Positions 1 to 64,000 of a DNA stretch of 64,000 nt are shown piece after piece. A program made the translations under genes and the position numbers. The first letter of the stretch is position 1, and every line of letters starts with the position of its first letter. The notes below the pieces were generated by a model. That model made no database searches, was not told the origin of the DNA, and was given only the letters and a program-made list of their open reading frames with translations. Source of the stretch: Hydrogenovibrio sp. SC-1 (GTDB lineage: Bacteria; Pseudomonadota; Gammaproteobacteria; Thiomicrospirales; Thiomicrospiraceae). The stretch is from the NCBI RefSeq assembly GCF_002848135.1, contig NZ_PKGB01000003.1:124001-188000 (forward strand). Reading direction: 5' to 3'.

Positions 1-1
1 T

Positions 2-226
2 CAGCAGATTACGAATGCCATGGAGACTCCCTTCACCGTGGTTCACGATCGGGCACAAGCAGTTTCATCCACTTTAACGCAAGCGAATCCGCAAGATGTG
101 GTTGTGATTGCCGGAAAAGGGCATGAATCCACCCAGGAAATCGCAGGGCAGAAAATCCCGATGCAAGATGAAAGGCTGGTTAAGCAGGCTTATGCAGCCT
201 ATGAAGCAAATAGGAGGCCGCTGTGA
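2..226 (+). CDS. murE: MurE C-terminal fragment (UDP-MurNAc-tripeptide synthetase)
   Basis: Only the last 74 residues lie in the window; the gene enters from the left edge. The fragment contains VVVIAGKGHE followed by an acidic stretch and a Q-K-I segment, which is the conserved C-terminal end of MurE. That enzyme adds the third amino acid, usually meso-diaminopimelate, to the UDP-MurNAc-dipeptide in the cytoplasm. The TGA stop (224-226) overlaps the GTG start of murF by four bases (GTGA), indicating translational coupling. The identity rests on this short motif together with perfect dcw-cluster context. Confidence 0.85.
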   Translation, partial: QQITNAMETPFTVVHDRAQAVSSTLTQANPQDVVVIAGKGHESTQEIAGQKIPMQDERLVKQAYAAYEANRRPL

Positions 227-1617
227 GTTGGTCATTGAATGAGGTAGTGCAAGCCGTTAATGGCGTGTTAATTGGCGATAATTTGGGCGAAGCAGATGTG
301 GTGTTAGATAGCATCAGTAGCGACACGCGAACCCTAGAGGGCGGAGCCTTATACGTTGCATTAAAAGGCCCGCAGTTTGATGGACATGATTTTATCGACG
401 CGGCAGTTAGAGAAGGTGCCGTTGCACTACTGGTTTCAGAGCCTGTAACCTCCGCCGTACCTGCCATATTAGTGGAAGATACCCTTATTGCCTTTGGACA
501 ACTAGCCGCTTGGCATCGCCAAAATATGTCGTTAAAGGGCGTGGTTGGCATTACTGGATCAAATGGAAAAACCACGACCAAAGAAATGATTGCCCATCTA
601 TTGCAACAACAGGCCTCCGTATTGGCAACCCATGGAAATCTGAATAATGAAGTCGGTGTGCCCAAAACCCTGTTGCAGCTTGAAGAGGAACACGATTATG
701 CCGTCGTGGAAATGGGGGCGAACCATCTAAATGAAATTGGCTATCTAACGCAATTGGTAAAACCGGATGTCGCTGTTATTACTTTAGCGGCTAACGCCCA
801 CTTAGAGGGTTTTGGCTCACTGGAAGGGGTGATTGAAGCAAAGGGTCAAATATTAGACGGTGTCCGTGCAGGTGGAACCGCTATCTTGAACATGGATTCG
901 CCCGGTTTCGATGAGTGGCAACAATATGCAAAGAACTTAGGATTGAACATCATTCGCTTTGGTCAACACCCGGATGCACAGGTCCGGGTTTCGCAAATCA
1001 CTCAAACAATCAAAGGGATTCAATTTGCCTTAGAAGTGACCTATCAACAAACGCATTTTATTGAAAGCGTCGAAATGCCCATTTTGGGGTCACACAATGC
1101 GATGAACGCAGCCGCTGCGGTTGCAGTTTGTTTGGCATTGGGTCAAACCTGGTCCCAAATTCAACCAGGCCTGGTTGAATTTAATGGGGTTACGGGTCGA
1201 GGACAAACGCATGTTTTGCCTCAGGGCGTTTTAATTGACGATAGTTACAATGCCAACCCAGCCTCGATGCGAGTCGCAATTCAAATGTTATTACAGTGTC
1301 CAGGCGAAGGGCTCGTTTGCTTGGGCGCCATGGCGGAATTGGGCGAAAAATCAACTGTTCATCATCTTGATTTAGCCGAATTTGCCAAGTCAGTTGGCGT
1401 GAGAAACTTATTTTTAACAGGTCAATTGACGCAACCGATGGCAGCCAAGTTTGGTGAAGGTGCTCGCTGGTTTGAAACGCCAGAAGTCATGGCTGAAGCG
1501 GCATGGCAAATGATCGCAGATAACAAAATTCAAAATGTTCTGATCAAAGGATCGCGCTCCGCGAAAATGGAGCGCGTCGGTCAGGCAATATTGGCTCAAT
1601 TGGCCTCATCACACTAA
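223..1617 (+). CDS. murF: UDP-N-acetylmuramoyl-tripeptide--D-Ala-D-Ala ligase
   Basis: A 464-residue cytoplasmic Mur ligase that adds D-Ala-D-Ala to the UDP-MurNAc-tripeptide, the last cytoplasmic step of the pentapeptide. The ATP-binding loop [10 protein letters not shown] lies at about residues 111-120, and [11 protein letters not shown] in the C-terminal domain matches MurF. The length is usual for the family. The GTG start overlaps the murE stop. mraY follows after 10 bases. A 26-bp perfect palindrome centred on CCAGGCCTGG (1157-1182) lies inside the coding sequence and encodes QPGLVEF, so it is constrained as protein and also perfectly symmetric as DNA. Confidence 0.95.
1157..1182. repeat. 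Iterated palindrome copy in murF (26 bp perfect)
   Basis: Exact core CCAGGCCTGG at 1165-1174, with eight further base pairs of perfect symmetry on each side (AAATTCAA / TTGAATTT). Inside coding sequence, read as QPGLV. Confidence 0.9.
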
Positions 1618-1627
1618 GGAAACCATC

Positions 1628-2713
1628 ATGCTGATTTATCTAACCGAATATCTATCCCAGTATATTTCAGGATTCAGTGTCTTTAACTATATCACCATGC
1701 GCACCATTATGAGTGTGTTGACGGCTTTGGGGATCTCATTTGTGATTGGCCCAAAAGTGATTCGTTGGTTGATTCGCCTCAAAGTTGGACAAAGTGTTCG
1801 TTTGGATGGTCCTGAAACCCATCTGGTAAAAACTGGAACTCCGACCATGGGCGGGGTGATGATTTTATTCTCAGTGTCGATTGCCGTTCTGCTTTGGGGG
1901 AATCTCAGTAATCACTATTTGTTAATCGCATCCTTGACCATGCTGGGGTTTGGTTTAATCGGTTTTGTCGATGATTATCAGAAAGTGGTTTATAAAGATC
2001 CAAATGGCATGCGTTCGCGCACCAAGTTTTTTTGGCAATCTTTGGTCGGATTGGTTGCAGCTTATAGTTTATTTGCTTTTGCAAAAGTGCCTGCCGAATC
2101 ACAGCTATTGATTCCTTATATGAAAGATACGTTTATTTATCTCGGCGCTTGGGGCATCGTGTTTAGTTATTTTGTGATAGTCGGAACGTCTAATGCGGTC
2201 AATCTGACGGATGGATTGGATGGATTGGCCATTATGCCAACGGTGATGATTTCCGCTGCTTTAGGGGTATTTGCTTATGTATCTGGTCACGTCTATTTTG
2301 CCGATTACTTACAAATTCCTTATCTGCCGGGTGTGGGAGAATTAACGATATTTTGTGCGGCTTTGACCGGCGCTGGATTGGGCTTTCTATGGTTTAATGC
2401 ACATCCCGCACAAGTCTTTATGGGGGATGTGGGTTCCTTATCAATTGGTGCCGCCTTAGGCGTGGTCGCGGTCGCAGTCAAACAAGAATTAGTGTTATTT
2501 ATTATGGGCGGTATTTTCGTCGCTGAAACACTATCGGTTATTTTACAGGTAGGATCCTTTAAGCTTAGAGGGGGCAAGCGTATTTTCTTAATGGCGCCGT
2601 TACATCATCACTATGAACAAAAAGGTTGGCATGAATCTCAGGTTATCGTGCGCTTTTGGATTATTACCATCCTATTGGTATTAATCGGTTTAGCCAGTTT
2701 GAAAATTCGTTAA
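1628..2713 (+). CDS. mraY: Phospho-N-acetylmuramoyl-pentapeptide-transferase
   Basis: A 361-residue polytopic inner-membrane enzyme that transfers phospho-MurNAc-pentapeptide to undecaprenyl phosphate, giving lipid I. The family signatures are visible: TMGGVMIL near residues 72-80, the catalytic DD pair in FVDDYQK (Asp115-Asp116), [10 protein letters not shown] near 195, and the APLHHHYE motif near 325. About ten hydrophobic segments are apparent. The start is ATG with AAGGA a few bases upstream. It sits in the standard dcw order between murF and murD. Confidence 0.95.
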
Positions 2714-2743
2714 TAAGAAAGTCGGAAAATAAAGGAAAACGCC

Positions 2744-4087
2744 GTGTATCTAGTTGCTGGTTTAGGGATAAGTGGGCAAAGTGTCTTGCGCTATTTTGAG
2801 AACCAAGGGGAACCTTGTTATGCATTTGATACGCGTTCTGACCTGGATATCGCACCCTTACAGGCACAGTATCCACATGTAACCTTTGCCACAGGAACCC
2901 TGCCCTCGGATTGGGTAAAAAAAGTCGATAGCTTGGTGTTAAGTCCGGGGATTGCCAAATCGTCAGAGTGGGTGAAACCTTTTTTAAAGGCTGGAAAGGA
3001 AGTGATTGGCGATATTGAGTTATTTGCCCGTTCGGTCGGTGAACCCATCGTTGCTATTACGGGATCAAATGGCAAAAGCACTGTGACGACTTTGGTGGCA
3101 GAGGCATTGCATAAAGCGGGCTATGCGGTCGGTGTCGGTGGAAATATTGGTGAACCTGCATTAGAGTTATTAACTGAAGACAAAGAGTTTGATGTTTATG
3201 TTTTGGAGCTGTCGAGTTTTCAATTAGAAACCACTTATTCACTACAAGCAACCAGTGCCGCATTACTCAATATTTCAGAAGATCATATGGATCGATATGA
3301 TTCTTTAGAGGCTTATATCCAAGCTAAATTAACCATATTAAATAATGCCGAATGGGCGGTGATACCTAAAGGATTTCAATCGGTTACAGGAGTGACCTTA
3401 AATGAATTACACTTTAGTCTCGAATCGACCACTCCGCTGATGCAATCTCATGACTATGGTTTGGTACAAAAAAATGGCCAGGTCTGGCTCGGCTGGGGCG
3501 CGCATGCTGCTGTGCCTATTTCACAAATGGCGCAGCAAGGAGTACATCATCAATTAAATGCCTTAGCAATGATGGCTCTGTGCCGTCCTTTTCAAGTGCC
3601 TGATGCAGTGTTTGCGAGTGTTTTACGAAATTTTAAAGGGCTACCCCATCGTAGCCAAATCATTGCCGAGCAAAATCAAATCCAATGGATTAATGACTCG
3701 AAAGGCACCAATGTCGGCGCTACGCTGGCAGCCATCACAACGACCTTATCAATGATTGATGGCCAATTGATTTTAATTGCGGGTGGTGTTGGTAAAGAAG
3801 CGGACTTTTCATCTTTGGCGCAAGCATTAACTCATCGTTGTCGTGCCATTATTTTATTTGGGCGAGACAATCAGCAAATTGCCGACGTATTTTCTGAGGG
3901 AGATGTTCAATTGGTCGAAACCTTGTCAGAAGCGATACAACTGGCAGACCAACAAGCACTGCCCGGCGATGCTGTTTTGTTTTCACCTGCCTGTGCTAGC
4001 TTTGATCAATTTAAAAATTATATTGATCGTGGGGAATGTTTTGAACGTTGGGTGACACAACAGCTTGAAAATGGGAATATGGAATGA
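2744..4087 (+). CDS. murD: UDP-N-acetylmuramoyl-L-alanine--D-glutamate ligase
   Basis: A 447-residue Mur ligase that adds D-glutamate to UDP-MurNAc-L-Ala in the cytoplasm. It opens with the dinucleotide-like GLGISGQS loop, has the P-loop GSNGKST at about residues 107-113, and carries NDSKGTN, which is typical of MurD. The GTG start is supported by AAAGGA eight bases upstream. The stop overlaps the ATG of ftsW by four bases, implying coupled translation. Confidence 0.95.
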   Translation: MYLVAGLGISGQSVLRYFENQGEPCYAFDTRSDLDIAPLQAQYPHVTFATGTLPSDWVKKVDSLVLSPGIAKSSEWVKPFLKAGKEVIGDIELFARSVGEPIVAITGSNGKSTVTTLVAEALHKAGYAVGVGGNIGEPALELLTEDKEFDVYVLELSSFQLETTYSLQATSAALLNISEDHMDRYDSLEAYIQAKLTILNNAEWAVIPKGFQSVTGVTLNELHFSLESTTPLMQSHDYGLVQKNGQVWLGWGAHAAVPISQMAQQGVHHQLNALAMMALCRPFQVPDAVFASVLRNFKGLPHRSQIIAEQNQIQWINDSKGTNVGATLAAITTTLSMIDGQLILIAGGVGKEADFSSLAQALTHRCRAIILFGRDNQQIADVFSEGDVQLVETLSEAIQLADQQALPGDAVLFSPACASFDQFKNYIDRGECFERWVTQQLENGNME

Positions 4088-5244
4088 TTTTGTCTAATCA
4101 GTATCAGCAATTGGTTCATTGGCGCACAGCTTCCAAACAATGGCCTGTCGATTATTTGCTACTCGCCGGATTGTTGTTACTGATGATTTTGGGTTTGACC
4201 ATGGTTGCGTCGAGTTCGATTGCCATTAGTGAGAAGCGATTTGATGATCCGTTACACTACTTATATCGTCAAATATTCTCCTTGGGACTCGGAGGCATCG
4301 CGGCCTGGATCATGTTCCAGTTTCCTTTGGCTTTTTGGCGAAAACACCGGGGGAGCTTATTTATTGGTGGCTTGGCGTTATTGTTATTGGTATTGATTTT
4401 TGGTCGAGAAATTAATGGGAGTCAAAGATGGTTGCCGCTAGGTGTGATGAATTTTCAGGTGTCGGAGTTTATGAAATTAGCAGTCGTGCTGTTTATGGCT
4501 GGCTATTTAGACCGACATGGCCATGCTGTACGTGAAAGTTACGAGGCGGTATTTCGGCTGGCGTTACCCTTTGGTGTGATGGCGCTATTATTGTTAATGG
4601 AACCGGACTTTGGTAGTACTTTTGTGATTGCGGTTATTCTGACGGGAATGCTGCTGATCGCTGGTGCGCCTTGGCGTTTCTTTGTGATTACCGTACTACC
4701 CATTGCCATGCTGTTGGTGACCATGATTATTACCTCTCCCTATCGTATGGCAAGGGTGACCAATTTCCTAGATCCTTGGTCAGACCCTTTCGGACAAGGT
4801 TATCAGCTCACTCAAGCACTTATCGCGTCAGGCAGAGGGGAATGGTTTGGGGTTGGATTAGGCGAAAGCGTCCAAAAACTCTTGTATTTACCTGATGCAC
4901 ATACTGATTTTTTATTTTCAATTTATGCCGAAGAGTTAGGGCTTATTGGGGTCGTGGGTTTGATTTGCTTATATGCCTTTATATTATGGCGTTGCTTTCG
5001 AATTGGACGCAAAAGCTTAGAACAACAACAGGTATTCGGCGGTTTAATTGCCTATGGCGTTGGCATTTGGTTAGCGCTACAAGCCATTATCAATATGGGC
5101 GTGAATTTGGGGCTTTTCCCCACCAAAGGTCTAACCTTACCCTTTATGAGTTATGGTGGTTCCAGTGCCATGATTTTGCTGATTGCATTGGCGATCGTAT
5201 TTCGGGTCGATGTGACGTCGCGTGAAAATGTCAGTACGGAATAA
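4084..5244 (+). CDS. ftsW: Septal peptidoglycan glycosyltransferase FtsW
   Basis: A 386-residue SEDS-family membrane protein, the peptidoglycan polymerase of the divisome that works with FtsI. About ten transmembrane segments are visible. Family hallmarks are the INGSQRWLPLG loop, the EPDFGS motif with its catalytic-region Asp, and the C-terminal PFMSYGGSS signature. The cluster position between murD and murG distinguishes it from RodA. The ATG start overlaps the murD stop. Confidence 0.93.
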   Translation: MILSNQYQQLVHWRTASKQWPVDYLLLAGLLLLMILGLTMVASSSIAISEKRFDDPLHYLYRQIFSLGLGGIAAWIMFQFPLAFWRKHRGSLFIGGLALLLLVLIFGREINGSQRWLPLGVMNFQVSEFMKLAVVLFMAGYLDRHGHAVRESYEAVFRLALPFGVMALLLLMEPDFGSTFVIAVILTGMLLIAGAPWRFFVITVLPIAMLLVTMIITSPYRMARVTNFLDPWSDPFGQGYQLTQALIASGRGEWFGVGLGESVQKLLYLPDAHTDFLFSIYAEELGLIGVVGLICLYAFILWRCFRIGRKSLEQQQVFGGLIAYGVGIWLALQAIINMGVNLGLFPTKGLTLPFMSYGGSSAMILLIALAIVFRVDVTSRENVSTE

Positions 5245-5260
5245 GGCAAAAGGGGTAAAT

Positions 5261-6319
5261 ATGAAAAAAATTCTCATTATGGCTGGTGGCACAGGCGGAC
5301 ATGTTTTTCCTGGTCTTGCGTTAGCTGAAGCCCTAGCAAAGCGACGGATTGAAACGGTTTGGCTAGGAACCCAAAACGGTATGGAGCAGCAGTGGGTCAC
5401 GGCTGCTAAGGTGCCTTTTGATACAATTGCCATTAGTGGATTGCGTGGCAATGGCATAAAAGGCTGGCTCATGGCACCGATCAATGTGACGAAAGCTTGG
5501 TGGCAAGCACGTCAAATTATAAAACATCAAGCCCCTGATCTGGTTTTAGGTATGGGCGGCTTTGTATGTGGGCCAGGCGGTCTGGCAGCATTATCACTCG
5601 GTATTCCGTTAGTATTACATGAGCAAAATGCCATTGCCGGTTTAACAAATAAATTGCTAGCCTCATTTGCTAAGAAAGTGTTGTGTGCGTTTCCTCAGGC
5701 GCGGTTTTTCCGCGCCCATACAGAGGTCGTAGGTAACCCCGTTCGCGCTGGTTTAGAATCGATCCCTCCTGTGGCTTCGGGGGCGGAGGATCGGCCGATT
5801 CATTTACTGGTATTAGGCGGAAGTCGTGGTGCACTAGCCTTAAATGAAATGGTGCCAGCGGCTTTGGCAATGCTACCAGAATCAGTAAGGCCTAAAGTGC
5901 TTCATCAAACTGGCGCTAAAACCCTAGTCGCAGCTCAGCAGGCTTATCAACAGGCGGGCGTGACGGCAGAAGTGGTTCCGTTTATTGATGATATGGTTAG
6001 TGCTTATCAGCAGGCAGATATGGTGGTTTCTCGTGCCGGCGCACTGACCGTGTCAGAATTATTAGCCGCAGCCAGGCCTGCGCTGTTAGTACCTTATCCT
6101 TATGCAGTTGACGACCACCAAACGGCCAATGCAAATGCTTTGGTCGAGATTGGTGGCGGTGAGGTGGTGGCTCAATCACAATTAACCCCCACTTTTTTGC
6201 TGGAAAAATTACAGCCTTGGTTAAGCTTATCAAAATGTGAAACGGCTTCACAAGCTATTCGTCAGCAGGCACCGCAGAACGCGACCGAAACCATTATTGA
6301 AAAGCTCTTCAATCTATAG
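5261..6319 (+). CDS. murG: UDP-GlcNAc--lipid I N-acetylglucosaminyltransferase
   Basis: A GT28 enzyme of 352 residues on the inner face of the membrane that adds GlcNAc to lipid I to make lipid II. The glycine-rich loop GGTGGHVFP (residues 9-17), LGMGGFVCGPGG and HEQNAIAGLTN are all present. I place the start at ATG 5261, not the upstream in-frame ATG at 5222, because AAAAGGGG sits just before it and the protein then begins MKKILIMAGG like the family. murC, which normally follows murG in the dcw cluster, is about 14 kb away at 20407. Confidence 0.95.
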   Translation: MKKILIMAGGTGGHVFPGLALAEALAKRRIETVWLGTQNGMEQQWVTAAKVPFDTIAISGLRGNGIKGWLMAPINVTKAWWQARQIIKHQAPDLVLGMGGFVCGPGGLAALSLGIPLVLHEQNAIAGLTNKLLASFAKKVLCAFPQARFFRAHTEVVGNPVRAGLESIPPVASGAEDRPIHLLVLGGSRGALALNEMVPAALAMLPESVRPKVLHQTGAKTLVAAQQAYQQAGVTAEVVPFIDDMVSAYQQADMVVSRAGALTVSELLAAARPALLVPYPYAVDDHQTANANALVEIGGGEVVAQSQLTPTFLLEKLQPWLSLSKCETASQAIRQQAPQNATETIIEKLFNL

Positions 6320-6394
6320 TCTGTACCGTTCATTGCATTCACCAAAAAACTGTCAATATGTATCATTGGCGCATTTTCTTAACAGGGGGCGATC

Positions 6395-7198
6395 ATGACC
6401 GAATCTATTTGTCACTATGCGGATTTAGCGGGGAAACGTATTTTTATTACTGGTGCGTCCAGTGGTATTGGTGCGGGCATGGCAGAAGTGCTGGCTGAGC
6501 AGGGCTGTGATTTGGTTTTGCATTATCATCAAAATCAGCAGGGTATCGAAAAGACCCTAGAAACGGTATTGGCTTCTGGTATTCGAGCCGAGGTTGTGCA
6601 GGGGGATTTTCGGAATTTGGACTTGGTTCAGTCCGTTTTTGACCAGGCCTGGTCAAAATTTGCTGGGCTTGATGGTCTCGTCAATAATGCAGGGGTTGTC
6701 ACAAAATCATTAAGTTTGAAAGACGTTGAAGGCCGTGCGTTTCAAGAAACGCTGGCTGTTAATCTTCAAGCCCCTTATCTCCTGAGTACGGCTTTTGCGG
6801 AAGCGTGCAAAAAGCAACAGTTGCCAGGTAATATCGTCAATAACAGTAGTATTCACGGTCAGGCGACTTGTGAATGGTTTAGCGCCTATGCGGCTTCGAA
6901 GGCTGGGCTGGATGCATTGACCAAGGTTCAAGCGGTCGAATGGGGGAAGCTGGGGATTCGTGTCAATAGTTTGGCACCTGGTGTGGTGCCTGTGGAGCGA
7001 ACCTTTGATGTGCTTTATCAACCAAAGATGCAGAAGAAATGGGTATCGGCCATGCCTGCCGGACGCTATGGCACTGTTCAAGATATGGGCATGGCAACCG
7101 CGTTTCTACTATCAAAAGCCTCAGAATGGATGACGGGCAGTGTCCTAACCTTAGATGGTGGTTTAATCGCTAGAGGCCACTATCCTTACCGAGATTAA
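6395..7198 (+). CDS. SDR-family oxidoreductase
   Basis: A 267-residue classical short-chain dehydrogenase/reductase. The NAD(P)-binding TGASSGIG is at residues 19-26, NNAG at 97-100, a Ser pair near 151, and the catalytic YAASK at 165-169. The C-terminal GSVLTLDGG is also typical. The substrate cannot be read from the sequence; these features fit several subfamilies (sugar, acyl or alcohol dehydrogenases). It is a single gene between murG and a chemoreceptor, 75 bases after murG. A 22-bp perfect palindrome containing CCAGGCCTGG (6637-6658) lies in its coding sequence, encoding DQAW. Confidence 0.85.
   Translation: MTESICHYADLAGKRIFITGASSGIGAGMAEVLAEQGCDLVLHYHQNQQGIEKTLETVLASGIRAEVVQGDFRNLDLVQSVFDQAWSKFAGLDGLVNNAGVVTKSLSLKDVEGRAFQETLAVNLQAPYLLSTAFAEACKKQQLPGNIVNNSSIHGQATCEWFSAYAASKAGLDALTKVQAVEWGKLGIRVNSLAPGVVPVERTFDVLYQPKMQKKWVSAMPAGRYGTVQDMGMATAFLLSKASEWMTGSVLTLDGGLIARGHYPYRD
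6637..6658. repeat. Iterated palindrome copy in the SDR gene (22 bp perfect)
   Basis: Core CCAGGCCTGG at 6643-6652 with TTTTGA / TCAAAA flanks, perfectly symmetric. Inside coding sequence, read as DQAW, a different frame from the murF copy. Confidence 0.9.
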
Positions 7199-7250
7199 AT
7201 TCCTTGTTGTGATTATTGGCATTTTTGTTGCTTTGAGGGTTGCAAGCAAT

Positions 7251-7276
7251 TAAAAATCACTGTGAAGCACCGATTT
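7251..7276 (+). promoter_or_regulatory. Possible flagellar sigma-28 (FliA) promoter of the chemoreceptor
   Basis: TAAA at 7251-7254 is followed after 14 bases by ACCGATTT (7269-7276). This resembles the FliA consensus TAAA-N15-GCCGATAA with one base less spacing and three mismatches in the second element. It lies 35 bases before the start of a chemotaxis receptor, a class usually controlled by FliA. Weak match, so low confidence. Confidence 0.3.
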
Positions 7277-7310
7277 CACAACGAAATAAGTCAATAAGGC
7301 TGACAGGGTT

Positions 7311-9335
7311 ATGGAAAAATTTCTACAAAAATTAACCATTAAGCAAAAAATGCGTTTTGGTTTCGGCGTCATCTGGGCGGTACTGGCCGTGATTACCATT
7401 CAAGCAGCGGTTAATTTGTACATTGTACGAGAGGATGTCAAAAATGTGGTGGAGGTAAAGCAGCCCATTGCATTGCAGGCCAACCGAATGATGAGCGAGT
7501 TGGAAAAGGGCATGAACGCGCTGGGTATGTATCTACTGACGACCGATCAGGATAATTTAACCTCTTACCAAGACTCTATTCGTTATTCTGAACACATTCT
7601 GTCGAAATTAAAACACCAAATTGCTCAGCAAAATTCGCCAGAGGAAATGGCGATTCTAAAAGGCATTGAAACGCAATTGGCGAAACTACCGGCACTTATT
7701 GAACAGGTCACAGCAACTCAAGCGGATGTTGAAAAAAAATTCCCTGCCTATGCTTATTTTAATGCCGAAATGATGCCTATTTCAGACCAAGTACAGCAGT
7801 CTATCAAGCACTTGTTAGCCAGTGAGTTGAGTCAGCTCACTATGGAAAGACAATCAATATTGGAAGCATTAATGACGTTGCAAACCAATTGGTTAAACGC
7901 AACCAAAGGGGTAGCGGGTTACATTGTCTTTCGTGAAGAGGGTCGAGCGGCTGAAACGGAACACTACTTAAATCTGTTTGAACATGCTCTGGATCAATTG
8001 TCATCCCAGTATGAAGGGCTTTTAAATGAATCTCAACAGTCGATGGCATTGCAGTTAAAAGATCAGTATGAATACTATCGTGAAAGTTTTATGGCGCTGA
8101 AACGTACCCATCAAAGTCCAAAGTGGCGGATGGATACCTGGGTTATGAAAGCGCGAATCCAACCGGTTTTCCATGACCTTGAGACTAAGTTAGAACAGAT
8201 TGCCACTCAATCAGTTGCAGATATGCAGCAAACCAGTCAGAAAGTGGTGGACAGTACACTCGGGAACTTAATTTTACTGTTAACGCTTTCGGTATTAGGG
8301 CAACTAACAGGGATGATGATTTCTCGCAAGGTCACCAATTCGGTGGTCAAACCCGTGCTTCGATCCGCTCAAGCGATGAAAGATATTGCTTCTGGTGAAG
8401 GGGACTTGACCCGTCGCCTAAATGATAAAGGCAAGGATGAGCTGGCAGAAATGGCACGCTACTTTAATGAGTTCGTTAGCAAGATTCAAAGTACGTTAAA
8501 AGAGGTCACTGCAACGGTTAAAGATTTGGAAGTGTCGTCTAGTAGCCTGTCTGAGGTGACGCATGAAAGTAAGAATGGCGTTGAGCAACAATTGACTGCT
8601 ACCAAACAACTGAATAAGTCGATGGAAACCATGTCGCAAAAAGCCAAAAGTGTTGAGGATCATTCGCATAATACTTCTAGAGCAACCCACCAAGCTGCTG
8701 AAAGTGTGAAAAAAGGGGGCGAAGTAGTTAAAAGTGCCGCACAAAATATTTGTAAAGTCTCTGAGGGCATGGAAGAAATTACCCGTGCGGTAATGCTGTT
8801 GAATGAAGATGGTCAAACCATCAGTACGGTGATCAATGTTATCCGAGAGATTGCCGAGCAAACCAATTTATTGGCGTTAAATGCGGCAATTGAAGCGGCT
8901 AGAGCAGGGGATTATGGTCGCGGCTTTGCCGTGGTGGCCGATGAGGTTCGTAAATTGGCACAGCGTACCCAAGAATCGACTGTGCAAATTGAAGATGTGA
9001 TTGAAAAAATACGTAAATCCACCAGTGAAACGGTGAAAGTGGTCGATTCCGGGCGTGAAACTACCCAATTGGGCTATGATTCCGTGATGCAAGTAGAGCG
9101 AGTATTGAGTCCGGTGGTGGTGTTGATGGATGACATTAATCAAATGAGTACCGAAATGCTGACGGCAGCGCAATCGCAAACCAGTCTTGCCGAAACTGTC
9201 AATCAGCATATTGATCAGATTCAGACGGTCACAGAAAAAACCGTAGAGGGATCGGTTAATAATGAAGCGTCCAGTCGGCGTCTAGAAGAAATTGCTGACA
9301 AACTCAAAATGCTGGTTCATCAATTTAAGATTTAA
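7311..9335 (+). CDS. Methyl-accepting chemotaxis protein
   Basis: A 674-residue transmembrane chemoreceptor that feeds the CheA-CheW kinase. Layout: short cytoplasmic N-terminus, TM1 at about 19-36, a helical periplasmic sensor of about 270 residues with no recognised ligand motif, TM2 at about 315-335, a HAMP domain (about 336-390, with GEGDLTRRL), then the coiled-coil signalling domain. The hairpin tip [20 protein letters not shown] starts near residue 513 and the [12 protein letters not shown] segment follows. There is no C-terminal NWETF-type tether. The ligand is unknown. It is transcribed alone and followed by a terminator hairpin. Confidence 0.9.
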
Positions 9336-9354
9336 TCTCCTATCTAATTCGAGC

Positions 9355-9382
9355 AAAAAGCGGCCAGGCCTGGTCGTTTTTT
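9355..9382 (+). terminator. Intrinsic terminator built around CCAGGCCTGG
   Basis: A-run (9355-9359), then GCG, the exact palindrome CCAGGCCTGG (9364-9373), CG and a six-T run. In RNA this gives about a 14-pair stem if two G-U pairs are allowed, with a tight or bulged apex. It lies 19 bases after the chemoreceptor stop and before lgt. It is one of 12 copies of the iterated palindrome. Confidence 0.7.
9364..9373. repeat. Iterated palindrome copy, intergenic (mcp-lgt)
   Basis: Exact CCAGGCCTGG forming the core of the hairpin at 9355-9382. Confidence 0.9.
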
Positions 9383-9418
9383 AGTATCATTATGGCTTTA
9401 ATTTAAGAGCCAAAACGC

Positions 9419-10219
9419 ATGTGGACTTACCCTGAAATCGATCCTATTGCCCTGTCATTGGGGCCTTTAACCATTCATTGGTATGGACTGATGTATCTGG
9501 CCGGTTTTGCCTTCTTTTGGGCCGTTGGTAACGTTAAAGCCAAATCGTCAAACTATTGGACAGCCGATCATGTCAGTGACTTTCTGTTTTACGGTGCTTT
9601 AGGGGTTATTGTCGGTGGTCGCTTAGGCTATACGTTGTTTTATGATTTCAGTCATTACATTCAGAACCCTGTTGAAGTTTTTTATATTTGGCAGGGCGGC
9701 ATGTCTTTTCATGGCGGATTGATCGGCGTTTCGGTCGCGATGATTTGGTTTGCCCGAAAGATTAAAGCGCCCTTGTTTGCGGTAACCGATTTTGTCGCAC
9801 TGTTAGTACCAGCCGGTTTGTTTTTTGGCCGGGTCGGCAACTTTATTAATGGCGAACTTTGGGGTAAGGTCACAGAATCTCAATGGGGTATGCAAGTCTA
9901 CGACCCTTTGTTGAATCAAGTGGTTATTAAGTATCCAACACAATTACTAGAAGCCTTATTGGAAGGCGTTGTACTCTTTATTGTTTTGTGGGTATACGCG
10001 AGTAAACCACGTCCTATGGGCGCGGTGACGGGGTTGTTTGTTGCGCTGTATGGCGTTTTCCGTTTTATTGTCGAGTTTTATAGAATGCCTGATCCTCAAC
10101 TGGGTTATTTGCTTTGGGGGTGGCTAACCATGGGGCAAGTGCTCTCACTACCGATGATTTTATTGGGCGGCGGTTTGTTGGTTTGGGTACTTCGTCGTGC
10201 CAATCAGCGTGCGTGTTAA
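9419..10219 (+). CDS. lgt: Prolipoprotein diacylglyceryl transferase
   Basis: A 266-residue polytopic inner-membrane enzyme that moves the diacylglyceryl group of phosphatidylglycerol to the lipobox Cys of prolipoproteins. The protein has the N-terminal IHWYGLMYL, GGRLGYTLFYD, the GGMSFHGGLIG segment and the Lgt signature GRVGNFINGELWG. About seven transmembrane helices are apparent. Start ATG at 9419. It is followed by thyA and folA; an lgt-thyA order is common in gammaproteobacteria. Confidence 0.95.
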   Translation: MWTYPEIDPIALSLGPLTIHWYGLMYLAGFAFFWAVGNVKAKSSNYWTADHVSDFLFYGALGVIVGGRLGYTLFYDFSHYIQNPVEVFYIWQGGMSFHGGLIGVSVAMIWFARKIKAPLFAVTDFVALLVPAGLFFGRVGNFINGELWGKVTESQWGMQVYDPLLNQVVIKYPTQLLEALLEGVVLFIVLWVYASKPRPMGAVTGLFVALYGVFRFIVEFYRMPDPQLGYLLWGWLTMGQVLSLPMILLGGGLLVWVLRRANQRAC

Positions 10220-10252
10220 ACCTGTTATTGTAAAAAATGTAAAGGCGAACTG

Positions 10253-11086
10253 ATGAAACCCTATTTAGCATTATTAAGTCATATTTTGGATCATGGCGTT
10301 GCCAAAGGCGATCGTACCGGGACAGGAACGCGTTCCGTTTTTGGGTATCAAATGCGTTTTGATTTGCAAGAAGGCTTTCCCATGGTAACCACCAAAAAAC
10401 TGCATTTAAAATCGATTATTCATGAATTGTTGTGGTTTTTAAATGGAGATACCAATAACCGCTATTTACAAGACAATGGCGTCCGTATTTGGGATGAATG
10501 GGCAACGGAAACAGGCGATCTAGGGCCTATTTATGGCAAACAATGGGTTTCCTGGGAAAAACCTAATGGTGAAACCATTAATCAAATTTCCGAGGTGATT
10601 CAGACTCTTAAAACCAATCCCAATAGTCGACGTATGTTGGTTTCTGCTTGGAATCCAGCTGACTTGCCTGATGAAAGTATGAGTCCTCAGCAAAATGTTA
10701 AAGAAGGTCGAATGGCATTAGCCACGTGCCATGCTTTCTTTCAGTTTTATGTGGCGGATGGCCGTTTGTCTTGTCAGTTATATCAGCGCAGTGCCGATAC
10801 GTTTTTGGGTGTACCGTTTAATATTGCCAGTTATGCGCTATTAACACACATGATTGCCCAACAAACCGGTTTGGATGTGGGGGAGTTTATCTGGACAGGC
10901 GGTGATGTCCATTTATATAACAACACCTTGGAACAGGCTCAGTTGCAGTTAACGCGAACGCCTTATCCTTTGCCAAAGTTGAAGATTAAGCGCCAACCCG
11001 ATTCCATTTTTGATTATCAGTTTGATGACTTTGAAATTGAAGGTTATCAAAGTCATCCACACATTAAAGCCCAGGTGTCAGTATGA
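10253..11086 (+). CDS. thyA: Thymidylate synthase
   Basis: A 277-residue enzyme that methylates dUMP to dTMP using methylene-tetrahydrofolate, yielding dihydrofolate. The catalytic Cys159 is in [12 protein letters not shown]; the residue before it is Thr, where the E. coli enzyme has Pro. RTGTGT, the [20 protein letters not shown] segment (in two parts) and the C-terminal [10 protein letters not shown] region are typical. The stop overlaps the folA ATG (ATGA), coupling the dihydrofolate producer to its recycler. Confidence 0.95.
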
Positions 11087-11631
11087 GTGATCTGCTTCAA
11101 AAGTTAATTGAAGATGGGCTGCAAATTTCAATGATTGCAGCTTTAGATAAAAATCATGTCATTGGATCGGATAACGCCATGCCTTGGCATTTACCTGATG
11201 ATTTAAAATTCTTTAAAGATAATACGTTGAATAAAACGGTGGTGATGGGTCGTAAAACGTTTGAGTCGATTGGCTCGCGGCCGTTACCGAATCGGCGGAA
11301 TTTGGTCATTACACGTAATGCGGATTTTCAAGCGCCCGGTATAGAGGTGTTTACCAGTATCGAAGCGGCAATGCAAAGCTGTGTTGAGGATGCTGACGAG
11401 GTCATTATTATGGGCGGTGGTCAGCTGTATCAACAAATGATGCCTTATGCACAGAAACTGTATTTGACCTTGGTTGAAGCCAAAGTAGCAGGTGATACGG
11501 TCTTTCCAGAGTGGTCTTTAGCGGATTGGCAAATCACGTCACAATATTATCATCCACAAGATGAACGGCATGCCTATGCTTTTGAGTTTGTGATTCTGCA
11601 ACGGACATCGCACACCAGTCGCATGGCTTAA
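11083..11631 (+). CDS. folA: Dihydrofolate reductase
   Basis: Reduces dihydrofolate made by the adjacent thymidylate synthase. It contains [24 protein letters not shown] in consecutive blocks (NADPH/folate site, with the active-site Asp), GRKTFESIG and [11 protein letters not shown]. At 182 residues it carries about 15 extra N-terminal residues before the usual MI-AALD start; I keep the ATG at 11083 because it overlaps the thyA stop, but the in-frame ATG at residue 17 is an alternative. Confidence 0.93.
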
Positions 11632-11658
11632 TCGTATTTGATTGAGCCGCGGCTTCGA

Positions 11659-12459
11659 TTAACGGCGATGAATTAAGCTGATCATAAAAAATACAGTCGC
11701 GACAGCCACAATGCTGGCACCAGTTGGGATATCCCAAAAAAGTGACGTTACCACGCCCAAGATAACGGAAAGTGCGCCAAAAATCAGGCTAAACCCGAGC
11801 ATCTGTTCGGGTGAGGTTGCATATTTTCTCGCGGTTGCGGCTGGAATAATTAAGAGTGATGTGATTAATAAAGCGCCGACCATTTTCATGGCCATGGCAA
11901 TCATCAGTGCCAGCAGTAAAACATAATAGAGTTGTACTTTTTGCGTTTGAATTCCTTCGATTTGTGCCAGTTCTGCATTTAAAGTCGTATTGAGTAAGTC
12001 CTGCCAGTGACGCTTAAAAAACCAAGCTACGCCAAGCGCTAACAGGCCAATGAAAATCAAATCGAGCTGATCAATACTTAAAATGTCACCAAACAGAAAA
12101 GCCATGAGATTGAGTTGCGCTTGAGGCTGCAGACTGAGCAGGATTAACCCGAATGCTAATGAACTATGAGCCAGAATGCCCAGTAGGGTATCAGAGGACA
12201 GTTTTGAGTAGGCTTTTAGCAGATGAACGACGACGGCAATACTAAGCGAAACTAGGATAACGCTGAAAGAGAGGTTGATGGATAATAAAAGCCCCAACCC
12301 TAAACCAAGTAGAGCGGAATGGGCCAATGCAGCACCAAAATAGGATTGCCGCTGCCAAACCATAAACACCCCTAAAGGAGCGGCAATAATGGCAATGAGC
12401 AACCCGCCTAGTAATGCATAGATTAAAAATAAGGGTGGATCTAACAAGAGTTCAATCAT
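11659..12459 (-). CDS. znuB: Zinc ABC transporter permease
   Basis: A 266-residue ABC-3 family permease with about seven or eight hydrophobic helices, including GVFMVWQRQSYFGAALAHS in two parts and the ALLITSLLIIPAATAR motif typical of ZnuB. I choose ATG at 12459 because it overlaps the znuC stop (12452-12454) and gives the usual MIELL start; the open frame extends further to 12528 inside znuC. It forms the membrane channel for zinc with ZnuC and receives metal from ZnuA. It converges on folA with only 27 bases between stops and no clear terminator. Confidence 0.88.
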   Translation of the reverse strand: MIELLLDPPLFLIYALLGGLLIAIIAAPLGVFMVWQRQSYFGAALAHSALLGLGLGLLLSINLSFSVILVSLSIAVVVHLLKAYSKLSSDTLLGILAHSSLAFGLILLSLQPQAQLNLMAFLFGDILSIDQLDLIFIGLLALGVAWFFKRHWQDLLNTTLNAELAQIEGIQTQKVQLYYVLLLALMIAMAMKMVGALLITSLLIIPAATARKYATSPEQMLGFSLIFGALSVILGVVTSLFWDIPTGASIVAVATVFFMISLIHRR

Positions 12460-13201
12460 GGGTATGCTCGCAGGCGGAATGGTCATGGCGATGTTCATAA
12501 AAAGCCACTTCTTCATAGCCTTCGCCAAATAAAGTTTGAAATGCGGGGTCAGTTGAAATCGCTTGCGGATGGCCTGAACAACAAATGTGTTGGTTGAGAC
12601 ACAGTACTTTGTGGGTGCTTTTCATAACAACATGCAGATCGTGACTCACCATTAGAATGCCGCAACTATATTGTTGTTGAATTTGGTTAATCAAGTGATA
12701 AAGTTCGGTTTGGCCATTGAGGTCGACGCCCTGAACGGGTTCATCGAGGACCAATAATTCAGGGGAGCGTAACAGTGCACGCGCTAATAACACCCGTTGC
12801 ATTTCACCGCCCGACACTTGCTGTATGGGCGTGTCCAATAGTGGTTGTATGGATAAGGTGTCAATCGTTTTCTGAAGAATTGTGGTATCATTCCGCTTTT
12901 GTGTGTCGCGGCTCAGTCCCAGTTCAAGAAAGCGTTTTACCCGTAATGGCAGAGCGTCATCAATGTGGATTTTTTGGGGCATAAAGCCGATGCGCAGTTG
13001 CGGTTTGTGCCAAACACTGCCCTGAGAGGCGGGTAATAACTTTAGCAAGATTTTGAGTAGAGTTGACTTGCCTGCGCCATTGGGGCCAATTAAGGTGACA
13101 ATTTCATTTGGTTGCAACGTTAAAGAGATGTCGTGTAAAACCTTTTTACCATCAAATGAATGGTGGATATGTTTGGCTTGAATTAAGGGTTGATCGGTCA
13201 T
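12452..13201 (-). CDS. znuC: Zinc ABC transporter ATP-binding protein
   Basis: A 249-residue ABC ATPase. Walker A GPNGAGKS at residues 39-46, signature VSGGEMQR, Walker B LLVLDEP. The C-terminus is rich in His (HRHDHSACEHTHD), as seen in ZnuC proteins. I place the start at ATG 13201, since the frame extends upstream only through sequence unlike the family. That ATG overlaps an in-frame ATG of the divergent znuA frame (CATG at 13199-13202), so one of the two starts is probably elsewhere or the promoters lie inside the opposing gene. Confidence 0.88.
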   Translation of the reverse strand: MTDQPLIQAKHIHHSFDGKKVLHDISLTLQPNEIVTLIGPNGAGKSTLLKILLKLLPASQGSVWHKPQLRIGFMPQKIHIDDALPLRVKRFLELGLSRDTQKRNDTTILQKTIDTLSIQPLLDTPIQQVSGGEMQRVLLARALLRSPELLVLDEPVQGVDLNGQTELYHLINQIQQQYSCGILMVSHDLHVVMKSTHKVLCLNQHICCSGHPQAISTDPAFQTLFGEGYEEVAFYEHRHDHSACEHTHD

Positions 13202-13226
13202 GGTTGCTGTCTTAAAAGGAATAATA

Positions 13227-14171
13227 TTGAGATATTTTAGCTTATTGTTCGGGCTTTGTTTAAGTTTACCGGCGGCGGCGTTACAGGTGACGGTCACGAT
13301 TCCGCCTTTGGCAGGAATGGTGCAGCCTTTTTTGACTGAACAAGACGAATTGGTGGTGCTGCTGGAGCCAGGAACATCACCGCATGGTTTTCAGTTTCGT
13401 CCCTCCCATTTAATGGCGCTACAAAAAGCCGACTTAGTGATGACGCTGGGTAATTCGGTCGATGCCTGGATAGAAAAGCCCGTGAAGCAACGATTGTTTG
13501 AAACAAAAACATCAGGGCAATCTTTTAGCGTGATTCGCATGCAAAAGCAACCAGGCCTGGTCGTTTTGCCAAGATCTAAGCAAGATTTAGGGGGTATTGG
13601 TAAGTCTTCGGCAGAAGATCACCGACATGATGAGCATCAACACGAGCATGAATATGAGAACTTGGATCCTCATATTTGGTTGTCGATTGTCAATGCCCGT
13701 TTAATGTTATCGGCCGTAGCGGCGCAATTAACCCAGCTACAACCGAATAGATCCACAGAAATTTCGGCTATTGCTCAACAATTACAAGCAGACTATGAAC
13801 AGTTGGATCAGAAAATTGCCAATTGGTTGGACCCCGTAAAGGCATCGCCTTATCTCGTTTTGCATGATGGTTATCAATACTTTGAACACGCTTATGGACT
13901 TCGGCATGAGGGGGTGGTTCAGGTGTCAGAAGAGTTGAAGCCCAGCATTAAACAGGTGCTTGCGTTAAGAAAAGTGATTAAAGATTTGGGCGTAAGGTGT
14001 GTGTTTAAAGAACCACAATTTTCCGATAAACAATTGCGCTACATTATTCAAGGGTTGCCTGTGAAGGTGGGGAAGCTTGATCCACTGGGTCAAGATGTGA
14101 TGGATTATCGTCAATTGATGAAGCGGCTTGCAATGTCAATGGTGCGCTGTTTGCAGCCGTCATCACCGTAA
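13227..14171 (+). CDS. znuA: Zinc ABC transporter periplasmic binding protein
   Basis: A cluster 9 (SsuA/ZnuA-type) metal-binding lipocalin-independent substrate protein of about 314 residues. It has a signal peptide (RYFSLLFGLCLSLPAAA), conserved metal-ligand contexts (SPHGFQFRPS, LDPHIWLS, VLHDGYQYFEHAYGL) and the His-rich loop characteristic of ZnuA (DHRHDEHQHEHE). Two starts are possible: ATG 13200, which overlaps the znuC ATG, or TTG 13227, preceded at six bases by AAAAGGA. I prefer the TTG for its ribosome site. A CobW-like gene follows 10 bases after the stop, suggesting one transcript. Confidence 0.85.
   Translation: MRYFSLLFGLCLSLPAAALQVTVTIPPLAGMVQPFLTEQDELVVLLEPGTSPHGFQFRPSHLMALQKADLVMTLGNSVDAWIEKPVKQRLFETKTSGQSFSVIRMQKQPGLVVLPRSKQDLGGIGKSSAEDHRHDEHQHEHEYENLDPHIWLSIVNARLMLSAVAAQLTQLQPNRSTEISAIAQQLQADYEQLDQKIANWLDPVKASPYLVLHDGYQYFEHAYGLRHEGVVQVSEELKPSIKQVLALRKVIKDLGVRCVFKEPQFSDKQLRYIIQGLPVKVGKLDPLGQDVMDYRQLMKRLAMSMVRCLQPSSP
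13551..13560. repeat. Iterated palindrome copy in znuA
   Basis: Exact CCAGGCCTGG, read as QPGLVV. The flanks AAAAGCAA and TCGTTTT are nearly symmetric. Confidence 0.9.
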
Positions 14172-14181
14172 GGGTTATTGA

Positions 14182-14913
14182 GTGTCAGATTCGATTGTTT
14201 TAGTTGGGTTGCCAGGAGCGGGTAAAAAAAGGTTTCAGCGAGCTTTTTGTCAAACCTTTCCGCAAGTGACGGTCGAAAGCGTTGGCAGTAAGCATTGTGC
14301 TGACGCTAGCCTCCATTTGCGCAGTGAATCTCAGATATGGTGCGTGATAGATTGCCGGTCACCTTTGCTATCAACAACCGCCGAAGCATATTTAAAGACC
14401 TTATTGGCCGAGTCTACTGCGGTCGTATTGAGCTTTGTTTCTGAAGCTGAGTTGTCGATGCAAGTGTATTGGCAAAATTGGCTTAAAAAAAACGATTCTA
14501 AACAGTTGCCTCGAAAGCGTTGGCAAGGTTTGGAACTTGTTGATAAGACTGGCTGGCAGTCAGTTTCACAGCCAGTGAGTTTAGTCTCTCTCAAAGCGAT
14601 TAGGCAGGAGCAGAAGCCATTTCAAACGCATTCGATGGCGTTTGGTGATTTATCGACGTCAAAGCGGTTCCATCTGGAACACCTATTGATGGTATTAGAT
14701 GCGGCAAAAAATAATTTAGCAATGGATTTGTGGCGGGTAAAAGGCTGTTTGTTCACCTATGATTATGATCATCCGGTCGCCATTGAAATGACGCCAAGCC
14801 GTTGCGATGTGTTTGCCGCAGATTCCGAAAGTGATCAAGCGTTTTTAGAGCTATTGGGGCCACAATTTGACCAGGCCTGGTTAGATCAGGCGATCGGCGC
14901 ATGCCAATTATAA
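14182..14913 (+). CDS. Degenerate CobW/G3E-like protein next to znuA
   Basis: A 243-residue protein with GTG start. The N-terminus has a P-loop-like GLPGAGKK, but the Mg-binding Ser/Thr after GK is Lys. The C-terminal half (LWRVKGCLFTYD, then an ending ELLGPQFDQAWLDQAIGAC) resembles the CobW C-terminal domain, which has a RVKG strand and a final helix with Cys. The CxCC metal motif and the NKxD guanine-specificity motif of G3E GTPases are not visible and the protein is about 100 residues shorter than the family. I infer a decayed or specialised zinc metallochaperone-like protein, supported by its position 10 bases after znuA. It could also be an unrelated P-loop protein. Confidence 0.5.
   Translation: MSDSIVLVGLPGAGKKRFQRAFCQTFPQVTVESVGSKHCADASLHLRSESQIWCVIDCRSPLLSTTAEAYLKTLLAESTAVVLSFVSEAELSMQVYWQNWLKKNDSKQLPRKRWQGLELVDKTGWQSVSQPVSLVSLKAIRQEQKPFQTHSMAFGDLSTSKRFHLEHLLMVLDAAKNNLAMDLWRVKGCLFTYDYDHPVAIEMTPSRCDVFAADSESDQAFLELLGPQFDQAWLDQAIGACQL
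14871..14880. repeat. Iterated palindrome copy in the CobW-like gene
   Basis: Exact CCAGGCCTGG, read as DQAW near the C-terminus. Confidence 0.9.
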
Positions 14914-14948
14914 GCCCGCTTTCTAGCTGTTTTGTCATTGAGCTAAAC

Positions 14949-14977
14949 TGGACAAAAAAACAATAACCGACTAGAAT
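14949..14977 (+). promoter_or_regulatory. Sigma-70-type promoter of the suf operon
   Basis: TGGACA (14949-14954), a 17-base spacer and TAGAAT (14972-14977). Each box differs from consensus by one base and the spacing is ideal. It lies 42 bases upstream of the sufB ATG. No iscR- or sufR-type regulator gene precedes the operon here. Confidence 0.55.
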
Positions 14978-14981
14978 AGTC
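14969..14981. promoter_or_regulatory. Inverted repeat over the suf -10 box (candidate operator)
   Basis: GACTA-GAA-TAGTC is a perfect 5-bp inverted repeat with 3-base centre, placed directly over the predicted -10 element of sufB. A dimeric repressor binding here would block RNA polymerase. The regulator is unknown. Confidence 0.35.
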
Positions 14982-15019
14982 AGAAATTAGATTAACGATT
15001 ATATAGATGAATAGAGCCT

Positions 15020-16507
15020 ATGTCAGAAACCACACAATATCAAGAGATTAATGACCTTTTGAGTAAAAATAGCGGCTACAAGGAAGGCTTTTTTACACAA
15101 ACAGTTGTGGATACTTTTGCAAAAGGCTTAAACGAAGACGTTGTTCGAGCCATTTCGGCCAAAAAGAATGAGCCGCAATGGATGCTCGATTTTCGCTTGA
15201 AAGCATTTGCTCATTGGAAAACCCTCGAAGAGCCACATTGGGCTAAAGCCAGTTATGATCCGATTGATTATCAAGATTACAGCTATTATTCCGCACCGGA
15301 ATGTAATAGTTGTAGTAGTGATTGTCCGACGGGTAATAAGGGGATGTCAATGGAAATGGATCCTGAAGTGGCAAAAGCCTTTTCCAGTTTGGGTGTGCCA
15401 GTGAATGGTGAGGGGTCTGCTCAGAAAGCCAATATTGCAGTCGATGCGATTTTTGACTCCGTTTCAGTTTCGACGACCAAGCGGGAGGAATTGGAAGAGT
15501 TGGGGATTATTTTTTGCTCCTTTTCCGAGGCGGTGCATGATCATCCTGAATTAGTTCAGCAATATTTAGGCACGGTTGTTCCCTATCATGATAACTATTT
15601 TGCCGCGCTGAATTCAGCCGTGGCTTCAGATGGAACCTTTGTCTATATTCCAGAAGGGGTTCGGTCACCGATTGATTTGTCCACTTATTTCCGCATCAAC
15701 GAAGCCAAAACGGGACAGTTTGAAAGAACCATTTTAATTGCCGATAAAAATAGTTACGTCAGTTATTTAGAAGGTTGTTCTGCCCCCGTTCGTGATAGCT
15801 ATCAACTACATGCGGCTGTCGTGGAAGTCATTGTGCATGAAAATGCGGAAGTAAAATATTCTACAGTGCAGAATTGGTATCCTGGCGATGACAATTGTGA
15901 AGGCGGCATTTTAAACTTTGTTACCAAACGGGGTATTTGTGAAGGAGCACATGCCAAATTGTCATGGACTCAAGCTGAAACTGGTTCTGCTATAACCTGG
16001 AAATATCCAAGCTGTATTTTGAAAGGGGATCATTCGATTGGCGAGTTTTACTCAGTCGCTTTGACCAATCGCCGTCAACAAGCTGATACCGGAACCAAAA
16101 TGATTCATATTGGTAAGAACACGCGGAGCACCATTATTTCAAAAGGGCTATCAGCGGGGAAATCAGACAATACCTATCGCGGCTTAGTGCGAATTTTACC
16201 CTCAGCTGAAGGCGCTCGGAATTTTACCCAATGTGATTCAATGTTGATTGGCGATCAGTGCGGTGCGCATACGTTCCCATATATTGAAGTGGAAAATGCC
16301 TCTGCCAAAATGGAGCATGAAGCCACGACATCACGGATCGGTGAGGATCAGCTGTTTTACTGTCAGCAAAGAGGTATTAGTGAACAGGATGCGATTTCCA
16401 TGATTGTGAATGGTTTCTGTAAAGACGTCTTTAGCGAGCTGCCATTGGAATTTGCACAAGAAGCCGAAGAACTTTTAGCTATTAGTTTAGAGGGGTCGGT
16501 GGGTTAA
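15020..16507 (+). CDS. sufB: Fe-S cluster assembly scaffold SufB
   Basis: A 495-residue cytoplasmic scaffold subunit of the SufBCD complex on which Fe-S clusters form. It has the N-terminal Cys group [30 protein letters not shown] in two parts, a right-handed beta-helix core, and [18 protein letters not shown], which carries the conserved Cys region involved in cluster transfer. Length and start match the family. It is the first gene of sufBCDS. Confidence 0.96.
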
Positions 16508-16553
16508 GCCAATGCGCTAACTTAGATGATCCAAAAATGAAATGAGAAGCACT

Positions 16554-17333
16554 ATGTTATTATCAGTTGAAAACCTCCACGCGCAAGTGGCAGATGAACC
16601 GGAAAAGGCAATTTTAAAGGGCCTGAATTTAAATGTAAAACCCGGCGAAGTCCATGCCATTATGGGACCAAACGGGGCAGGTAAAAGTACGCTATCCAGT
16701 GTGCTTGCCGGTCGAGAAGATTATGAAGTTACTGCCGGAACTGTGTCTTTGTCGGGAGAAGATTTATTAGAGCTATCTGCTGAAGAACGCGCTCGTAAAG
16801 GGGTGTTTTTGGCCTTTCAATATCCGGTAGAAATTCCGGGTGTCAGCAATAAATTATTCATGCAAACCGCTGTCAATGCCATTCGTGATGAACAGGGTTT
16901 GCCTGCGCTGGATATGTTCGACTTTGATACTTATGCGCAATCGAAGATTGATTTGCTGAAAATGCCAAAGAACTTGTTAGATCGGTCGGTCAATGTCGGC
17001 TTTTCAGGCGGTGAAAAAAAACGTAACGATATTTTTCAAATGGCTTTGCTAGAGCCAAAGTTGTGTATCCTTGATGAAACGGATTCGGGGTTGGATATTG
17101 ATGCGATGAAAGTCGTTGCCAATGGCGTGAATTCGTTACGGTCATCGGATCGTAGTTTTATTGTGGTGACGCATTATCAGCGACTGCTGGATTATATTAA
17201 ACCGGATTTTGTGCATGTGTTATTTGATGGGCAGATTATTCAGTCAGGCGGTTTTGAATTGGTTCATGAGTTGGAAGAGAAGGGCTATGATGACCTGATA
17301 CAAGCCCACCAACAGCAGCAAACCCAGAAATGA
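16554..17333 (+). CDS. sufC: Fe-S cluster assembly ATPase SufC
   Basis: A 259-residue ABC-type ATPase that drives conformational change of SufBD. Walker A GPNGAGKST, signature GFSGGEKKRNDI and Walker B LCILDETDSGLDIDAMKVV (two parts) match SufC. I use ATG 16554 (MLLSVENL), with GAGA eight bases upstream, in place of the ATG 12 bases earlier. Spacing to sufD is seven bases. Confidence 0.96.
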   Translation: MLLSVENLHAQVADEPEKAILKGLNLNVKPGEVHAIMGPNGAGKSTLSSVLAGREDYEVTAGTVSLSGEDLLELSAEERARKGVFLAFQYPVEIPGVSNKLFMQTAVNAIRDEQGLPALDMFDFDTYAQSKIDLLKMPKNLLDRSVNVGFSGGEKKRNDIFQMALLEPKLCILDETDSGLDIDAMKVVANGVNSLRSSDRSFIVVTHYQRLLDYIKPDFVHVLFDGQIIQSGGFELVHELEEKGYDDLIQAHQQQQTQK

Positions 17334-17340
17334 GGGTATT

Positions 17341-18648
17341 ATGAGTTCGAAGACCTCCCCTAAAATGAGTCCCGCTGCCCGTCAATTTATCGATAAGGTT
17401 ATCGGGTTGTCTACATCCTTAAATGCACAAACCGAAGCGGATGCGTTAGTTGTCAAACGCGAAGCCGCTCAGCAGCAATTGTTGTCATTGGGGTTACCAA
17501 CGCGCAAGGACGAAGATTGGCAATATACGTCGATTCAACCACTCTTGCAGCAAGATTTTCGTTTGAGTGAAACGGTGTCAACAGCTGAACTGAGCTTGGC
17601 ACAACTGGAGCCTTTTTTACCGGATTTTGAAACGATTCGTTTGGTGTTTGTGGATGGTGAATTTTCGGAATCTTTGTCCGCGGGTTTTGAGTATATCCCG
17701 GATGGGCTGTCTATTGAGATGGCTGATGCTGATGCCATTCAGAGTATTGCCTTGCCCGAAACGGCTGATGCATTTCAGTGGATCAACGAGTTGTTGCTCG
17801 ATCAAGGCTTGACCATACAATTGGATGCACAGATAGTATTAGAGGTGCCTTTGCATATTCTGTTTGTTCAAACCCAATCTGGAACAGTATTGACTCCAAG
17901 ACTGCAGGTGCATTTGGGGGAAGCGGCACAATGTCAATTGCTGCAACACTTCGTTTGCCTAGCAGATGAAACGTTGACCTGGGTCAATGGCGTTGGTCAA
18001 ATCACGCTTGAGGCAGGTGCGACTTGTAAACAAGTGGTATTGCAGGACTTGAGTGACAGTAGTTTTTACTTTAACCATCAAACGACTACTCAAGCAACGA
18101 ATTCAAACTTTGAAAGTACGTATCTGGCTTTAGGCAGTCAATTGTCACGACATCATAGTGTGGCACAGCAACAGGGCGACGCGGCTGAAACAACTCAGGA
18201 CTCCATTGTGCCCGGTCGTGATCAGCAGTTGTTGGATACCCGCACCTTGACTCAACATCATGCTTTGCATGGACAAAGTCGTCAACTGCATAAAATGGTC
18301 TTAGGTGACGCAGCGCGAGGTGTCTTTGCGGGCATGATTGAGGTGGCAAAAGGTGCACAAAAGACCGATGGTCAAATGGATATTAAGAGTTTGTTATTGT
18401 CTCCGCAAGCAAAAGTGGATGCTAAACCACAGTTAGAAATTTATGCAGATGATGTTAAATGTTCGCATGGATGTGCGGCAGGACAAATTGATGAAGATCA
18501 GCTTTTTTATGCTCAGGCCAGAGGGATCAGACGGACAGATGCGATGCAGTTGATTACCCAAGCCTTTTTATTAGAACCTTTAGAGAAATTTCAGGTTCAG
18601 CCAGCTATGCAAGCTTGGTTAACACAGCGAGTTGTGGATAAATTATAG
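17341..18648 (+). CDS. sufD: Fe-S cluster assembly protein SufD
   Basis: A 435-residue paralogue of SufB that pairs with it in SufBC2D and helps bring in iron. The C-terminal CSHGCAAGQIDEDQLFYAQA block with the conserved Cys/His and the RGIRRTDAMQLI helix identify SufD. The N-terminus is more variable (RKDEDWQYTS is typical). Fourteen bases separate it from the longest sufS frame. Confidence 0.94.
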   Translation: MSSKTSPKMSPAARQFIDKVIGLSTSLNAQTEADALVVKREAAQQQLLSLGLPTRKDEDWQYTSIQPLLQQDFRLSETVSTAELSLAQLEPFLPDFETIRLVFVDGEFSESLSAGFEYIPDGLSIEMADADAIQSIALPETADAFQWINELLLDQGLTIQLDAQIVLEVPLHILFVQTQSGTVLTPRLQVHLGEAAQCQLLQHFVCLADETLTWVNGVGQITLEAGATCKQVVLQDLSDSSFYFNHQTTTQATNSNFESTYLALGSQLSRHHSVAQQQGDAAETTQDSIVPGRDQQLLDTRTLTQHHALHGQSRQLHKMVLGDAARGVFAGMIEVAKGAQKTDGQMDIKSLLLSPQAKVDAKPQLEIYADDVKCSHGCAAGQIDEDQLFYAQARGIRRTDAMQLITQAFLLEPLEKFQVQPAMQAWLTQRVVDKL

Positions 18649-18704
18649 TCGACAATCGACTTATGCCCGCACCCGTAAAATTTGAACTGCTTTGGTATAA
18701 ACTT

Positions 18705-19919
18705 ATGAACTTCGCTGATATCCGAAATCAATTTCCCATCCTAAAACAATCTGAAAATGGTCACCCGTTGGTTTATCTAGACAGTGGCGCGACGTCCCAA
18801 AAACCGCAAAGCGTGATAGATTGTATTACTCAGTATTATTCGATGGATAATGCCAATGTTCATCGTGGCGTCTATGGTTTAAGTGAACGAGCGACCGAAG
18901 CTTATGAAGCCAGCCGTGAGAAAACCCGTCAATTTTTAAATGCCGCTTCTAGCAAGGAAATTATCTTTGTTCGCGGTACGACTGAAGCCATTAATTTGGT
19001 CGCTCAAACGTGGGGGCGACAAAATCTTCAGCCGGGAGACGAAGTTTTAATTACCGAAATGGAGCACCATTCCAATATTGTGCCTTGGCAAATGTTGCGT
19101 GACGCTTTGGGGATCAAATTAATGGTGTTGCCGATAAATGATCTCGGAGAGATATCCTTAGCAGAGTTTGCCCAGTCTTTAACGGCAAAGACTAAACTGG
19201 TATCAGTCGTCCATATGTCCAATGCTTTGGGGACGATTAATCCGGTTAAGACGATGACTCAAATGGCGAAAGAAGTGGGTGCGACCGTGTTGATAGATGG
19301 TGCACAAGCGGTTCCACATATGTCCGTGGATGTCCAAGACATTGGCTGTGATTTTTATGCTTTTTCAGGGCATAAAGTCTATGGCCCGACGGGCGTGGGT
19401 GTCTTATATGGAAAAGAAGCTCTACTAGAGGCGATGCCGCCTTATCAAGGCGGGGGGGATATGATCTATTCCGTGACCTTTGAGAAGACCGAATATAATG
19501 TACTGCCCTATAAGTTTGAGGCAGGAACGCCGAATATGGCTGGGGTAATTGGCTTGGGAGCGGCCATCGATTTTGTCAATCAGATTGGTTTGACAGCCAT
19601 TGCTCATTATGAGCAAACGCTCTTACAGTATGCCACTGCAAAACTTCAGGCGATAGAGGGTTTAAGAATCGTTGGGCAAGCCTCTGAAAAAGGGGGGGTG
19701 ATTTCTTTTGTGATTGAGAGGGCTCACCCTCATGATCTTGCCACCTTATTAGATCAAGAAGGCGTTGCGGTTCGTGCCAGTCATCATTGTGCAATGCCCG
19801 TGATGCAACGCTTTCAAGTGCCGGCAACAGTCCGCGCTTCGTTTGGGGTTTATAATAATGAAGAAGATATTGATCGATTGATCTCAGCCCTTCATGAGGC
19901 ACTGGACATGTTGCGTTAA
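18705..19919 (+). CDS. sufS: Cysteine desulfurase SufS
   Basis: A class V PLP-dependent enzyme that removes sulfur from L-cysteine as a persulfide for Fe-S assembly. The PLP lysine is in FYAFSGHKVYGPTG and the catalytic Cys in RASHHCAMPVM; MEHHSNIVPW and DGAQAVPHM are also typical. I choose ATG 18705 (MNFADIRNQFPIL, 404 residues) because it matches the usual SufS start; an in-frame ATG at 18663 would add 14 residues. No sufE or sufU partner gene follows in this window. Confidence 0.95.
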   Translation: MNFADIRNQFPILKQSENGHPLVYLDSGATSQKPQSVIDCITQYYSMDNANVHRGVYGLSERATEAYEASREKTRQFLNAASSKEIIFVRGTTEAINLVAQTWGRQNLQPGDEVLITEMEHHSNIVPWQMLRDALGIKLMVLPINDLGEISLAEFAQSLTAKTKLVSVVHMSNALGTINPVKTMTQMAKEVGATVLIDGAQAVPHMSVDVQDIGCDFYAFSGHKVYGPTGVGVLYGKEALLEAMPPYQGGGDMIYSVTFEKTEYNVLPYKFEAGTPNMAGVIGLGAAIDFVNQIGLTAIAHYEQTLLQYATAKLQAIEGLRIVGQASEKGGVISFVIERAHPHDLATLLDQEGVAVRASHHCAMPVMQRFQVPATVRASFGVYNNEEDIDRLISALHEALDMLR

Positions 19920-19988
19920 TAAATACTAGCAGTTAGCTGAGTTAGGTTAACTGGCTACTGTGGTCAACCCGGTTAGGAGGGTATTTAA

Positions 19989-20303
19989 GTGGCGGAGCAA
20001 GAAACAGATGTTTGGATTCGCATTGAGTGCTTGCCTTTACCGCATTCTGATTGGCCTGCCAGAATTCTGTTTTGGAATCCAGTAACGGAAACCTTGCAGG
20101 GGGATGATGTAGCACAAATATTGCAACTAGTCGACGAAGCGGTTGAGCAAGGCTTTGTCAGTGGTTCAACCTTCTCTCACTTTGAAATAGTCCATCCTTT
20201 ACAGAAACCCTCAGAACTGGCTGCGGTACTGGGGCAACATTACTGGTTAATTCCGCAAGCCGTTTCCGCGCCTGAAGAACCCGAACATACCTGGCTTCAT
20301 TAG
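19989..20303 (+). CDS. Small unknown protein at the end of the suf operon
   Basis: A 104-residue, acidic, Trp-containing soluble protein (WIRIECLPLPHSDWPAR near the start, EHTWLH at the end). The GTG start is well supported by TAGGAGG at 19974-19980, and it follows sufS by 69 bases on the same strand. I recognise no domain; it is not SufE, SufA, SufT or SufU by motif, as it has no conserved Cys beyond one near residue 14. The 69-base gap holds an imperfect inverted repeat (TAGCAGTTA with TAACTGGCTA). Context suggests, but does not show, a role in Fe-S metabolism. Confidence 0.6.
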   Translation: MAEQETDVWIRIECLPLPHSDWPARILFWNPVTETLQGDDVAQILQLVDEAVEQGFVSGSTFSHFEIVHPLQKPSELAAVLGQHYWLIPQAVSAPEEPEHTWLH

Positions 20304-20406
20304 CGTTTATTTTCTAAATCAAGCTCAGGTTTTTATAACAAGGGATTCGGAAGTCGGTATCATATCTAACATCAGATGATGTTGAGAAAGTTAGAGTAAA
20401 AATAGA

Positions 20407-21810
20407 ATGAAAGATCAGGTAAAGCAAATCCACTTTGTCGGGATTGGTGGTGTGGGGATGGCTGGTATTGCTGAGGTTTGTCTTAGTTTAGGGTTTTCGG
20501 TATCCGGTTCAGACATTAAAGATAACCCAACCGTGCAGCACTTGCGATCATTAGGCGCCAAAATTCAGCTTGGGCATGATGAAGCTTATATTCAGCAAAG
20601 TGAAGTGGTGGTGGTTTCAACGGCCATTTCAGCCGACAACCCTGAAGTCGTTTACGCTAAGAAATGTCGTATTCCGGTGATTCCTCGGGCGGCCATGTTA
20701 GCCGAGTTGATGCGTATGCGCTTTGGTATTGCGATTGCTGGAACTCATGGTAAAACCACTACGACTTCTCTTGTCGCCGCCATTCTCACTCAAGGCGGGT
20801 TAGATCCCACTTTTGTGATAGGGGGAAAGCTTAACCAATTTGATTCCAATGCCCGATTAGGGAGTAGTCAATATTTGGTGGCGGAGGCTGATGAGTCGGA
20901 TGCGTCATTTCTTCATTTATCGCCGATGATGTCGGTGGTGACTAATATTGATGAAGATCATATGGCAACTTATCAAGGCGATTATCAAAATCTGGAAAAT
21001 ACCTTTATTGAGTTTATTCATCGTTTGCCCTTTTATGGGGTAGCGATTTTATGTGGTGACGATCACAATATCCAAGCCTTACTCCCCAAACTGTCTCGTA
21101 AAGTCCACACCTATGGTCAAGAGGTGCATAATGATTTGCGGGCAACGCAGATTGTTCAAACGGCTTTAAAAATGCATTTTACCGTTGAGCAAGCGGATAA
21201 GTCCAGTTTTGATGTTACTTTAAATCAGCCAGGCAAACACAATGTACTGAATGCATTGGCAGCGATCTCGGTGGCGTTAGAATTAAAAGTGCCCATTGCC
21301 GATATTCAGCAAGCCTTAGCCAATTTTGGCGGCGTGGGGCGTCGTTTTGAAGTTTATCCAAATTGTTATCTTGGTGGGAAAAAAGTCACACTGGTTGATG
21401 ATTACGGTCATCATCCAACTGAATTAACAGCAACCTTAGAGACGGCTAAGCACGCTTTCCCTAATCAACGATTGGTTTTAGTATTTCAACCGCATCGATA
21501 TAGCCGAACACGAGATTTGTTTGATGATTTTGTGCTGGCGTTGATGAAGGCGGATTTGGTAGTCTTGTTAGATGTGTATGCTGCTGGTGAGCTGCCCATT
21601 GCAGCCTTTGACTCAAAAGCGTTATTGCAGGCTATGCGTTTGAGGGGGCATAAAGATAATTTGCATGTCGAGACGCCTGTGGAACTTGAAGAGCTGACTG
21701 AAAACCTGTTGTTGGATAACGATGTGGTGTTAGTAATGGGAGCAGGGGATATCGGCGGAATTGCCAAACAATGGAAGCAAAGGGTTGAGGTCAATGACGA
21801 GCCAAAATAA
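20407..21810 (+). CDS. murC: UDP-N-acetylmuramate--L-alanine ligase
   Basis: A 467-residue Mur ligase that attaches L-alanine to UDP-MurNAc, the first peptide step. It has the N-terminal GIGGVGMAGIA loop, P-loop GTHGKTTTT at about residues 112-120, EADESDASFL and DDYGHHPTE, all typical of MurC. This resumes the dcw cluster, with ddl, ftsQ and ftsA in the usual order after it. The stop lies 17 bases into the preferred ddl reading frame. Confidence 0.96.
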   Translation: MKDQVKQIHFVGIGGVGMAGIAEVCLSLGFSVSGSDIKDNPTVQHLRSLGAKIQLGHDEAYIQQSEVVVVSTAISADNPEVVYAKKCRIPVIPRAAMLAELMRMRFGIAIAGTHGKTTTTSLVAAILTQGGLDPTFVIGGKLNQFDSNARLGSSQYLVAEADESDASFLHLSPMMSVVTNIDEDHMATYQGDYQNLENTFIEFIHRLPFYGVAILCGDDHNIQALLPKLSRKVHTYGQEVHNDLRATQIVQTALKMHFTVEQADKSSFDVTLNQPGKHNVLNALAAISVALELKVPIADIQQALANFGGVGRRFEVYPNCYLGGKKVTLVDDYGHHPTELTATLETAKHAFPNQRLVLVFQPHRYSRTRDLFDDFVLALMKADLVVLLDVYAAGELPIAAFDSKALLQAMRLRGHKDNLHVETPVELEELTENLLLDNDVVLVMGAGDIGGIAKQWKQRVEVNDEPK

Positions 21811-22741
21811 TGAGCAACGTTTGATTAAAAAATTTGGAAAGGTTGCCGTGTTAATGGGGGGCAACTCCGCTGAAAGAGCTATCTCACTGAAAAGTGGTCG
21901 AGCCGTTACGAAAGCTCTGCAAAGCGCTGGAGTAGATGCCCGAGGGTGTGACGTCACTTCAGTCGCGCAGTTAAATAAGATTGCTGAAAACTATGACCGT
22001 GCTTTTATTGCGTTGCATGGTCGCTGGGGGGAGGATGGTGGCGTTCAGGCCGTATTGGAAGCTTTAAAGTTACCCTATACCGGTAGTCGAATGACGGCTT
22101 CGGCTTTAGCGATGGATAAGCTTAGAACAAAATGGTTATGGAAAGGAGTTGGCTTACCAACGCCGCCATTTAAAAGGGTTTCCTGGACATCACCGTTAGT
22201 TTTATCCGAGTTCGATTTAGATTTTCCAGTGATTGTTAAGCCAAGTCATGAAGGCTCGAGCATTGGCATGCGCAAAGTGAATGACGCCTCCGAATTACAA
22301 GCTGCTGTGGCCTTTGCTCAACAATATGATGATGAGGTTTTGATTGAACAATGGATCGACGGCCGAGAGTTTACCTGTGCGGTCGTTGATGGCGAAGCGC
22401 TACCGTTGATTGAGCTTAAAACGGATCATGATTTTTATGATTTTGATGCCAAATACCAATCTTCTAGCACTCAATATATTTGTCCCTGTGATTTGCCAGG
22501 AGATCTGCAGGCCAATATCCAACGGTGTGTGCTGGAAGCTTTTGATGCCATTGGGGCGCGACATTGGGGGCGGGTTGATCTTATTTTGGATAAAAATGAC
22601 CAGGCCTGGCTCATTGAAGTGAATACCGTGCCCGGAATGACCGATCATAGTTTGGTGCCGATGGCAGCAAAAGCAATGGGAGTTGGCTTTGATCAGTTGG
22701 TGTTGAGACTATTGACCCTAACATTGAATTCGGATTCCTAA
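21794..22741 (+). CDS. ddl: D-alanine--D-alanine ligase
   Basis: An ATP-grasp enzyme of 315 residues that makes D-Ala-D-Ala for MurF. It shows VLMGGNSAERAISLKSG, the LHGRWGEDG motif, KPSHEGSSIGM and EVNTVPGMTDHSLVP. I prefer ATG 21794, as the longer frame (21761) lies deep in murC; even so it overlaps the murC stop by 17 bases. A CCAGGCCTGG copy at 22600 encodes DQAW. Confidence 0.95.
   Translation: MTSQNNEQRLIKKFGKVAVLMGGNSAERAISLKSGRAVTKALQSAGVDARGCDVTSVAQLNKIAENYDRAFIALHGRWGEDGGVQAVLEALKLPYTGSRMTASALAMDKLRTKWLWKGVGLPTPPFKRVSWTSPLVLSEFDLDFPVIVKPSHEGSSIGMRKVNDASELQAAVAFAQQYDDEVLIEQWIDGREFTCAVVDGEALPLIELKTDHDFYDFDAKYQSSSTQYICPCDLPGDLQANIQRCVLEAFDAIGARHWGRVDLILDKNDQAWLIEVNTVPGMTDHSLVPMAAKAMGVGFDQLVLRLLTLTLNSDS
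22600..22609. repeat. Iterated palindrome copy in ddl
   Basis: Exact CCAGGCCTGG, read as DQAW. Confidence 0.9.
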
Positions 22742-22751
22742 AGGCGATAAT

Positions 22752-23483
22752 GTGAAAAGAGTTGCGTTCATCACTGGGATGATCGGGTTAGTCGGTATGG
22801 TGACTTGGGCAGCGGTATCGAGCACCTCTACCCTTTCAAAAGTACAGCTTAAAGGTTCGGTTGAACAAGTCAGCCAAGCGCAGGTTCAAGAGGTGGTTGA
22901 GCCCTATATGGGGAAATCCTTTTGGCGTGTCGATTTAGAACGACTTCATGCGGATCTGGTCAGGATGGAGTGGGTTTATCAAGCGCAGGTCACCCGACGT
23001 TGGCCTAATCAACTCCGGGTCGAACTGATTGAACAAACACCTGTTGCACGTTGGCAGGATGAAGGGCTATTAAATCAATTGGGTGAGATTTTTTATCCAC
23101 ATCAGATTGACCCTTTTCAACAGCTTGTCAAGTTGGATGGCAATCCGCTGAATGCGGCCAGTATTTTGCAAACTCTGTCGGATTTTCAACAGCAGTTTAG
23201 TCAGTTGGGTTGGCACATTGAAAAACTGTCGCAACAGCCTGATCGCAGTTGGCAATTGGACTTTTTGTCGGGTATTCGGTTATTAGTGGATGATACGGAT
23301 CAAAAATCTAAGATTGACCGGTTTATGCGCGCGTTTGCCAAGACGGATCCAGCACTAAGAAAATTCGCACAAGTTTATGATTTACGCTATAGTAATGGGT
23401 TTGTAATTAAGCGTGCTACACGCACCCCTGAAAAGCAAATGGATACCAGGGCGCAAACAAATCCTAATAGCATCGAGCAATAA
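22752..23483 (+). CDS. ftsQ: Cell division protein FtsQ
   Basis: A 243-residue bitopic membrane protein that links early and late divisome proteins. One N-terminal transmembrane helix (about 5-22) is followed by a POTRA domain (starting LSKVQLKGSVEQVS) and the WVYQAQVTRRWPNQLRVEL segment typical of FtsQ. The start is GTG, 10 bases after ddl. It lies directly before ftsA. Confidence 0.92.
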   Translation: MKRVAFITGMIGLVGMVTWAAVSSTSTLSKVQLKGSVEQVSQAQVQEVVEPYMGKSFWRVDLERLHADLVRMEWVYQAQVTRRWPNQLRVELIEQTPVARWQDEGLLNQLGEIFYPHQIDPFQQLVKLDGNPLNAASILQTLSDFQQQFSQLGWHIEKLSQQPDRSWQLDFLSGIRLLVDDTDQKSKIDRFMRAFAKTDPALRKFAQVYDLRYSNGFVIKRATRTPEKQMDTRAQTNPNSIEQ

Positions 23484-23497
23484 AGGTGAAACCACGA

Positions 23498-24751
23498 ATG
23501 GCAAGAAAGCAACAGACTTCAAACGCTAATATCGTTATCGGACTGGATATTGGTACCTCAAAAATAGCAGCAATTATTGGCAAAGTTAAAGAGGACGGCG
23601 GTATTGAAGTTGTGGGTCTCGGAACTCATCCATCAAAAGGCCTTAAAAAAGGCGTTGTGGTCAATATCGATTCAACGGTTGAATCGATACAGCGCGCTAT
23701 TGATGAAGCGGAAAGAATGTCGGGCATTAAAGCCACATCGGTTTCAGTCGGTATTGCAGGAAGCCATATTGGTAGCTTTAACTCGAACGGAATGGTGGCC
23801 ATTAGTCATCAAGAAGTCCAGCAAGAAGATGTACAGCGTGTGATTGATGCGGCGCAAACGATTGCCATTCCGGGAGATCAAGAGGTTCTGCATATTTTGC
23901 CGCAAGAGTTTATGATTGATAGTCAAGGCGGTATTCGGGAACCTATTGGAATGTCCGGCGTTCGTTTAGAAGCCAAAGTTCACATGGTGACGGGATCGGT
24001 TAGCGCAGCTCAAAATATTACCAAATGCGTTGAGCGTTGCTCATTAAAAGTCGACAACTTGATTCTAGAACAGTTAGCTTCTTCGGAAGCGGTGTTGTCA
24101 GAAGATGAAAAAGAGCTGGGTGTTTGTTTGGTGGATATTGGCGGTGGAACGACCGACATTGCAGTTTTTCAAAATGGCGCCATTCGTCATACAGCGGTTA
24201 TTCCCGTTGCGGGTGATCAGGTCACAAATGATATCGCAATGGCGTTAAGAACGCCAAAGACGGCGGCCGAAGAAATTAAACGAAAATATGCGTGTGCCCT
24301 GCCGCAACTCATTTCTAAAGACGAAGAAATTGAAGTGCCTAGCGTGGGGGATCGGCCAGCTAGATGCTTGTCACGCCATACCTTAGTCGAAGTCATTGAA
24401 CCGCGCTATGAGGAGTTATTTCAATTAATTCAAGCCGAGTTAAGACGAACTGATTTCGAAAATAAAATCGCTGCGGGTATTGTATTAACTGGCGGAAGCT
24501 CGTTAGTTGAAGGCGCTGTCGAATTGGCCGAAGAGGTGTTTCACATGCCAGTGCGTCTAGGAATCCCACAAGAAATATCAGGATTGAAAGAAGAAGTCAG
24601 AAGCCCTTCTTTTGCAACCACGGTTGGATTGCTTATGTATGCAAAAGAACACCAATCTTATCAGCCCGCAAGCGAGAATCAACGCGCGTTAAGTCAGGAT
24701 GCAGGGTCGATACTGGCGAAAATGAAAAGTTGGTTTAGTCAGAATTTTTAG
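23498..24751 (+). CDS. ftsA: Cell division protein FtsA
   Basis: An actin-like ATPase of 417 residues that tethers FtsZ filaments to the membrane. The phosphate loops GLDIGTSKIAAIIG and VDIGGGTTDIAVF are visible and the C-terminal tail SILAKMKSWFSQNF is the amphipathic membrane-targeting helix. I choose ATG 23498, with AAAGGTG nine bases upstream, over GTG 23486. Its usual neighbour and partner ftsZ does not follow; lpxC starts 65 bases later. Confidence 0.95.
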   Translation: MARKQQTSNANIVIGLDIGTSKIAAIIGKVKEDGGIEVVGLGTHPSKGLKKGVVVNIDSTVESIQRAIDEAERMSGIKATSVSVGIAGSHIGSFNSNGMVAISHQEVQQEDVQRVIDAAQTIAIPGDQEVLHILPQEFMIDSQGGIREPIGMSGVRLEAKVHMVTGSVSAAQNITKCVERCSLKVDNLILEQLASSEAVLSEDEKELGVCLVDIGGGTTDIAVFQNGAIRHTAVIPVAGDQVTNDIAMALRTPKTAAEEIKRKYACALPQLISKDEEIEVPSVGDRPARCLSRHTLVEVIEPRYEELFQLIQAELRRTDFENKIAAGIVLTGGSSLVEGAVELAEEVFHMPVRLGIPQEISGLKEEVRSPSFATTVGLLMYAKEHQSYQPASENQRALSQDAGSILAKMKSWFSQNF

Positions 24752-24768
24752 AAATTCGCGAGCGTGCT

Positions 24769-24797
24769 TTGTGATAGAATTCGCCGCTATTTATTTT
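24769..24797 (+). promoter_or_regulatory. Possible lpxC promoter
   Basis: TTGTGA (24769-24774), a 17-base spacer and TATTTT (24792-24797), 19 bases before the lpxC GTG, in the short ftsA-lpxC gap. Moderate match only. Confidence 0.35.
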
Positions 24798-24816
24798 TGA
24801 ACAAAAAGAGTCATTT

Positions 24817-25737
24817 GTGAAACAAAGAACACTTGCCAATACGGTTAAAGCAAAAGGCGTCGGGCTGCATACTGGTCATAAGTCAATTATGACATTGCGT
24901 CCTGCACCCGTTAACACCGGGATTTGTTTTCGTCGTATTGACGTTAATCCCGTAGTGGCCTTTCCCGTTTCTCCGAGTTTAGTCAAAGAAACCATGCTTT
25001 GTACCACGATCGTGCAAGAGCGTGAGAGTGAACGTATTAAGATTGCGACAATTGAACACTTGATGTCAGCGTTGGCAGGGGTGGGGATTGACAATCTTTA
25101 TATCGATATTACCGCAGATGAAGTTCCGATTATGGATGGTAGCGCCTCTCATTTTATTTTTCTTTTGCAAGCAGCGGGCGTCAAACTACAAAATGCTCCG
25201 AAAAAATTCATTCGCATTAACAAAGAAATTGAAGTGACAAATGATAAAGGCGGTGTCGCTAAGTTCATGCCGTATAACGGGTTTCGACTCAATTTTTCGA
25301 TTGAATTTGATCATCCTGCGTTTGATCAGACTGCCGAAAAAATGACCTTGGAGTTTTCATCGACTTCTTATTTTAAAGAAGTCAGTCGAGCAAGAACCTT
25401 TGGGTTTGTGAAAGATATGGAAACCTTAAGAGCTCAGAATCTCGGCTTGGGCGCAGGTCTTCATAATGCTATTGGTCTTGATGATAATGGGGTTGTTAAC
25501 CAAGAAGGCTTACGTGACAAAGATGAATTTGTGCGCCATAAGATTTTAGATGCGGTCGGTGATCTTTATATGGCCGGGCATCCTATTATTGGTGAGTTTA
25601 CGGCTCATAAATCTGGGCATGCGCTGAACAACCAATTGTTGCGTGCTTTAATGGCCGATACCTCCGCCTATGAAGTGGTGACCTATGAAGATGGTGAACC
25701 CCCCATACAATACGGAAGCAGTAAAATTTTAATCTAA
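24817..25737 (+). CDS. lpxC: UDP-3-O-acyl-GlcNAc deacetylase
   Basis: A 306-residue zinc amidase that commits UDP-acyl-GlcNAc to lipid A synthesis. Zinc ligands are seen as His81 (ATIEHLMSAL) and His241/Asp245 (HKILDAVGDL), with the catalytic His in TAHKSGHALN. The start is GTG (M-KQRTLANTV). It directly follows ftsA with no ftsZ in between. Confidence 0.96.
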   Translation: MKQRTLANTVKAKGVGLHTGHKSIMTLRPAPVNTGICFRRIDVNPVVAFPVSPSLVKETMLCTTIVQERESERIKIATIEHLMSALAGVGIDNLYIDITADEVPIMDGSASHFIFLLQAAGVKLQNAPKKFIRINKEIEVTNDKGGVAKFMPYNGFRLNFSIEFDHPAFDQTAEKMTLEFSSTSYFKEVSRARTFGFVKDMETLRAQNLGLGAGLHNAIGLDDNGVVNQEGLRDKDEFVRHKILDAVGDLYMAGHPIIGEFTAHKSGHALNNQLLRALMADTSAYEVVTYEDGEPPIQYGSSKILI

Positions 25738-25790
25738 CCATTCCTCTCATTTGCCTTTCATTATCGCTATGCTATTCCGTTCTGGAAATG

Positions 25791-25799
25791 TGTTAGAAT
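25791..25799 (+). promoter_or_regulatory. Extended -10 promoter of secA
   Basis: TGTTAGAAT: TG-N followed by TAGAAT, an extended -10 element, 65 bases before secA. No good -35 box at the right distance. No secM-like gene is present between lpxC and secA. Confidence 0.4.
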
Positions 25800-25863
25800 G
25801 CTAATCATTTTTTAAAAAAATCAGCCGCTTCAGGCTCTCTTTAATTATTGGATTTCAGTAAGA

Positions 25864-28605
25864 ATGGCTTTAAAACTCTTCAAGAAAATTTTTGGCAGCC
25901 GAAATGACCGGCTAATTAAGCAATATAAGAAAAAAGTTCAGCAGATTAATGCATTGGAAGATGCATTATCGCAGCTAACGGATGAAGCTCTCAAACAAAA
26001 AACATTGGCATTTAAGCAGCAACTGTCAGAGGGTGACACCACTCTTGACCAATTGTTGCCTGAAGCGTTTGCTGTGGTGCGTGAAGCCAGTAAACGAGTG
26101 ATGGGCATGCGTCACTATGATACCCAGTTAATTGGGGGCATGGTATTGCATGAGGGCAATATTGCTGAAATGCGGACAGGGGAAGGGAAAACCTTGGTTG
26201 CTACCTTGCCAGCTTACTTGAACGCGCTGACCGGAGAAGGGGTTCATGTGATTACGGTCAATGATTATTTGGCCTCACGTGATGCCGAGTGGATGGGGCA
26301 AGTATATGGCTTCTTAGGGCTGACAACAGGGGTCGTATTATCCGGTCAACCGCCAGCTGAGAAACAAGCCGCTTACCAAGCCGATATCACTTATGGGACC
26401 AACAATGAGTTTGGTTTTGACTATCTACGCGATAATATGGCGATTTTTGCAGAAGAGCGTGTGATGCGGGGCCAAAATTTTGCCATCGTCGATGAAGTGG
26501 ATTCGATTTTAATTGATGAAGCCAGAACGCCGTTAATCATCTCTGGGCCTGCAGAAGATAAGTCAGAACTTTATGAAAAGATGAATCCGTTAGTTGATCG
26601 TCTAGAAAAAGGAACTGAGGATTTAGAAAATAAAACCTCAACCGGCGATTACACTGTAGATGAAAAGACCAAACAAATCCACTTGACCGATGACGGTCAC
26701 GCCAAAGTGGAAGCCATGTTGGTTGAAGTCGGGATTATAGAGGAAGGTGATTCGCTTTACGATGCAGAACACATCAGTTTAATGAAGTATGTGAATGCAT
26801 CTTTAAGAGCCAATCTGCTTTATGAAAAAAATACCGACTATATTGTCCAGAACAATGAAGTCATTATTATCGATGAATATACCGGTCGTAAAATGGCGGG
26901 GCGCCGATGGGGCGATGGGCTGCATCAAGCCGTTGAAGCGAAAGAAGGGGTTTCCATTCAAGCGGAAAGTCAAACCTATGCTTCTATCACTTTCCAAAAC
27001 TATTTCCGTCAATATCAAAAACTGTCTGGTATGACTGGGACAGCAGATACTGAAGCAGGTGAGTTTTTGTCTACCTATCAACTAGAAGTGGTGGTCGTAC
27101 CCACTCATAATCCGCCGCAAAGAGATGATTTGCCGGATTTAGTGTTTTTAGATATACAAGGTAAAATGTCGACGATCGTGAAAGATGTGAAGGCCATCGC
27201 TGAAAAGCAGCAACCGATTCTGATTGGGACGGCGTCGATTGAGATGTCTGAGATTTTGTCCGGTTTGTTCAAAAAGGAAGGCATTGAGCATAATGTGTTG
27301 AATGCCAAACAGCATGACAAAGAAGCGACTATTATTGCGAATGCCGGGCGTCCTGGCGCGGTCACGATTGCGACCAACATGGCTGGCCGGGGGACGGATA
27401 TCGTACTGGGTGGTAACTTAGATTTGGAATTGGAAGGCTTAGAAGATCCGACACCAGAAGAAGTTGCCCAGGTCAAAGCCGATTGGCAAGCGCGACATGA
27501 TGCGGTCATTGCCAGCGGTGGGTTGCTAGTACTGGGCTCTGAACGACATGAATCTCGCCGAATTGATAATCAGTTGCGTGGGCGTTCAGGTCGTCAAGGT
27601 GATCCAGGGGTGACCCGTTTTTATCTTTCTTTAGATGATGACTTGATGCGTCGGTTTGCTTCTGAAAAAGTTAAAAATATGATGCGTCGATTAGGCATGA
27701 AGTCCGATGAACCGATAGAGCATAAAATGGTCTCTAAGTCGATTGAGCGAGCTCAAAAGCAAGTTGAGCGCATGCATCAGGATGAAAGGGCTAACTTATT
27801 GAAGTTTGATAATATTGCCAATGAACAACGTAAAGTGGTTTATGCTCAGCGTAATGAGCTGATGGAAGAAAATGATGTTTCTGAGATTGTTGATTCTTTA
27901 CGCAGCAATGTTATTGAATCAACGATGGCTGGATTTGTTCCACCCGGTTCGATTGAAGAACAGTGGGATATTGCTGGGTTGGAAAAACAGTTGCAAGAAG
28001 ACTTTGGCGTAGAAGTGCCGATTGCTGAGTGGTTAAGCGAAGATAAAAGTTTGTATGAAGAAAAACTCAGAGAGCGCCTAGTTGAAACGATAAAAACTCA
28101 ATATCAGCAGAAAATGGCGATGATTGATGAAACCACCCGTCATCATTTTGAAAAAGAAGTGCTGTTGAGAACCATTGATAAGCAATGGCGTGAACATTTA
28201 AATGAAATGGATTATTTACGGCGTTGGATTCACTTGAAAGGATTTGCGCAAAAAGATCCTTTCCAAGAGTATCGTACTTCTGCGGCACAGATGTTTGAAG
28301 CCTTTTTGGATGAAGTGATGTTTGAAACCATCCAAACGCTATCAATGGTACAAATCCGGGGCTCAGAAGACGTTGATGCTTATGAGCAGCAGCAATTGGA
28401 TGAGCGGCCTCAAGATGTTGAAGCGGTTCATCCTGCTGCGAAAACCATCTCTGACAGTTTAAAAGAATCAGCAGCGGACGATCTAAAGTCGAATCAATCA
28501 GAGGAAGGCACCTACCGGCGTGAAGCCCCAAAGGTCGGTAGAAATGATCCTTGTCCTTGTGGTTCTGGGAAAAAATACAAACAATGTTGCGGTAAGCTGA
28601 CTTAA
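25864..28605 (+). CDS. secA: Preprotein translocase ATPase SecA
   Basis: A 913-residue motor that pushes unfolded preproteins through SecYEG. Walker A MRTGEGKT is near residues 102-109, the DEAD-type box [16 protein letters not shown] near 208, and the second helicase domain carries [10 protein letters not shown] and [11 protein letters not shown]. The C-terminus ends with the zinc-binding [14 protein letters not shown], which binds SecB and ribosomes in known SecA proteins. argJ follows after 19 bases. Confidence 0.97.
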
Positions 28606-28624
28606 TAATAAGGAACGGCTAAAA

Positions 28625-29830
28625 ATGAATTTGGACTCGATGCATCCAGTTGCAGGTGTCTATTTAGGCACAACGGCAGCCAAAATTAAAAAATCTGGTG
28701 CGGAAGACTTGTTAGTCGTGGCATTTCACCCAGGCAGTCGTACCGCAGCGACGTTTACCCAAAATGCTTTTTGTGCGGCTCCGGTTGTTCTAGCAAAGCA
28801 ACATTTGGCATCACAGGCTACCGAAGCTTTAATTATAAACAGTGGCAATGCGAATGCAGGAACTGGTGAGCAAGGCCTTGCAGATGCAAAGCAATCTTGT
28901 CAGTGGGTTGCCTCAGAGTTAGGTATCGCGCTAGAGGCTGTTTTACCCTTCTCAACGGGTGTGATTGGCGAAAACTTGCCGATGGAAAAACTAGCATTGG
29001 GTGTCCCGAATGCCATTGCCAATCAAGCTGTGACGGGGTGGGATGCCGCTGCAAAAGCTATCATGACCACCGATACCTGTGCTAAAAAGCTTTCACGCCA
29101 ATTTGAAATTGACGGCCACTTGGTGACCTTGAATGGGATTGCTAAAGGTTCCGGTATGATTCATCCGAATATGGCAACCATGCTGGGATTTGCGGCAACC
29201 GATGCCAAAATTTCCCAGGAATGCTTGGATCAAGCATTAAAATCAGCGGTCGCAGTTTCCTTTAACCGGATCACTGTTGATGGTGATACCTCAACCAACG
29301 ATGCCTGTACTTTAACCGCGACCCAATTAGCCGATATGCCGGAAATCACTGATATGGATTCAGAGGCCTATCAGTGCTTTTATCAAGCACTCGAAGCGAT
29401 GATGATTGAATTGGCGCAAATGATCGTTCGGGATGGTGAAGGCGCAACCAAGTTTGTGTCGGTGATCGTTGAAAAGGGGGCGACTGCTGAAGAATGTTTA
29501 AAAGTGGCGCATGCCGTGGCACTCTCACCACTCGTCAAAACCGCACTATTCGCTTCTGATCCTAACTGGGGGCGAATTCTAGCTGCGGTTGGCCGTTCAG
29601 GCCTGGTTGATTTTGATATTAATGCCTTACAGATTTATTTAGGGACCGTGCTATTGGTTGAAAATGGCGGCAGAGCCGATTCGTATACCGAAGCGGCGGG
29701 ACAGGCAGTGATGAATGAAGCTGATATTACGATTCGAATTGTCTTGAATCGGGGCGAGGTCTCCGAAACGGTATGGACGACGGATTTTTCCTATGATTAT
29801 GTTCGAATTAATGCCGAATATCGGAGTTAG
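28625..29830 (+). CDS. argJ: Glutamate N-acetyltransferase / amino-acid acetyltransferase ArgJ
   Basis: A 401-residue enzyme that cleaves itself at the Ala-Thr bond in KGSGMIHPNMATMLGF; the freed Thr is the nucleophile. It recycles the acetyl group from N-acetylornithine to glutamate in arginine synthesis, and bifunctional members also use acetyl-CoA. An argA gene is present at 38815-40101, so the window holds both the cyclic and the classical first-step enzymes. A near copy (TCAGGCCTGG) of the iterated palindrome is at 29597. Confidence 0.95.
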   Translation: MNLDSMHPVAGVYLGTTAAKIKKSGAEDLLVVAFHPGSRTAATFTQNAFCAAPVVLAKQHLASQATEALIINSGNANAGTGEQGLADAKQSCQWVASELGIALEAVLPFSTGVIGENLPMEKLALGVPNAIANQAVTGWDAAAKAIMTTDTCAKKLSRQFEIDGHLVTLNGIAKGSGMIHPNMATMLGFAATDAKISQECLDQALKSAVAVSFNRITVDGDTSTNDACTLTATQLADMPEITDMDSEAYQCFYQALEAMMIELAQMIVRDGEGATKFVSVIVEKGATAEECLKVAHAVALSPLVKTALFASDPNWGRILAAVGRSGLVDFDINALQIYLGTVLLVENGGRADSYTEAAGQAVMNEADITIRIVLNRGEVSETVWTTDFSYDYVRINAEYRS

Positions 29831-29855
29831 CGCAGTTTGGTTGAATCATTCTATT

Positions 29856-29884
29856 AAAAAGCGGCACTGAGCCGCTTTTTTTTT
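29856..29884. terminator. Bidirectional terminator between argJ and hisC
   Basis: AAAAAGCGGC (29856-29865), loop ACTGA, GCCGCTTTTT and four more T. A 10-bp perfect stem with A-run and T-run serves argJ on the plus strand; the hisC stop lies at its edge on the other strand. Confidence 0.85.
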
Positions 29885-30950
29885 ATGGATTTGAAATTAA
29901 ACTACCAATGACGTCACATAAACGTTTATTTTGAGCATCGGTGCCGATCGTGATTCTAAGGAATTGATCGATACGGCCGTGCTTAAAGTGTCGAACGATG
30001 ATTGACTGCTCACGCAACTGGTTAGCAAGTTTAGCCGCATCATAGTGTGGGTGGCGAGCAAAGACAAAGTTGGCTGCTGAGGGTAGGACTTCAAATCCCT
30101 GTTGTTGCAAAAACTCGGTCAGGGTTTGGCGAGTTTTAATAATCTGTTGACAGCAAGATTTAAAGTAATCATTGTCTTCTAATGCAGCCACTGCACCGAC
30201 AATGGCCAATTGATCTAATGGGTAGGAATTAAAGCTGTTCTTAACCCTCTCTAAGGCTTCAATTAAATCAACATGACCTAGTGCGTAGCCCACTCTCAAA
30301 CCGGCTAAAGAACGAGATTTTGAGAAGGTTTGCACCACCAATAGATTTGGGTATTGATTGATTAACGCACTGGCCGAAACGCCACCAAAGTCAATATAGG
30401 CTTCATCGACCACCACCACTGAATCGGGATTGTATTTTAAAATACGTTCAATGGCGTCAAGTGTTAGCAACCGACCTGTGGGTGCGTTAGGGTTCGGGAA
30501 AATAATGCCGCCGTTGGGTTTTTGATAGTCCTCTGGGTTGATGGCAAAATCCTTATCGAGTGGAATTGTTTCATAGTCAATTTCATACAATCCGCAATAC
30601 ACTGGATAGAAACTGTAACTGATGTCCGGAAATAAAATGGCTTGATCTTGTTTCAATAATGCCAGAAACGCATGTGCCAAAACTTCATCAGAGCCGTTGC
30701 CGACAAACACCTGTTGTTCGCTAAGCTGATAGGTTTTTGCCAATGCGGACTTGAGCAGATCGGCATTGGGATCAGGGTAAAGCCGAAGTTTATCAGCGGC
30801 AAGCTGTGTATTAATGGCCGTGTGAACCGATGGTGAGGGTGGGTAGGGATTTTCATTGGTATTTAGTTTAATTAGACTATCGCCTTTGGGTTGTTCGCCC
30901 GGCACATAGGGGGTTAGGGTGTGAACCAATTGGCTCCAAAATTGACTCAT
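29883..30950 (-). CDS. hisC: Histidinol-phosphate aminotransferase
   Basis: A 355-residue class I/II PLP aminotransferase of histidine synthesis. It begins with the [10 protein letters not shown]-type N-terminus typical of HisC, has [19 protein letters not shown] and the PLP lysine in [18 protein letters not shown] (18 residues). No other his genes are in the window. The class also includes broad-specificity aromatic aminotransferases, so the exact substrate is slightly uncertain. Confidence 0.9.
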
Positions 30951-31009
30951 GAAAATCCTCTCTCACAATGGTAACTATCGATAAAGATGCCATTTTAACG
31001 TAAACGCTC

Positions 31010-31037
31010 AAAAAACGCCCAGGCCTGGGCGTTTTTT
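31010..31037. repeat. 28-bp perfect palindrome between divergent genes
   Basis: An A6-CGC-CCAGGCCTGG-GCG-T6 perfect palindrome (31010-31037). It looks like an intrinsic terminator, but it lies between the divergent hisC and mutT-thiE genes, where neither transcript ends. This argues that the element is maintained for a DNA-level reason, or that it ends an unseen antisense or leader transcript. Confidence 0.8.
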
Positions 31038-31091
31038 TGTAAGAATAATGGTTTTAATTCGACTAGCGGTTAAATGATAGGAGAGTTCAGA

Positions 31092-32042
31092 ATGAAAGAG
31101 CCAGTCCAAGTGGTGGTCGGCGTGCTTCGTCAAGGCAATAAACTGTTAATTGCAAAACGGCAAGCGGATCAGTCTCACGCACATTGCTGGGAGTTTCCAG
31201 GCGGAAAAGTTCAAGACGGCGAATCGCTGGAAAGTGCTTTACAACGGGAAATGTTAGAAGAAGTTGGGCTTACGACGGCCAAATGGCAGCCGCTAATAGT
31301 TATTCCTTGGGACTATGGTGACGTTCAAGTGCGCTTGCATGTGTATGTCACGGCACATTGGTCAGGGGAAGTGATGGGTAAAGAGGGACAGCAAATTGCT
31401 TGGAAAGCTTTATCTGAACTGGATGCAACAGATTTTCCAGCCGCCAACCGAGGTATTTTTAAGGCGTTAAGTCTAGCCGACCTCTATATGGTTTCGGGTA
31501 ATTTCCATGATGCACAAGACGCGTTGGCAAGATTGCAGGTTGCATTGGATGACGGTGTGAGATTGATACAGTTACGCGCCAAGAAACTGGAAGAAACTGA
31601 ATTTTTAGCCTTAGCAAAAAAGGCGATTACATTGACACATCAAACACCTGGCGCAAAAATTCTGATTAATGGTAAACCGGAGTGGTTGGCGAAACTTCCC
31701 GATGCAGATGGCATCCAATTACCTTCTACGGCTTTGATGGGGTTAACCGAACGGCCTATCCCAGAAGATAAGCTATTGGGAATTTCAACGCATACGCCCG
31801 TGGAAATGGCAAAAGCCATTGAATTGGATGCGGATTTTTTATTACTTTCACCAGTGAAGAAAACCGCTTCACATCCGGAGTTAGAGGGTTTAGGCTGGCA
31901 GACTTTTGCAGAGTATGTCGCCGATATTCCCGTACCGGTTTATGCATTAGGTGGCATGAAACCACAGGATGTTCAGGACGCAAAACAGCATGGTGGCCAA
32001 GGCATCGCCGCTATTTCAGGGATTTGGCCAGAACCGATTTAA
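31092..32042 (+). CDS. MutT (Nudix) - ThiE-like fusion protein
   Basis: A two-domain protein of 316 residues. Residues 1-130 form a Nudix hydrolase with a full Nudix box (GGKVQDGE, then REMLEEVGL), like MutT, which clears 8-oxo-dGTP. Residues from about 140 to the end resemble thiamine phosphate synthase (ThiE/TenI barrel): VRLIQLRAKKL, ILINGKPEWLAKLPDADGIQLPS in parts, LGISTHTPVEM and the final HGGQGIAAISGIW. MutT-ThiE fusions near secA are known in gammaproteobacteria; whether the second domain makes thiamine phosphate is unproven. ATG 31092 is chosen for its AGGAGA ribosome site. Confidence 0.85.
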   Translation: MKEPVQVVVGVLRQGNKLLIAKRQADQSHAHCWEFPGGKVQDGESLESALQREMLEEVGLTTAKWQPLIVIPWDYGDVQVRLHVYVTAHWSGEVMGKEGQQIAWKALSELDATDFPAANRGIFKALSLADLYMVSGNFHDAQDALARLQVALDDGVRLIQLRAKKLEETEFLALAKKAITLTHQTPGAKILINGKPEWLAKLPDADGIQLPSTALMGLTERPIPEDKLLGISTHTPVEMAKAIELDADFLLLSPVKKTASHPELEGLGWQTFAEYVADIPVPVYALGGMKPQDVQDAKQHGGQGIAAISGIWPEPI

Positions 32043-32057
32043 TTTGTCTTATCTAAA

Positions 32058-32459
32058 TTATGAGTCAACAGCGATTTTGCGTTTTACAAAATACCGTTGA
32101 TTGGGGGTCGTTAAGGTGCTGACATCAATTTGATATTTTTTTAGCTCTGAATTCAGCACCTGCCAATTAGTATTGGAAACCGTCCAATTGGTATGGAAAT
32201 AGAGCCGTTGATGGTTTTTTAAGGTCATGGCTTCATAAATCAACGTCATTTCAGGGTGAGCATCTGCCAGTTGTTGGAAGGCCGCATCACTTAAAATGTG
32301 CGCGGAATTGAGTTGACTTTGTTCTAGCAGAGACTGGTAATCATCAAGTGTTGCGCCTTGATCTCGTAAGGCTTTAATAATGGTGTATGCTAGCTCGCTT
32401 CGAGGAACGATGGCTTCATAGCGGAAGTCGTTGCGAATGACCGTAACTTGATAAGGCAT
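32058..32459 (-). CDS. Conserved-looking hypothetical protein
   Basis: A 133-residue soluble protein with no recognised domain, signal peptide or membrane segment. The ATG at 32459 is favoured over the longer frame (32498) because GGAGGGG stands directly upstream. It has a beta-rich start (PYQVTVIRNDFRYEAIVPRS) and a helical middle. It is convergent with mutT-thiE and lies 122 bases downstream of coaE on the same strand. Confidence 0.6.
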   Translation of the reverse strand: MPYQVTVIRNDFRYEAIVPRSELAYTIIKALRDQGATLDDYQSLLEQSQLNSAHILSDAAFQQLADAHPEMTLIYEAMTLKNHQRLYFHTNWTVSNTNWQVLNSELKKYQIDVSTLTTPNQRYFVKRKIAVDS

Positions 32460-32581
32460 AAACCCCTCCGATAACTTAGCTTGGCTCAATTGACACAAAC
32501 GTCATTGAAATTGAAATCCAGCATAGCATACTCGCCTTAAGCCTCCCTGAATTGACCCATTGAATTGGTCTTAACAAAGGC

Positions 32582-33169
32582 TTAAGAAATGATTAACAGT
32601 GGCTGAAGTTGGGCCTTAATTCGCGTAAGGGATTGAGAAGCATCAATGACATGGTCGGCGATGGCAAGGCGTTCTGCTCGACTGGCTTGTTGTGCTAAAA
32701 TTTGCGATACCTGTTGATGACTGCAATGATCTCGATTCATCACGCGTTCGATTTGCACAGCGGGAGGCAGATCCAGAACGATCACCTGGTCAATATAATC
32801 GGGTACGCCGGTCTCAGCCAATAATGGGATTTCAATAACCACTAATGGCTTTTTTTCAGCGGCAAACTGTGTCAGTTGGCGTTGTGTTTCGGCACGAATT
32901 TTTGGATGCAGAATCGCTTCCAGTTGACGCTTTGCTTGCGGGTCTGTGAAAATTCTGTCTCGTAATTGAGCTCGATCCAGTTGACCATTTGACTGCAAAA
33001 TGTCTGCCCCAAAAGTCTCGACAATTTCGGCCAGTCCTGGTTGTTTTGGCATCACTAATTGGCGTGCAATTTGGTCTGAATCAAGGGTTGCGATCCCTTG
33101 TTGAGCAATCCACGAACAGATTGTGCTCTTGCCACTGCCGATACCACCTGTCAACGCCATCACTTTCAT
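32582..33169 (-). CDS. coaE: Dephospho-CoA kinase
   Basis: A 195-residue P-loop kinase that phosphorylates dephospho-CoA, the final step of coenzyme A synthesis. It has GGIGSGKST at residues 8-16, the DSDQIARQL substrate motif and IPLLAETG. Three pantothenate genes of the same overall pathway (panB, panC, panD) are at 47-51 kb. coaE near secA-mutT is the usual gammaproteobacterial arrangement, although here it is inverted. Confidence 0.94.
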   Translation of the reverse strand: MKVMALTGGIGSGKSTICSWIAQQGIATLDSDQIARQLVMPKQPGLAEIVETFGADILQSNGQLDRAQLRDRIFTDPQAKRQLEAILHPKIRAETQRQLTQFAAEKKPLVVIEIPLLAETGVPDYIDQVIVLDLPPAVQIERVMNRDHCSHQQVSQILAQQASRAERLAIADHVIDASQSLTRIKAQLQPLLIIS

Positions 33170-33194
33170 ATGGGGTTCCCAACGTTATAATTGC

Positions 33195-33228
33195 TTTGAC
33201 TGTAAAGTGTGTTGAGGAATCAGTCAAA
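33195..33228. promoter_or_regulatory. Inverted repeat upstream of the AsnO-like gene
   Basis: TTTGACTG (33195-33202) and CAGTCAAA (33221-33228) form 8-bp perfect arms with an 18-base gap in the coaE-asnO divergent region. A TATAAA box follows at 33247, so the right arm falls at about the -35 position. Candidate operator; the regulator is unknown. Confidence 0.35.
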
Positions 33229-33284
33229 CCTTTTTGATCAGGATTGTATAAAATGACCACCAAAATGATAAGGGGTAAATAACC

Positions 33285-35117
33285 ATGTGTGGTATTTGTG
33301 GTGAAATTTATTGGGATGGACAAACGGCTAGTTCAGATCGAATTGTCAAAATGTTAACCCAGCTGGAGTTGCGAGGACCGGATGATCATGGAATCTGGCA
33401 TCATGATCATGTGGGGTTAGGACATCGACGATTATCGATTATTGATCTAACATCGGCAGCTCACCAACCCATGATTGACCAAGAAATTAGCTTGGTATTT
33501 AATGGTTGTATCTATAACTATCAAGCGTTAAGAACAGAATTAATTGAGTTAGGCCATGATTTTCAGTCGCACTCTGATACCGAAGTGATTATCAAAAGCT
33601 ATCGACAATGGGGGATGGAGTGCGTTAGCCGATTTGAAGGCATGTTTGCGTTTGCCATTTGGGACGACCACCAACAACAGTTGTGTCTCGCGCGCGATCG
33701 GTTTGGTATTAAACCGCTTTATTATGCCCCCGTGGCTGGCGGTGTGCGCTTTGCTTCTAATACCCAGGCACTGCTCGTTTCTGGTGGGATTGATACTCGC
33801 ATTGATCCGATCGGATTACATCACCAATTTACTTTACATGGGGTGGTGCCAGCGCCATCAACCTTGTTAAAAGGGATTAAAAAACTGGAACCAGGCCATT
33901 GGTTGATCGTCAATCCCGATGGGCAGATGATCAAAAAATCCTATTGGCAGTTGGCGGCGAAACGTCCGAGAGATGTGGATGCCCCTCAAACTGAACAGGA
34001 GTGGGTGGATAGAGTCCATGAGTCGCTGAAACAAGCGGTGATGAAGCGTATGACGGCATCTGATGTGCCGGTGGGTGTGTTGTTGTCCGGTGGATTGGAT
34101 TCTAGCTTAATTGTCGCGTTATTAGCTGAAGCGGGTGTGAAGGATTTGCATACGTTTTCTATTGGCTTTGAAGATGTCCCGGAAGAAAAGGGCAGTGAGT
34201 TTGAGTATTCAGATCAGGTGGTGGCACAATATCAAACCCATCACCAAAAATATTTAGTGCCGAATGAAACGGTATTGCCGCGTTTAATTGAGGCGGTTGA
34301 TGCCATGTCTGAACCGATGTTCGGACAAGATGCGATTGCGTTTTATCTGCTCTCTGAGCAGGTTTCTAAAGATGTCAAAGTGGTGATGTCCGGTCAAGGG
34401 GCTGATGAAGTGTTTGGTGGCTATTTTTGGTATCCGCAAATGGCAGAAGCCGCTGAAAATTTGGGGGACAATGAGCCACCCGTGAATGCCTTCGCGCCTT
34501 ATTATTTTGATCGAAGTCATGAAGAATGGCTAGAGATGATTGCGCCGGAATATCATACTGCTGATGTGACTCGCGCATTGATTAATGATCGTTTATCTGA
34601 GGCGGATGCGGACTGTTATATCGATCAAGTCTTGCGCCTGGATGCGACGACCCTAATTGTCGATGACCCTGTTAAGCGGGTTGATAATATGACGATGGCT
34701 TGGAGCTTAGAAGCACGCGTGCCTTTCTTAGACCATCAACTGGTCGAGCTGGTGATGTCTGCGCCACCAGAGCTCAAGTTACAGGATTTTAAATATTTGT
34801 TGAAACGGATTGCCCGTGGTCTGGTGCCTGATAGTGTGATTGATCGTCCCAAAGGTTACTTTCCCATGCCAGCATTGAAATACGTACGCGGCGCGTTTTA
34901 TGACATGATGAAGTCGGTGTTAACTAGCCCACAAGCCCGGGCACGAGGGTTGTTTAATCCTGACTATATTCAGAAGTTATTAGATGATCCGGAAGCTGAA
35001 AGTAGTTTTACGGCGATAAAAGGCAGTAAATTGTGGCATGCGGCGTTATTAGAGCTTTGGTTGCAACGCCATGTCGATCCGTATCAAACAGAAAATTGTG
35101 ACAAGCCATCCATTTAA
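33285..35117 (+). CDS. asnO: Glutamine amidotransferase, AsnB/AsnO type (NAGGN-like)
   Basis: A 610-residue class II glutamine-dependent amidotransferase. Cys2 (MCGICGE) is the N-terminal nucleophile; the synthetase domain has the ATP pyrophosphatase motif SGGLDSS near residue 267. NGCIYNYQALR, FSIGFED, SGQGADEVFGGYFWYP and FAIWDDHQQ resemble the N-acetylglutaminylglutamine amidotransferase branch more than AsnB. That enzyme makes the terminal amide of the osmoprotectant NAGGN. The usual partners, an N-acetylglutaminylglutamine synthetase and an M42-type peptidase, are not adjacent. Plain asparagine synthetase is the alternative. Confidence 0.7.
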   Translation: MCGICGEIYWDGQTASSDRIVKMLTQLELRGPDDHGIWHHDHVGLGHRRLSIIDLTSAAHQPMIDQEISLVFNGCIYNYQALRTELIELGHDFQSHSDTEVIIKSYRQWGMECVSRFEGMFAFAIWDDHQQQLCLARDRFGIKPLYYAPVAGGVRFASNTQALLVSGGIDTRIDPIGLHHQFTLHGVVPAPSTLLKGIKKLEPGHWLIVNPDGQMIKKSYWQLAAKRPRDVDAPQTEQEWVDRVHESLKQAVMKRMTASDVPVGVLLSGGLDSSLIVALLAEAGVKDLHTFSIGFEDVPEEKGSEFEYSDQVVAQYQTHHQKYLVPNETVLPRLIEAVDAMSEPMFGQDAIAFYLLSEQVSKDVKVVMSGQGADEVFGGYFWYPQMAEAAENLGDNEPPVNAFAPYYFDRSHEEWLEMIAPEYHTADVTRALINDRLSEADADCYIDQVLRLDATTLIVDDPVKRVDNMTMAWSLEARVPFLDHQLVELVMSAPPELKLQDFKYLLKRIARGLVPDSVIDRPKGYFPMPALKYVRGAFYDMMKSVLTSPQARARGLFNPDYIQKLLDDPEAESSFTAIKGSKLWHAALLELWLQRHVDPYQTENCDKPSI

Positions 35118-35127
35118 CCAAAGGCTT

Positions 35128-35136
35128 TGTTATAAT
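35128..35136 (+). promoter_or_regulatory. Extended -10 promoter of grxD
   Basis: TGTTATAAT gives a perfect TATAAT (35131-35136) preceded by TG-N, 75 bases before grxD. A 6-bp inverted repeat (CGGGTA at 35153, TACCCG at 35178) follows in the leader and can form a stem in the transcript. Confidence 0.5.
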
Positions 35137-35210
35137 AACCAAGTTATTTAGTCGGGTATTCTGTACGTTCAGTGAACTACCCGTTTGTTAGAAGATGTTA
35201 GGAGTTAAAA

Positions 35211-35558
35211 ATGGAAAACCAAGAACAAGAAATTCTTGCCAAAATTCATGAGCAAGTCACTCAAAACCCAGTGGTTTTATATATGAAAGGCTCACCGCAA
35301 ATGCCATCTTGTGGTTTTTCGAGTCGTACAGCGGAAGCCTTGGTACAAACAGGTGAGAAATTTGCTTTTGTTAATGTGATAGCGGATCCTGCGATTATGA
35401 CCTTTTTACCGAAATATCAAGATTGGCCGACCTTTCCCCAGCTTTATATTGATGGTGAATTGCAGGGAGGGTGTGATATTACCTTGGAACTCGCTGAATC
35501 AGGCGAATTGAAGCGCTTAATGGCTGAAGCCAATGCGAAGGTCGCTTCAGAAGACTAA
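35211..35558 (+). CDS. grxD: Monothiol glutaredoxin, Grx4 family
   Basis: A 115-residue cytoplasmic glutaredoxin with the CGFS active site at residues 34-37, MKGSPQMPSCGFS context, WPTFPQLYIDGELQGGCDI (two parts) and a C-terminal helix. CGFS glutaredoxins bind and pass on [2Fe-2S] clusters with BolA partners, so it complements the Suf system at 15-20 kb. Start ATG with GGAG seven bases upstream. Confidence 0.95.
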   Translation: MENQEQEILAKIHEQVTQNPVVLYMKGSPQMPSCGFSSRTAEALVQTGEKFAFVNVIADPAIMTFLPKYQDWPTFPQLYIDGELQGGCDITLELAESGELKRLMAEANAKVASED

Positions 35559-35565
35559 ACTCTAT

Positions 35566-35591
35566 AAAAATGGCCAGGCCTGGCCATTTTT
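35566..35591. terminator. Bidirectional terminator, 26-bp perfect palindrome
   Basis: A5-TGG-CCAGGCCTGG-CCA-T5 is a perfect palindrome seven bases after the grxD stop and 22 bases before the stop of the convergent chemoreceptor gene. Position and A/T flanks fit termination on both strands; the core is an exact copy of the iterated palindrome. Confidence 0.75.
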
Positions 35592-35612
35592 GCGATGTTC
35601 CACGTTTCCGTA

Positions 35613-38105
35613 TTAAGCAGATTTAGCATCAATGGTCAGTGGGATGACTTGATTTTCTGTCAGCTGATTGGGTTTGGCTTGGCGTAATTTAAAGTCGAGT
35701 AACCGGTCTTCAACTCCCTGTACGGAATCAATAATGGCGGCAGAGGTGTGAGATACTTCTTCAACCAAAGCGGCATTATGTTGGGTGGCTTCCCCAATTT
35801 TTTTCAGTGAATGGTTTACCTCGTGAATACCTTGGTTTTGATGTTTTAATGATTCATTCATATCGATCATGAGGCCTGATATCTCGTCAATTGCAGTGGC
35901 ATTATTTAAAAAGCTTTTACGTGTCAGTTCACTCAGTTCAGTGCCTTTTTGCACTTTTTCTAAGCTTTTCTTTGTAATGTCTCTTATGTGGCTTGCGGCT
36001 TCTGCTGATTTACTCGCAAGGCTTCTGACTTCGGTGGCGACAACGGCAAATCCTTTGCCTGCTTCTCCTGCTCTGGCGGCTTCTACTGCGGCGTTGAGCG
36101 CTAATAGATTGGTTTGAAATGCAATACTATCGATGACTTGGGTAAAGTCGGCAATTTGTTGGCTGGCTTCAGAAATTTCATTGATGGAATCGGCCATTTG
36201 GTTAACAATCACCAGGCCTGATTCAGTTTCTGTTTTAGCTGACTGACTCTTTTGACTGACAAAAGTGGCGTTCTCTAGGGAATTGTTGACTCGTTCAATC
36301 ATCTCATTCATATGGTTCATGGTGGTTTCGACGATGACAGATTGTTGGTTGACTCGTTGGCTTAAATCCTGATTGCCAGCACTGATTTCTCTAACACCAT
36401 GAACGGCTTCAGAAGAGGCGGTTTTAACCTGTTGCAACATATTGCTAACATGTTCGGCCATATCGTCCATATTATTGCGCAGTTCATTCAGCTTACCTTT
36501 AAACTGATGATTCATTTCTACGGAGAAGTTACCTTCCCGGAAGGCCGATAGGGTGGTGGATTTCTGGTTAATTGCGGCTTCTAAGTTATCCAATGAATCA
36601 TTTAAAAAGGTCTTTAATTGTGCCATGTCTCCAGGCATTTCGAGCTGGATTCGCTCTGAGAACTTGCCTTCTTTCATGGCAGCCATAACTTGTTCAACCG
36701 CACCAATGGCATTGCGTTGGGTTTGTATTGCGGCTTGCAAGCTCGAAATGACTTGGCGATAATCGCCCATAAAGGTGGTGTTACTTTGTTCAAAGGAAAG
36801 GTTGCCTTCCTGCAATGCTTGACTCATTTGCTGGATCGACTTCATCGTGAGAGCAATTTCATGGATGCTTTGATTGAAATGATTTTTGAGTTTATCAAAA
36901 TCCCCTGGGTAATCTTGCTCAATTTTGTGGTGAAAATGTCCTTCTGAAAGTGACTTTCCAGCCATCATCAGTTCGTCGGTGATTTGACTGAAAGTCGTGA
37001 TGAGTTGCTGTAGGCTGTGGCTCATCTCAACCAACTCATTATTACCTGTAATTGGCTGCCATTGATTGAGTCGACCCGATTTCGATATCTGTAATACATT
37101 CCGTTGAATTTGCTTGAGTGGTTGTACAATCGATGAAACGATGACGGAATTCAGAAGTAACATCAATAGGATGGCGGCTGCAATAATGGTAATCGCAACC
37201 TGGGTTTTCTGCTGCACCAATAGCGTCAATTGGTCAATAAGCTCGATATTTTGTGTGTCAGCGTGGGTTGAGAGTTGATGGATAATGCCATTGGCTCGTT
37301 GAATCAATGAAATTAAGGATGCATTGTTATCGGATGTGGTGGTCAAATAGTCCTTTATATCAGCGTAAGACTCATAGTACCCATCTCGGCTTTGTTCAAG
37401 GAGGGACAGGGTGCCCATTAACATGAAATTGCCAGATAGATTATCTAGCAGGGTAGAGATGGATTTATCGGCACTGTCACCCAAGCCCGTTTGGTGAAAA
37501 GATTGGTAAAAATCAATATTACTTGTCGAAATCATTTTGCCGAGTAATAGTTGTGAGGTATTCAGCCTTGCGACCAGGTCTTGTACGGCATCATTGACTT
37601 CTGGAAGCGAATTTTCTTGAGCAAAGTCCAGCAACTCTTTGCTGACAAGCGTTAAATCTTTGGCGGTCGGTTCTATGCCATATTCAATGGTGTTTTTGGT
37701 TTCTGTTTTTAAGAATACATTGGAGTTGGTTGCTTTTTTATATTGGCGCAATGCGACCTGTAGCTGTTTAATCAATTGTTGGTGATTCTCGGATGTTAAA
37801 ACGGTCTTTAGGGATTCAGCCTGAGCTTTTAAGGTATCGATTGCGGTATTAAATTTTTGATTCGAAGCCTGTGAAAGCGTCAGTAAATATTCATTGGAAA
37901 GTTGTGTTGTGTGAATCAGGGTTTGTTGAAATTGTGCAATTTTGGCAGTTTGTTCAATTTGAATACTTTTAAGTTCATGAGATTGATTCTCGACCTGTTT
38001 GAGTGAGATCCAGGTGACATAAGATACGGCGGCTAAGAAGCTCATCGAAATCAGTAAATTGAGAAATAACCTTGATCGTATTGAAATGCTATTTAAAAAA
38101 CGCAT
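35613..38105 (-). CDS. Large methyl-accepting chemotaxis protein
   Basis: An 830-residue chemoreceptor. TM1 is at about 13-32, followed by a helical periplasmic domain of about 270 residues, TM2 at about 305-325 ([20 protein letters not shown]) and a HAMP domain. Residues about 380-560 repeat helical HAMP-like units ([44 protein letters not shown]), so this is a poly-HAMP receptor. The signalling tip is [21 protein letters not shown]. No C-terminal pentapeptide tether. The ligand is unknown. Confidence 0.9.
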
Positions 38106-38120
38106 CTAGCTTCTTATCCT

Positions 38121-38158
38121 TTTGCTCTATAAACGGGCAGTTCAGTTTATAGAGCAAA
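38121..38158. promoter_or_regulatory. 14-bp-arm inverted repeat in the chemoreceptor leader
   Basis: TTTGCTCTATAAAC (38121-38134) and its exact complement (38145-38158) flank a 10-base centre. It lies 15 bases upstream of the ATG of the 830-residue chemoreceptor and just before its AAGGA ribosome site, after the rnt stop. No T-run follows, so it is not a standard terminator; an operator or a leader stem-loop acting on translation are the options. Confidence 0.55.
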
Positions 38159-38193
38159 TTTTAAGTTAAGAAGACGGTTATATTAACGTTTTA

Positions 38194-38814
38194 TTAAATA
38201 TCGGATTGTTTTGATAGAGGCCATTGATTGACAATCTTACAGAATAGATCGGCTGTTTTAAGAGTGTCGTATTCTGCAGAATGAGCCTTGCTGTTATCCC
38301 AGTCAATATCAGCTGATTTTGCGGCCTTTGCAAGAACGGTTTGACCATATGCGAGCCCAGCAAGTGAGACAGTATCAAAAGTGCTGAATTCATGAAAAGG
38401 GGATTTGAGCTTACAGCGCTCAGCAGCTGCTTTGACAAAGCTAAGATCAAAAAAGGCATTATGACCAACGAGAATCGCGCGCGTGCAATCAGTTGCTTTC
38501 AGTTGCTTTTTGATGGGATCAAAACACTTTTGGAGCGCTTCTTTCTCAGAAATCGCCATCCGAAATGGGTGAGTGGGGTCTTCAACGCCGATAAATTTTA
38601 ATGCACTGGGATCAAGCTTTGATCCTTTGAAGGGAAGCACATTGGCTTGAATGACTTGGTCTTTTTCAAGTAGTCCTTGCGCAGTCATTTTAAGGGTGAC
38701 AGCAGCGATTTCAATGAGTGCATGGTTTTGGGCATCAAAACCGGCCGTTTCAACATCAACAACAACAGGAAGAAAACCACGAAAACGATCTTTGATATGG
38801 GTAATAGGATTCAT
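38194..38814 (-). CDS. rnt: Ribonuclease T
   Basis: A 206-residue DEDDh 3'-5' exoribonuclease that trims tRNA and other stable RNA ends. Catalytic motifs: VVDVETAG (Asp, Glu), GHNAFFDLSF (Asp) and HSAEYDTLKT (His, Asp). The length is usual for gammaproteobacterial RNase T. The start codon directly abuts the argA stop (38815), so the two are co-transcribed. Confidence 0.93.
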   Translation of the reverse strand: MNPITHIKDRFRGFLPVVVDVETAGFDAQNHALIEIAAVTLKMTAQGLLEKDQVIQANVLPFKGSKLDPSALKFIGVEDPTHPFRMAISEKEALQKCFDPIKKQLKATDCTRAILVGHNAFFDLSFVKAAAERCKLKSPFHEFSTFDTVSLAGLAYGQTVLAKAAKSADIDWDNSKAHSAEYDTLKTADLFCKIVNQWPLSKQSDI

Positions 38815-40101
38815 TTAGAGACTTTTTTGTAGGACTTTTGATTGTCTTTGATTGTTGTATAAAGCTTGTCGTTGGATGGGTAATTGTGCGGGGCTGCATT
38901 CAATAAAACCATGTTCGATAAACCAGTGATGGGTGTGGGTTGTTAACAAAAACAGGGTGTCGATACCGGAGGACTGGGCTTTTGACTGAATGGCATTCAG
39001 TAGCTCTTCGCCAAGTGATTGGCCACGGTAATGTTGATCTACCGCCAGGCAGGCGAGTTCAGCGTGACTGTTGTCGATTGGGAAGAGGGCTGCACAGCCG
39101 ATAATATGTTGGTCGATTTCTAACACCATATAGTGTTGAATTTCCAGCTCAAGTGAGGCTTGGGTGCGTGGTGTCAGGATGCCTTGTTCTTGAAGGGGCT
39201 GTATCAAATTTAAAATGCCAGCTACATCTTCTAGTTGGGCTTCTCTCAGCTGGTGATAACGATCCGTATAAATGAGTGTGCCAAATCCATCTCGACTAAA
39301 AAGTTCTAAAAGGAGTGCACCAGGGCTGTTTTGAGGCATCAAGTGTATTCGGTTAATAGTTTGACCGCTGTTGAGCGTATTTTCGAGTAACCTGAGGGCT
39401 TGTACTGGCAAGGTGGATTGGTTCGTGATGGCTTTTGTTTGTTGCAAAGACAATGACTTAGGGAGTGTCAATAAGGTTTCTTCAGGGGTAAAGATCATTA
39501 ACTTTTCAGCTGAAAGTGCCGACGCAATCGCAAAAGCCTGGTCTAATGTATTTAGGTTGAATACTTCACCAGTTAATGAATATGCCAGAGGGGTGATCAG
39601 CGCAATTTGACCGCCAGCAAGTGTGCTCTCGATTGCTGAGTTGATTTTACGTAAAGTGCCGGTGTGCTGGAAATCAATGCCATCAATGATTCCTTTGGGC
39701 TGGGCAATAACCCAATTACCGGAGACAACGGTGACGTGGGTTTTTTGCTCCGCACTGGCTAGGCAAAACGCCGCCTCAACCTGTGCGCGGACACGGCCTA
39801 TGATTTCTTGAAAATAAGCTAGATGCTCGTTTTCTGTAACTCGGGTGCTGTGGTGGGTTTTCCATTCCAATCCATGGCGCTTGAGTGTGGCATCAATTTG
39901 TGGGGTGGCCCCTAACGTCAAAACCACTTTAATGCCAAGATTATGCAATAAAACCAGATCCTTGCACAGCTGTTGCAATGCCTTTTGATTGGAAATGAAC
40001 TCACCCGGTAAATAGATGACCAAGGTTTTATTGCGGTGCTGGGCAATATAAGGCGAAGCCTGACGCAAGTTATTGGTAAAATCTAATTCAGATTGATGCA
40101 T
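38815..40101 (-). CDS. argA: N-acetylglutamate synthase
   Basis: A 428-residue protein with an amino-acid-kinase-like domain (about 1-280; KVVLTLGATPQID, GIIDGIDFQHTG) and a C-terminal GNAT acetyltransferase domain (AELACLAVDQHYRGQSLGEEL with the acetyl-CoA loop, LTTHTHHWFIEHGF). It acetylates glutamate to start arginine synthesis. With ArgJ in the same genome it would mainly replenish the acetyl cycle. Start ATG 40101, followed by rnt. Confidence 0.93.
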   Translation of the reverse strand: MHQSELDFTNNLRQASPYIAQHRNKTLVIYLPGEFISNQKALQQLCKDLVLLHNLGIKVVLTLGATPQIDATLKRHGLEWKTHHSTRVTENEHLAYFQEIIGRVRAQVEAAFCLASAEQKTHVTVVSGNWVIAQPKGIIDGIDFQHTGTLRKINSAIESTLAGGQIALITPLAYSLTGEVFNLNTLDQAFAIASALSAEKLMIFTPEETLLTLPKSLSLQQTKAITNQSTLPVQALRLLENTLNSGQTINRIHLMPQNSPGALLLELFSRDGFGTLIYTDRYHQLREAQLEDVAGILNLIQPLQEQGILTPRTQASLELEIQHYMVLEIDQHIIGCAALFPIDNSHAELACLAVDQHYRGQSLGEELLNAIQSKAQSSGIDTLFLLTTHTHHWFIEHGFIECSPAQLPIQRQALYNNQRQSKVLQKSL

Positions 40102-40285
40102 AGATATGAGAAAATGTTTTAAATTAATAGCAGCAGTATAACAGCCTCTGTTTTAAATCTAAATATATCGTTTAACCTTTGATGAATTTATCGTATTGCA
40201 ATTTTATTTGCTTTAATGGGGTTTATGGTCAAAGCCGAGCTGTTAGATTAAGTGCTGCTTTCAGTCGAGTTACTAAGGAGAAATC

Positions 40286-42154
40286 ATGCCAGCATATCGT
40301 TCTAAAACCAGTACACATGGCCGAAATATGGCCGGCGCACGCGCATTATGGCGGGCGACTGGAATGCAAACCGAAGACTTTGGAAAGCCGATTATCGCCA
40401 TTGCGAATTCATTTACCCAGTTTGTGCCAGGTCATGTTCATTTGAAAGATATGGGGCAACTGGTGGCTAGAGTGGTTGAACAGGCTGGCGGTGTTGCAAA
40501 AGAATTCAATACAATTGCAGTCGATGATGGGATTGCAATGGGACATGATGGCATGTTGTACTCATTACCGTCTCGCGATCTAATTGCGGATTCAGTTGAA
40601 TATATGGTGAATGCACATTGTGCAGATGCTTTAATCTGTATTTCAAACTGTGACAAGATCACCCCAGGAATGATGATGGCCGCTATGCGTCTCAATATTC
40701 CTACCATTTTTGTATCCGGTGGGCCGATGGAGTCAGGTAAGACTGTATTGGGTGGGGTTGATATCAAGTTGGACTTAGTTGATGCTATGGTGATGGCCGC
40801 AGATGATAGTTGCTCTGATGCCGATGTGGATGCGGTTGAAGTGTCCGCCTGTCCCACTTGTGGTTCTTGCTCCGGTATGTTCACTGCCAATTCAATGAAT
40901 TGTTTGGCTGAAGCCTTGGGGATCGCCTTGCCGGGTAATGGCTCAACCCTTGCGACGCATGTCGATCGACGTCATTTATTTGAAGAAGCCGGGCGTCGTA
41001 TTGTCGAGCTTGCCAAACGGTATTATGAACAAGATGATGCCACTGTATTACCACGTTCGATTGCAACTTTCGAGGCCTTTGAAAATGCCATGTCCTTGGA
41101 TGTTGCGATGGGTGGTTCAACCAATACGGTATTACATTTATTAGCCATTGCCAAAGAAGCCGAAGTGCCATTTACCATGGCGGATATGGATCATATTTCG
41201 CGACGAGTGCCTTGTTTGGTTAAAGTTGCACCGAATTCCAAGCAGTATCATATGGAAGATGTGCATCGTGCAGGCGGTATTATGCGTATTCTAGGTGAGT
41301 TAGAGCGTGGTGGATTATTGAATACGGAAGTGCATACCGTTCATGCATCCACTATGGCCGCAGCAATCGATCTTTGGGATATCAGTCGAACTGATGAAGA
41401 AGCGGTCGAAACTTTCTTTAAGGCTGCGCCGGGAAATGTCCGAACCACAGAAGCCTTTAGTCAGGATAAGCGTTGGAAAACGCTAGATGAAGATGATGAA
41501 AATGGCTGTATTCGCAGTATTGAACATGCTTATACCAAAGAGGGCGGCTTAGCCGTGTTGTACGGTAATATTGCGTTGGATGGTTGTATCGTTAAAACGG
41601 CCGGGGTTGATGAATCCATTTTTAAATTTTCTGGCCCTGCGAGAATTTATGAAAGTCAGGATGCCGCAGTAGAAGCAATTTTAAGTGATGACGTTAAATC
41701 TGGTGATGTGGTGTTGATCCGATATGAAGGCCCTAAAGGTGGACCCGGTATGCAAGAAATGCTTTACCCGACCAGTTACTTGAAGTCTAAAGGGCTTGGA
41801 AAAGAGTGTGCCTTATTAACTGACGGACGTTTTTCGGGTGGAACCTCAGGGTTGTCCATCGGACATTGTTCTCCCGAAGCGGCAGAAGGCGGGAATATCG
41901 CGCTGGTTGAGGGGGGCGATGTGATTGAAATAGACATTCCGAATCGTTCAATTCAGGTTAAACTGTCGGATGAGCAGTTGGCTGAAAGACGTCAGGCAAT
42001 GGTGGCAAAAGGTCAATCAGCATGGAAGCCTGCCCAACCTCGAGCCAGAAAGGTCAGCGCAGCGCTCAGAGCCTACGCAGCCATGACAACCAGTGCTGCA
42101 TTTGGTGCTGTTCGCAATGTCGAACAGGTAGAGCACTTAACCCCCTCTAAATAA
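40286..42154 (+). CDS. ilvD: Dihydroxyacid dehydratase
   Basis: A 622-residue Fe-S dehydratase of isoleucine and valine synthesis. Cluster and substrate motifs [30 protein letters not shown] (20 residues) and [12 protein letters not shown] are present, and the N-terminal [18 protein letters not shown] is typical. AAGGAG lies eight bases before the ATG. It stands in its own transcription unit, with a 184-base divergent region toward argA in which I see no attenuator-like peptide. Confidence 0.96.
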
Positions 42155-42170
42155 AAGGAAGATTAGCGAT

Positions 42171-42569
42171 ATGTTTGCAGATCAACTCACTTCTGAGCAA
42201 AGGCAAGTTGTTTTCGATTTAGCCGTCCTGCTTGCCCACGCCGACCATGATGTGTCTGAAGAAGAGCAGCAATATCTTCGAAATTTTAGTGATGCATTTG
42301 GTATTGACTATGATTTGGATAAATCGGATATCAATATCAACAATGCATTGATGGCCTTTACGACCCGTAAGGACAAGATTATTTTGTTGCAAGAACTGGT
42401 CAAACTTTCCTATAAAGATGGGCATTTTGGCCATGAGGAGCAAGAGAATGTGTTTATGATTGCTCAAAAAATTGGCTTAAATGATCCTGAGCTACTAATG
42501 CGCATTGAAACTTGGGTGAGAGAAGGGGTGAACTGGATTTATGAGGGGGAGGAAATGCTTGAATCCTAA
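42171..42569 (+). CDS. TerB-like helical protein
   Basis: A 132-residue acidic all-helical protein, 16 bases after ilvD. AVLLAHADHDVSEEEQQYL and KLSYKDGHFGHEEQENVF have the paired acidic, HAD..V..EE style pattern of the TerB-like (tellurite-resistance B / DjlA N-terminal) fold, which binds metal. No other ter genes occur here, so a tellurite role is not implied. Likely co-transcribed with ilvD. Confidence 0.65.
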   Translation: MFADQLTSEQRQVVFDLAVLLAHADHDVSEEEQQYLRNFSDAFGIDYDLDKSDININNALMAFTTRKDKIILLQELVKLSYKDGHFGHEEQENVFMIAQKIGLNDPELLMRIETWVREGVNWIYEGEEMLES

Positions 42570-42595
42570 TCCTAGGTATTGAGCCCCCAAAATAA

Positions 42596-42605
42596 CCAGG
42601 CCTGG
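42596..42605. repeat. Iterated palindrome copy, intergenic (TerB-like gene side)
   Basis: Exact CCAGGCCTGG 26 bases after the TerB-like gene stop, with AAAAT / ATTTT outer arms. A second, unrelated terminator follows at 42645. Confidence 0.9.
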
Positions 42606-42644
42606 GCATTTTCTAAGATTGGATCTGTCTTTAAAGGACCTATA

Positions 42645-42672
42645 AAAAAAACCTGCAATTGCAGGTTTTTTT
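42645..42672. terminator. Bidirectional terminator between TerB-like gene and soxA
   Basis: A-run, ACCTGC-AATT-GCAGGT, T-run: a 28-bp perfect palindrome with T-tracts on both strands, between the convergent TerB-like gene and soxA. It serves the sox operon on the minus strand. An exact CCAGGCCTGG copy lies 40 bases away at 42596. Confidence 0.88.
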
Positions 42673-42693
42673 ATAGGTTAATGGGTATTCGAA

Positions 42694-43524
42694 TTATTCG
42701 CGATAACCTGGACCATTAATTTCAATGCCATTAGACATATAGGCCTGGAAGAACTCTAAGTTTTTATAGGTTTCACCTTGTACTTTCGCTGGGACAACAC
42801 GCATATTCTTGTCACAGCCTTCATAGCGACGGTGTAAGGTTCCAAGTGCTTTCCATTTTGCACGATACATTGGAACGTGGCTTGTGTGACCTAAAGCAGG
42901 GCCTAAGATGTTTCCACGCGCACGTCTACCGGCATTGTAAACATGACATTCAGCACAAGATAAACCAAATTGTCCTCTTGGCTTAACAAAGTATTCCTGT
43001 CCTGCTAGAAATGCCTTTTTAGCAGCTTCTGATTCGATCTTAACATTAATCTTTTGTCCACGTGCCTGATAGGCTAGGTAGCCTGAAAGATTAGCTATAT
43101 CGCCTTTTTTCCATTTAAAAGGTTTAAGTTTTGCATCCGTACGACACTGGTTGATTTGCCCTTCAAGGGTTTCAACTTGTTGGGTTTTTTCGTTAAATCT
43201 TGGGTACATCACACGTACTTTGGTTACGTCTTCACCAAAGCAGTTTTCATAAACAGCTTTATCCTTTTCCCACAAGGCTTCCCCTGCGTCGATAAAGTCT
43301 AAATAAGGAGGAAATTCTTCTGCAGCTTGCCATTGAAGCATTTTGTCTGCATCGTAGTTATAAGTACCATTTCCATAATCATTGAATTCGATAGAAGGAC
43401 TCTTTGCTTTGAAGTAATCAACAAATTGTTGACGGCTTTTTTCTGGGTCCATGTCTGCAGCCATAACCATATTGGCTGTCGCTGTTGCACCTACTGTTAA
43501 GGCGACTAGCAATGTTTTTTTCAT
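42694..43524 (-). CDS. soxA: Sulfur-oxidation c-type cytochrome SoxA
   Basis: A 276-residue periplasmic protein with a Sec signal (cleavage near VMAAD). SoxAX attaches reduced sulfur, such as thiosulfate, to the SoxY swinging-arm cysteine. One heme site is visible, CAECH near residue 208; the Cys in HRRYEGCDKNMR near the C-terminus is the active-site or heme-ligand Cys. The N-terminal domain has YENC and INQC but no CxxCH, so its second heme is absent and a disulfide may replace it, as in monoheme SoxA types. It is the last gene of soxXYZA. Confidence 0.94.
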   Translation of the reverse strand: MKKTLLVALTVGATATANMVMAADMDPEKSRQQFVDYFKAKSPSIEFNDYGNGTYNYDADKMLQWQAAEEFPPYLDFIDAGEALWEKDKAVYENCFGEDVTKVRVMYPRFNEKTQQVETLEGQINQCRTDAKLKPFKWKKGDIANLSGYLAYQARGQKINVKIESEAAKKAFLAGQEYFVKPRGQFGLSCAECHVYNAGRRARGNILGPALGHTSHVPMYRAKWKALGTLHRRYEGCDKNMRVVPAKVQGETYKNLEFFQAYMSNGIEINGPGYRE

Positions 43525-43579
43525 CCTATTCCTCCATAAAGAAAAGCATATTATAAATATTATTATTTTTAGATTTCTG

Positions 43580-43609
43580 AATTGTCCTTCCGTACAGGCA
43601 AGGACAATT
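43580..43609. promoter_or_regulatory. Stem-loop between soxZ and soxA
   Basis: AATTGTCCTT (43580-43589) and AAGGACAATT (43600-43609) are exact complements around a 10-base loop. In the minus-strand transcript this stem lies 28 bases after soxZ and before soxA, in a 113-base AT-rich gap. No U-run follows, so I favour an mRNA-stability or processing element that could set SoxYZ versus SoxA levels. Confidence 0.6.
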
Positions 43610-43637
43610 GGATGTCATAACTTAGCCAATAACAAAT

Positions 43638-43949
43638 TTATCTAAGCTTGATTGACTTGGAGCCAGTCGCACCGGTGTTGTCTGTTAGGTTTAGGGTAAC
43701 TTCATCACCTTTAGCGGCTTTAACCATAATGCCCATATATGGGTTCGCAGAAACAGCGCCAGACCATTGTGCATCAACCGCTTTTGTTCCATTGATTGAA
43801 ACTTCAACAACGTCAATGAACTCAGCCGGATAAGGCTTGCCCGTTTTCTTGTTCATACGAGCACCTGATTCCATTTTGTGCTTGATTAAGGCTTTTACTT
43901 CAGCTACGTCACCTTTAACTTTTCCACGCATTCTGATTTTTATAGACAT
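43638..43949 (-). CDS. soxZ: Thiosulfate-carrier subunit SoxZ
   Basis: A 103-residue immunoglobulin-like protein, with no signal peptide of its own, that pairs with SoxY and is exported with it via the Tat signal of SoxY. It opens IKIRMRGKVKGDVAEVKALIKHKMESG in parts and ends NTGATGSKSIKLR, in line with the family. It lies between soxY and soxA on the minus strand. Confidence 0.93.
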   Translation of the reverse strand: MSIKIRMRGKVKGDVAEVKALIKHKMESGARMNKKTGKPYPAEFIDVVEVSINGTKAVDAQWSGAVSANPYMGIMVKAAKGDEVTLNLTDNTGATGSKSIKLR

Positions 43950-44008
43950 AATTCTTCCTTTAAATTTTTGCAGTTAGTTGTTCGAGTTAAATCATTGTGG
44001 GTCAGTGA

Positions 44009-44476
44009 TTAACCGCCACAACCACCAATGGTGACTTTAACTTCTTGCTCTGCTTTGTATAATTTTCCACCAGCTTTAACAATCGCCATAACATTTTGTG
44101 TTTCACCCATTTTGATACGAGTTGAAACATACCCTAGAGCTGGGCCAGAGAAGCTATATTCACAAACTAAAGGGAAAGGGTTTTTTGAAGCTAGGATGGC
44201 AATAGATTCAACACCGGCCATTTTAGTCGCATCAACTTTAATAGGGGTTACTGCGCCGTTCTCAGCGATAGCTGGAGCACCTAAATCAATATCAGATGAA
44301 GCAGTTGCATTATCCATACCGTAAGCGGCTTTTAGCGCTCCTGAAGCATCTTTAGTGTTAAACGCTGTTTTATTCCATTCTGCTAAAACAGTTGAAGGGG
44401 TAAGTAGGCCTGCATTAACGGCTACAGCTGCAGCACCAGTTGCTAGGGTACCTTTAAGGAAAGATCTACGTTTCAT
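44009..44476 (-). CDS. soxY: Thiosulfate-carrier protein SoxY
   Basis: A 155-residue periplasmic carrier. It has a Tat signal (MKRRSFLKGTLATGAAA) and ends VTIGGCGG, the flexible arm whose Cys carries sulfur intermediates between Sox enzymes. All key residues are present. soxX precedes it by 33 bases. Confidence 0.96.
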   Translation of the reverse strand: MKRRSFLKGTLATGAAAVAVNAGLLTPSTVLAEWNKTAFNTKDASGALKAAYGMDNATASSDIDLGAPAIAENGAVTPIKVDATKMAGVESIAILASKNPFPLVCEYSFSGPALGYVSTRIKMGETQNVMAIVKAGGKLYKAEQEVKVTIGGCGG

Positions 44477-44509
44477 AAGGTTTTAAACTCCCAATTGAGG
44501 TTAATAAAT

Positions 44510-44884
44510 TTAAAGTTCGTATAAGAAATCAACAATCTTATTGATTTCAGCGTCAGTCAATACCCCACTGTGTCCGAATTGAGGCATCATACTGTATGGA
44601 ACGGTTTTTTCAGGTTTTCCCCAAATCTTGTCAAACAAGTCACTCTTTTCTGGGAAACGAAGTTTCATAGCGATGAGTGCTGGTCCAATGTTTCCTGGTA
44701 TGGTTCCGCCAGGAATGGCATGACAAGCTAAACAGTTTCCTTTCGAGCGGGAAAAAGCAAGTTCTTTACCCTGTTCGATATTACTAGCGTTTTTTTCCGC
44801 AGCAGTGGCAACTGTTGGTGCTGAAACCATGGCGGTTGTCATTGCTAAAACCGTTAGTAAATGCTTCATTGGTTTTTTTAACAT
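44510..44884 (-). CDS. soxX: Sulfur-oxidation c-type cytochrome SoxX
   Basis: A 124-residue small monoheme cytochrome that forms SoxAX. It has a signal peptide (LLTVLAMTTAMVSAP...ATAA), the heme site CLACH in GNCLACHAIPGG, and a Met axial-ligand candidate in YSMMPQFG. I choose ATG 44884 since AGGAGG (44891-44896) lies seven bases upstream; the longer frame to 44932 crosses a stem-loop. First gene of soxXYZA. soxB and soxCD are not in the window. Confidence 0.93.
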   Translation of the reverse strand: MLKKPMKHLLTVLAMTTAMVSAPTVATAAEKNASNIEQGKELAFSRSKGNCLACHAIPGGTIPGNIGPALIAMKLRFPEKSDLFDKIWGKPEKTVPYSMMPQFGHSGVLTDAEINKIVDFLYEL

Positions 44885-44896
44885 TCTTATCCTCCT

Positions 44897-44920
44897 AAAA
44901 AAAAGCAAGCATTGCTTTTT
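44897..44920 (-). promoter_or_regulatory. Terminator-like hairpin before soxX (candidate attenuator)
   Basis: In the minus-strand transcript, AAAAAGCAA (44920-44912), loop UGC, UUGCUUUUU (44908-44900) and three more U run directly into the AGGAGG ribosome site of soxX. The 9-bp stem with U8 tail resembles an intrinsic terminator placed in the leader. Its stem is AT-rich, so its strength is uncertain. Confidence 0.45.
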
Positions 44921-45322
44921 AATACTATGCATCCCTTATGCTAGGGTTGTAATTTTTAAGGCTTAAAAAGCTCTTAGAAACATAGGTTACTCATATAAAA
45001 ATCTTTCGCAAGTGTTTTGTGGGGTTCTCTACATAGCAATATTTAATAGTGACCCTATTTTTATTTATAATGAAATGGTAATATTTGTCTTACCTGTTAT
45101 TAAATCGTTGAAAACAAAGTCTATTTGGTTTATTTGTTAAGGTGGGTCCTGTTGTTCATAAACCGAATTTGTTCTATGAGTGGTTTCTGATCAGGCTTAT
45201 TAGCGCGGTGATTAATTGTTTTAATGACGGATGAACAAGCTTATTTGCCTATGAAGATTGCAGTCTGAGTAAAAGTGGTTAAAATATTGATTTTACTCTT
45301 CAATAGGTATTACCTGCCTTCT
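44921..45322. other. AT-rich divergent region between soxX and pcnB
   Basis: About 400 bases with no gene I can support on either strand. It must hold the sox promoter (minus) and, unless pcnB begins at GTG 45275, the pcnB promoter (plus). The part 45040-45110 is especially AT-rich. I see no clear sigma-54 or sigma-70 pair to commit to. Confidence 0.6.
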
Positions 45323-46783
45323 ATGCAACAATTATTTAATAAAGTTAAGTCTTTTTTCTCGCTCTCAACTGATAAAAACACTTCAAATGAAGAAGCAACG
45401 CCAGACTGTTTGGTGGTTCCTCGAAATCAACACCCTATTTCAAGACAGCAGATTGATAAACCTGCGTTAGATGTACTTTATGAATTGAACCGTGCTGGCT
45501 ATGAGGCTTATTTGGTCGGTGGTGGTGTGCGTGATATCTTACTTGGATTGGAACCCAAAGATTTTGATGTTGCCACGAATGCTGAACCTGAGCAAATCAA
45601 AGCGGTGTTTAATCGACGGTGTCGCTTGATTGGTCGCCGTTTTCGATTGGCGCATGTCTTTTTTGGTCGGACGGTAATTGAAGTTGCAACCTTTCGAGGT
45701 AGCGGCCTCGCCCAAAGTGCCCAGTCAAACAATCGAAAACAATTGAACCACACACGAGCGGTTGATAAGGCCGGAAAATTGGTGCGAGATAATATTTATG
45801 GCACTATGGAAGAGGATGCTTGGCGTCGTGATTTTACCGTTAATAGCCTCTATTACAATGTAAAAGACTTTTCAGTGATTGATTATACCGGCGGGATGGT
45901 TGACCTAGAAAAAGGTCAACTTCGATTAATCGGTGACCCTGAGATGCGGTATCGCGAAGATCCTGTGCGTATGATTCGGGCGGTACGATTTTCGGCAAAG
46001 CTTGGTTTTGACATCGAACCCACTACCAAAGCCCCTATTTATGAATTGGGTCACTTATTAAAAGATGTCTCCCATGCCAGAATGTTTGATGAGGTTTTGA
46101 AGCTGTTCCATAGTGGGGTGGGCGTAGAGGTTTTTGAGAAGCTACGTCATTTTGGGCTTTTTACCTTCCTTTTCCCGCAAACACACCATGTTTTATCACA
46201 AGAATCGGAAGGGTTTCCGAGAATGATGGTGATAGAAGCCTTAAAGAGTACTGACCACCGTATTCAAAATGCATTGGGGGTGAATCCTGCTTTTTTATTT
46301 GCCGCAATGCTTTGGGAACCGATGTTGCAAAAGATGGAACAACATTTAGCTGAAGGTTTTTTGCGCCAAGACGCGTTGTTTGCCGCTGCTAGTGAAGTGA
46401 TTGATCATCAAATCACCTCAACATCGATTCCCAAACGATTTACGGCTCAGATCAAAGATATTTGGAGTTTGCAGTTCCGACTATTAAATCGGCATGGAAA
46501 TCGTCCACCTAGGTTGCGTGAACACCCTCGATTTAGAGCTGCGTATGATTTTATGGGCATTCGGTTGGCAGCAGGGGAGGAGTCCCTTCGTGAAGTATTT
46601 GATTGGTGGACAACCTATCAAACATTGAATCCAGTTGATCAGGTCGCTTTTGCGAATGATGTGAAAAAGCCCACGGCAAAGCGCAAGCGAACTCGGCAGA
46701 ACCGAAATCCTTACCGGAAACGCCATCGAGCTAAAGCGCCTGAAAATAAAACAGAGCAAAGTGTTGCATCGAACGAGGATTAA
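45323..46783 (+). CDS. pcnB: Poly(A) polymerase I
   Basis: A 486-residue class II nucleotidyltransferase that adds 3' poly(A) tails to RNA and promotes decay. It has YLVGGGVRDILLGLEPKDFD (20 residues) with the catalytic Asp residues, RRCRLIGRRFRLAHV, REDPVRMIRAVRF, and a very basic C-terminus (KRKRTRQNRNPYRKRHRAK) typical of PcnB as opposed to CCA-adding enzymes. ATG 45323 is preferred; an in-frame GTG at 45275 is possible. folK starts one base after its stop, as in E. coli. Confidence 0.93.
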   Translation: MQQLFNKVKSFFSLSTDKNTSNEEATPDCLVVPRNQHPISRQQIDKPALDVLYELNRAGYEAYLVGGGVRDILLGLEPKDFDVATNAEPEQIKAVFNRRCRLIGRRFRLAHVFFGRTVIEVATFRGSGLAQSAQSNNRKQLNHTRAVDKAGKLVRDNIYGTMEEDAWRRDFTVNSLYYNVKDFSVIDYTGGMVDLEKGQLRLIGDPEMRYREDPVRMIRAVRFSAKLGFDIEPTTKAPIYELGHLLKDVSHARMFDEVLKLFHSGVGVEVFEKLRHFGLFTFLFPQTHHVLSQESEGFPRMMVIEALKSTDHRIQNALGVNPAFLFAAMLWEPMLQKMEQHLAEGFLRQDALFAAASEVIDHQITSTSIPKRFTAQIKDIWSLQFRLLNRHGNRPPRLREHPRFRAAYDFMGIRLAAGEESLREVFDWWTTYQTLNPVDQVAFANDVKKPTAKRKRTRQNRNPYRKRHRAKAPENKTEQSVASNED

Positions 46784-46784
46784 T

Positions 46785-47279
46785 ATGGTGCAGAATGGCT
46801 GGGAAATTGTGTATTTGGGCTTGGGGAGTAATTTAAACCATCCTAAGAAACAGTTGGAAAAGGCTATTGAATTGCTTAGAGCGCTAGACGATTGTCAGTG
46901 GTTGAAAACCTCCCATTTTGTTGAGTCTCAACCTCAAGGACCCCAAGATCAACCTAACTTTGTCAATGCGGTTGTTTGTTTAAAAACCCGTTTAACTGCA
47001 AATAGCTTATTGTTAGCGTGTCAAACTATTGAGCAGACTTTAGGTAAGATAAAGCAGCGAGAGTGGGGTGAACGTATTATTGATATTGATCTATTACTCT
47101 ATGGGAATGAGGTGATAGAAGAGCCTCATTTACGGGTGCCTCATCCTCAAATGTTGACACGAGACTTTGTTATTCTGCCTCTTTTAGAGATAGAACCCTC
47201 ATTAAAACTTCCGAATGGGAAGCCGTTGTCATACTACGCTTCACAACTGCCCGAAACCTTTATCATTCATGGTGAATAA
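46785..47279 (+). CDS. folK: Hydroxymethyldihydropterin pyrophosphokinase
   Basis: A 164-residue kinase of folate synthesis that transfers pyrophosphate from ATP to 6-hydroxymethyl-dihydropterin. It has YLGLGSNL, QPNFVNAVV and the HPPK signature WGERIIDIDLLLYG. The ATG at 46785 lies directly after the pcnB stop and gives the family start; the frame extends further into pcnB. It provides folate for ThyA/FolA elsewhere in the window. Confidence 0.95.
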   Translation: MVQNGWEIVYLGLGSNLNHPKKQLEKAIELLRALDDCQWLKTSHFVESQPQGPQDQPNFVNAVVCLKTRLTANSLLLACQTIEQTLGKIKQREWGERIIDIDLLLYGNEVIEEPHLRVPHPQMLTRDFVILPLLEIEPSLKLPNGKPLSYYASQLPETFIIHGE

Positions 47280-47383
47280 TCAAATTTTGAACTGTTAACC
47301 ATTCCAAAATAAAATAGCATAGACCAAGTTGGTAAGGTATTACCTTTCTGGGGTTTAAAAGTTGGTTAAACTGGAGTAATTGC

Positions 47384-48172
47384 ATGATTTCCCTAAGTAA
47401 ATTAAAAAAGATGAAGCAGCAACATGAGAAAATAGCCTGCTTGACGGCCTATGATGCGAGTCAGGCTTACTGGGCTGCTGAAGCTGGCGTTGAGGTGATA
47501 TTAGTTGGGGATTCTTTGGGAATGGTCGTTCAAGGGCACGAGACAACCTTGCCTGTGACTTTAGATGATATGGTTTACCATACTCGAATGGTTCAGCGGC
47601 AAAACACCCAGGCCTGGTGTATTGCTGATTTTCCTTTTATGGCGGATCAAGATATGACAACCACGCTAACTTCGGCGGGACGACTCATGAAGGAGGGCTT
47701 GGCGAATATGGTTAAGCTGGAAGGCGGGCAACGTGTTTTGGATAAGGTTGCAGCTCTTTCCGCTTTAGGTATTCCAGTTTGCGGGCACTTAGGGTTGCTA
47801 CCGCAGTCAGTTCAAAAAAAGGGCTACGCGGTTGTAGGTAAAGATTCAACGTCTGCATTGATGCTACAAGAAGAGGCGATCGCATTGGAAGAGGCAGGCG
47901 CAGAAATGTTGGTGCTAGAATGTGTGCCATCTGAGCTTGCACATCGAATCAGTCAATCTTTAACGATTCCCGTCATCGGTATTGGTGCGGGCAGCGCAAC
48001 GGATGGTCAAGTATTGGTTTTTCATGACCTCGTTGGATTGACGATGGGTCGATTACCATCCTTTGCTAAAAACTTTTTGCAAGAAACAGACAGTATTCAG
48101 CAAGCGATTTCATGCTATGTGAGTGATGTGAAGCAAGGTGTTTTTCCAATTGATCAACCGGGCGTTGTTTAA
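47384..48172 (+). CDS. panB: Ketopantoate hydroxymethyltransferase
   Basis: A 262-residue enzyme that makes ketopantoate from ketoisovalerate and methylene-tetrahydrofolate. It has [19 protein letters not shown] (19 residues), [25 protein letters not shown] and [19 protein letters not shown] lies eight bases upstream of the ATG. Its stop is directly followed by the panC ATG. Ketoisovalerate comes from the IlvD pathway. A CCAGGCCTGG copy at 47608 encodes QAW. Confidence 0.96.
47608..47617. repeat. Iterated palindrome copy in panB
   Basis: Exact CCAGGCCTGG, read as TQAW. Confidence 0.9.
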
Positions 48173-49054
48173 ATGACCCTGTTTGAATCCATCTCAACCA
48201 TTCGTAACCAACTGCAACAATGGCGCCAGGCAGGATTACGTGTTGCATTTGTGCCAACTATGGGCAATTTGCATGCAGGTCATCTGAGTTTGGTTGACAT
48301 TGCGCAACAACATGCCGATAAGGTGGTGGTGAGCATTTTTGTCAACCCGATGCAATTTGGTCCAAACGAAGATTACGATCAGTATCCCCGTACATTTGAA
48401 GCGGATAAGGCTGCATTAGAACAGAAATCGGTGGATGCGCTGTTTTTCCCTTCCGTGTCTGAGATGTATCCATCCACTGAGTTGGATTCTAAAGTCGTTG
48501 CGCCTGTCGCTTTAACGTCTATTTTAGAAGGGGTGAGACGACCAGGTCATTTTGATGGCGTGACGACTGTCGTGGCAAAGCTTTTTCAGATTGTTCAGCC
48601 GGATATAGCCGTTTTTGGACAAAAAGACTATCAACAATTTGCTGTGATTCAGTCTATGGTTGAGAGTCTATTTATGCCGATAGAGTTGATAAGAGCAGAG
48701 ATTGTAAGAGATACGGATGGATTGGCCCTCAGTTCTCGTAACCAATATCTAACGCAATCGCAGCGCAAAATAGCGCCAAAGCTATCTCATGCTTTGGAGG
48801 GGATTGAAGCAAAAATGACGATAGGGAACCATGATTACAATAGCTTGTGTCAGGACGCTCATCAAACTTTATTAAAGCAGGGGTTTGATGAGGTGGACTA
48901 TATCGAGATTCGTGATGCCAAAACTTTAATGCCGGTGACAGAATTAAACGGTGGTCGTTCGTTAGTCATTTTAGGGGTGGCTCGCACGGGTTCAGTCCGT
49001 TTGTTGGATAATCGCCTTTATACTCAGACTTTAACCCGGAGAGATGAAGGGTGA
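48173..49054 (+). CDS. panC: Pantothenate synthetase
   Basis: A 293-residue enzyme that joins pantoate and beta-alanine with ATP. It has the HIGH-like PTMGNLHAGHLSLV, FVNPMQFGPNEDY, GQKDYQQFAVI and LSSRNQYL. The ATG immediately follows the panB stop, and its own stop overlaps the pomA-like GTG by four bases, so the stator genes share this transcript. Confidence 0.95.
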   Translation: MTLFESISTIRNQLQQWRQAGLRVAFVPTMGNLHAGHLSLVDIAQQHADKVVVSIFVNPMQFGPNEDYDQYPRTFEADKAALEQKSVDALFFPSVSEMYPSTELDSKVVAPVALTSILEGVRRPGHFDGVTTVVAKLFQIVQPDIAVFGQKDYQQFAVIQSMVESLFMPIELIRAEIVRDTDGLALSSRNQYLTQSQRKIAPKLSHALEGIEAKMTIGNHDYNSLCQDAHQTLLKQGFDEVDYIEIRDAKTLMPVTELNGGRSLVILGVARTGSVRLLDNRLYTQTLTRRDEG

Positions 49055-49824
49055 GTTTTTCGACGTTTATCGGTTTATTTCTCGGGATTGTTATTGTTAT
49101 TGCTGCGATGGCAATGGGATCCTCTATCTTAATTTTTATTAATATCCCAGGGATGATGATTGTGTTGGGTGGCACCATCGCCGCCACTATGATTCGCTAT
49201 TCTTTTAACGAGACCTTTCATGCCATTGCGATGTCATTTCGGATTCTGATGCCATCAACTGACATCCAAGACAAAGATGAAATTGTTGATTTAACAGAAG
49301 ACTTGTTACGGACCTCTCGAAAAAACGGTATTTTGGCATTGGATAATGAAGAGATTCCTAATCGCTTTTATCATCATGGTGCGCGTATGTTGGTCGATGG
49401 TTATTCTAAGGAATTGGTTCGTCAGTCCTTAGAGGAAGAGAACAAGCTTTTTATAGAAAGGGCCAATACTAGCGCAGGTGTATTCTCATCAATTGGTGCA
49501 GCCGCGCCCGCATTTGGGATGATTGGGACGCTGGTCGGATTGATTCAAATGTTATCGAATTTATCAGACCCTTCCAGTATCGGTCCGGCTATGGCTGTTG
49601 CGATGCTAACCACCTTGTATGGAGCAATGATTGCCAATTTATTTGCACTGCCGATGGCTGATAAAATTAATACTTGGGTTCAAGAAGAGTCAATTCGTCA
49701 GTTATTGATTATCGAGGCGTTGGCATCCATTAGTGAGGGTCAGAACCCCATGATGATGCGAGAGTTGCTATCGCCTTATCTCGATAATAGTGCGAATCTT
49801 CCAGTTGAGGAGGCCGAAGCTTGA
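49051..49824 (+). CDS. pomA: Flagellar stator protein, PomA/MotA family
   Basis: A 257-residue inner-membrane stator subunit with four transmembrane segments (about 5-25, 30-50, 150-170, 185-205) and a cytoplasmic loop holding the torque region. VFSSIGAAAPAFGMIGTLVGLI (in parts) and PAMAVAMLTTLYG match the proline-containing channel helices of MotA/PomA. It pairs with the PomB-like protein encoded next, with four-base overlaps on both sides (panC stop and pomB start). Confidence 0.88.
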   Translation: MSFSTFIGLFLGIVIVIAAMAMGSSILIFINIPGMMIVLGGTIAATMIRYSFNETFHAIAMSFRILMPSTDIQDKDEIVDLTEDLLRTSRKNGILALDNEEIPNRFYHHGARMLVDGYSKELVRQSLEEENKLFIERANTSAGVFSSIGAAAPAFGMIGTLVGLIQMLSNLSDPSSIGPAMAVAMLTTLYGAMIANLFALPMADKINTWVQEESIRQLLIIEALASISEGQNPMMMRELLSPYLDNSANLPVEEAEA

Positions 49825-50555
49825 GTTCAAAATCGGATGACTGTCCAGCTTGGTTAGCCACTTTTGCCGATTTAATGTCATTGTTAATGGCTGTATTTGT
49901 GTTGCTATTTGCAATGTCGACTTTAGATGCTAAAAAGTATGAAGCCGTGGTCAAGTCTTTGACCTTTACACTAGGACATGGTTCAGATCTGTCTCAGACC
50001 CAAGTTGAATATTTTAAGAGTGCTGAAGTCAATCAAGCGCAACTTGATAAAAAAGGCGAAACGGTTATTGACGATTTAAAGCCCTTGTTTGAAAGTGTGG
50101 TGGATACCTATGCTACTTCCAATCAAGATAGTGATATTGAAGTCTCCCTTGATAGAGAAAAAAAACAGATTAAGGTGACTTTTGCAGAAAGTATTTCATT
50201 TCAGACGGGGGAAGCAAAGCTAAAGCCGGGGTTTATTGATGAACTAAAAAGGCTGCAACCCTATATTAGTGCTCAAACGAGAGTAAAGGCAATCGGGCAT
50301 ACTGATAAACGCCCTGTCAGTGGTGGTCGCTTTAAGTCAAACTGGGAGTTGTCGAGTGCGAGAGCCGCTGCTGTGGTTGAATTGTTGGTGAGCAAAGGCA
50401 TGGTTCTACCGCAACAAGTTGAGGTGATTGGGGTTGCAGAGAGTCGCCCAGTCGATACTTCCGAAACGCCTGAAGCTTATCAAAAAAACCGGCGCGTAGA
50501 AATTATTTTAGTCCCTCAGCAGTTATCGAAAACTGAGAGTGTTACTTTGGATTGA
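49821..50555 (+). CDS. pomB: Flagellar stator protein, PomB (sodium-type) family
   Basis: A 244-residue protein with one N-terminal membrane helix and a C-terminal OmpA-like peptidoglycan-binding domain (AIGHTDKRPVSGGRFKSNWEL, about 155-180; then NRRVEIILV). The ion-binding Asp lies in WLATFADLMSLLMAVFVLLF, which resembles PomB (FADLMSLLM) more than MotB (YADFMTAMM), suggesting sodium drive; this is an inference. The TTG start overlaps the pomA stop and has GAGGAGG eight bases upstream. Confidence 0.85.
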   Translation: MSSKSDDCPAWLATFADLMSLLMAVFVLLFAMSTLDAKKYEAVVKSLTFTLGHGSDLSQTQVEYFKSAEVNQAQLDKKGETVIDDLKPLFESVVDTYATSNQDSDIEVSLDREKKQIKVTFAESISFQTGEAKLKPGFIDELKRLQPYISAQTRVKAIGHTDKRPVSGGRFKSNWELSSARAAAVVELLVSKGMVLPQQVEVIGVAESRPVDTSETPEAYQKNRRVEIILVPQQLSKTESVTLD

Positions 50556-50597
50556 AACGCGTTGGAAATGAATTGTCCCGAATAGGTGACAAGTGCA

Positions 50598-50990
50598 TTA
50601 AGCGGAATGCTGCTGCATTTGTTTAGGGATGGTGTTGCGTGTATGGGTAATTTCATTTTTTTCATTGAAATACACCATAATGGGTTGAAAGGCATCTGCT
50701 TCTTTTTCATCTAGAGTTGCATAGGTAGCAATAATTAGTAAATCACCAGGCCTGGCTTTATGGGCAGCTGCACCATTTACCGAGATAATTCCCGTGTGTT
50801 CTTCAGCACGAATAGCATAGGTGGTAAAACGTTCACCATTATTGATGTTGTAGATCTGGATTTGTTCGTATTCCCGGATGCCTGCCACTTCTAGCAAGTG
50901 CCCATCAATCGCGCAGGAGCCTTCATAGTCCAGCTCTGCATGAGTCGTGGTAACGCGATGTAATTTAGATTTTAGCAAAGTGATTTGCAT
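50598..50990 (-). CDS. panD: Aspartate 1-decarboxylase
   Basis: A 130-residue proenzyme that makes beta-alanine for PanC. It cleaves itself at Gly24-Ser25 (YEGSCAID), with Ser25 becoming the pyruvoyl cofactor; numbering from ATG 50990 puts the pair exactly at 24-25, which fixes the start. [12 protein letters not shown] is also typical. It faces panBC across the stator genes. A CCAGGCCTGG copy at 50746 uses the third reading frame (ARPGD). Confidence 0.95.
50746..50755. repeat. Iterated palindrome copy in panD
   Basis: Exact CCAGGCCTGG on the coding (minus) strand, read as ARPGD, the third possible frame. Confidence 0.9.
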
Positions 50991-51106
50991 ACTAGACACC
51001 TGTCAGTAAATCATTCGGGGGCAAATTATAACGTATTTATTTTAAAAGTGTTACTTGCATGTCTTTATCGGGTCTAAAGACACAGCAAGCCACTTTTATT
51101 AAGTTT

Positions 51107-53896
51107 CTAGCCAGTATTCCGCATGCCAGCAGCAATTGCATTGATGCTATTCAGTAGCGGGGTAAGCCAGGCCTCTCTTTCTTCATCACTGAGACTGGTG
51201 TCTTTATAACGCTTTAAGACAGCAATCTGGATATGGTTTAACGGCTCTAGATAGGGCGTTCTACGGGAGAGTGAGAGTGCTACTTGTGGGGTATCCGCCA
51301 TTAAATAGTCATTACCGCTAATACCCAAACAAGTTTCAACTGAGCGAATGTGCTCTTCCGCAATCATGTTATAGATTTTTTCTGCCTGTTTTTGATCTAG
51401 GCCTAATTTACTATAGCTCTTACCAATAATGAGGTCCGTTTTAAACAGTGCCATTTGGATATTGCTGAGCAGACTCTTAAAGAAAGGCCAGTTTTCATAC
51501 ATTTCTTTCAACTGTTCAGGAGACTGGGTTTTTGCCCATTTTTGCAGAGCATGGCCGGTGCCATACCAGGCAGGGAAAGTCAGTCTAGCCTGTGCCCAGC
51601 CAAATATCCAAGGGATGGCTCGTATTGAAGACTTGGATAAATTCCCTTTTTTGCGGTGAGATGGGCGCGATCCGATATTTAACAGTCCAATTTCAGTAAC
51701 CGGCGTAGCCTCATAAAAGAATTTAAAGAAGCCTTCGGTATGATCCGTCAATTCACGGAATGCCAATTCACCTTCTTTCGATAAATTCTGCATCGCTTCT
51801 AAATGGGCGGGGTTATCCTGTACTGAAGGCTTCACCAGGCCTTTACTGGCTTTCATTAGGCCAGTAATCCCCATCGATAATTCATACATCGCGGTTTCAG
51901 CATTACTGTACTTATAAGAGAGCACTTCACCTTGTTCGGTAAATTTGATTTGCCCTCTTACAGTACCGGTCGGCTGCGATAAAATCGCACTATGAGTTGG
52001 TCCGCCACCGCGACCGACTGTGCCACCACGACCATGGAATAGACGGCAATCAATGTCATAATTATCAGCAAGTTTCATGATCTGTTGCTGAGCCTGATAA
52101 AGTGTCCAAGCAGAGGATAAGTTACCGCCATCCTTAGCAGAATCTGAATAGCCGAGCATGATTTCCTGCTGATTGCCAGATGCTTTCAATAAGGCATGAT
52201 ACGTTGGATTGTCAAACAAGGCAGACGTAACTGGGACAATGTGCTCCAAATCTTGTATGGTTTCAAATAATGGAGAAATTCGAATTTTACAATAAGGTTC
52301 GCCTGCATTGTAACCCGCAAGTCCTGCTTGGTGAGCTAAGAACAGCACCTCCATAACATGACTGGCTTCATGGGTCATAGAGATTACGTAATTGTTAAAC
52401 GCTTTTTCACTAATCTCCTCACGCATTTCACGCATGACGTTGAATACTTTTAATACTTCAACCGTCATTTTCTTTAGATCAAGATGCTGGGTGTCGATAA
52501 TTGTTGGTGACGAGATTTGTTGTGCCAATAAGTCAAGTCGTTCTGCTTCTGATAAGCTTTGGTAGTCAATATCGAGATGTGACAATAAATCCGTAACGGC
52601 ATCAGTATGCACAGTCGATTCTTGGCGAATATCCAAGCGCATTAAATAGAAGCCAAAGGTTTGGACAAGTCGAATGAGGTCTTTCAGGCTTGCGTCAGCG
52701 ACATCTTGGTCGCCATGACTACAGAGAGATGCATAAATAAGTTCTAAGTCATCTAGAAATTCGGTTTCATTGTGATAGCCAAATTTCGGCTTTTCAGCAT
52801 TTTCGCCATTCAATTGCGCTTCAATATAATCTAAATTGTCTTGTAAGCGACCATTAATCAAGTATAAGAAGCGGCGATAGGGCTCATCCCGAAAGCGATC
52901 CGCACGTTTATGAAAAACGCGTTCTTGCAAATCAGCATCGATAATGGTGGCTCGGTTAATCACTTCTTGTTTGATATTGGTAATATAGCGAGATTGGGTC
53001 AGGTGTGAACTGAGCTCAAAGATACGTTTTTGATATTCATACATCACCGCGCGACTTTGCATGAGTAATGCATTTACAGTCGTTTCGTGCGTCACAAATG
53101 GGTTTCCATCTCGATCTCCACCGATCCAAGAGCCAAACGTTAAGAAGTTTGGCGTAGGAATGTGATCATTTGGATAGTGGCGAGCTAGTGCTCTTTCCAT
53201 ATAACGGTAAACCGTTGGTACCGCCTTGAATAGCGACTGGCGGAAATAATAGATACCATTTCGAATTTCGTCTTCTACCGTCGGTTTCATGCGGCGAACT
53301 TCGTCGGTTTTCCATAATACTTGTATTTGATATTGTAAACGCTTAATGACTTCTTCTTGTGCATAAGGATTGTTATAGGCTTCTGCCTCGTTTAAATCGC
53401 CCAGCGTTAAGAAGATACGACGTAAGTTTTCCATCACAGCACGGCGCTTCGATTCGGTTGGGTGCGCCGTGAATACAGGGATATAGCATAGTTGATTAAT
53501 GAGGGTTTCAACTTCTTCAGCACTTAAGCCTTCTTGCTTGAACTCGCCAATGGTATTGAGTACGGACCCCATCCATAATGGACCATCTGATTTGAGTTGG
53601 CTTTGGCGTTCATGAAATTGGTGTTCTTCCTCTGCCAAATTGACCAAACTGAAATAGAGGTTAAAAGCACGGATAATTAAAATCAGATTTTCAGGCGTTT
53701 GTTCTTCAATAAAGGCCTTTAATTCGGTACGCAGCTCTGGATCGTTCTTTTCATGAAGTCGAATATAGCCTTTTCTGAGTTTTTCAATTGCATTTAAAGT
53801 CGTTTTGCCAACTTGTGTTTCAATGACCTCTCCAAGTAAAGAGCCTAAAAGTTTTACACGAGATCGAAGTTGCTTATCACGATGTTCCGTTGCCAT
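51107..53896 (-). CDS. ppc: Phosphoenolpyruvate carboxylase
   Basis: A 929-residue enzyme that adds bicarbonate to phosphoenolpyruvate to make oxaloacetate, feeding the TCA cycle and amino acids in an autotroph. It has the catalytic-His motif FTAHPTESKRR near residue 155, GSWIGGDRDGNPFVTHET (18 residues), the glycine-rich loop FHGRGGTVGRGGGPTH, and a C-terminal MRNTG close to the usual QNTG. The length and the ATG start are standard. No adjacent partner; between panD and ppc an 8-bp-arm stem (51060-51082) is visible. Confidence 0.96.
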   Translation of the reverse strand: MATEHRDKQLRSRVKLLGSLLGEVIETQVGKTTLNAIEKLRKGYIRLHEKNDPELRTELKAFIEEQTPENLILIIRAFNLYFSLVNLAEEEHQFHERQSQLKSDGPLWMGSVLNTIGEFKQEGLSAEEVETLINQLCYIPVFTAHPTESKRRAVMENLRRIFLTLGDLNEAEAYNNPYAQEEVIKRLQYQIQVLWKTDEVRRMKPTVEDEIRNGIYYFRQSLFKAVPTVYRYMERALARHYPNDHIPTPNFLTFGSWIGGDRDGNPFVTHETTVNALLMQSRAVMYEYQKRIFELSSHLTQSRYITNIKQEVINRATIIDADLQERVFHKRADRFRDEPYRRFLYLINGRLQDNLDYIEAQLNGENAEKPKFGYHNETEFLDDLELIYASLCSHGDQDVADASLKDLIRLVQTFGFYLMRLDIRQESTVHTDAVTDLLSHLDIDYQSLSEAERLDLLAQQISSPTIIDTQHLDLKKMTVEVLKVFNVMREMREEISEKAFNNYVISMTHEASHVMEVLFLAHQAGLAGYNAGEPYCKIRISPLFETIQDLEHIVPVTSALFDNPTYHALLKASGNQQEIMLGYSDSAKDGGNLSSAWTLYQAQQQIMKLADNYDIDCRLFHGRGGTVGRGGGPTHSAILSQPTGTVRGQIKFTEQGEVLSYKYSNAETAMYELSMGITGLMKASKGLVKPSVQDNPAHLEAMQNLSKEGELAFRELTDHTEGFFKFFYEATPVTEIGLLNIGSRPSHRKKGNLSKSSIRAIPWIFGWAQARLTFPAWYGTGHALQKWAKTQSPEQLKEMYENWPFFKSLLSNIQMALFKTDLIIGKSYSKLGLDQKQAEKIYNMIAEEHIRSVETCLGISGNDYLMADTPQVALSLSRRTPYLEPLNHIQIAVLKRYKDTSLSDEEREAWLTPLLNSINAIAAGMRNTG

Positions 53897-54012
53897 TATT
53901 TTATCCGTAGGTTTTTAAAATTTGAGTAATTGGGGAGGATTATAGCATTTTTCAACGCTATAACCGAATCCTGATATTTCTGTTCGCTCAGTTCGGAGGA
54001 TTGAATGTTAGG

Positions 54013-54690
54013 TTAGAGCTTTGGGTACTGAAAATTCTCAAAGTCACGTTTATAGAGTTCGTGAATGAGATCTAATTCAGCTTGACTCAGTTCTGAAGGG
54101 TCTAAGCCTTTTTTATAAGTCCCTTTGCGATGGTGTTCTAATTTTAAGTCGGGGATATCCAGTCGTTGTGCCAGTTGTTCACAGTCTTGCTGAATATGTT
54201 CAAATCGTCCGATATGATTCACTAGGCATTCACCATGATGGTCATATATAAAGCTAGTTTGATCTTCTAAAAGCGCAAAGCGCTGAACTCGGGTTCGAAA
54301 AGCTTTTTGAGACCCTTTTAATCGCCACTCAAGGTAAGCCTCAAAAGTTTGTTTGTTGACTATGTTGGCATATTTTTTATAAACGTAGGTTTTTAAAAAG
54401 TGGTAATGCGAATAGGCATGGGTGTAAGGAGATCGCACAAATGCAAACCGATAATAACTATCATAGACTTCGGGTGATAGTTTTTGACGGACAAAATTAG
54501 CGGTATCATGCATTTCAAACCAGGCTTTTTCAGGATTGACGGGGCCGCCAATTGGAAGAGCTCTGCGAATCGCACGCCAGGTTGTCATGGTTCTCGAGTT
54601 GGCGTATGGGTGAAGTTTTTTGGCGATTGAGGTGCCGGCCGTTTTAGGAATATGAATGAAAATAAAATTTTTCTGGTTTGAAATGACCAT
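54013..54690 (-). CDS. Sulfotransferase-family protein
   Basis: A 225-residue cytoplasmic protein with the PAPS-binding loop IFIHIPKTAGTS (5'-phosphosulfate site) near residue 10 and FAFVRSPYTHAYSHY (3'-phosphate site) near residue 85, typical of the Sulfotransfer_2 family. It probably moves a sulfate group from PAPS to a carbohydrate. It lies downstream of the lipid A acyltransferase on the same strand, 93 bases away, which suggests a glycolipid or LPS substrate; this is not shown by sequence. Confidence 0.75.
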   Translation of the reverse strand: MVISNQKNFIFIHIPKTAGTSIAKKLHPYANSRTMTTWRAIRRALPIGGPVNPEKAWFEMHDTANFVRQKLSPEVYDSYYRFAFVRSPYTHAYSHYHFLKTYVYKKYANIVNKQTFEAYLEWRLKGSQKAFRTRVQRFALLEDQTSFIYDHHGECLVNHIGRFEHIQQDCEQLAQRLDIPDLKLEHHRKGTYKKGLDPSELSQAELDLIHELYKRDFENFQYPKL

Positions 54691-54783
54691 TTTTGGCTTC
54701 CGAAAAAGAGTGAGTTTTTAGAGTGCGATAGCCTACCATGCTTATGCAGAATTGTCATCTGAGATATGAGCAAGGAAAGGGGG

Positions 54784-55707
54784 CTAAAATTTAATATTCC
54801 AGCGATTGTGAGTCCACAAATATTGGCTGGGGTTTTCTGTAATTTCGACTTCGTAAAGTTGATGAAGTTTTTGGATATCTTGATAATCGTCTCCACTGGG
54901 AAAATTGTCAAGCGGTGGTAAAAAAGTTAAATGATAGTCCAAGCCGATTCGTCGGGTAAAGACCGGAATAATGGCTGCGTTTGTACGTTTTGCCAGTTTA
55001 CAAATGCCGGGGTTGCTAGGTGCGTCCATATTAAAAAAAGGCACATTTATTTTCCCCTTAGCACGGTAACGTTGGTCTGGTGCGATCCAAATGACTTGAT
55101 TATTGCGTAATGCTCGAACGATGCCCTTTGTGTCTTTATTAGAGATAGGAATGCTGGAATATTGTTTTGGATCTGGAGTATTGGCAATAGTTCGACTTTG
55201 GGTAATTAAGGTTTCCATTAAAGGGTTATCATGGGGTCTATAAATAGGTCTAAAATCAGTAATGTAGGTTAGCATGAGTCCTGTCGTCTCCATGGTAGTG
55301 AAATGCGGAACCACTAATAAAATGCCCCGATTTTTTATGGTGTAAAAGTGCTCTAGACCATGAAAATGAAAATATTGACGCTCATTGTTATTTGGGTGCT
55401 TTCGATAACGACCCCAAAAGTTCATAGTGGTTTCGGCAAGGCTGATCCCCAGTGATTCAAAATGTTGTTTGGTGAGTTGTGAAATTTCGTTGGCTGTTTT
55501 TTCAGGAAAGCAATTTTGCAAGTTGTGATGGGCAATTCGTTTTCTGGATGGCGCAATGTAGTAGAGCAGTCTGCCGATTACTTTACCAACCGCCATTTTG
55601 GGTCGATAGGGTAGCCAGCCAATTAGTCTAAGGAGTCCAAAGCCAATCCAGATTCCCCAATATTGCAGTTTGAGGTATTTTATTTGGAAAGGGCTTGAGT
55701 TATTCAA
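54784..55707 (-). CDS. Lipid A lauroyl/myristoyl-type acyltransferase
   Basis: A membrane-anchored LpxL/LpxM/HtrB-type acyltransferase of about 307 residues. It has [15 protein letters not shown] (the HX4E catalytic motif), IWIAPDQRY and [14 protein letters not shown]. It adds a secondary acyl chain to lipid A. TTG at 55707 overlaps the msbA stop and has AAGG eight bases upstream; the open frame runs to ATG 55746 (320 residues). Which chain it adds cannot be told. Confidence 0.85.
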
Positions 55708-57439
55708 TGGGCGTGCCTTGTTGGTATAGGGTTCGATAGGTGCCATCTAAAGCCATTAATGACGTATGCGTCCCTTGTTCTATCAGATTGCCATTTTCGA
55801 GCACAACAATATTGTCGGCATTTTCAATGGTACTGAGGCGATGGGCAATGATAATGACGGTTCGATCTTGTTTGAGCTTATGCATCGCTTGTTGGATGGC
55901 GTGCTCGCTTTGATTGTCTAATGCCGAGGTTGCTTCATCGAGAATGAGGATGGGTGCATTCTTGAGGAATGCTCTGGCAATGGCCAAGCGTTGACGTTGT
56001 CCGCCAGAAAGTAAGGAACCATTCTCACCAATCATCGTATTGAGGCCTTGCGGCATTTTTTCGATAAATTCCCACGCATGGGCGGCTTTAGCCGCTGCGA
56101 TAATCGCTTCTTCATCAAATTCAGTATGGCCATACGCAATGTTCGCGGCAATGGTGTCATTAAAGAGAATGACATTTTGACTCACCAGTGCAATATTTTG
56201 TCTTAGGTTGCTCAGTTCAATGTCTCGGATGGCATGACCATCAATCAAAATGTTCCCCGATTGGATTTCATAGAACCGAGTGATTAAGTTAGCTAGCGTA
56301 GTTTTACCACTTCCTGATTGCCCAACTAAAGCAGTGGTTTTCTTCGCTGGGATTATCAGTGAAAATTGATTTAATGCAGGCGCTTCGGCACCTTGATAAC
56401 GGAAGGTGACTTTATCAAAGCGAATTTCACCTTTGGGATTTTGCAGGTGCTGTTGGCCTTGGTTTGGTTCGTTCGGCCGGTCCAATAAATCAAAAATGCT
56501 TTCTGAGGCGGCCATGCCTTTTTGAATGGTTTGGTTAATACTGGTTAAGCGCCGAATTGGGTCAAAAATCATTGCCATAGCGGTAATGAACGCAATGAAC
56601 TCTCCCGGGGTGAATAAGTCTTGAGCCGACATTAAGGAGGCAACATAAAGTACGCCTGAGAGGGCGATCGCCGCCATGATCTGAACCAGTGGTACGTTTA
56701 AGGAAGCGACCCGAACCACTGCCATTGTATGTTGGCGAAGGGTTTCTGCTGTATTGAAAAAGCGTTTTTCTTCATAACGTTCGGCATTGTAGATTTTAAT
56801 ATCTTGATGACCATTCAAGCCTTCTTCCAATCTTGATGTTAATTCTCCCATGCTGTTTTGCATTTCTTTACTGGAGTTGCGCATTAGTTTGCTGGCACGG
56901 CGGATAATGATCGCAACGATCGGCCCAATCAGTAGCATTAATAACGTCAGTTGCCAGGAGGTATAGAGCAAAAAACCGATTAGGCCCAGAATAATAAAGG
57001 TGTCACGAATAATGACGATCCACGCTTGGCTTAGCGAATTGCCAACCTGAAGCACATCATAGGTGATTTTAGAAAGCAGCCTACCCATAGTGTAATCGGT
57101 ATGCGTTTGTTGTGGTAACCGGTTCATTTTGGCAAACATTTCAGCCCGAATATCTAAAATCGCCTTATGCGCAACCCATTCGCTGGTGACTTTGCTGATA
57201 TATTCCGTAATCCCTTTAATGACAAAAACCAACATAATCAATAACGGAATATGCAGAATTGCTTCAGGGTCTTTAGCAATCAAACTGTCATCCACTAGTG
57301 GTTTGAGTAGGGCCGGCATTAGAGGTTCCATACTGGCGGTAATAATCAATGTGACTAAGGTGAGTAGTACCACTTTCCAGTAAGGCTTAATGTAGCTGAG
57401 TAATCGTTTGTATAAGCGGAGCGTCTGTTTATCGAACAC
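55700..57439 (-). CDS. msbA: Lipid A export ABC transporter MsbA
   Basis: A 579-residue half-transporter: six membrane helices (about 1-320) and a C-terminal ATPase domain. Walker [11 protein letters not shown], signature [14 protein letters not shown] and Walker [13 protein letters not shown] are present. It flips lipid A-core across the inner membrane. The stop overlaps the acyltransferase start, so the two lipid A genes are coupled; the phosphatase lies just upstream (nine bases). Confidence 0.93.
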
Positions 57440-57448
57440 AATTTGGCC

Positions 57449-58111
57449 TTATTCGCGTTTTAAAAGTTTATCGACAACAATATTTGCCCAGCCGGCACTG
57501 ACAAATTTTTGATTCAAAGCGGGTTTGTCGTAATGTTGGGTGACCCACTCCATAAAGGTGGTTCCTGGGTGTTGTTTTTCATAGGCCATAAACGCATCAA
57601 AAAAATAATCAAGTTTGCCTGTATTGGCCCAGCGAAAATGGCCATATTTCATGCTAAGCTCTGAAACAGCTTTTTGAATCGGTTGTTTGAGGATGAAGTG
57701 TTTGTAAAATACGCTCATGAGTCCGGCTCGATCAGCGCCTGATTTGCAGTGGATTAAAATCGGGTATTCAGCGGTTTCTAAAATTTCTTTAGCCTTAATG
57801 ATTTCTTCTACTTCCGGTAATCTACGGGAGGACATGACATGATTGACAAGGATTAAGCCCAGTTTGTCACAAGCCGCTTTTTCAAAAAGGTACGGGCCTT
57901 TGGTGTCTGCGCGGCGCATGCTGACAATGGTTTTGACGCCATATTTTTTTTGGACTTTTTTAAGAAAGCCTGCAGAAGGGTGATTGCTCCGATAAGCGTC
58001 CGCTGATAACCGGTGAAAATTTCGATAAAGTTTGCGCAAAATTTCATGGTCAATAAACCAAGTTTCAAAAAAGGCGATTAATTTGCCTCGTAAAGAGAGT
58101 TGCTTTTCCAT
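57449..58111 (-). CDS. Protein-tyrosine/dual-specificity phosphatase-like protein
   Basis: A 220-residue Cys-based phosphatase with the P-loop [14 protein letters not shown] (HCx5R) near residue 123 and a possible general-acid region before it. Bacterial members of this family often sit in LPS clusters and may act on a lipid A or sugar phosphate, but that is context only. ATG 58111 is preferred to 58123. Divergent from hldD across 147 bases. Confidence 0.7.
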
Positions 58112-58173
58112 TCTTCCAGTCACGTCAATTTAATCCGATATTTTACCTTTTTTAGCCATTATCGTGGTGTAAA

Positions 58174-58182
58174 TGATAAAAT
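58174..58182 (+). promoter_or_regulatory. Possible extended -10 promoter of hldD
   Basis: TGATAAAAT (TG-N plus TAAAAT) 77 bases before the hldD ATG. No convincing -35 box. It sits in the divergent region with the phosphatase gene. Confidence 0.35.
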
Positions 58183-58258
58183 TATCCGTTATATGTCCAG
58201 TGTTTTGTTGTGTGTTGAGCCAACAAAAGACTTAGTTAAGCAGATGATGGAGAATTTT

Positions 58259-59227
58259 ATGATCGTGGTCACGGGTGGAGCTGGGTTTGTCGGCTCAAAT
58301 ATTGTGAAGGGATTAAATGCCCAAGGGCGCAAAGATATCTTAGTGGTTGATAACTTAAAGAATGGCCATAAATTTATTAACCTTGCTGACTGCGATATTG
58401 CAGATTATTTGGACAAAGAAGATTTTCAATCCCGAATCTTTGCAGAAGAAGGCTTGCCAGATATTGAGTGTATCTTTCACGAAGGGGCTTGCTCAGCCAC
58501 CACTGAGTGGGATGGCAAATATATGATGGACAATAATTATGAATATTCGAAAGATATATTGAATTATTGTTTGAATCGCAAAATTCCTTTTTTGTATGCC
58601 TCTTCAGCAGCGGTTTACGGCGAAGGGCCAGAGTTTGTCGAATCTCGTGAATATGAAAAGCCTTTAAATGTATATGGCTATTCAAAATTTCAGTTTGACC
58701 AATATGTGCGCCGTATTTTGCCGTTGGCCGAAAGTCAGGTGGCTGGATTCCGCTATTTTAATGTCTATGGTCCTCGTGAACAACATAAGGGCGACATGGC
58801 GAGCGTAGCCTTTAAGCTCCATCGTCAAATACTGGCTGGCGAAAATGTAAAGTTGTTTGGCGCTTATGATGGCTATGAAGCTGGCATGCAGAGTCGAGAT
58901 TTTGTGTATATTGATGATGTTGTTAATGTGAATCTTTGGTTTATGGAAAATCCAGATCAATCTGGTATCTTTAATTTAGGTCCCGCGGCAGCGGAACCGT
59001 TTAAGCACATTGCGGAAGCGGTGATTCGGTTTCATGGTAAAGGCGAAATTGAATATATTCCTTTCCCAGAACACTTGAAGGGTGCTTATCAGAGTTTTAC
59101 TCAAGCGGATAACCAGCAGCTGAGAGAGGCTGGGTATCAACAGCCATTTCACTCGGTTGCTGAAGGGGTTGAGAAATATTTGACTTGGTTAACTGAGAAT
59201 CCACACGTTCTCGAGTTTGCAAAATAG
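58259..59227 (+). CDS. hldD: ADP-L-glycero-D-manno-heptose 6-epimerase
   Basis: A 322-residue NAD(P)-dependent extended SDR that makes the L,D-heptose donor for the LPS inner core. It opens [19 protein letters not shown], and has [26 protein letters not shown] and [14 protein letters not shown], all typical of HldD. ATG 58259 follows GGAG; the frame extends upstream to 58100 without family similarity. waaC follows directly. Confidence 0.95.
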
Positions 59228-59231
59228 AACT

Positions 59232-60269
59232 GTGCGCATATTACTGATTAAAATGTCGTCCATGGGCGATGTTTTTCATACCTTTCCCGCCTTAACGGAT
59301 GCAATGCAAAATCAACCAGGCCTGGTGGTTGACTGGGTGGTTGAAGAGGCATTTCAAGAAATTCCAAAGTGGCATCCTGTGGTGGATCAGGTTTATTCTA
59401 TTCGGCTTCGCCAATGGCGCAAGCATCCCATTCGATTTCGTCAAGAAATTAAAGCGTTTTTTGAGAGAGTGAATCAAACGCATTATGATTTGGTTATCGA
59501 TGCGCAAGGGTTATTGAAAAGTGCATGGGTGGTGTCAAAGATTAAGGAGCCTATAGCGGGGATGGACTGGGGCAGTGCCCGTGAAAAGTTGGCATCTTTG
59601 TTTTATCAGCATAAGTATCCGGTTGCAAAACATCAGCATGCGATTTCGCGGTTAAGAGAATTATTTGCCAGAGTCTTAGATTATCCTTTACCAGCAAAGG
59701 AGACGTTAGACTACCATTTAGCAACCCAAGCTTGGCAGAAGTTACCGCAATTAGCAGATGACTATATGGTGTTTTTACACGGTACCACCTGGGACACAAA
59801 GTTATGGCCAGAAGCCTATTGGATTGAATTGCTCAATAGGGTTGTGGCGCAAGGTAAGCAAGTGGTTTTGCCTTGGGGCAACGAAGAAGAGAAGCAACGG
59901 GCAAAGCGGATTGCTAAGACTGTTGAAAGTGACCATACCCCTTCGGGCATAAAGGCCTGGGTGCCGAATCAGAAACTGGATTTAAATACCATGGCCTGTT
60001 GTTTAAAATTTGCCAAAGCGGTCGTGTCAGTCGATACTGGCCTGTCACATGTTGCGGCAGCCTTGGATGTACCGATGGTTGTCATCTACCGAGTGACGGA
60101 TCCAGATTTGGTTGGGGCTTTAGGAAACAAGGTTAGGTATGTGGTCTCTCCACTTGCAAAGCACTATCTTAAATCGTTTGCGCCCGGTGACGAGGACGAA
60201 TCTAAACGAGGAATTCAGGTCACCGATGTTTGTCGAGCGCTAGAAGGGATAGCAAGTGGGAAAAGCTAG
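59232..60269 (+). CDS. waaC: LPS heptosyltransferase I
   Basis: A GT9 enzyme of 345 residues that adds the first heptose to Kdo on lipid A. The N-terminus (M)RILLIKMSSMGDVFHTFPAL matches WaaC, and HGTTWDTKLWPE plus VSVDTGLSHVAAALDVPMV line the donor site. GTG 59232 is preferred because it gives the usual start; a TTG at 59217 overlaps hldD. A CCAGGCCTGG copy at 59316 encodes QPGLVV. Confidence 0.92.
   Translation: MRILLIKMSSMGDVFHTFPALTDAMQNQPGLVVDWVVEEAFQEIPKWHPVVDQVYSIRLRQWRKHPIRFRQEIKAFFERVNQTHYDLVIDAQGLLKSAWVVSKIKEPIAGMDWGSAREKLASLFYQHKYPVAKHQHAISRLRELFARVLDYPLPAKETLDYHLATQAWQKLPQLADDYMVFLHGTTWDTKLWPEAYWIELLNRVVAQGKQVVLPWGNEEEKQRAKRIAKTVESDHTPSGIKAWVPNQKLDLNTMACCLKFAKAVVSVDTGLSHVAAALDVPMVVIYRVTDPDLVGALGNKVRYVVSPLAKHYLKSFAPGDEDESKRGIQVTDVCRALEGIASGKS
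59316..59325. repeat. Iterated palindrome copy in waaC
   Basis: Exact CCAGGCCTGG, read as QPGLVV. Confidence 0.9.
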
Positions 60270-61341
60270 CGTGCTATATATGCCGTCGACCCCTCTGAAT
60301 ATATTGGTCGCAACCGCACATGCATTGGCGCATGCTGAATCACAGTGCTCAAGTTTGGTGCTGATTGATCAAAAAAATATTGAACATAACCCTTACATTC
60401 AAGCCTTAGATAATTGGCAGGGATCGCCGTTTCAAAGCCTTTCAATTTTGCCCGGACAACAGACCGGGTGGAAAAAACTGAGGGAGCGCCGGCAGAGTTT
60501 TAAATCGTTAAAAGCCTTGTTGGATAAAATATCGCCTCAGGCCATTGCTGTCAGTAGTGATCGACGTATCGAGTTTCAATTTGCGATGCAATATCAGCGA
60601 CAACATCAGTCTTGTATTGGGGTGTATTTAGACGATGGCTTGTATTCTTATGCAGGGCGAAGAACTACCGCATTGGAGACGATTTTGGGACGAGTTGCCA
60701 AGAAACTGGCTTATGGTGCTTGGTGGAATGAACCTGTACAGGTGGGAAGCTCAAGTTGGATCGATCAGGCCTGGTTGTTTCAACCGGATTCGGCGATTAC
60801 AGACTATCAACAAAAGTCGATTTATGCCTTGCGGCCAGAATGGTTTGCTTCCGAACCTATTCAAGAGTTAGGGCTGGCTTTGTTTTCGGCAATGGGCGCC
60901 TCGACAACTTCAATGCTGGAGTTGAAGGAGGTTGATGTCTGTCTTTTAATTGCACACCCAAATAATATTTTAAAAATGCAAAATTACCAGCAAAAGGTTG
61001 AAGATTTTATTTTGGCCTTAACGCGGCGAGGTTTGAAGGTAGCGATTAAGTATCACCCGAGAGTGAAAGATGGAGATCCTTTGAATCTAAAAGAACGGGT
61101 GGGTTTTGTGATACCTTCTCAGTTGGCGTTTGAATTTGTGCTACCACAGTTTAAGGATGCCATTATGATTGTGGGCGATGTCGGCACTTCCGTGTTGACG
61201 GCCAAGTGGTTGAAAAGCCAATCTCAGGTATATGCGGTACTGTATGAGGATGATCCGTTTCAGTTGAGTTTTGCTGCATTATTTTCCCAGTTGGGGGTGG
61301 CGGTAGTTCCAACTTATCAAGCAATTTTTGACAATGACTAA
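60256..61341 (+). CDS. Putative glycosyltransferase, polysialyltransferase-like
   Basis: A 361-residue protein with GTG start, overlapping waaC by 14 bases. It has VYLDDGLYSYAG in the middle and VGDVGTSVLTAKWLKS near the end, an arrangement that resembles GT52 / alpha-2,8-polysialyltransferase-like proteins; the similarity is weak and I am not sure of the family. No signal peptide or membrane helix is seen. Located among LPS genes, it probably extends the core or a capsule-like glycan. Confidence 0.45.
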   Translation: MGKASVLYMPSTPLNILVATAHALAHAESQCSSLVLIDQKNIEHNPYIQALDNWQGSPFQSLSILPGQQTGWKKLRERRQSFKSLKALLDKISPQAIAVSSDRRIEFQFAMQYQRQHQSCIGVYLDDGLYSYAGRRTTALETILGRVAKKLAYGAWWNEPVQVGSSSWIDQAWLFQPDSAITDYQQKSIYALRPEWFASEPIQELGLALFSAMGASTTSMLELKEVDVCLLIAHPNNILKMQNYQQKVEDFILALTRRGLKVAIKYHPRVKDGDPLNLKERVGFVIPSQLAFEFVLPQFKDAIMIVGDVGTSVLTAKWLKSQSQVYAVLYEDDPFQLSFAALFSQLGVAVVPTYQAIFDND

Positions 61342-61359
61342 ATTAAAGGGCTTTTCCTT

Positions 61360-61971
61360 TTGAAAGCAGTAAAAGACATTCAGCAGCTCGCCAACTTGGT
61401 AAAAGGTAAAAGGGTTGCGATTATTGGCAATTCCCAAAAACTTCAGGCTAAGGGCGAAGAGATTGATGCGTTTGATATTGTCGTGCGCATGAATCGCGCT
61501 TGGGATTTGCCTACAGCAATGAAACAAGATGTTGGCACCAAGACTGATATTGTTTGTTTATCTGCTGACCGAGAAAAGCTTGCCACAATTTTATCTAGAT
61601 ATTCAGATGTGGTGTGGATGACACCAAAGAAGCGTTCAGAACTGGAGCCTTTGTTGTTGCCAAGTCTTTTCTTTTACCCGCTAGATTACTGGAAGTCATT
61701 GCACCAACAGCTGGGTGCTCGCCCTTCAACAGGATGTATGGTTTTCGATTTGTTTTCAAGGTTAGTGGACAAGGGACATTTAACAATGTATGGGTTTGAT
61801 TTTTTTCAAAATCCAAACTGGTATGATATGCCTGCAAAAACTAACTGGCTGCGCCGCATTTTTAATCGTCATCGGAAAAGCAGTCCGCATGATTGGTCGG
61901 CTGAAAAAGCCTATATTTTGGCTGAAGCAGAAAAACAAAATATTACAATTAAAAAACTGGATGAGATGTAG
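61360..61971 (+). CDS. GT29 sialyltransferase-motif protein
   Basis: A 203-residue protein with TTG start preceded by AAAGGG. All GT29 sialylmotifs can be read: motif L VAIIGNSQKLQAKGEEIDAF then DIVVRMNRA and DVGTKTDIV; motif S RPSTGCMVFDLFSRL with MYGFDFF; motif VS HDWSAE (HX4E). GT29 is best known from animals and plants, where it uses CMP-sugars such as CMP-sialic acid. Here the protein is much shorter and lacks a membrane anchor, as in bacterial homologues. In an LPS core operon a CMP-Kdo or CMP-sialic-acid donor is plausible but unproven. Confidence 0.8.
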   Translation: MKAVKDIQQLANLVKGKRVAIIGNSQKLQAKGEEIDAFDIVVRMNRAWDLPTAMKQDVGTKTDIVCLSADREKLATILSRYSDVVWMTPKKRSELEPLLLPSLFFYPLDYWKSLHQQLGARPSTGCMVFDLFSRLVDKGHLTMYGFDFFQNPNWYDMPAKTNWLRRIFNRHRKSSPHDWSAEKAYILAEAEKQNITIKKLDEM

Positions 61972-61973
61972 TC

Positions 61974-63011
61974 GTGGAACAAGGCACCATAAAACGCGTC
62001 GCAATTATTAATGATACTGATCCAACACACCATTTTGGTTGTATGTTGGTGATGGAAAATCTACGATTCTTGCTGAAGCAACAAGGGGTAGACGTTGTAT
62101 GGACATGGCCGGTTGGGGTTGATTGGCGAAAGCATAAAAAAGCCATTCAGAAAAAAGATCGGGTGGATGCTTTTATTGTGAATGGAGAAGGCACGATTCA
62201 TCATAGTGCAGAGCGTAAGCATGCAAGAGCTTTATCTGAGTTTGCAGAGTTTGCTAAAGAAGCTTTTGATGTTGATTCCTATTTAATTAATGCTACCTTG
62301 TTTCAAAATGAAGCCAGTGAATACGCTAGTATGCGTGCCTTTAAGAAGATTTATGTGAGAGATAAAAGCAGTCTGACCGAGTTACAGAGTTTTGGGCTTC
62401 ATGGACGTTATATACCCGATTTAACGTTTGCCAAAAATGATTACCAGTTTGAAAAAATCGTCGAGTCAGAAAAGGCGGATGCCTGTGTAATTGACAGTGC
62501 TTTAAAATCAGAGCTGCCGTTTTTGAAGCGCTATTGCCTACAAAGAGGCTATGCCTTTCGTTCCATGGTGGTAGCAAGGCTGTCTAACGTCAATTTCTTT
62601 AAAAGCCCAAGACCCTTTGTTAAAAATTTTTATAAGTGGTTAACGCAAGATCGTTTGACTTCGATTCGGCCAAGAGATTTTATTCAGTTTCTGAAGTCGC
62701 ATCGTTTGGTGATTACTGGACGCTATCATACTGTCACCATGTGCATTAAACAGCAGATTCCATTTATCGCTTTTGAGTCGAATACGCCTAAAGTCAGTTT
62801 TTTACTCAGTGATGTTTTTAATCATACGGGTCGAGTTGTGCCAATGCAAAATATTGAACAAATTTCGATAGACCATTGGGCGAACTTTACTGCTAAAGAG
62901 CGGGAGCAGATGCAACAGTTCGTCTCTGCCGCTGAAGCAGATATTTCAGAGATGATAAAGTGCATTGTTGATGACATTAATATGACTAAAACGAATCAGG
63001 GTATTGAGTAA
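61974..63011 (+). CDS. Polysaccharide pyruvyltransferase-family protein
   Basis: A 345-residue protein with GTG start right after the GT29 stop. FIVNGEGTIHHS near residue 66, YVRDKSSLTELQS near 130, and the C-terminal VITGRYHTVTMCIKQQIPFI (20 residues) match the family that adds ketal pyruvate from PEP to glycans, or in some cases moves sugars. Its donor is not readable. With the neighbours it would decorate the outer core. Confidence 0.72.
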   Translation: MEQGTIKRVAIINDTDPTHHFGCMLVMENLRFLLKQQGVDVVWTWPVGVDWRKHKKAIQKKDRVDAFIVNGEGTIHHSAERKHARALSEFAEFAKEAFDVDSYLINATLFQNEASEYASMRAFKKIYVRDKSSLTELQSFGLHGRYIPDLTFAKNDYQFEKIVESEKADACVIDSALKSELPFLKRYCLQRGYAFRSMVVARLSNVNFFKSPRPFVKNFYKWLTQDRLTSIRPRDFIQFLKSHRLVITGRYHTVTMCIKQQIPFIAFESNTPKVSFLLSDVFNHTGRVVPMQNIEQISIDHWANFTAKEREQMQQFVSAAEADISEMIKCIVDDINMTKTNQGIE

Positions 63012-63012
63012 G

Positions 63013-63753
63013 ATGAATCAAAATACCATTAATGTCGTTTGTTTGAAGTGGGGTGAGAAATATCCTGCTGAAGACGTGAATAGACTTTATCGAATGGTCT
63101 CCAAGAATTTACAGTTGCCGTTTAAGTTTTATTGTATTACCGACGATACGGCTGGTTTACTGACTGAAGTCGAGGCCTTGCCAATTTTTCAGCCTGAATT
63201 AGCGGGTTGGTGGCACAAATTGTCAATCTACCGTAAAGATTTTTATGGATTAAATGGTACCGTGCTCTTTCTCGATTTGGATGTGGTGATAACTGGGAAT
63301 CTTGATGAACTGTTTAGCTACAAACCAGGGGAAGTCTGTTCTGTAAAGGATTATGGTAAATGCAAATGGGGCAAGATTAACAGTTCGGTCGTTCGGTTTG
63401 AGGTGGGACAGCTGGATTATGTTTGGCTAGGCTTTTTGGCTAATCAACAGTGGATTGTTGATCATATGCATGGCGATCAAGACTGGCTAGGGCGAGTCGC
63501 GCCATTTATTGAATTGTACCCGTCTGACTGGGTTGTTTCCTATAAAAAACACTGTCAGGCAAGAGGGTTAAAACTATTGGGGATCGGCGATTGGTTAATG
63601 AGAAAAGGCTGGTTGCAGCCAATGGGCGAGTCGAAAGTTCCGCTAGATACGAAAATCGTGTTATTTCATGGTAAGCCTGACCCAATAGATGTTGTGAGCA
63701 CCCCTTATAAAATATGGAAAAAAGCACCTTGGATAAAACAGTACTGGGATTAA
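63013..63753 (+). CDS. Glycosyltransferase with DXD motif (GT-A type)
   Basis: A 246-residue cytoplasmic protein. VLFLDLDVVITGNLDEL carries the DXD metal-nucleotide motif seen in GT8-like transferases; FYCITDD and a W-rich ending also fit. ATG 63013 starts two bases after the pyruvyltransferase stop; a TTG lies at 63004. Its sugar is unknown. The next gene overlaps its 3' end by 40 bases. Confidence 0.65.
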   Translation: MNQNTINVVCLKWGEKYPAEDVNRLYRMVSKNLQLPFKFYCITDDTAGLLTEVEALPIFQPELAGWWHKLSIYRKDFYGLNGTVLFLDLDVVITGNLDELFSYKPGEVCSVKDYGKCKWGKINSSVVRFEVGQLDYVWLGFLANQQWIVDHMHGDQDWLGRVAPFIELYPSDWVVSYKKHCQARGLKLLGIGDWLMRKGWLQPMGESKVPLDTKIVLFHGKPDPIDVVSTPYKIWKKAPWIKQYWD

Positions 63754-64000
63754 CGCCGCAAGATACATTTAAAATTGCGATTTTTACAACGGCAGGTTGG
63801 TCATTGATGTTGACTAAATTAATGTCGTTCGAAAATATGTTTTTGCTGTTGGCGATGGTGTCGGCTCTGAGTTTTCGAGCACCAGTGAAGGAATTTTCTT
63901 GGATTGATACCAAATGGTTATGGGTGTTAGCAGGCGTGTTTTTTGGCCTATCTGCTTTACCTCTACTGTTTTATTGGCCACTTGGAGAGCCATCCTTTCA
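63714..64000 (+). CDS. N-terminal fragment of a membrane protein, possible O-antigen ligase
   Basis: An open frame from ATG 63714 that runs off the right edge (95 residues seen). It starts MEKSTLDKTVLGLTPQDTF and then has hydrophobic segments at about residues 22-50 and 66-85, with Trp-rich loops. O-antigen ligase (WaaL) or a Wzy-type polymerase would fit this LPS position and the topology, but no diagnostic motif lies in the visible part. It overlaps the preceding glycosyltransferase by 40 bases. Confidence 0.55.
   Translation, partial: MEKSTLDKTVLGLTPQDTFKIAIFTTAGWSLMLTKLMSFENMFLLLAMVSALSFRAPVKEFSWIDTKWLWVLAGVFFGLSALPLLFYWPLGEPSF

Follow-up and report, generated by a model that had tools for sequence, protein, structure and literature searches.

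What does a small protein of glycosyltransferase family GT29, to which the animal sialyltransferases belong, do among the lipopolysaccharide (LPS) genes of a gammaproteobacterium, and which sugar does it transfer? The question is raised by Hydrogenovibrio sp. SC-1, in which a stretch of 64,000 nucleotides (positions 124,001 to 188,000 of contig NZ_PKGB01000003.1, hereafter the window) had been said, in a preliminary description, to encode a 203-residue GT29 protein with clear sialylmotifs L, S and VS in an LPS operon, with Kdo as a possible ancestral sugar of the family. Below, genomes, contigs and loci carry our own numbers (G, C and L, respectively).

The open reading frame lies exactly at 61360-61971 on the plus strand, with a TTG start and 203 codons before the stop, between a gene that ends at 61341 and one that begins at 61974; on the minus strand over the same interval, there is no overlapping open reading frame of 90 aa or more, and the one minus frame that was translated contains several stops. 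The protein scores 47.6 bits (E 1.9e-12) with the Pfam profile PF00777 (Glyco_transf_29), whose cut-off is 23; the lack of a profile match, which the preliminary description had named as a refutation, was thus not seen. Because this alignment covers only residues 17-69, i.e., the L-motif region (profile positions 55-107 of 272), the rest of the protein was tested separately. When 177,635 distinct PDB sequences were searched by phmmer with this protein alone, five matched at E<=10, all of them animal sialyltransferases, with ST3Gal-I (2wml) at the top (whole-sequence E 7.6e-7, two stretches aligned); taken alone, the S stretch aligns weakly to the same enzyme. The profile of alignment A2, which consists of 46 rows (the window protein and 45 of the 79 loci from a named genome collection; the other alignments, A1, A3 and A4, have 9, 12 and 9 rows), produced eight PDB matches at E<=10, all eight to sialyltransferases of the GT29 kind (ST3Gal-I, ST8Sia-III, ST6GalNAc-II and ST6Gal-I). 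NCBIfam gave no match at E up to 0.1. A GT-D-like Pfam match was rejected, being below its cut-off (12.9 bits against 27) and overlapped by the GT29 match. The protein and its motifs are laid out as follows.

61360-61971, plus strand: GT29-type glycosyltransferase, 203 aa, by PF00777 (47.6 bits), PDB profile search and AlphaFold2 fold (Z 15.0 to ST3Gal-I)
61408-61566, plus strand: sialylmotif L region, residues 17-69, with GNS at 23-25 and VVRMN at 41-45 (Pfam match; G23, N24, R43 and N45 invariant in 46 of 46 rows)
61723-61806, plus strand: sialylmotif S region, residues 122-149, with PSTG at 122-125 and YGFDFF at 144-149 (invariants of the 46 rows; low-score alignment to ST3Gal-I)
61819-61824, plus strand: motif III-like W154-Y155 (W with Y or H in Thiomicrospira-like rows)
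61885-61905, plus strand: sialylmotif VS, residues 176-182, P-H-x4-E (P176, H177 and E182 invariant in 46 of 46 rows)

In motif S, P122, T124, G125, G145, F146 and D147 are likewise invariant in all 46 rows, and position 123 is either S or T. Motif III is more variable in the same alignment, namely WY or WH in the group that includes the window protein and L-S in most rows from Rhodobacterales. The VS stretch is covered by no PDB sequence match in either the phmmer or the profile searches; its H-x4-E is presumably the VS pattern and spacing of the animal enzymes. Thus, all three motifs that had been claimed are present, with their key positions invariant.

The AlphaFold model of the protein (pLDDT 89.8) points in the same direction. 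Foldseek ranks ST6GalNAc-II (best, 1.2e-6) and ST3Gal-I first, and the best fold match by VIA-align is ST3Gal-I, with Z 15.0 and rmsd 2.9 over 173 aligned residues, so that the model has the modified GT-A fold of GT29. Z values of about 12 are reached by the GT42 sialyltransferases Cst-I and Cst-II and also by an archaeal pterin pyrophosphokinase. Placement in GT42 was rejected given the lower score (12.2 against 15.0 for ST3Gal-I) and the fact that the sequence profile finds GT29 only; the matches to pterin/thiamin pyrophosphokinases and SteA (Z 6.0 to 12.1) were set aside, since conservation falls on the sialylmotifs and, again, the profile finds GT29 only. Membership in GT29 is accordingly near certain by both sequence and predicted fold, and on this point, as on the size and position of the protein, the preliminary description was correct. 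The cysteine of the L-S disulfide of the animal enzymes is absent from residues 17-45. The frame also leaves no room for an animal-type membrane anchor: it is open over 209 aa, and in the model a helix at residues 7-14 abuts the L-motif strand at 18-22. The protein is presumably soluble.

The setting of the gene was described as LPS synthesis, and this holds, given that hldD and waaC lie upstream and an O-antigen ligase-like gene downstream:

58100-59227, plus strand: hldD, ADP-glyceromanno-heptose 6-epimerase (NF008360, 517.9 bits, cut-off 452)
59217-60269, plus strand: waaC, LPS heptosyltransferase I (TIGR02193, 333.8 bits, cut-off 185.3; below the stricter NF008204, 346.7 of 437)
60256-61341, plus strand: polysialyltransferase-like gene of PF07388, predicted GT-B fold (33.1 bits, cut-off 23.3; DDG at 126-128, HP at 267-268)
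61974-63011, plus strand: polysaccharide pyruvyltransferase-like gene of PF04230 (53.7 bits, cut-off 25.3)
63004-63753, plus strand: possible GT8-like glycosyltransferase, a weak match (PF01501, 14.7 bits, below the cut-off of 24.3)
63714-64000, plus strand: first part of an O-antigen ligase-like gene that runs past the window end and is 438 aa long in the genome (L035:11714-13030; PF04932, 66.3 bits)

The order is hldD, waaC, polysialyltransferase-like gene, GT29, PF04230, GT8-like gene and ligase-like gene, with successive gaps of -11, -14, +18, +2, -8 and -40 bp. The hldD profile match begins at residue 54, so the true start of this gene is probably downstream of the listed TTG. The succession of waaC, one or two polysialyltransferase-like genes, GT29 and PF04230 recurs in all seven other loci of the family in which both flanks are available (L036, L038, L039, L040, L056, L057 and L058); hldD is found upstream in five of these (in L036, with one frame in between) and is absent in L039 and L040. 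In L165, L166 and L167, which have the polysialyltransferase-like gene without GT29, the same hldD-waaC anchor carries other genes, suggesting that the GT29 and PF04230 genes are an optional module of a variable LPS core locus. Farther upstream, a dual-specificity-phosphatase-like gene (57449-58123) is divergent from the LPS genes; L165, L166 and L167 have it as well, in the interval from msbA to the hldD side. A sulfotransferase-family gene (54013-54690) lies between ppc and a lipid A acyltransferase gene; the interval between the latter two in L166 and L167 contains no sulfotransferase frame.

The product of the upstream PF07388 gene seems to belong to another group of transferases that use CMP-sugars. 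In a 12-row alignment, D126, G128 and H267-P268 are kept and D127 is present in at least 90% of the rows. In the accessible text of a survey of the GT29 family, D/E-D/E-G and HP are given as motifs of bacterial sialyltransferases (PMC5811610), and the available part of another paper describes the HP motif as common to beta-Kdo transferases as well (PMC5517516). The best fold match of the model (pLDDT 89.2) is the GT38 polysialyltransferase 5wc6, with Z 20.9, followed by GT80 enzymes. Since other GT-B enzymes reach Z 17.4 and lower, and Foldseek places UDP-GlcNAc 2-epimerases high in its ranking, the fold by itself is unspecific; the single-sequence PDB search with this protein found no sialyltransferase. 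Homologs are present in 45 of the 62 family genomes. Polysialic acid synthesis by this protein is unlikely because no sialic acid synthase was found in the genome. It appears, then, that two unrelated folds of the CMP-sugar-transferase type, GT29 and GT38/GT80-like, adjoin in one LPS core locus. This neighborhood bears on the possibility that the GT29 protein uses a donor other than a CMP-sugar, for example, a UDP-sugar. Plants have a GT29 member, GALT29A (listed in PMC11288761). This enzyme is a galactosyltransferase, so membership in the family does not fix the donor; nevertheless, the upstream gene is of the CMP-sugar-transferase type and the motif positions are common to the GT29 members that use CMP-sugars, so we consider a non-CMP donor very improbable.

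The GT29 gene has a scattered distribution. It is the single PF00777 match in the genome of the window (2.45 Mb, 41 contigs); among relatives, 6 of 55 genomes give a match to the profile, a figure that includes the genome of the window itself, and 14 control genomes give none. With the protein itself as query, 10 of the 62 family genomes gave a match (nine full-length and one, in G015, weak), and so did 10 of 398 genomes drawn from the phylum, own genome included, four of the ten matches being short and weak. The named genome collection, searched with two peptide patterns, contains 79 GT29 loci, which take in Hydrogenovibrio halophilus, Thiomicrospira, Thiomicrorhabdus, Oleispira, Ramlibacter, many Paracoccus and other Rhodobacterales. 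Single-sequence scans of genome contigs and viral contigs found no relative, whereas alignment-based scans did. Upstream of GT29, 61 of 91 loci have a gene cluster whose representative is Glycos_transf_1, a count that is approximate for Rhodobacterales because the codon-position score used to call open reading frames missed the GT29 frame in 16 of the 91 loci.

Several of these relatives have unusual contexts or architectures. The weak match in G015 sits in an 887-aa protein with a GDPD domain (L037:10758-13421; the GT29-like stretch scores 19.7 bits against the cut-off of 23), whose gene has an HMGL-like gene and genes for a cytidylyltransferase and an HpaI aldolase as neighbors. The uncultivated viral contigs L139 and L140 have a 1021-aa frame with a GT29 domain, and two large uncultured phage records match GT29 at 25-27% identity. 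The Rhodobacterales loci (L068-L138), a large group, often combine Glycos_transf_1 upstream with MFS and semialdehyde dehydrogenase genes in the vicinity. One contig titled as Lysobacterales (L060) shows the Thiomicrospira-type gene order, which may reflect misbinning or transfer.

The most consistent partner of GT29 is the PF04230 gene. The subfamily of this gene defined by alignment A4 is present in 8 of the 62 family genomes, all eight of which also encode a full-length GT29; in the ninth genome with a full-length GT29, G075, the GT29 gene lies at a contig end. The co-occurrence gives a Fisher value of 2.7e-9, which is not a true probability given that the genomes are related. In the named collection, a PF04230 gene was found within 3 kb of GT29 in 13 of the 79 loci and within 100 bp in 12 of these 13, by a count on six-frame translations that is independent of the ORF caller; five of the 13 (L060-L063 and L065) are of the window's type. 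The pairing is no universal one, since none of the remaining 66 loci has a PF04230 gene within 3 kb (L064 ends at a contig edge). Relative to GT29, the gene lies downstream in Oleispira, Cohaesibacter and loci of the Thiomicrospira type and upstream in L121, L123, L129 and L137 of the Rhodobacterales; in Ramlibacter, the two genes are on opposite strands. In an 83-row tree (a quick one, in which long branches meet and from which L135, L139 and L140 were left out), PF04230 neighbors are present in both main groups, with at least three changes of state when L064 (contig end) and L066 (fragmentary) are set aside. Also against a universal pairing, a second PF04230 copy in G019 (L164, contig C127) is preceded by the end of a polysialyltransferase-like gene and followed by a ligase gene, with no GT29 in between the former two. 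By this computation, GT29 and PF04230 form a two-gene unit. Neither the LPS gene order nor the pairing with PF04230 was found in the open-licence papers searched, and the steady partnership, new to us, is the element that this locus adds to the already known bacterial GT29.

Which donor this unit would use was addressed through the gene content of the genome. There are five matches to the cytidylyltransferase family, namely three KdsB-type proteins, one PseF and one unclassified 454-aa frame that, judging by its length, is probably GlmU. The three KdsB-type genes, which answer the preliminary description's call for a search for extra kdsB, are located on contigs C23, C6 and C1; two exceed the kdsB cut-off of TIGR00466, and the one on C1 passes the KdsB subfamily cut-off with a TIGR00466 score below threshold (148.7 of 155.2 bits). 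The companion search for neuB returned a single NeuB-family match, which is PseI (501 bits, cut-off 340.25) rather than a sialic acid synthase; no such synthase was found genome-wide, the score of this match being 297.3 against the N-acetylneuraminate synthase cut-off of 399.65. PseC, PseF and PseI are all present above curated cut-offs. Taken together, the KdsB-type and Pse genes indicate a supply of CMP-Kdo and probably also of CMP-pseudaminic acid, and the three KdsB-type genes, along with the failure to find a sialic acid synthase, make CMP-Kdo a likelier donor than CMP-sialic acid. The statement that CMP-sialic-acid genes are missing from the window stands for the part in which genes were examined, about 50-64 kb, and is extended by the identification of the only NeuB-family protein in the genome as PseI. 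A true sialyltransferase acting on CMP-Neu5Ac, as the family membership and the best fold match, ST3Gal-I, would have it, is hardly credible in a genome with this NeuB-family protein and this set of cytidylyltransferases.

Our preferred reading, to which we give a probability of roughly 0.55, is that the protein is a small, inverting GT29 enzyme that transfers Kdo or a Kdo-like ulosonic acid from its CMP form into the LPS core. The KdsB content and the cassettes found within GT29 arrays favor a Kdo-like ulosonic acid without proving it. The GT29 arrays of L036, L056 and L060 also encode three proteins, one HMGL-like, one KdsB-like and one a HAD phosphatase, and the proteins of this cassette are 56-76% identical between the three loci. 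The same three-gene cassette (HMGL-like protein of 532-546 aa, KdsB paralog and HAD phosphatase) is also seen in L161, L162 and L163; possibly, it makes an unusual CMP-ulosonic acid. Counting against the preferred reading, extra KdsB-type genes are also found in genomes without GT29, the third KdsB-type gene of the genome of the window lies in a polysaccharide cluster other than that of GT29, the HMGL-type cassette is absent from this genome and present in genomes that lack GT29, PseC, PseF and PseI are encoded, and PF04230 accompanies GT29 in only 13 of the 79 loci.

The main rival is pseudaminic acid or a similar nonulosonic acid, which would be transferred onto the LPS core from its CMP form. 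This would fit the Pse genes of the genome, the use of nine-carbon CMP-sugars by the animal GT29 enzymes, the presence of a NeuB-family gene in all nine genomes with a full-length GT29 and, in the L036 array, a cytidylyltransferase that matches PseF below the cut-off (53.9 of 205.7 bits). The Pse genes, however, lie apart from GT29 on contig C4, and NeuB-family genes, being present in 56 of the 62 genomes regardless of GT29, show no link to it and were dropped as a donor discriminator; moreover, in the subset of neighboring genes that was scanned, three GT29 loci have a KdsB-like gene and none has a Pse gene above cut-off. We therefore regard pseudaminic acid as unlikely. Extra KdsB was also rejected as a discriminator: at least 46 of the 62 genomes have two strong hits of the KdsB kind (E below 1e-48; classified by NCBIfam in G000, the genome of the window, and in L036 only), with or without GT29.

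A donor distinct from plain Kdo, i.e., another CMP-ulosonic acid made by an aldolase and a KdsB-like enzyme, is improbable in our view. The aldolase, phosphatase and cytidylyltransferase would supply the steps that such a pathway needs, and HMGL-like or HpcH/HpaI aldolases are encoded beside KdsB-like genes in L036, L056, L060 and L041. In the genome of the window, nevertheless, the nearest analog of the cassette, an HpcH/HpaI aldolase adjoining the third KdsB-type gene, is on C1, apart from GT29, which is on C3, and L038, L039, L040, L057 and L058 have no cassette gene in the stretch examined. As a general source of the donor, the HMGL-like protein was rejected, since it is full-length in 8 of the 62 genomes and only two of these, G058 and G019, have a full-length GT29, with the weak GT29-like protein of G015 in a third (neighbors were inspected in six of the eight, G058, G019, G015, G018, G025 and G080). 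The HMGL-like gene lies beside a distant polysialyltransferase homolog in L161 and beside the GDPD protein with the GT29-like stretch in L037. On C1 (L041:8273-9854), the aldolase adjoins a carbamoyltransferase gene as well, and the surrounding polysaccharide cluster includes a flippase-like gene.

Under the Kdo or Kdo-like reading, we propose that WaaC and the polysialyltransferase-like enzyme would act on the LPS core first, that the GT29 enzyme would then add a 3-deoxy-2-ulosonic acid, of which Kdo or a Kdo-like one is the likeliest, and that the PF04230 enzyme would next modify or extend the added residue, for example, with a pyruvate ketal. By analogy with the GT29 family, the mechanism would be inverting, with His177 of motif VS as a candidate base, and residues of motifs L and S might hold the CMP part of the donor. 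A bolder version, which we consider rather unlikely, is that GT29 and PF04230 are an obligate unit that builds a pyruvylated or capped ulosonic branch in the LPS core, and that in some lineages the donor is a new CMP-3-deoxy-ulosonic acid made by the HMGL-like aldolase, the KdsB paralog and the HAD phosphatase. If this unlikely version were true, bacterial GT29 would be of the Kdo type and the use of sialic acid in animals would be derived from it.

With or without this extension, the LPS locus allows one to ask whether the enzyme family behind animal sialosides started out with Kdo-like sugars. The partnership with PF04230 makes the sugar of GT29 testable, and a compact, anchor-free GT29 with steady partners, which has homologs also in named isolates such as Hydrogenovibrio halophilus, is a tractable enzyme.

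Among enzymes with solved structures, GT42 Cst-I and Cst-II are related to the window protein in fold but are unmatched by its sequence profile at E<=10. For the upstream gene product, the counterpart is the Mannheimia GT38 enzyme (5wc6), which is alike in the GT-B fold and in the D/E-D/E-G and HP motifs but only 13% identical. ST3Gal-I (PDB 2wnb/2wnf) is 22% identical to the window protein over 173-174 structurally aligned residues; it is a larger, membrane-anchored, disulfide-bonded enzyme that uses CMP-Neu5Ac.

The family-level part of the preliminary interpretation was anticipated in the literature. According to the part of the text available, Petit et al. (2018; PMC5811610) reported 23 bacterial GT29 sequences with sialylmotifs that are basal to the eukaryotic GT29, so that both the existence of GT29 in bacteria and the descent of the eukaryotic family from them have been in print since then; the same text states that the trees did not let the authors predict the function of the bacterial proteins. 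The idea of Kdo as a GT29 sugar is not new either, having been published for plants (PMC11288761) and for Escherichia coli K6 (PMC13171606), to go by the accessible portions of both papers; these precedents also speak for our preferred reading. Hence, what stands of that interpretation is the family, the LPS-core setting and the precedence of CMP-Kdo over CMP-sialic acid, and what falls is the novelty.

The proteins of the 2018 set, which we know by their description, share with the window protein the bacterial origin, motifs L, S, III and VS and the lack of the animal-type disulfide (PMC5811610); the LPS-core setting and the pairing with PF04230 are added here. In plants, as the available text has it, mutating the GT29 gene MGP2/RCKT1 in Arabidopsis callus leaves rhamnogalacturonan II (RG-II) without Kdo (PMC11288761), so that for this family member there is mutant evidence for Kdo; RCKT1/MGP2 is, however, a Golgi enzyme acting on pectin RG-II, whereas the window protein is anchor-free and encoded in an LPS gene cluster. 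The GT29-GT107 protein of the E. coli K6 capsule is accompanied, in its published description, by a mass spectrum that fits a homopolymer of Kdo, although the authors kept K6 as a capsule of unknown structure (PMC13171606). The K6 protein is a fusion in a capsule locus whereas the window GT29 stands alone near waaC, but both are bacterial, and the K6 GT29 domain has likewise been proposed to transfer an ulosonic acid such as Kdo.
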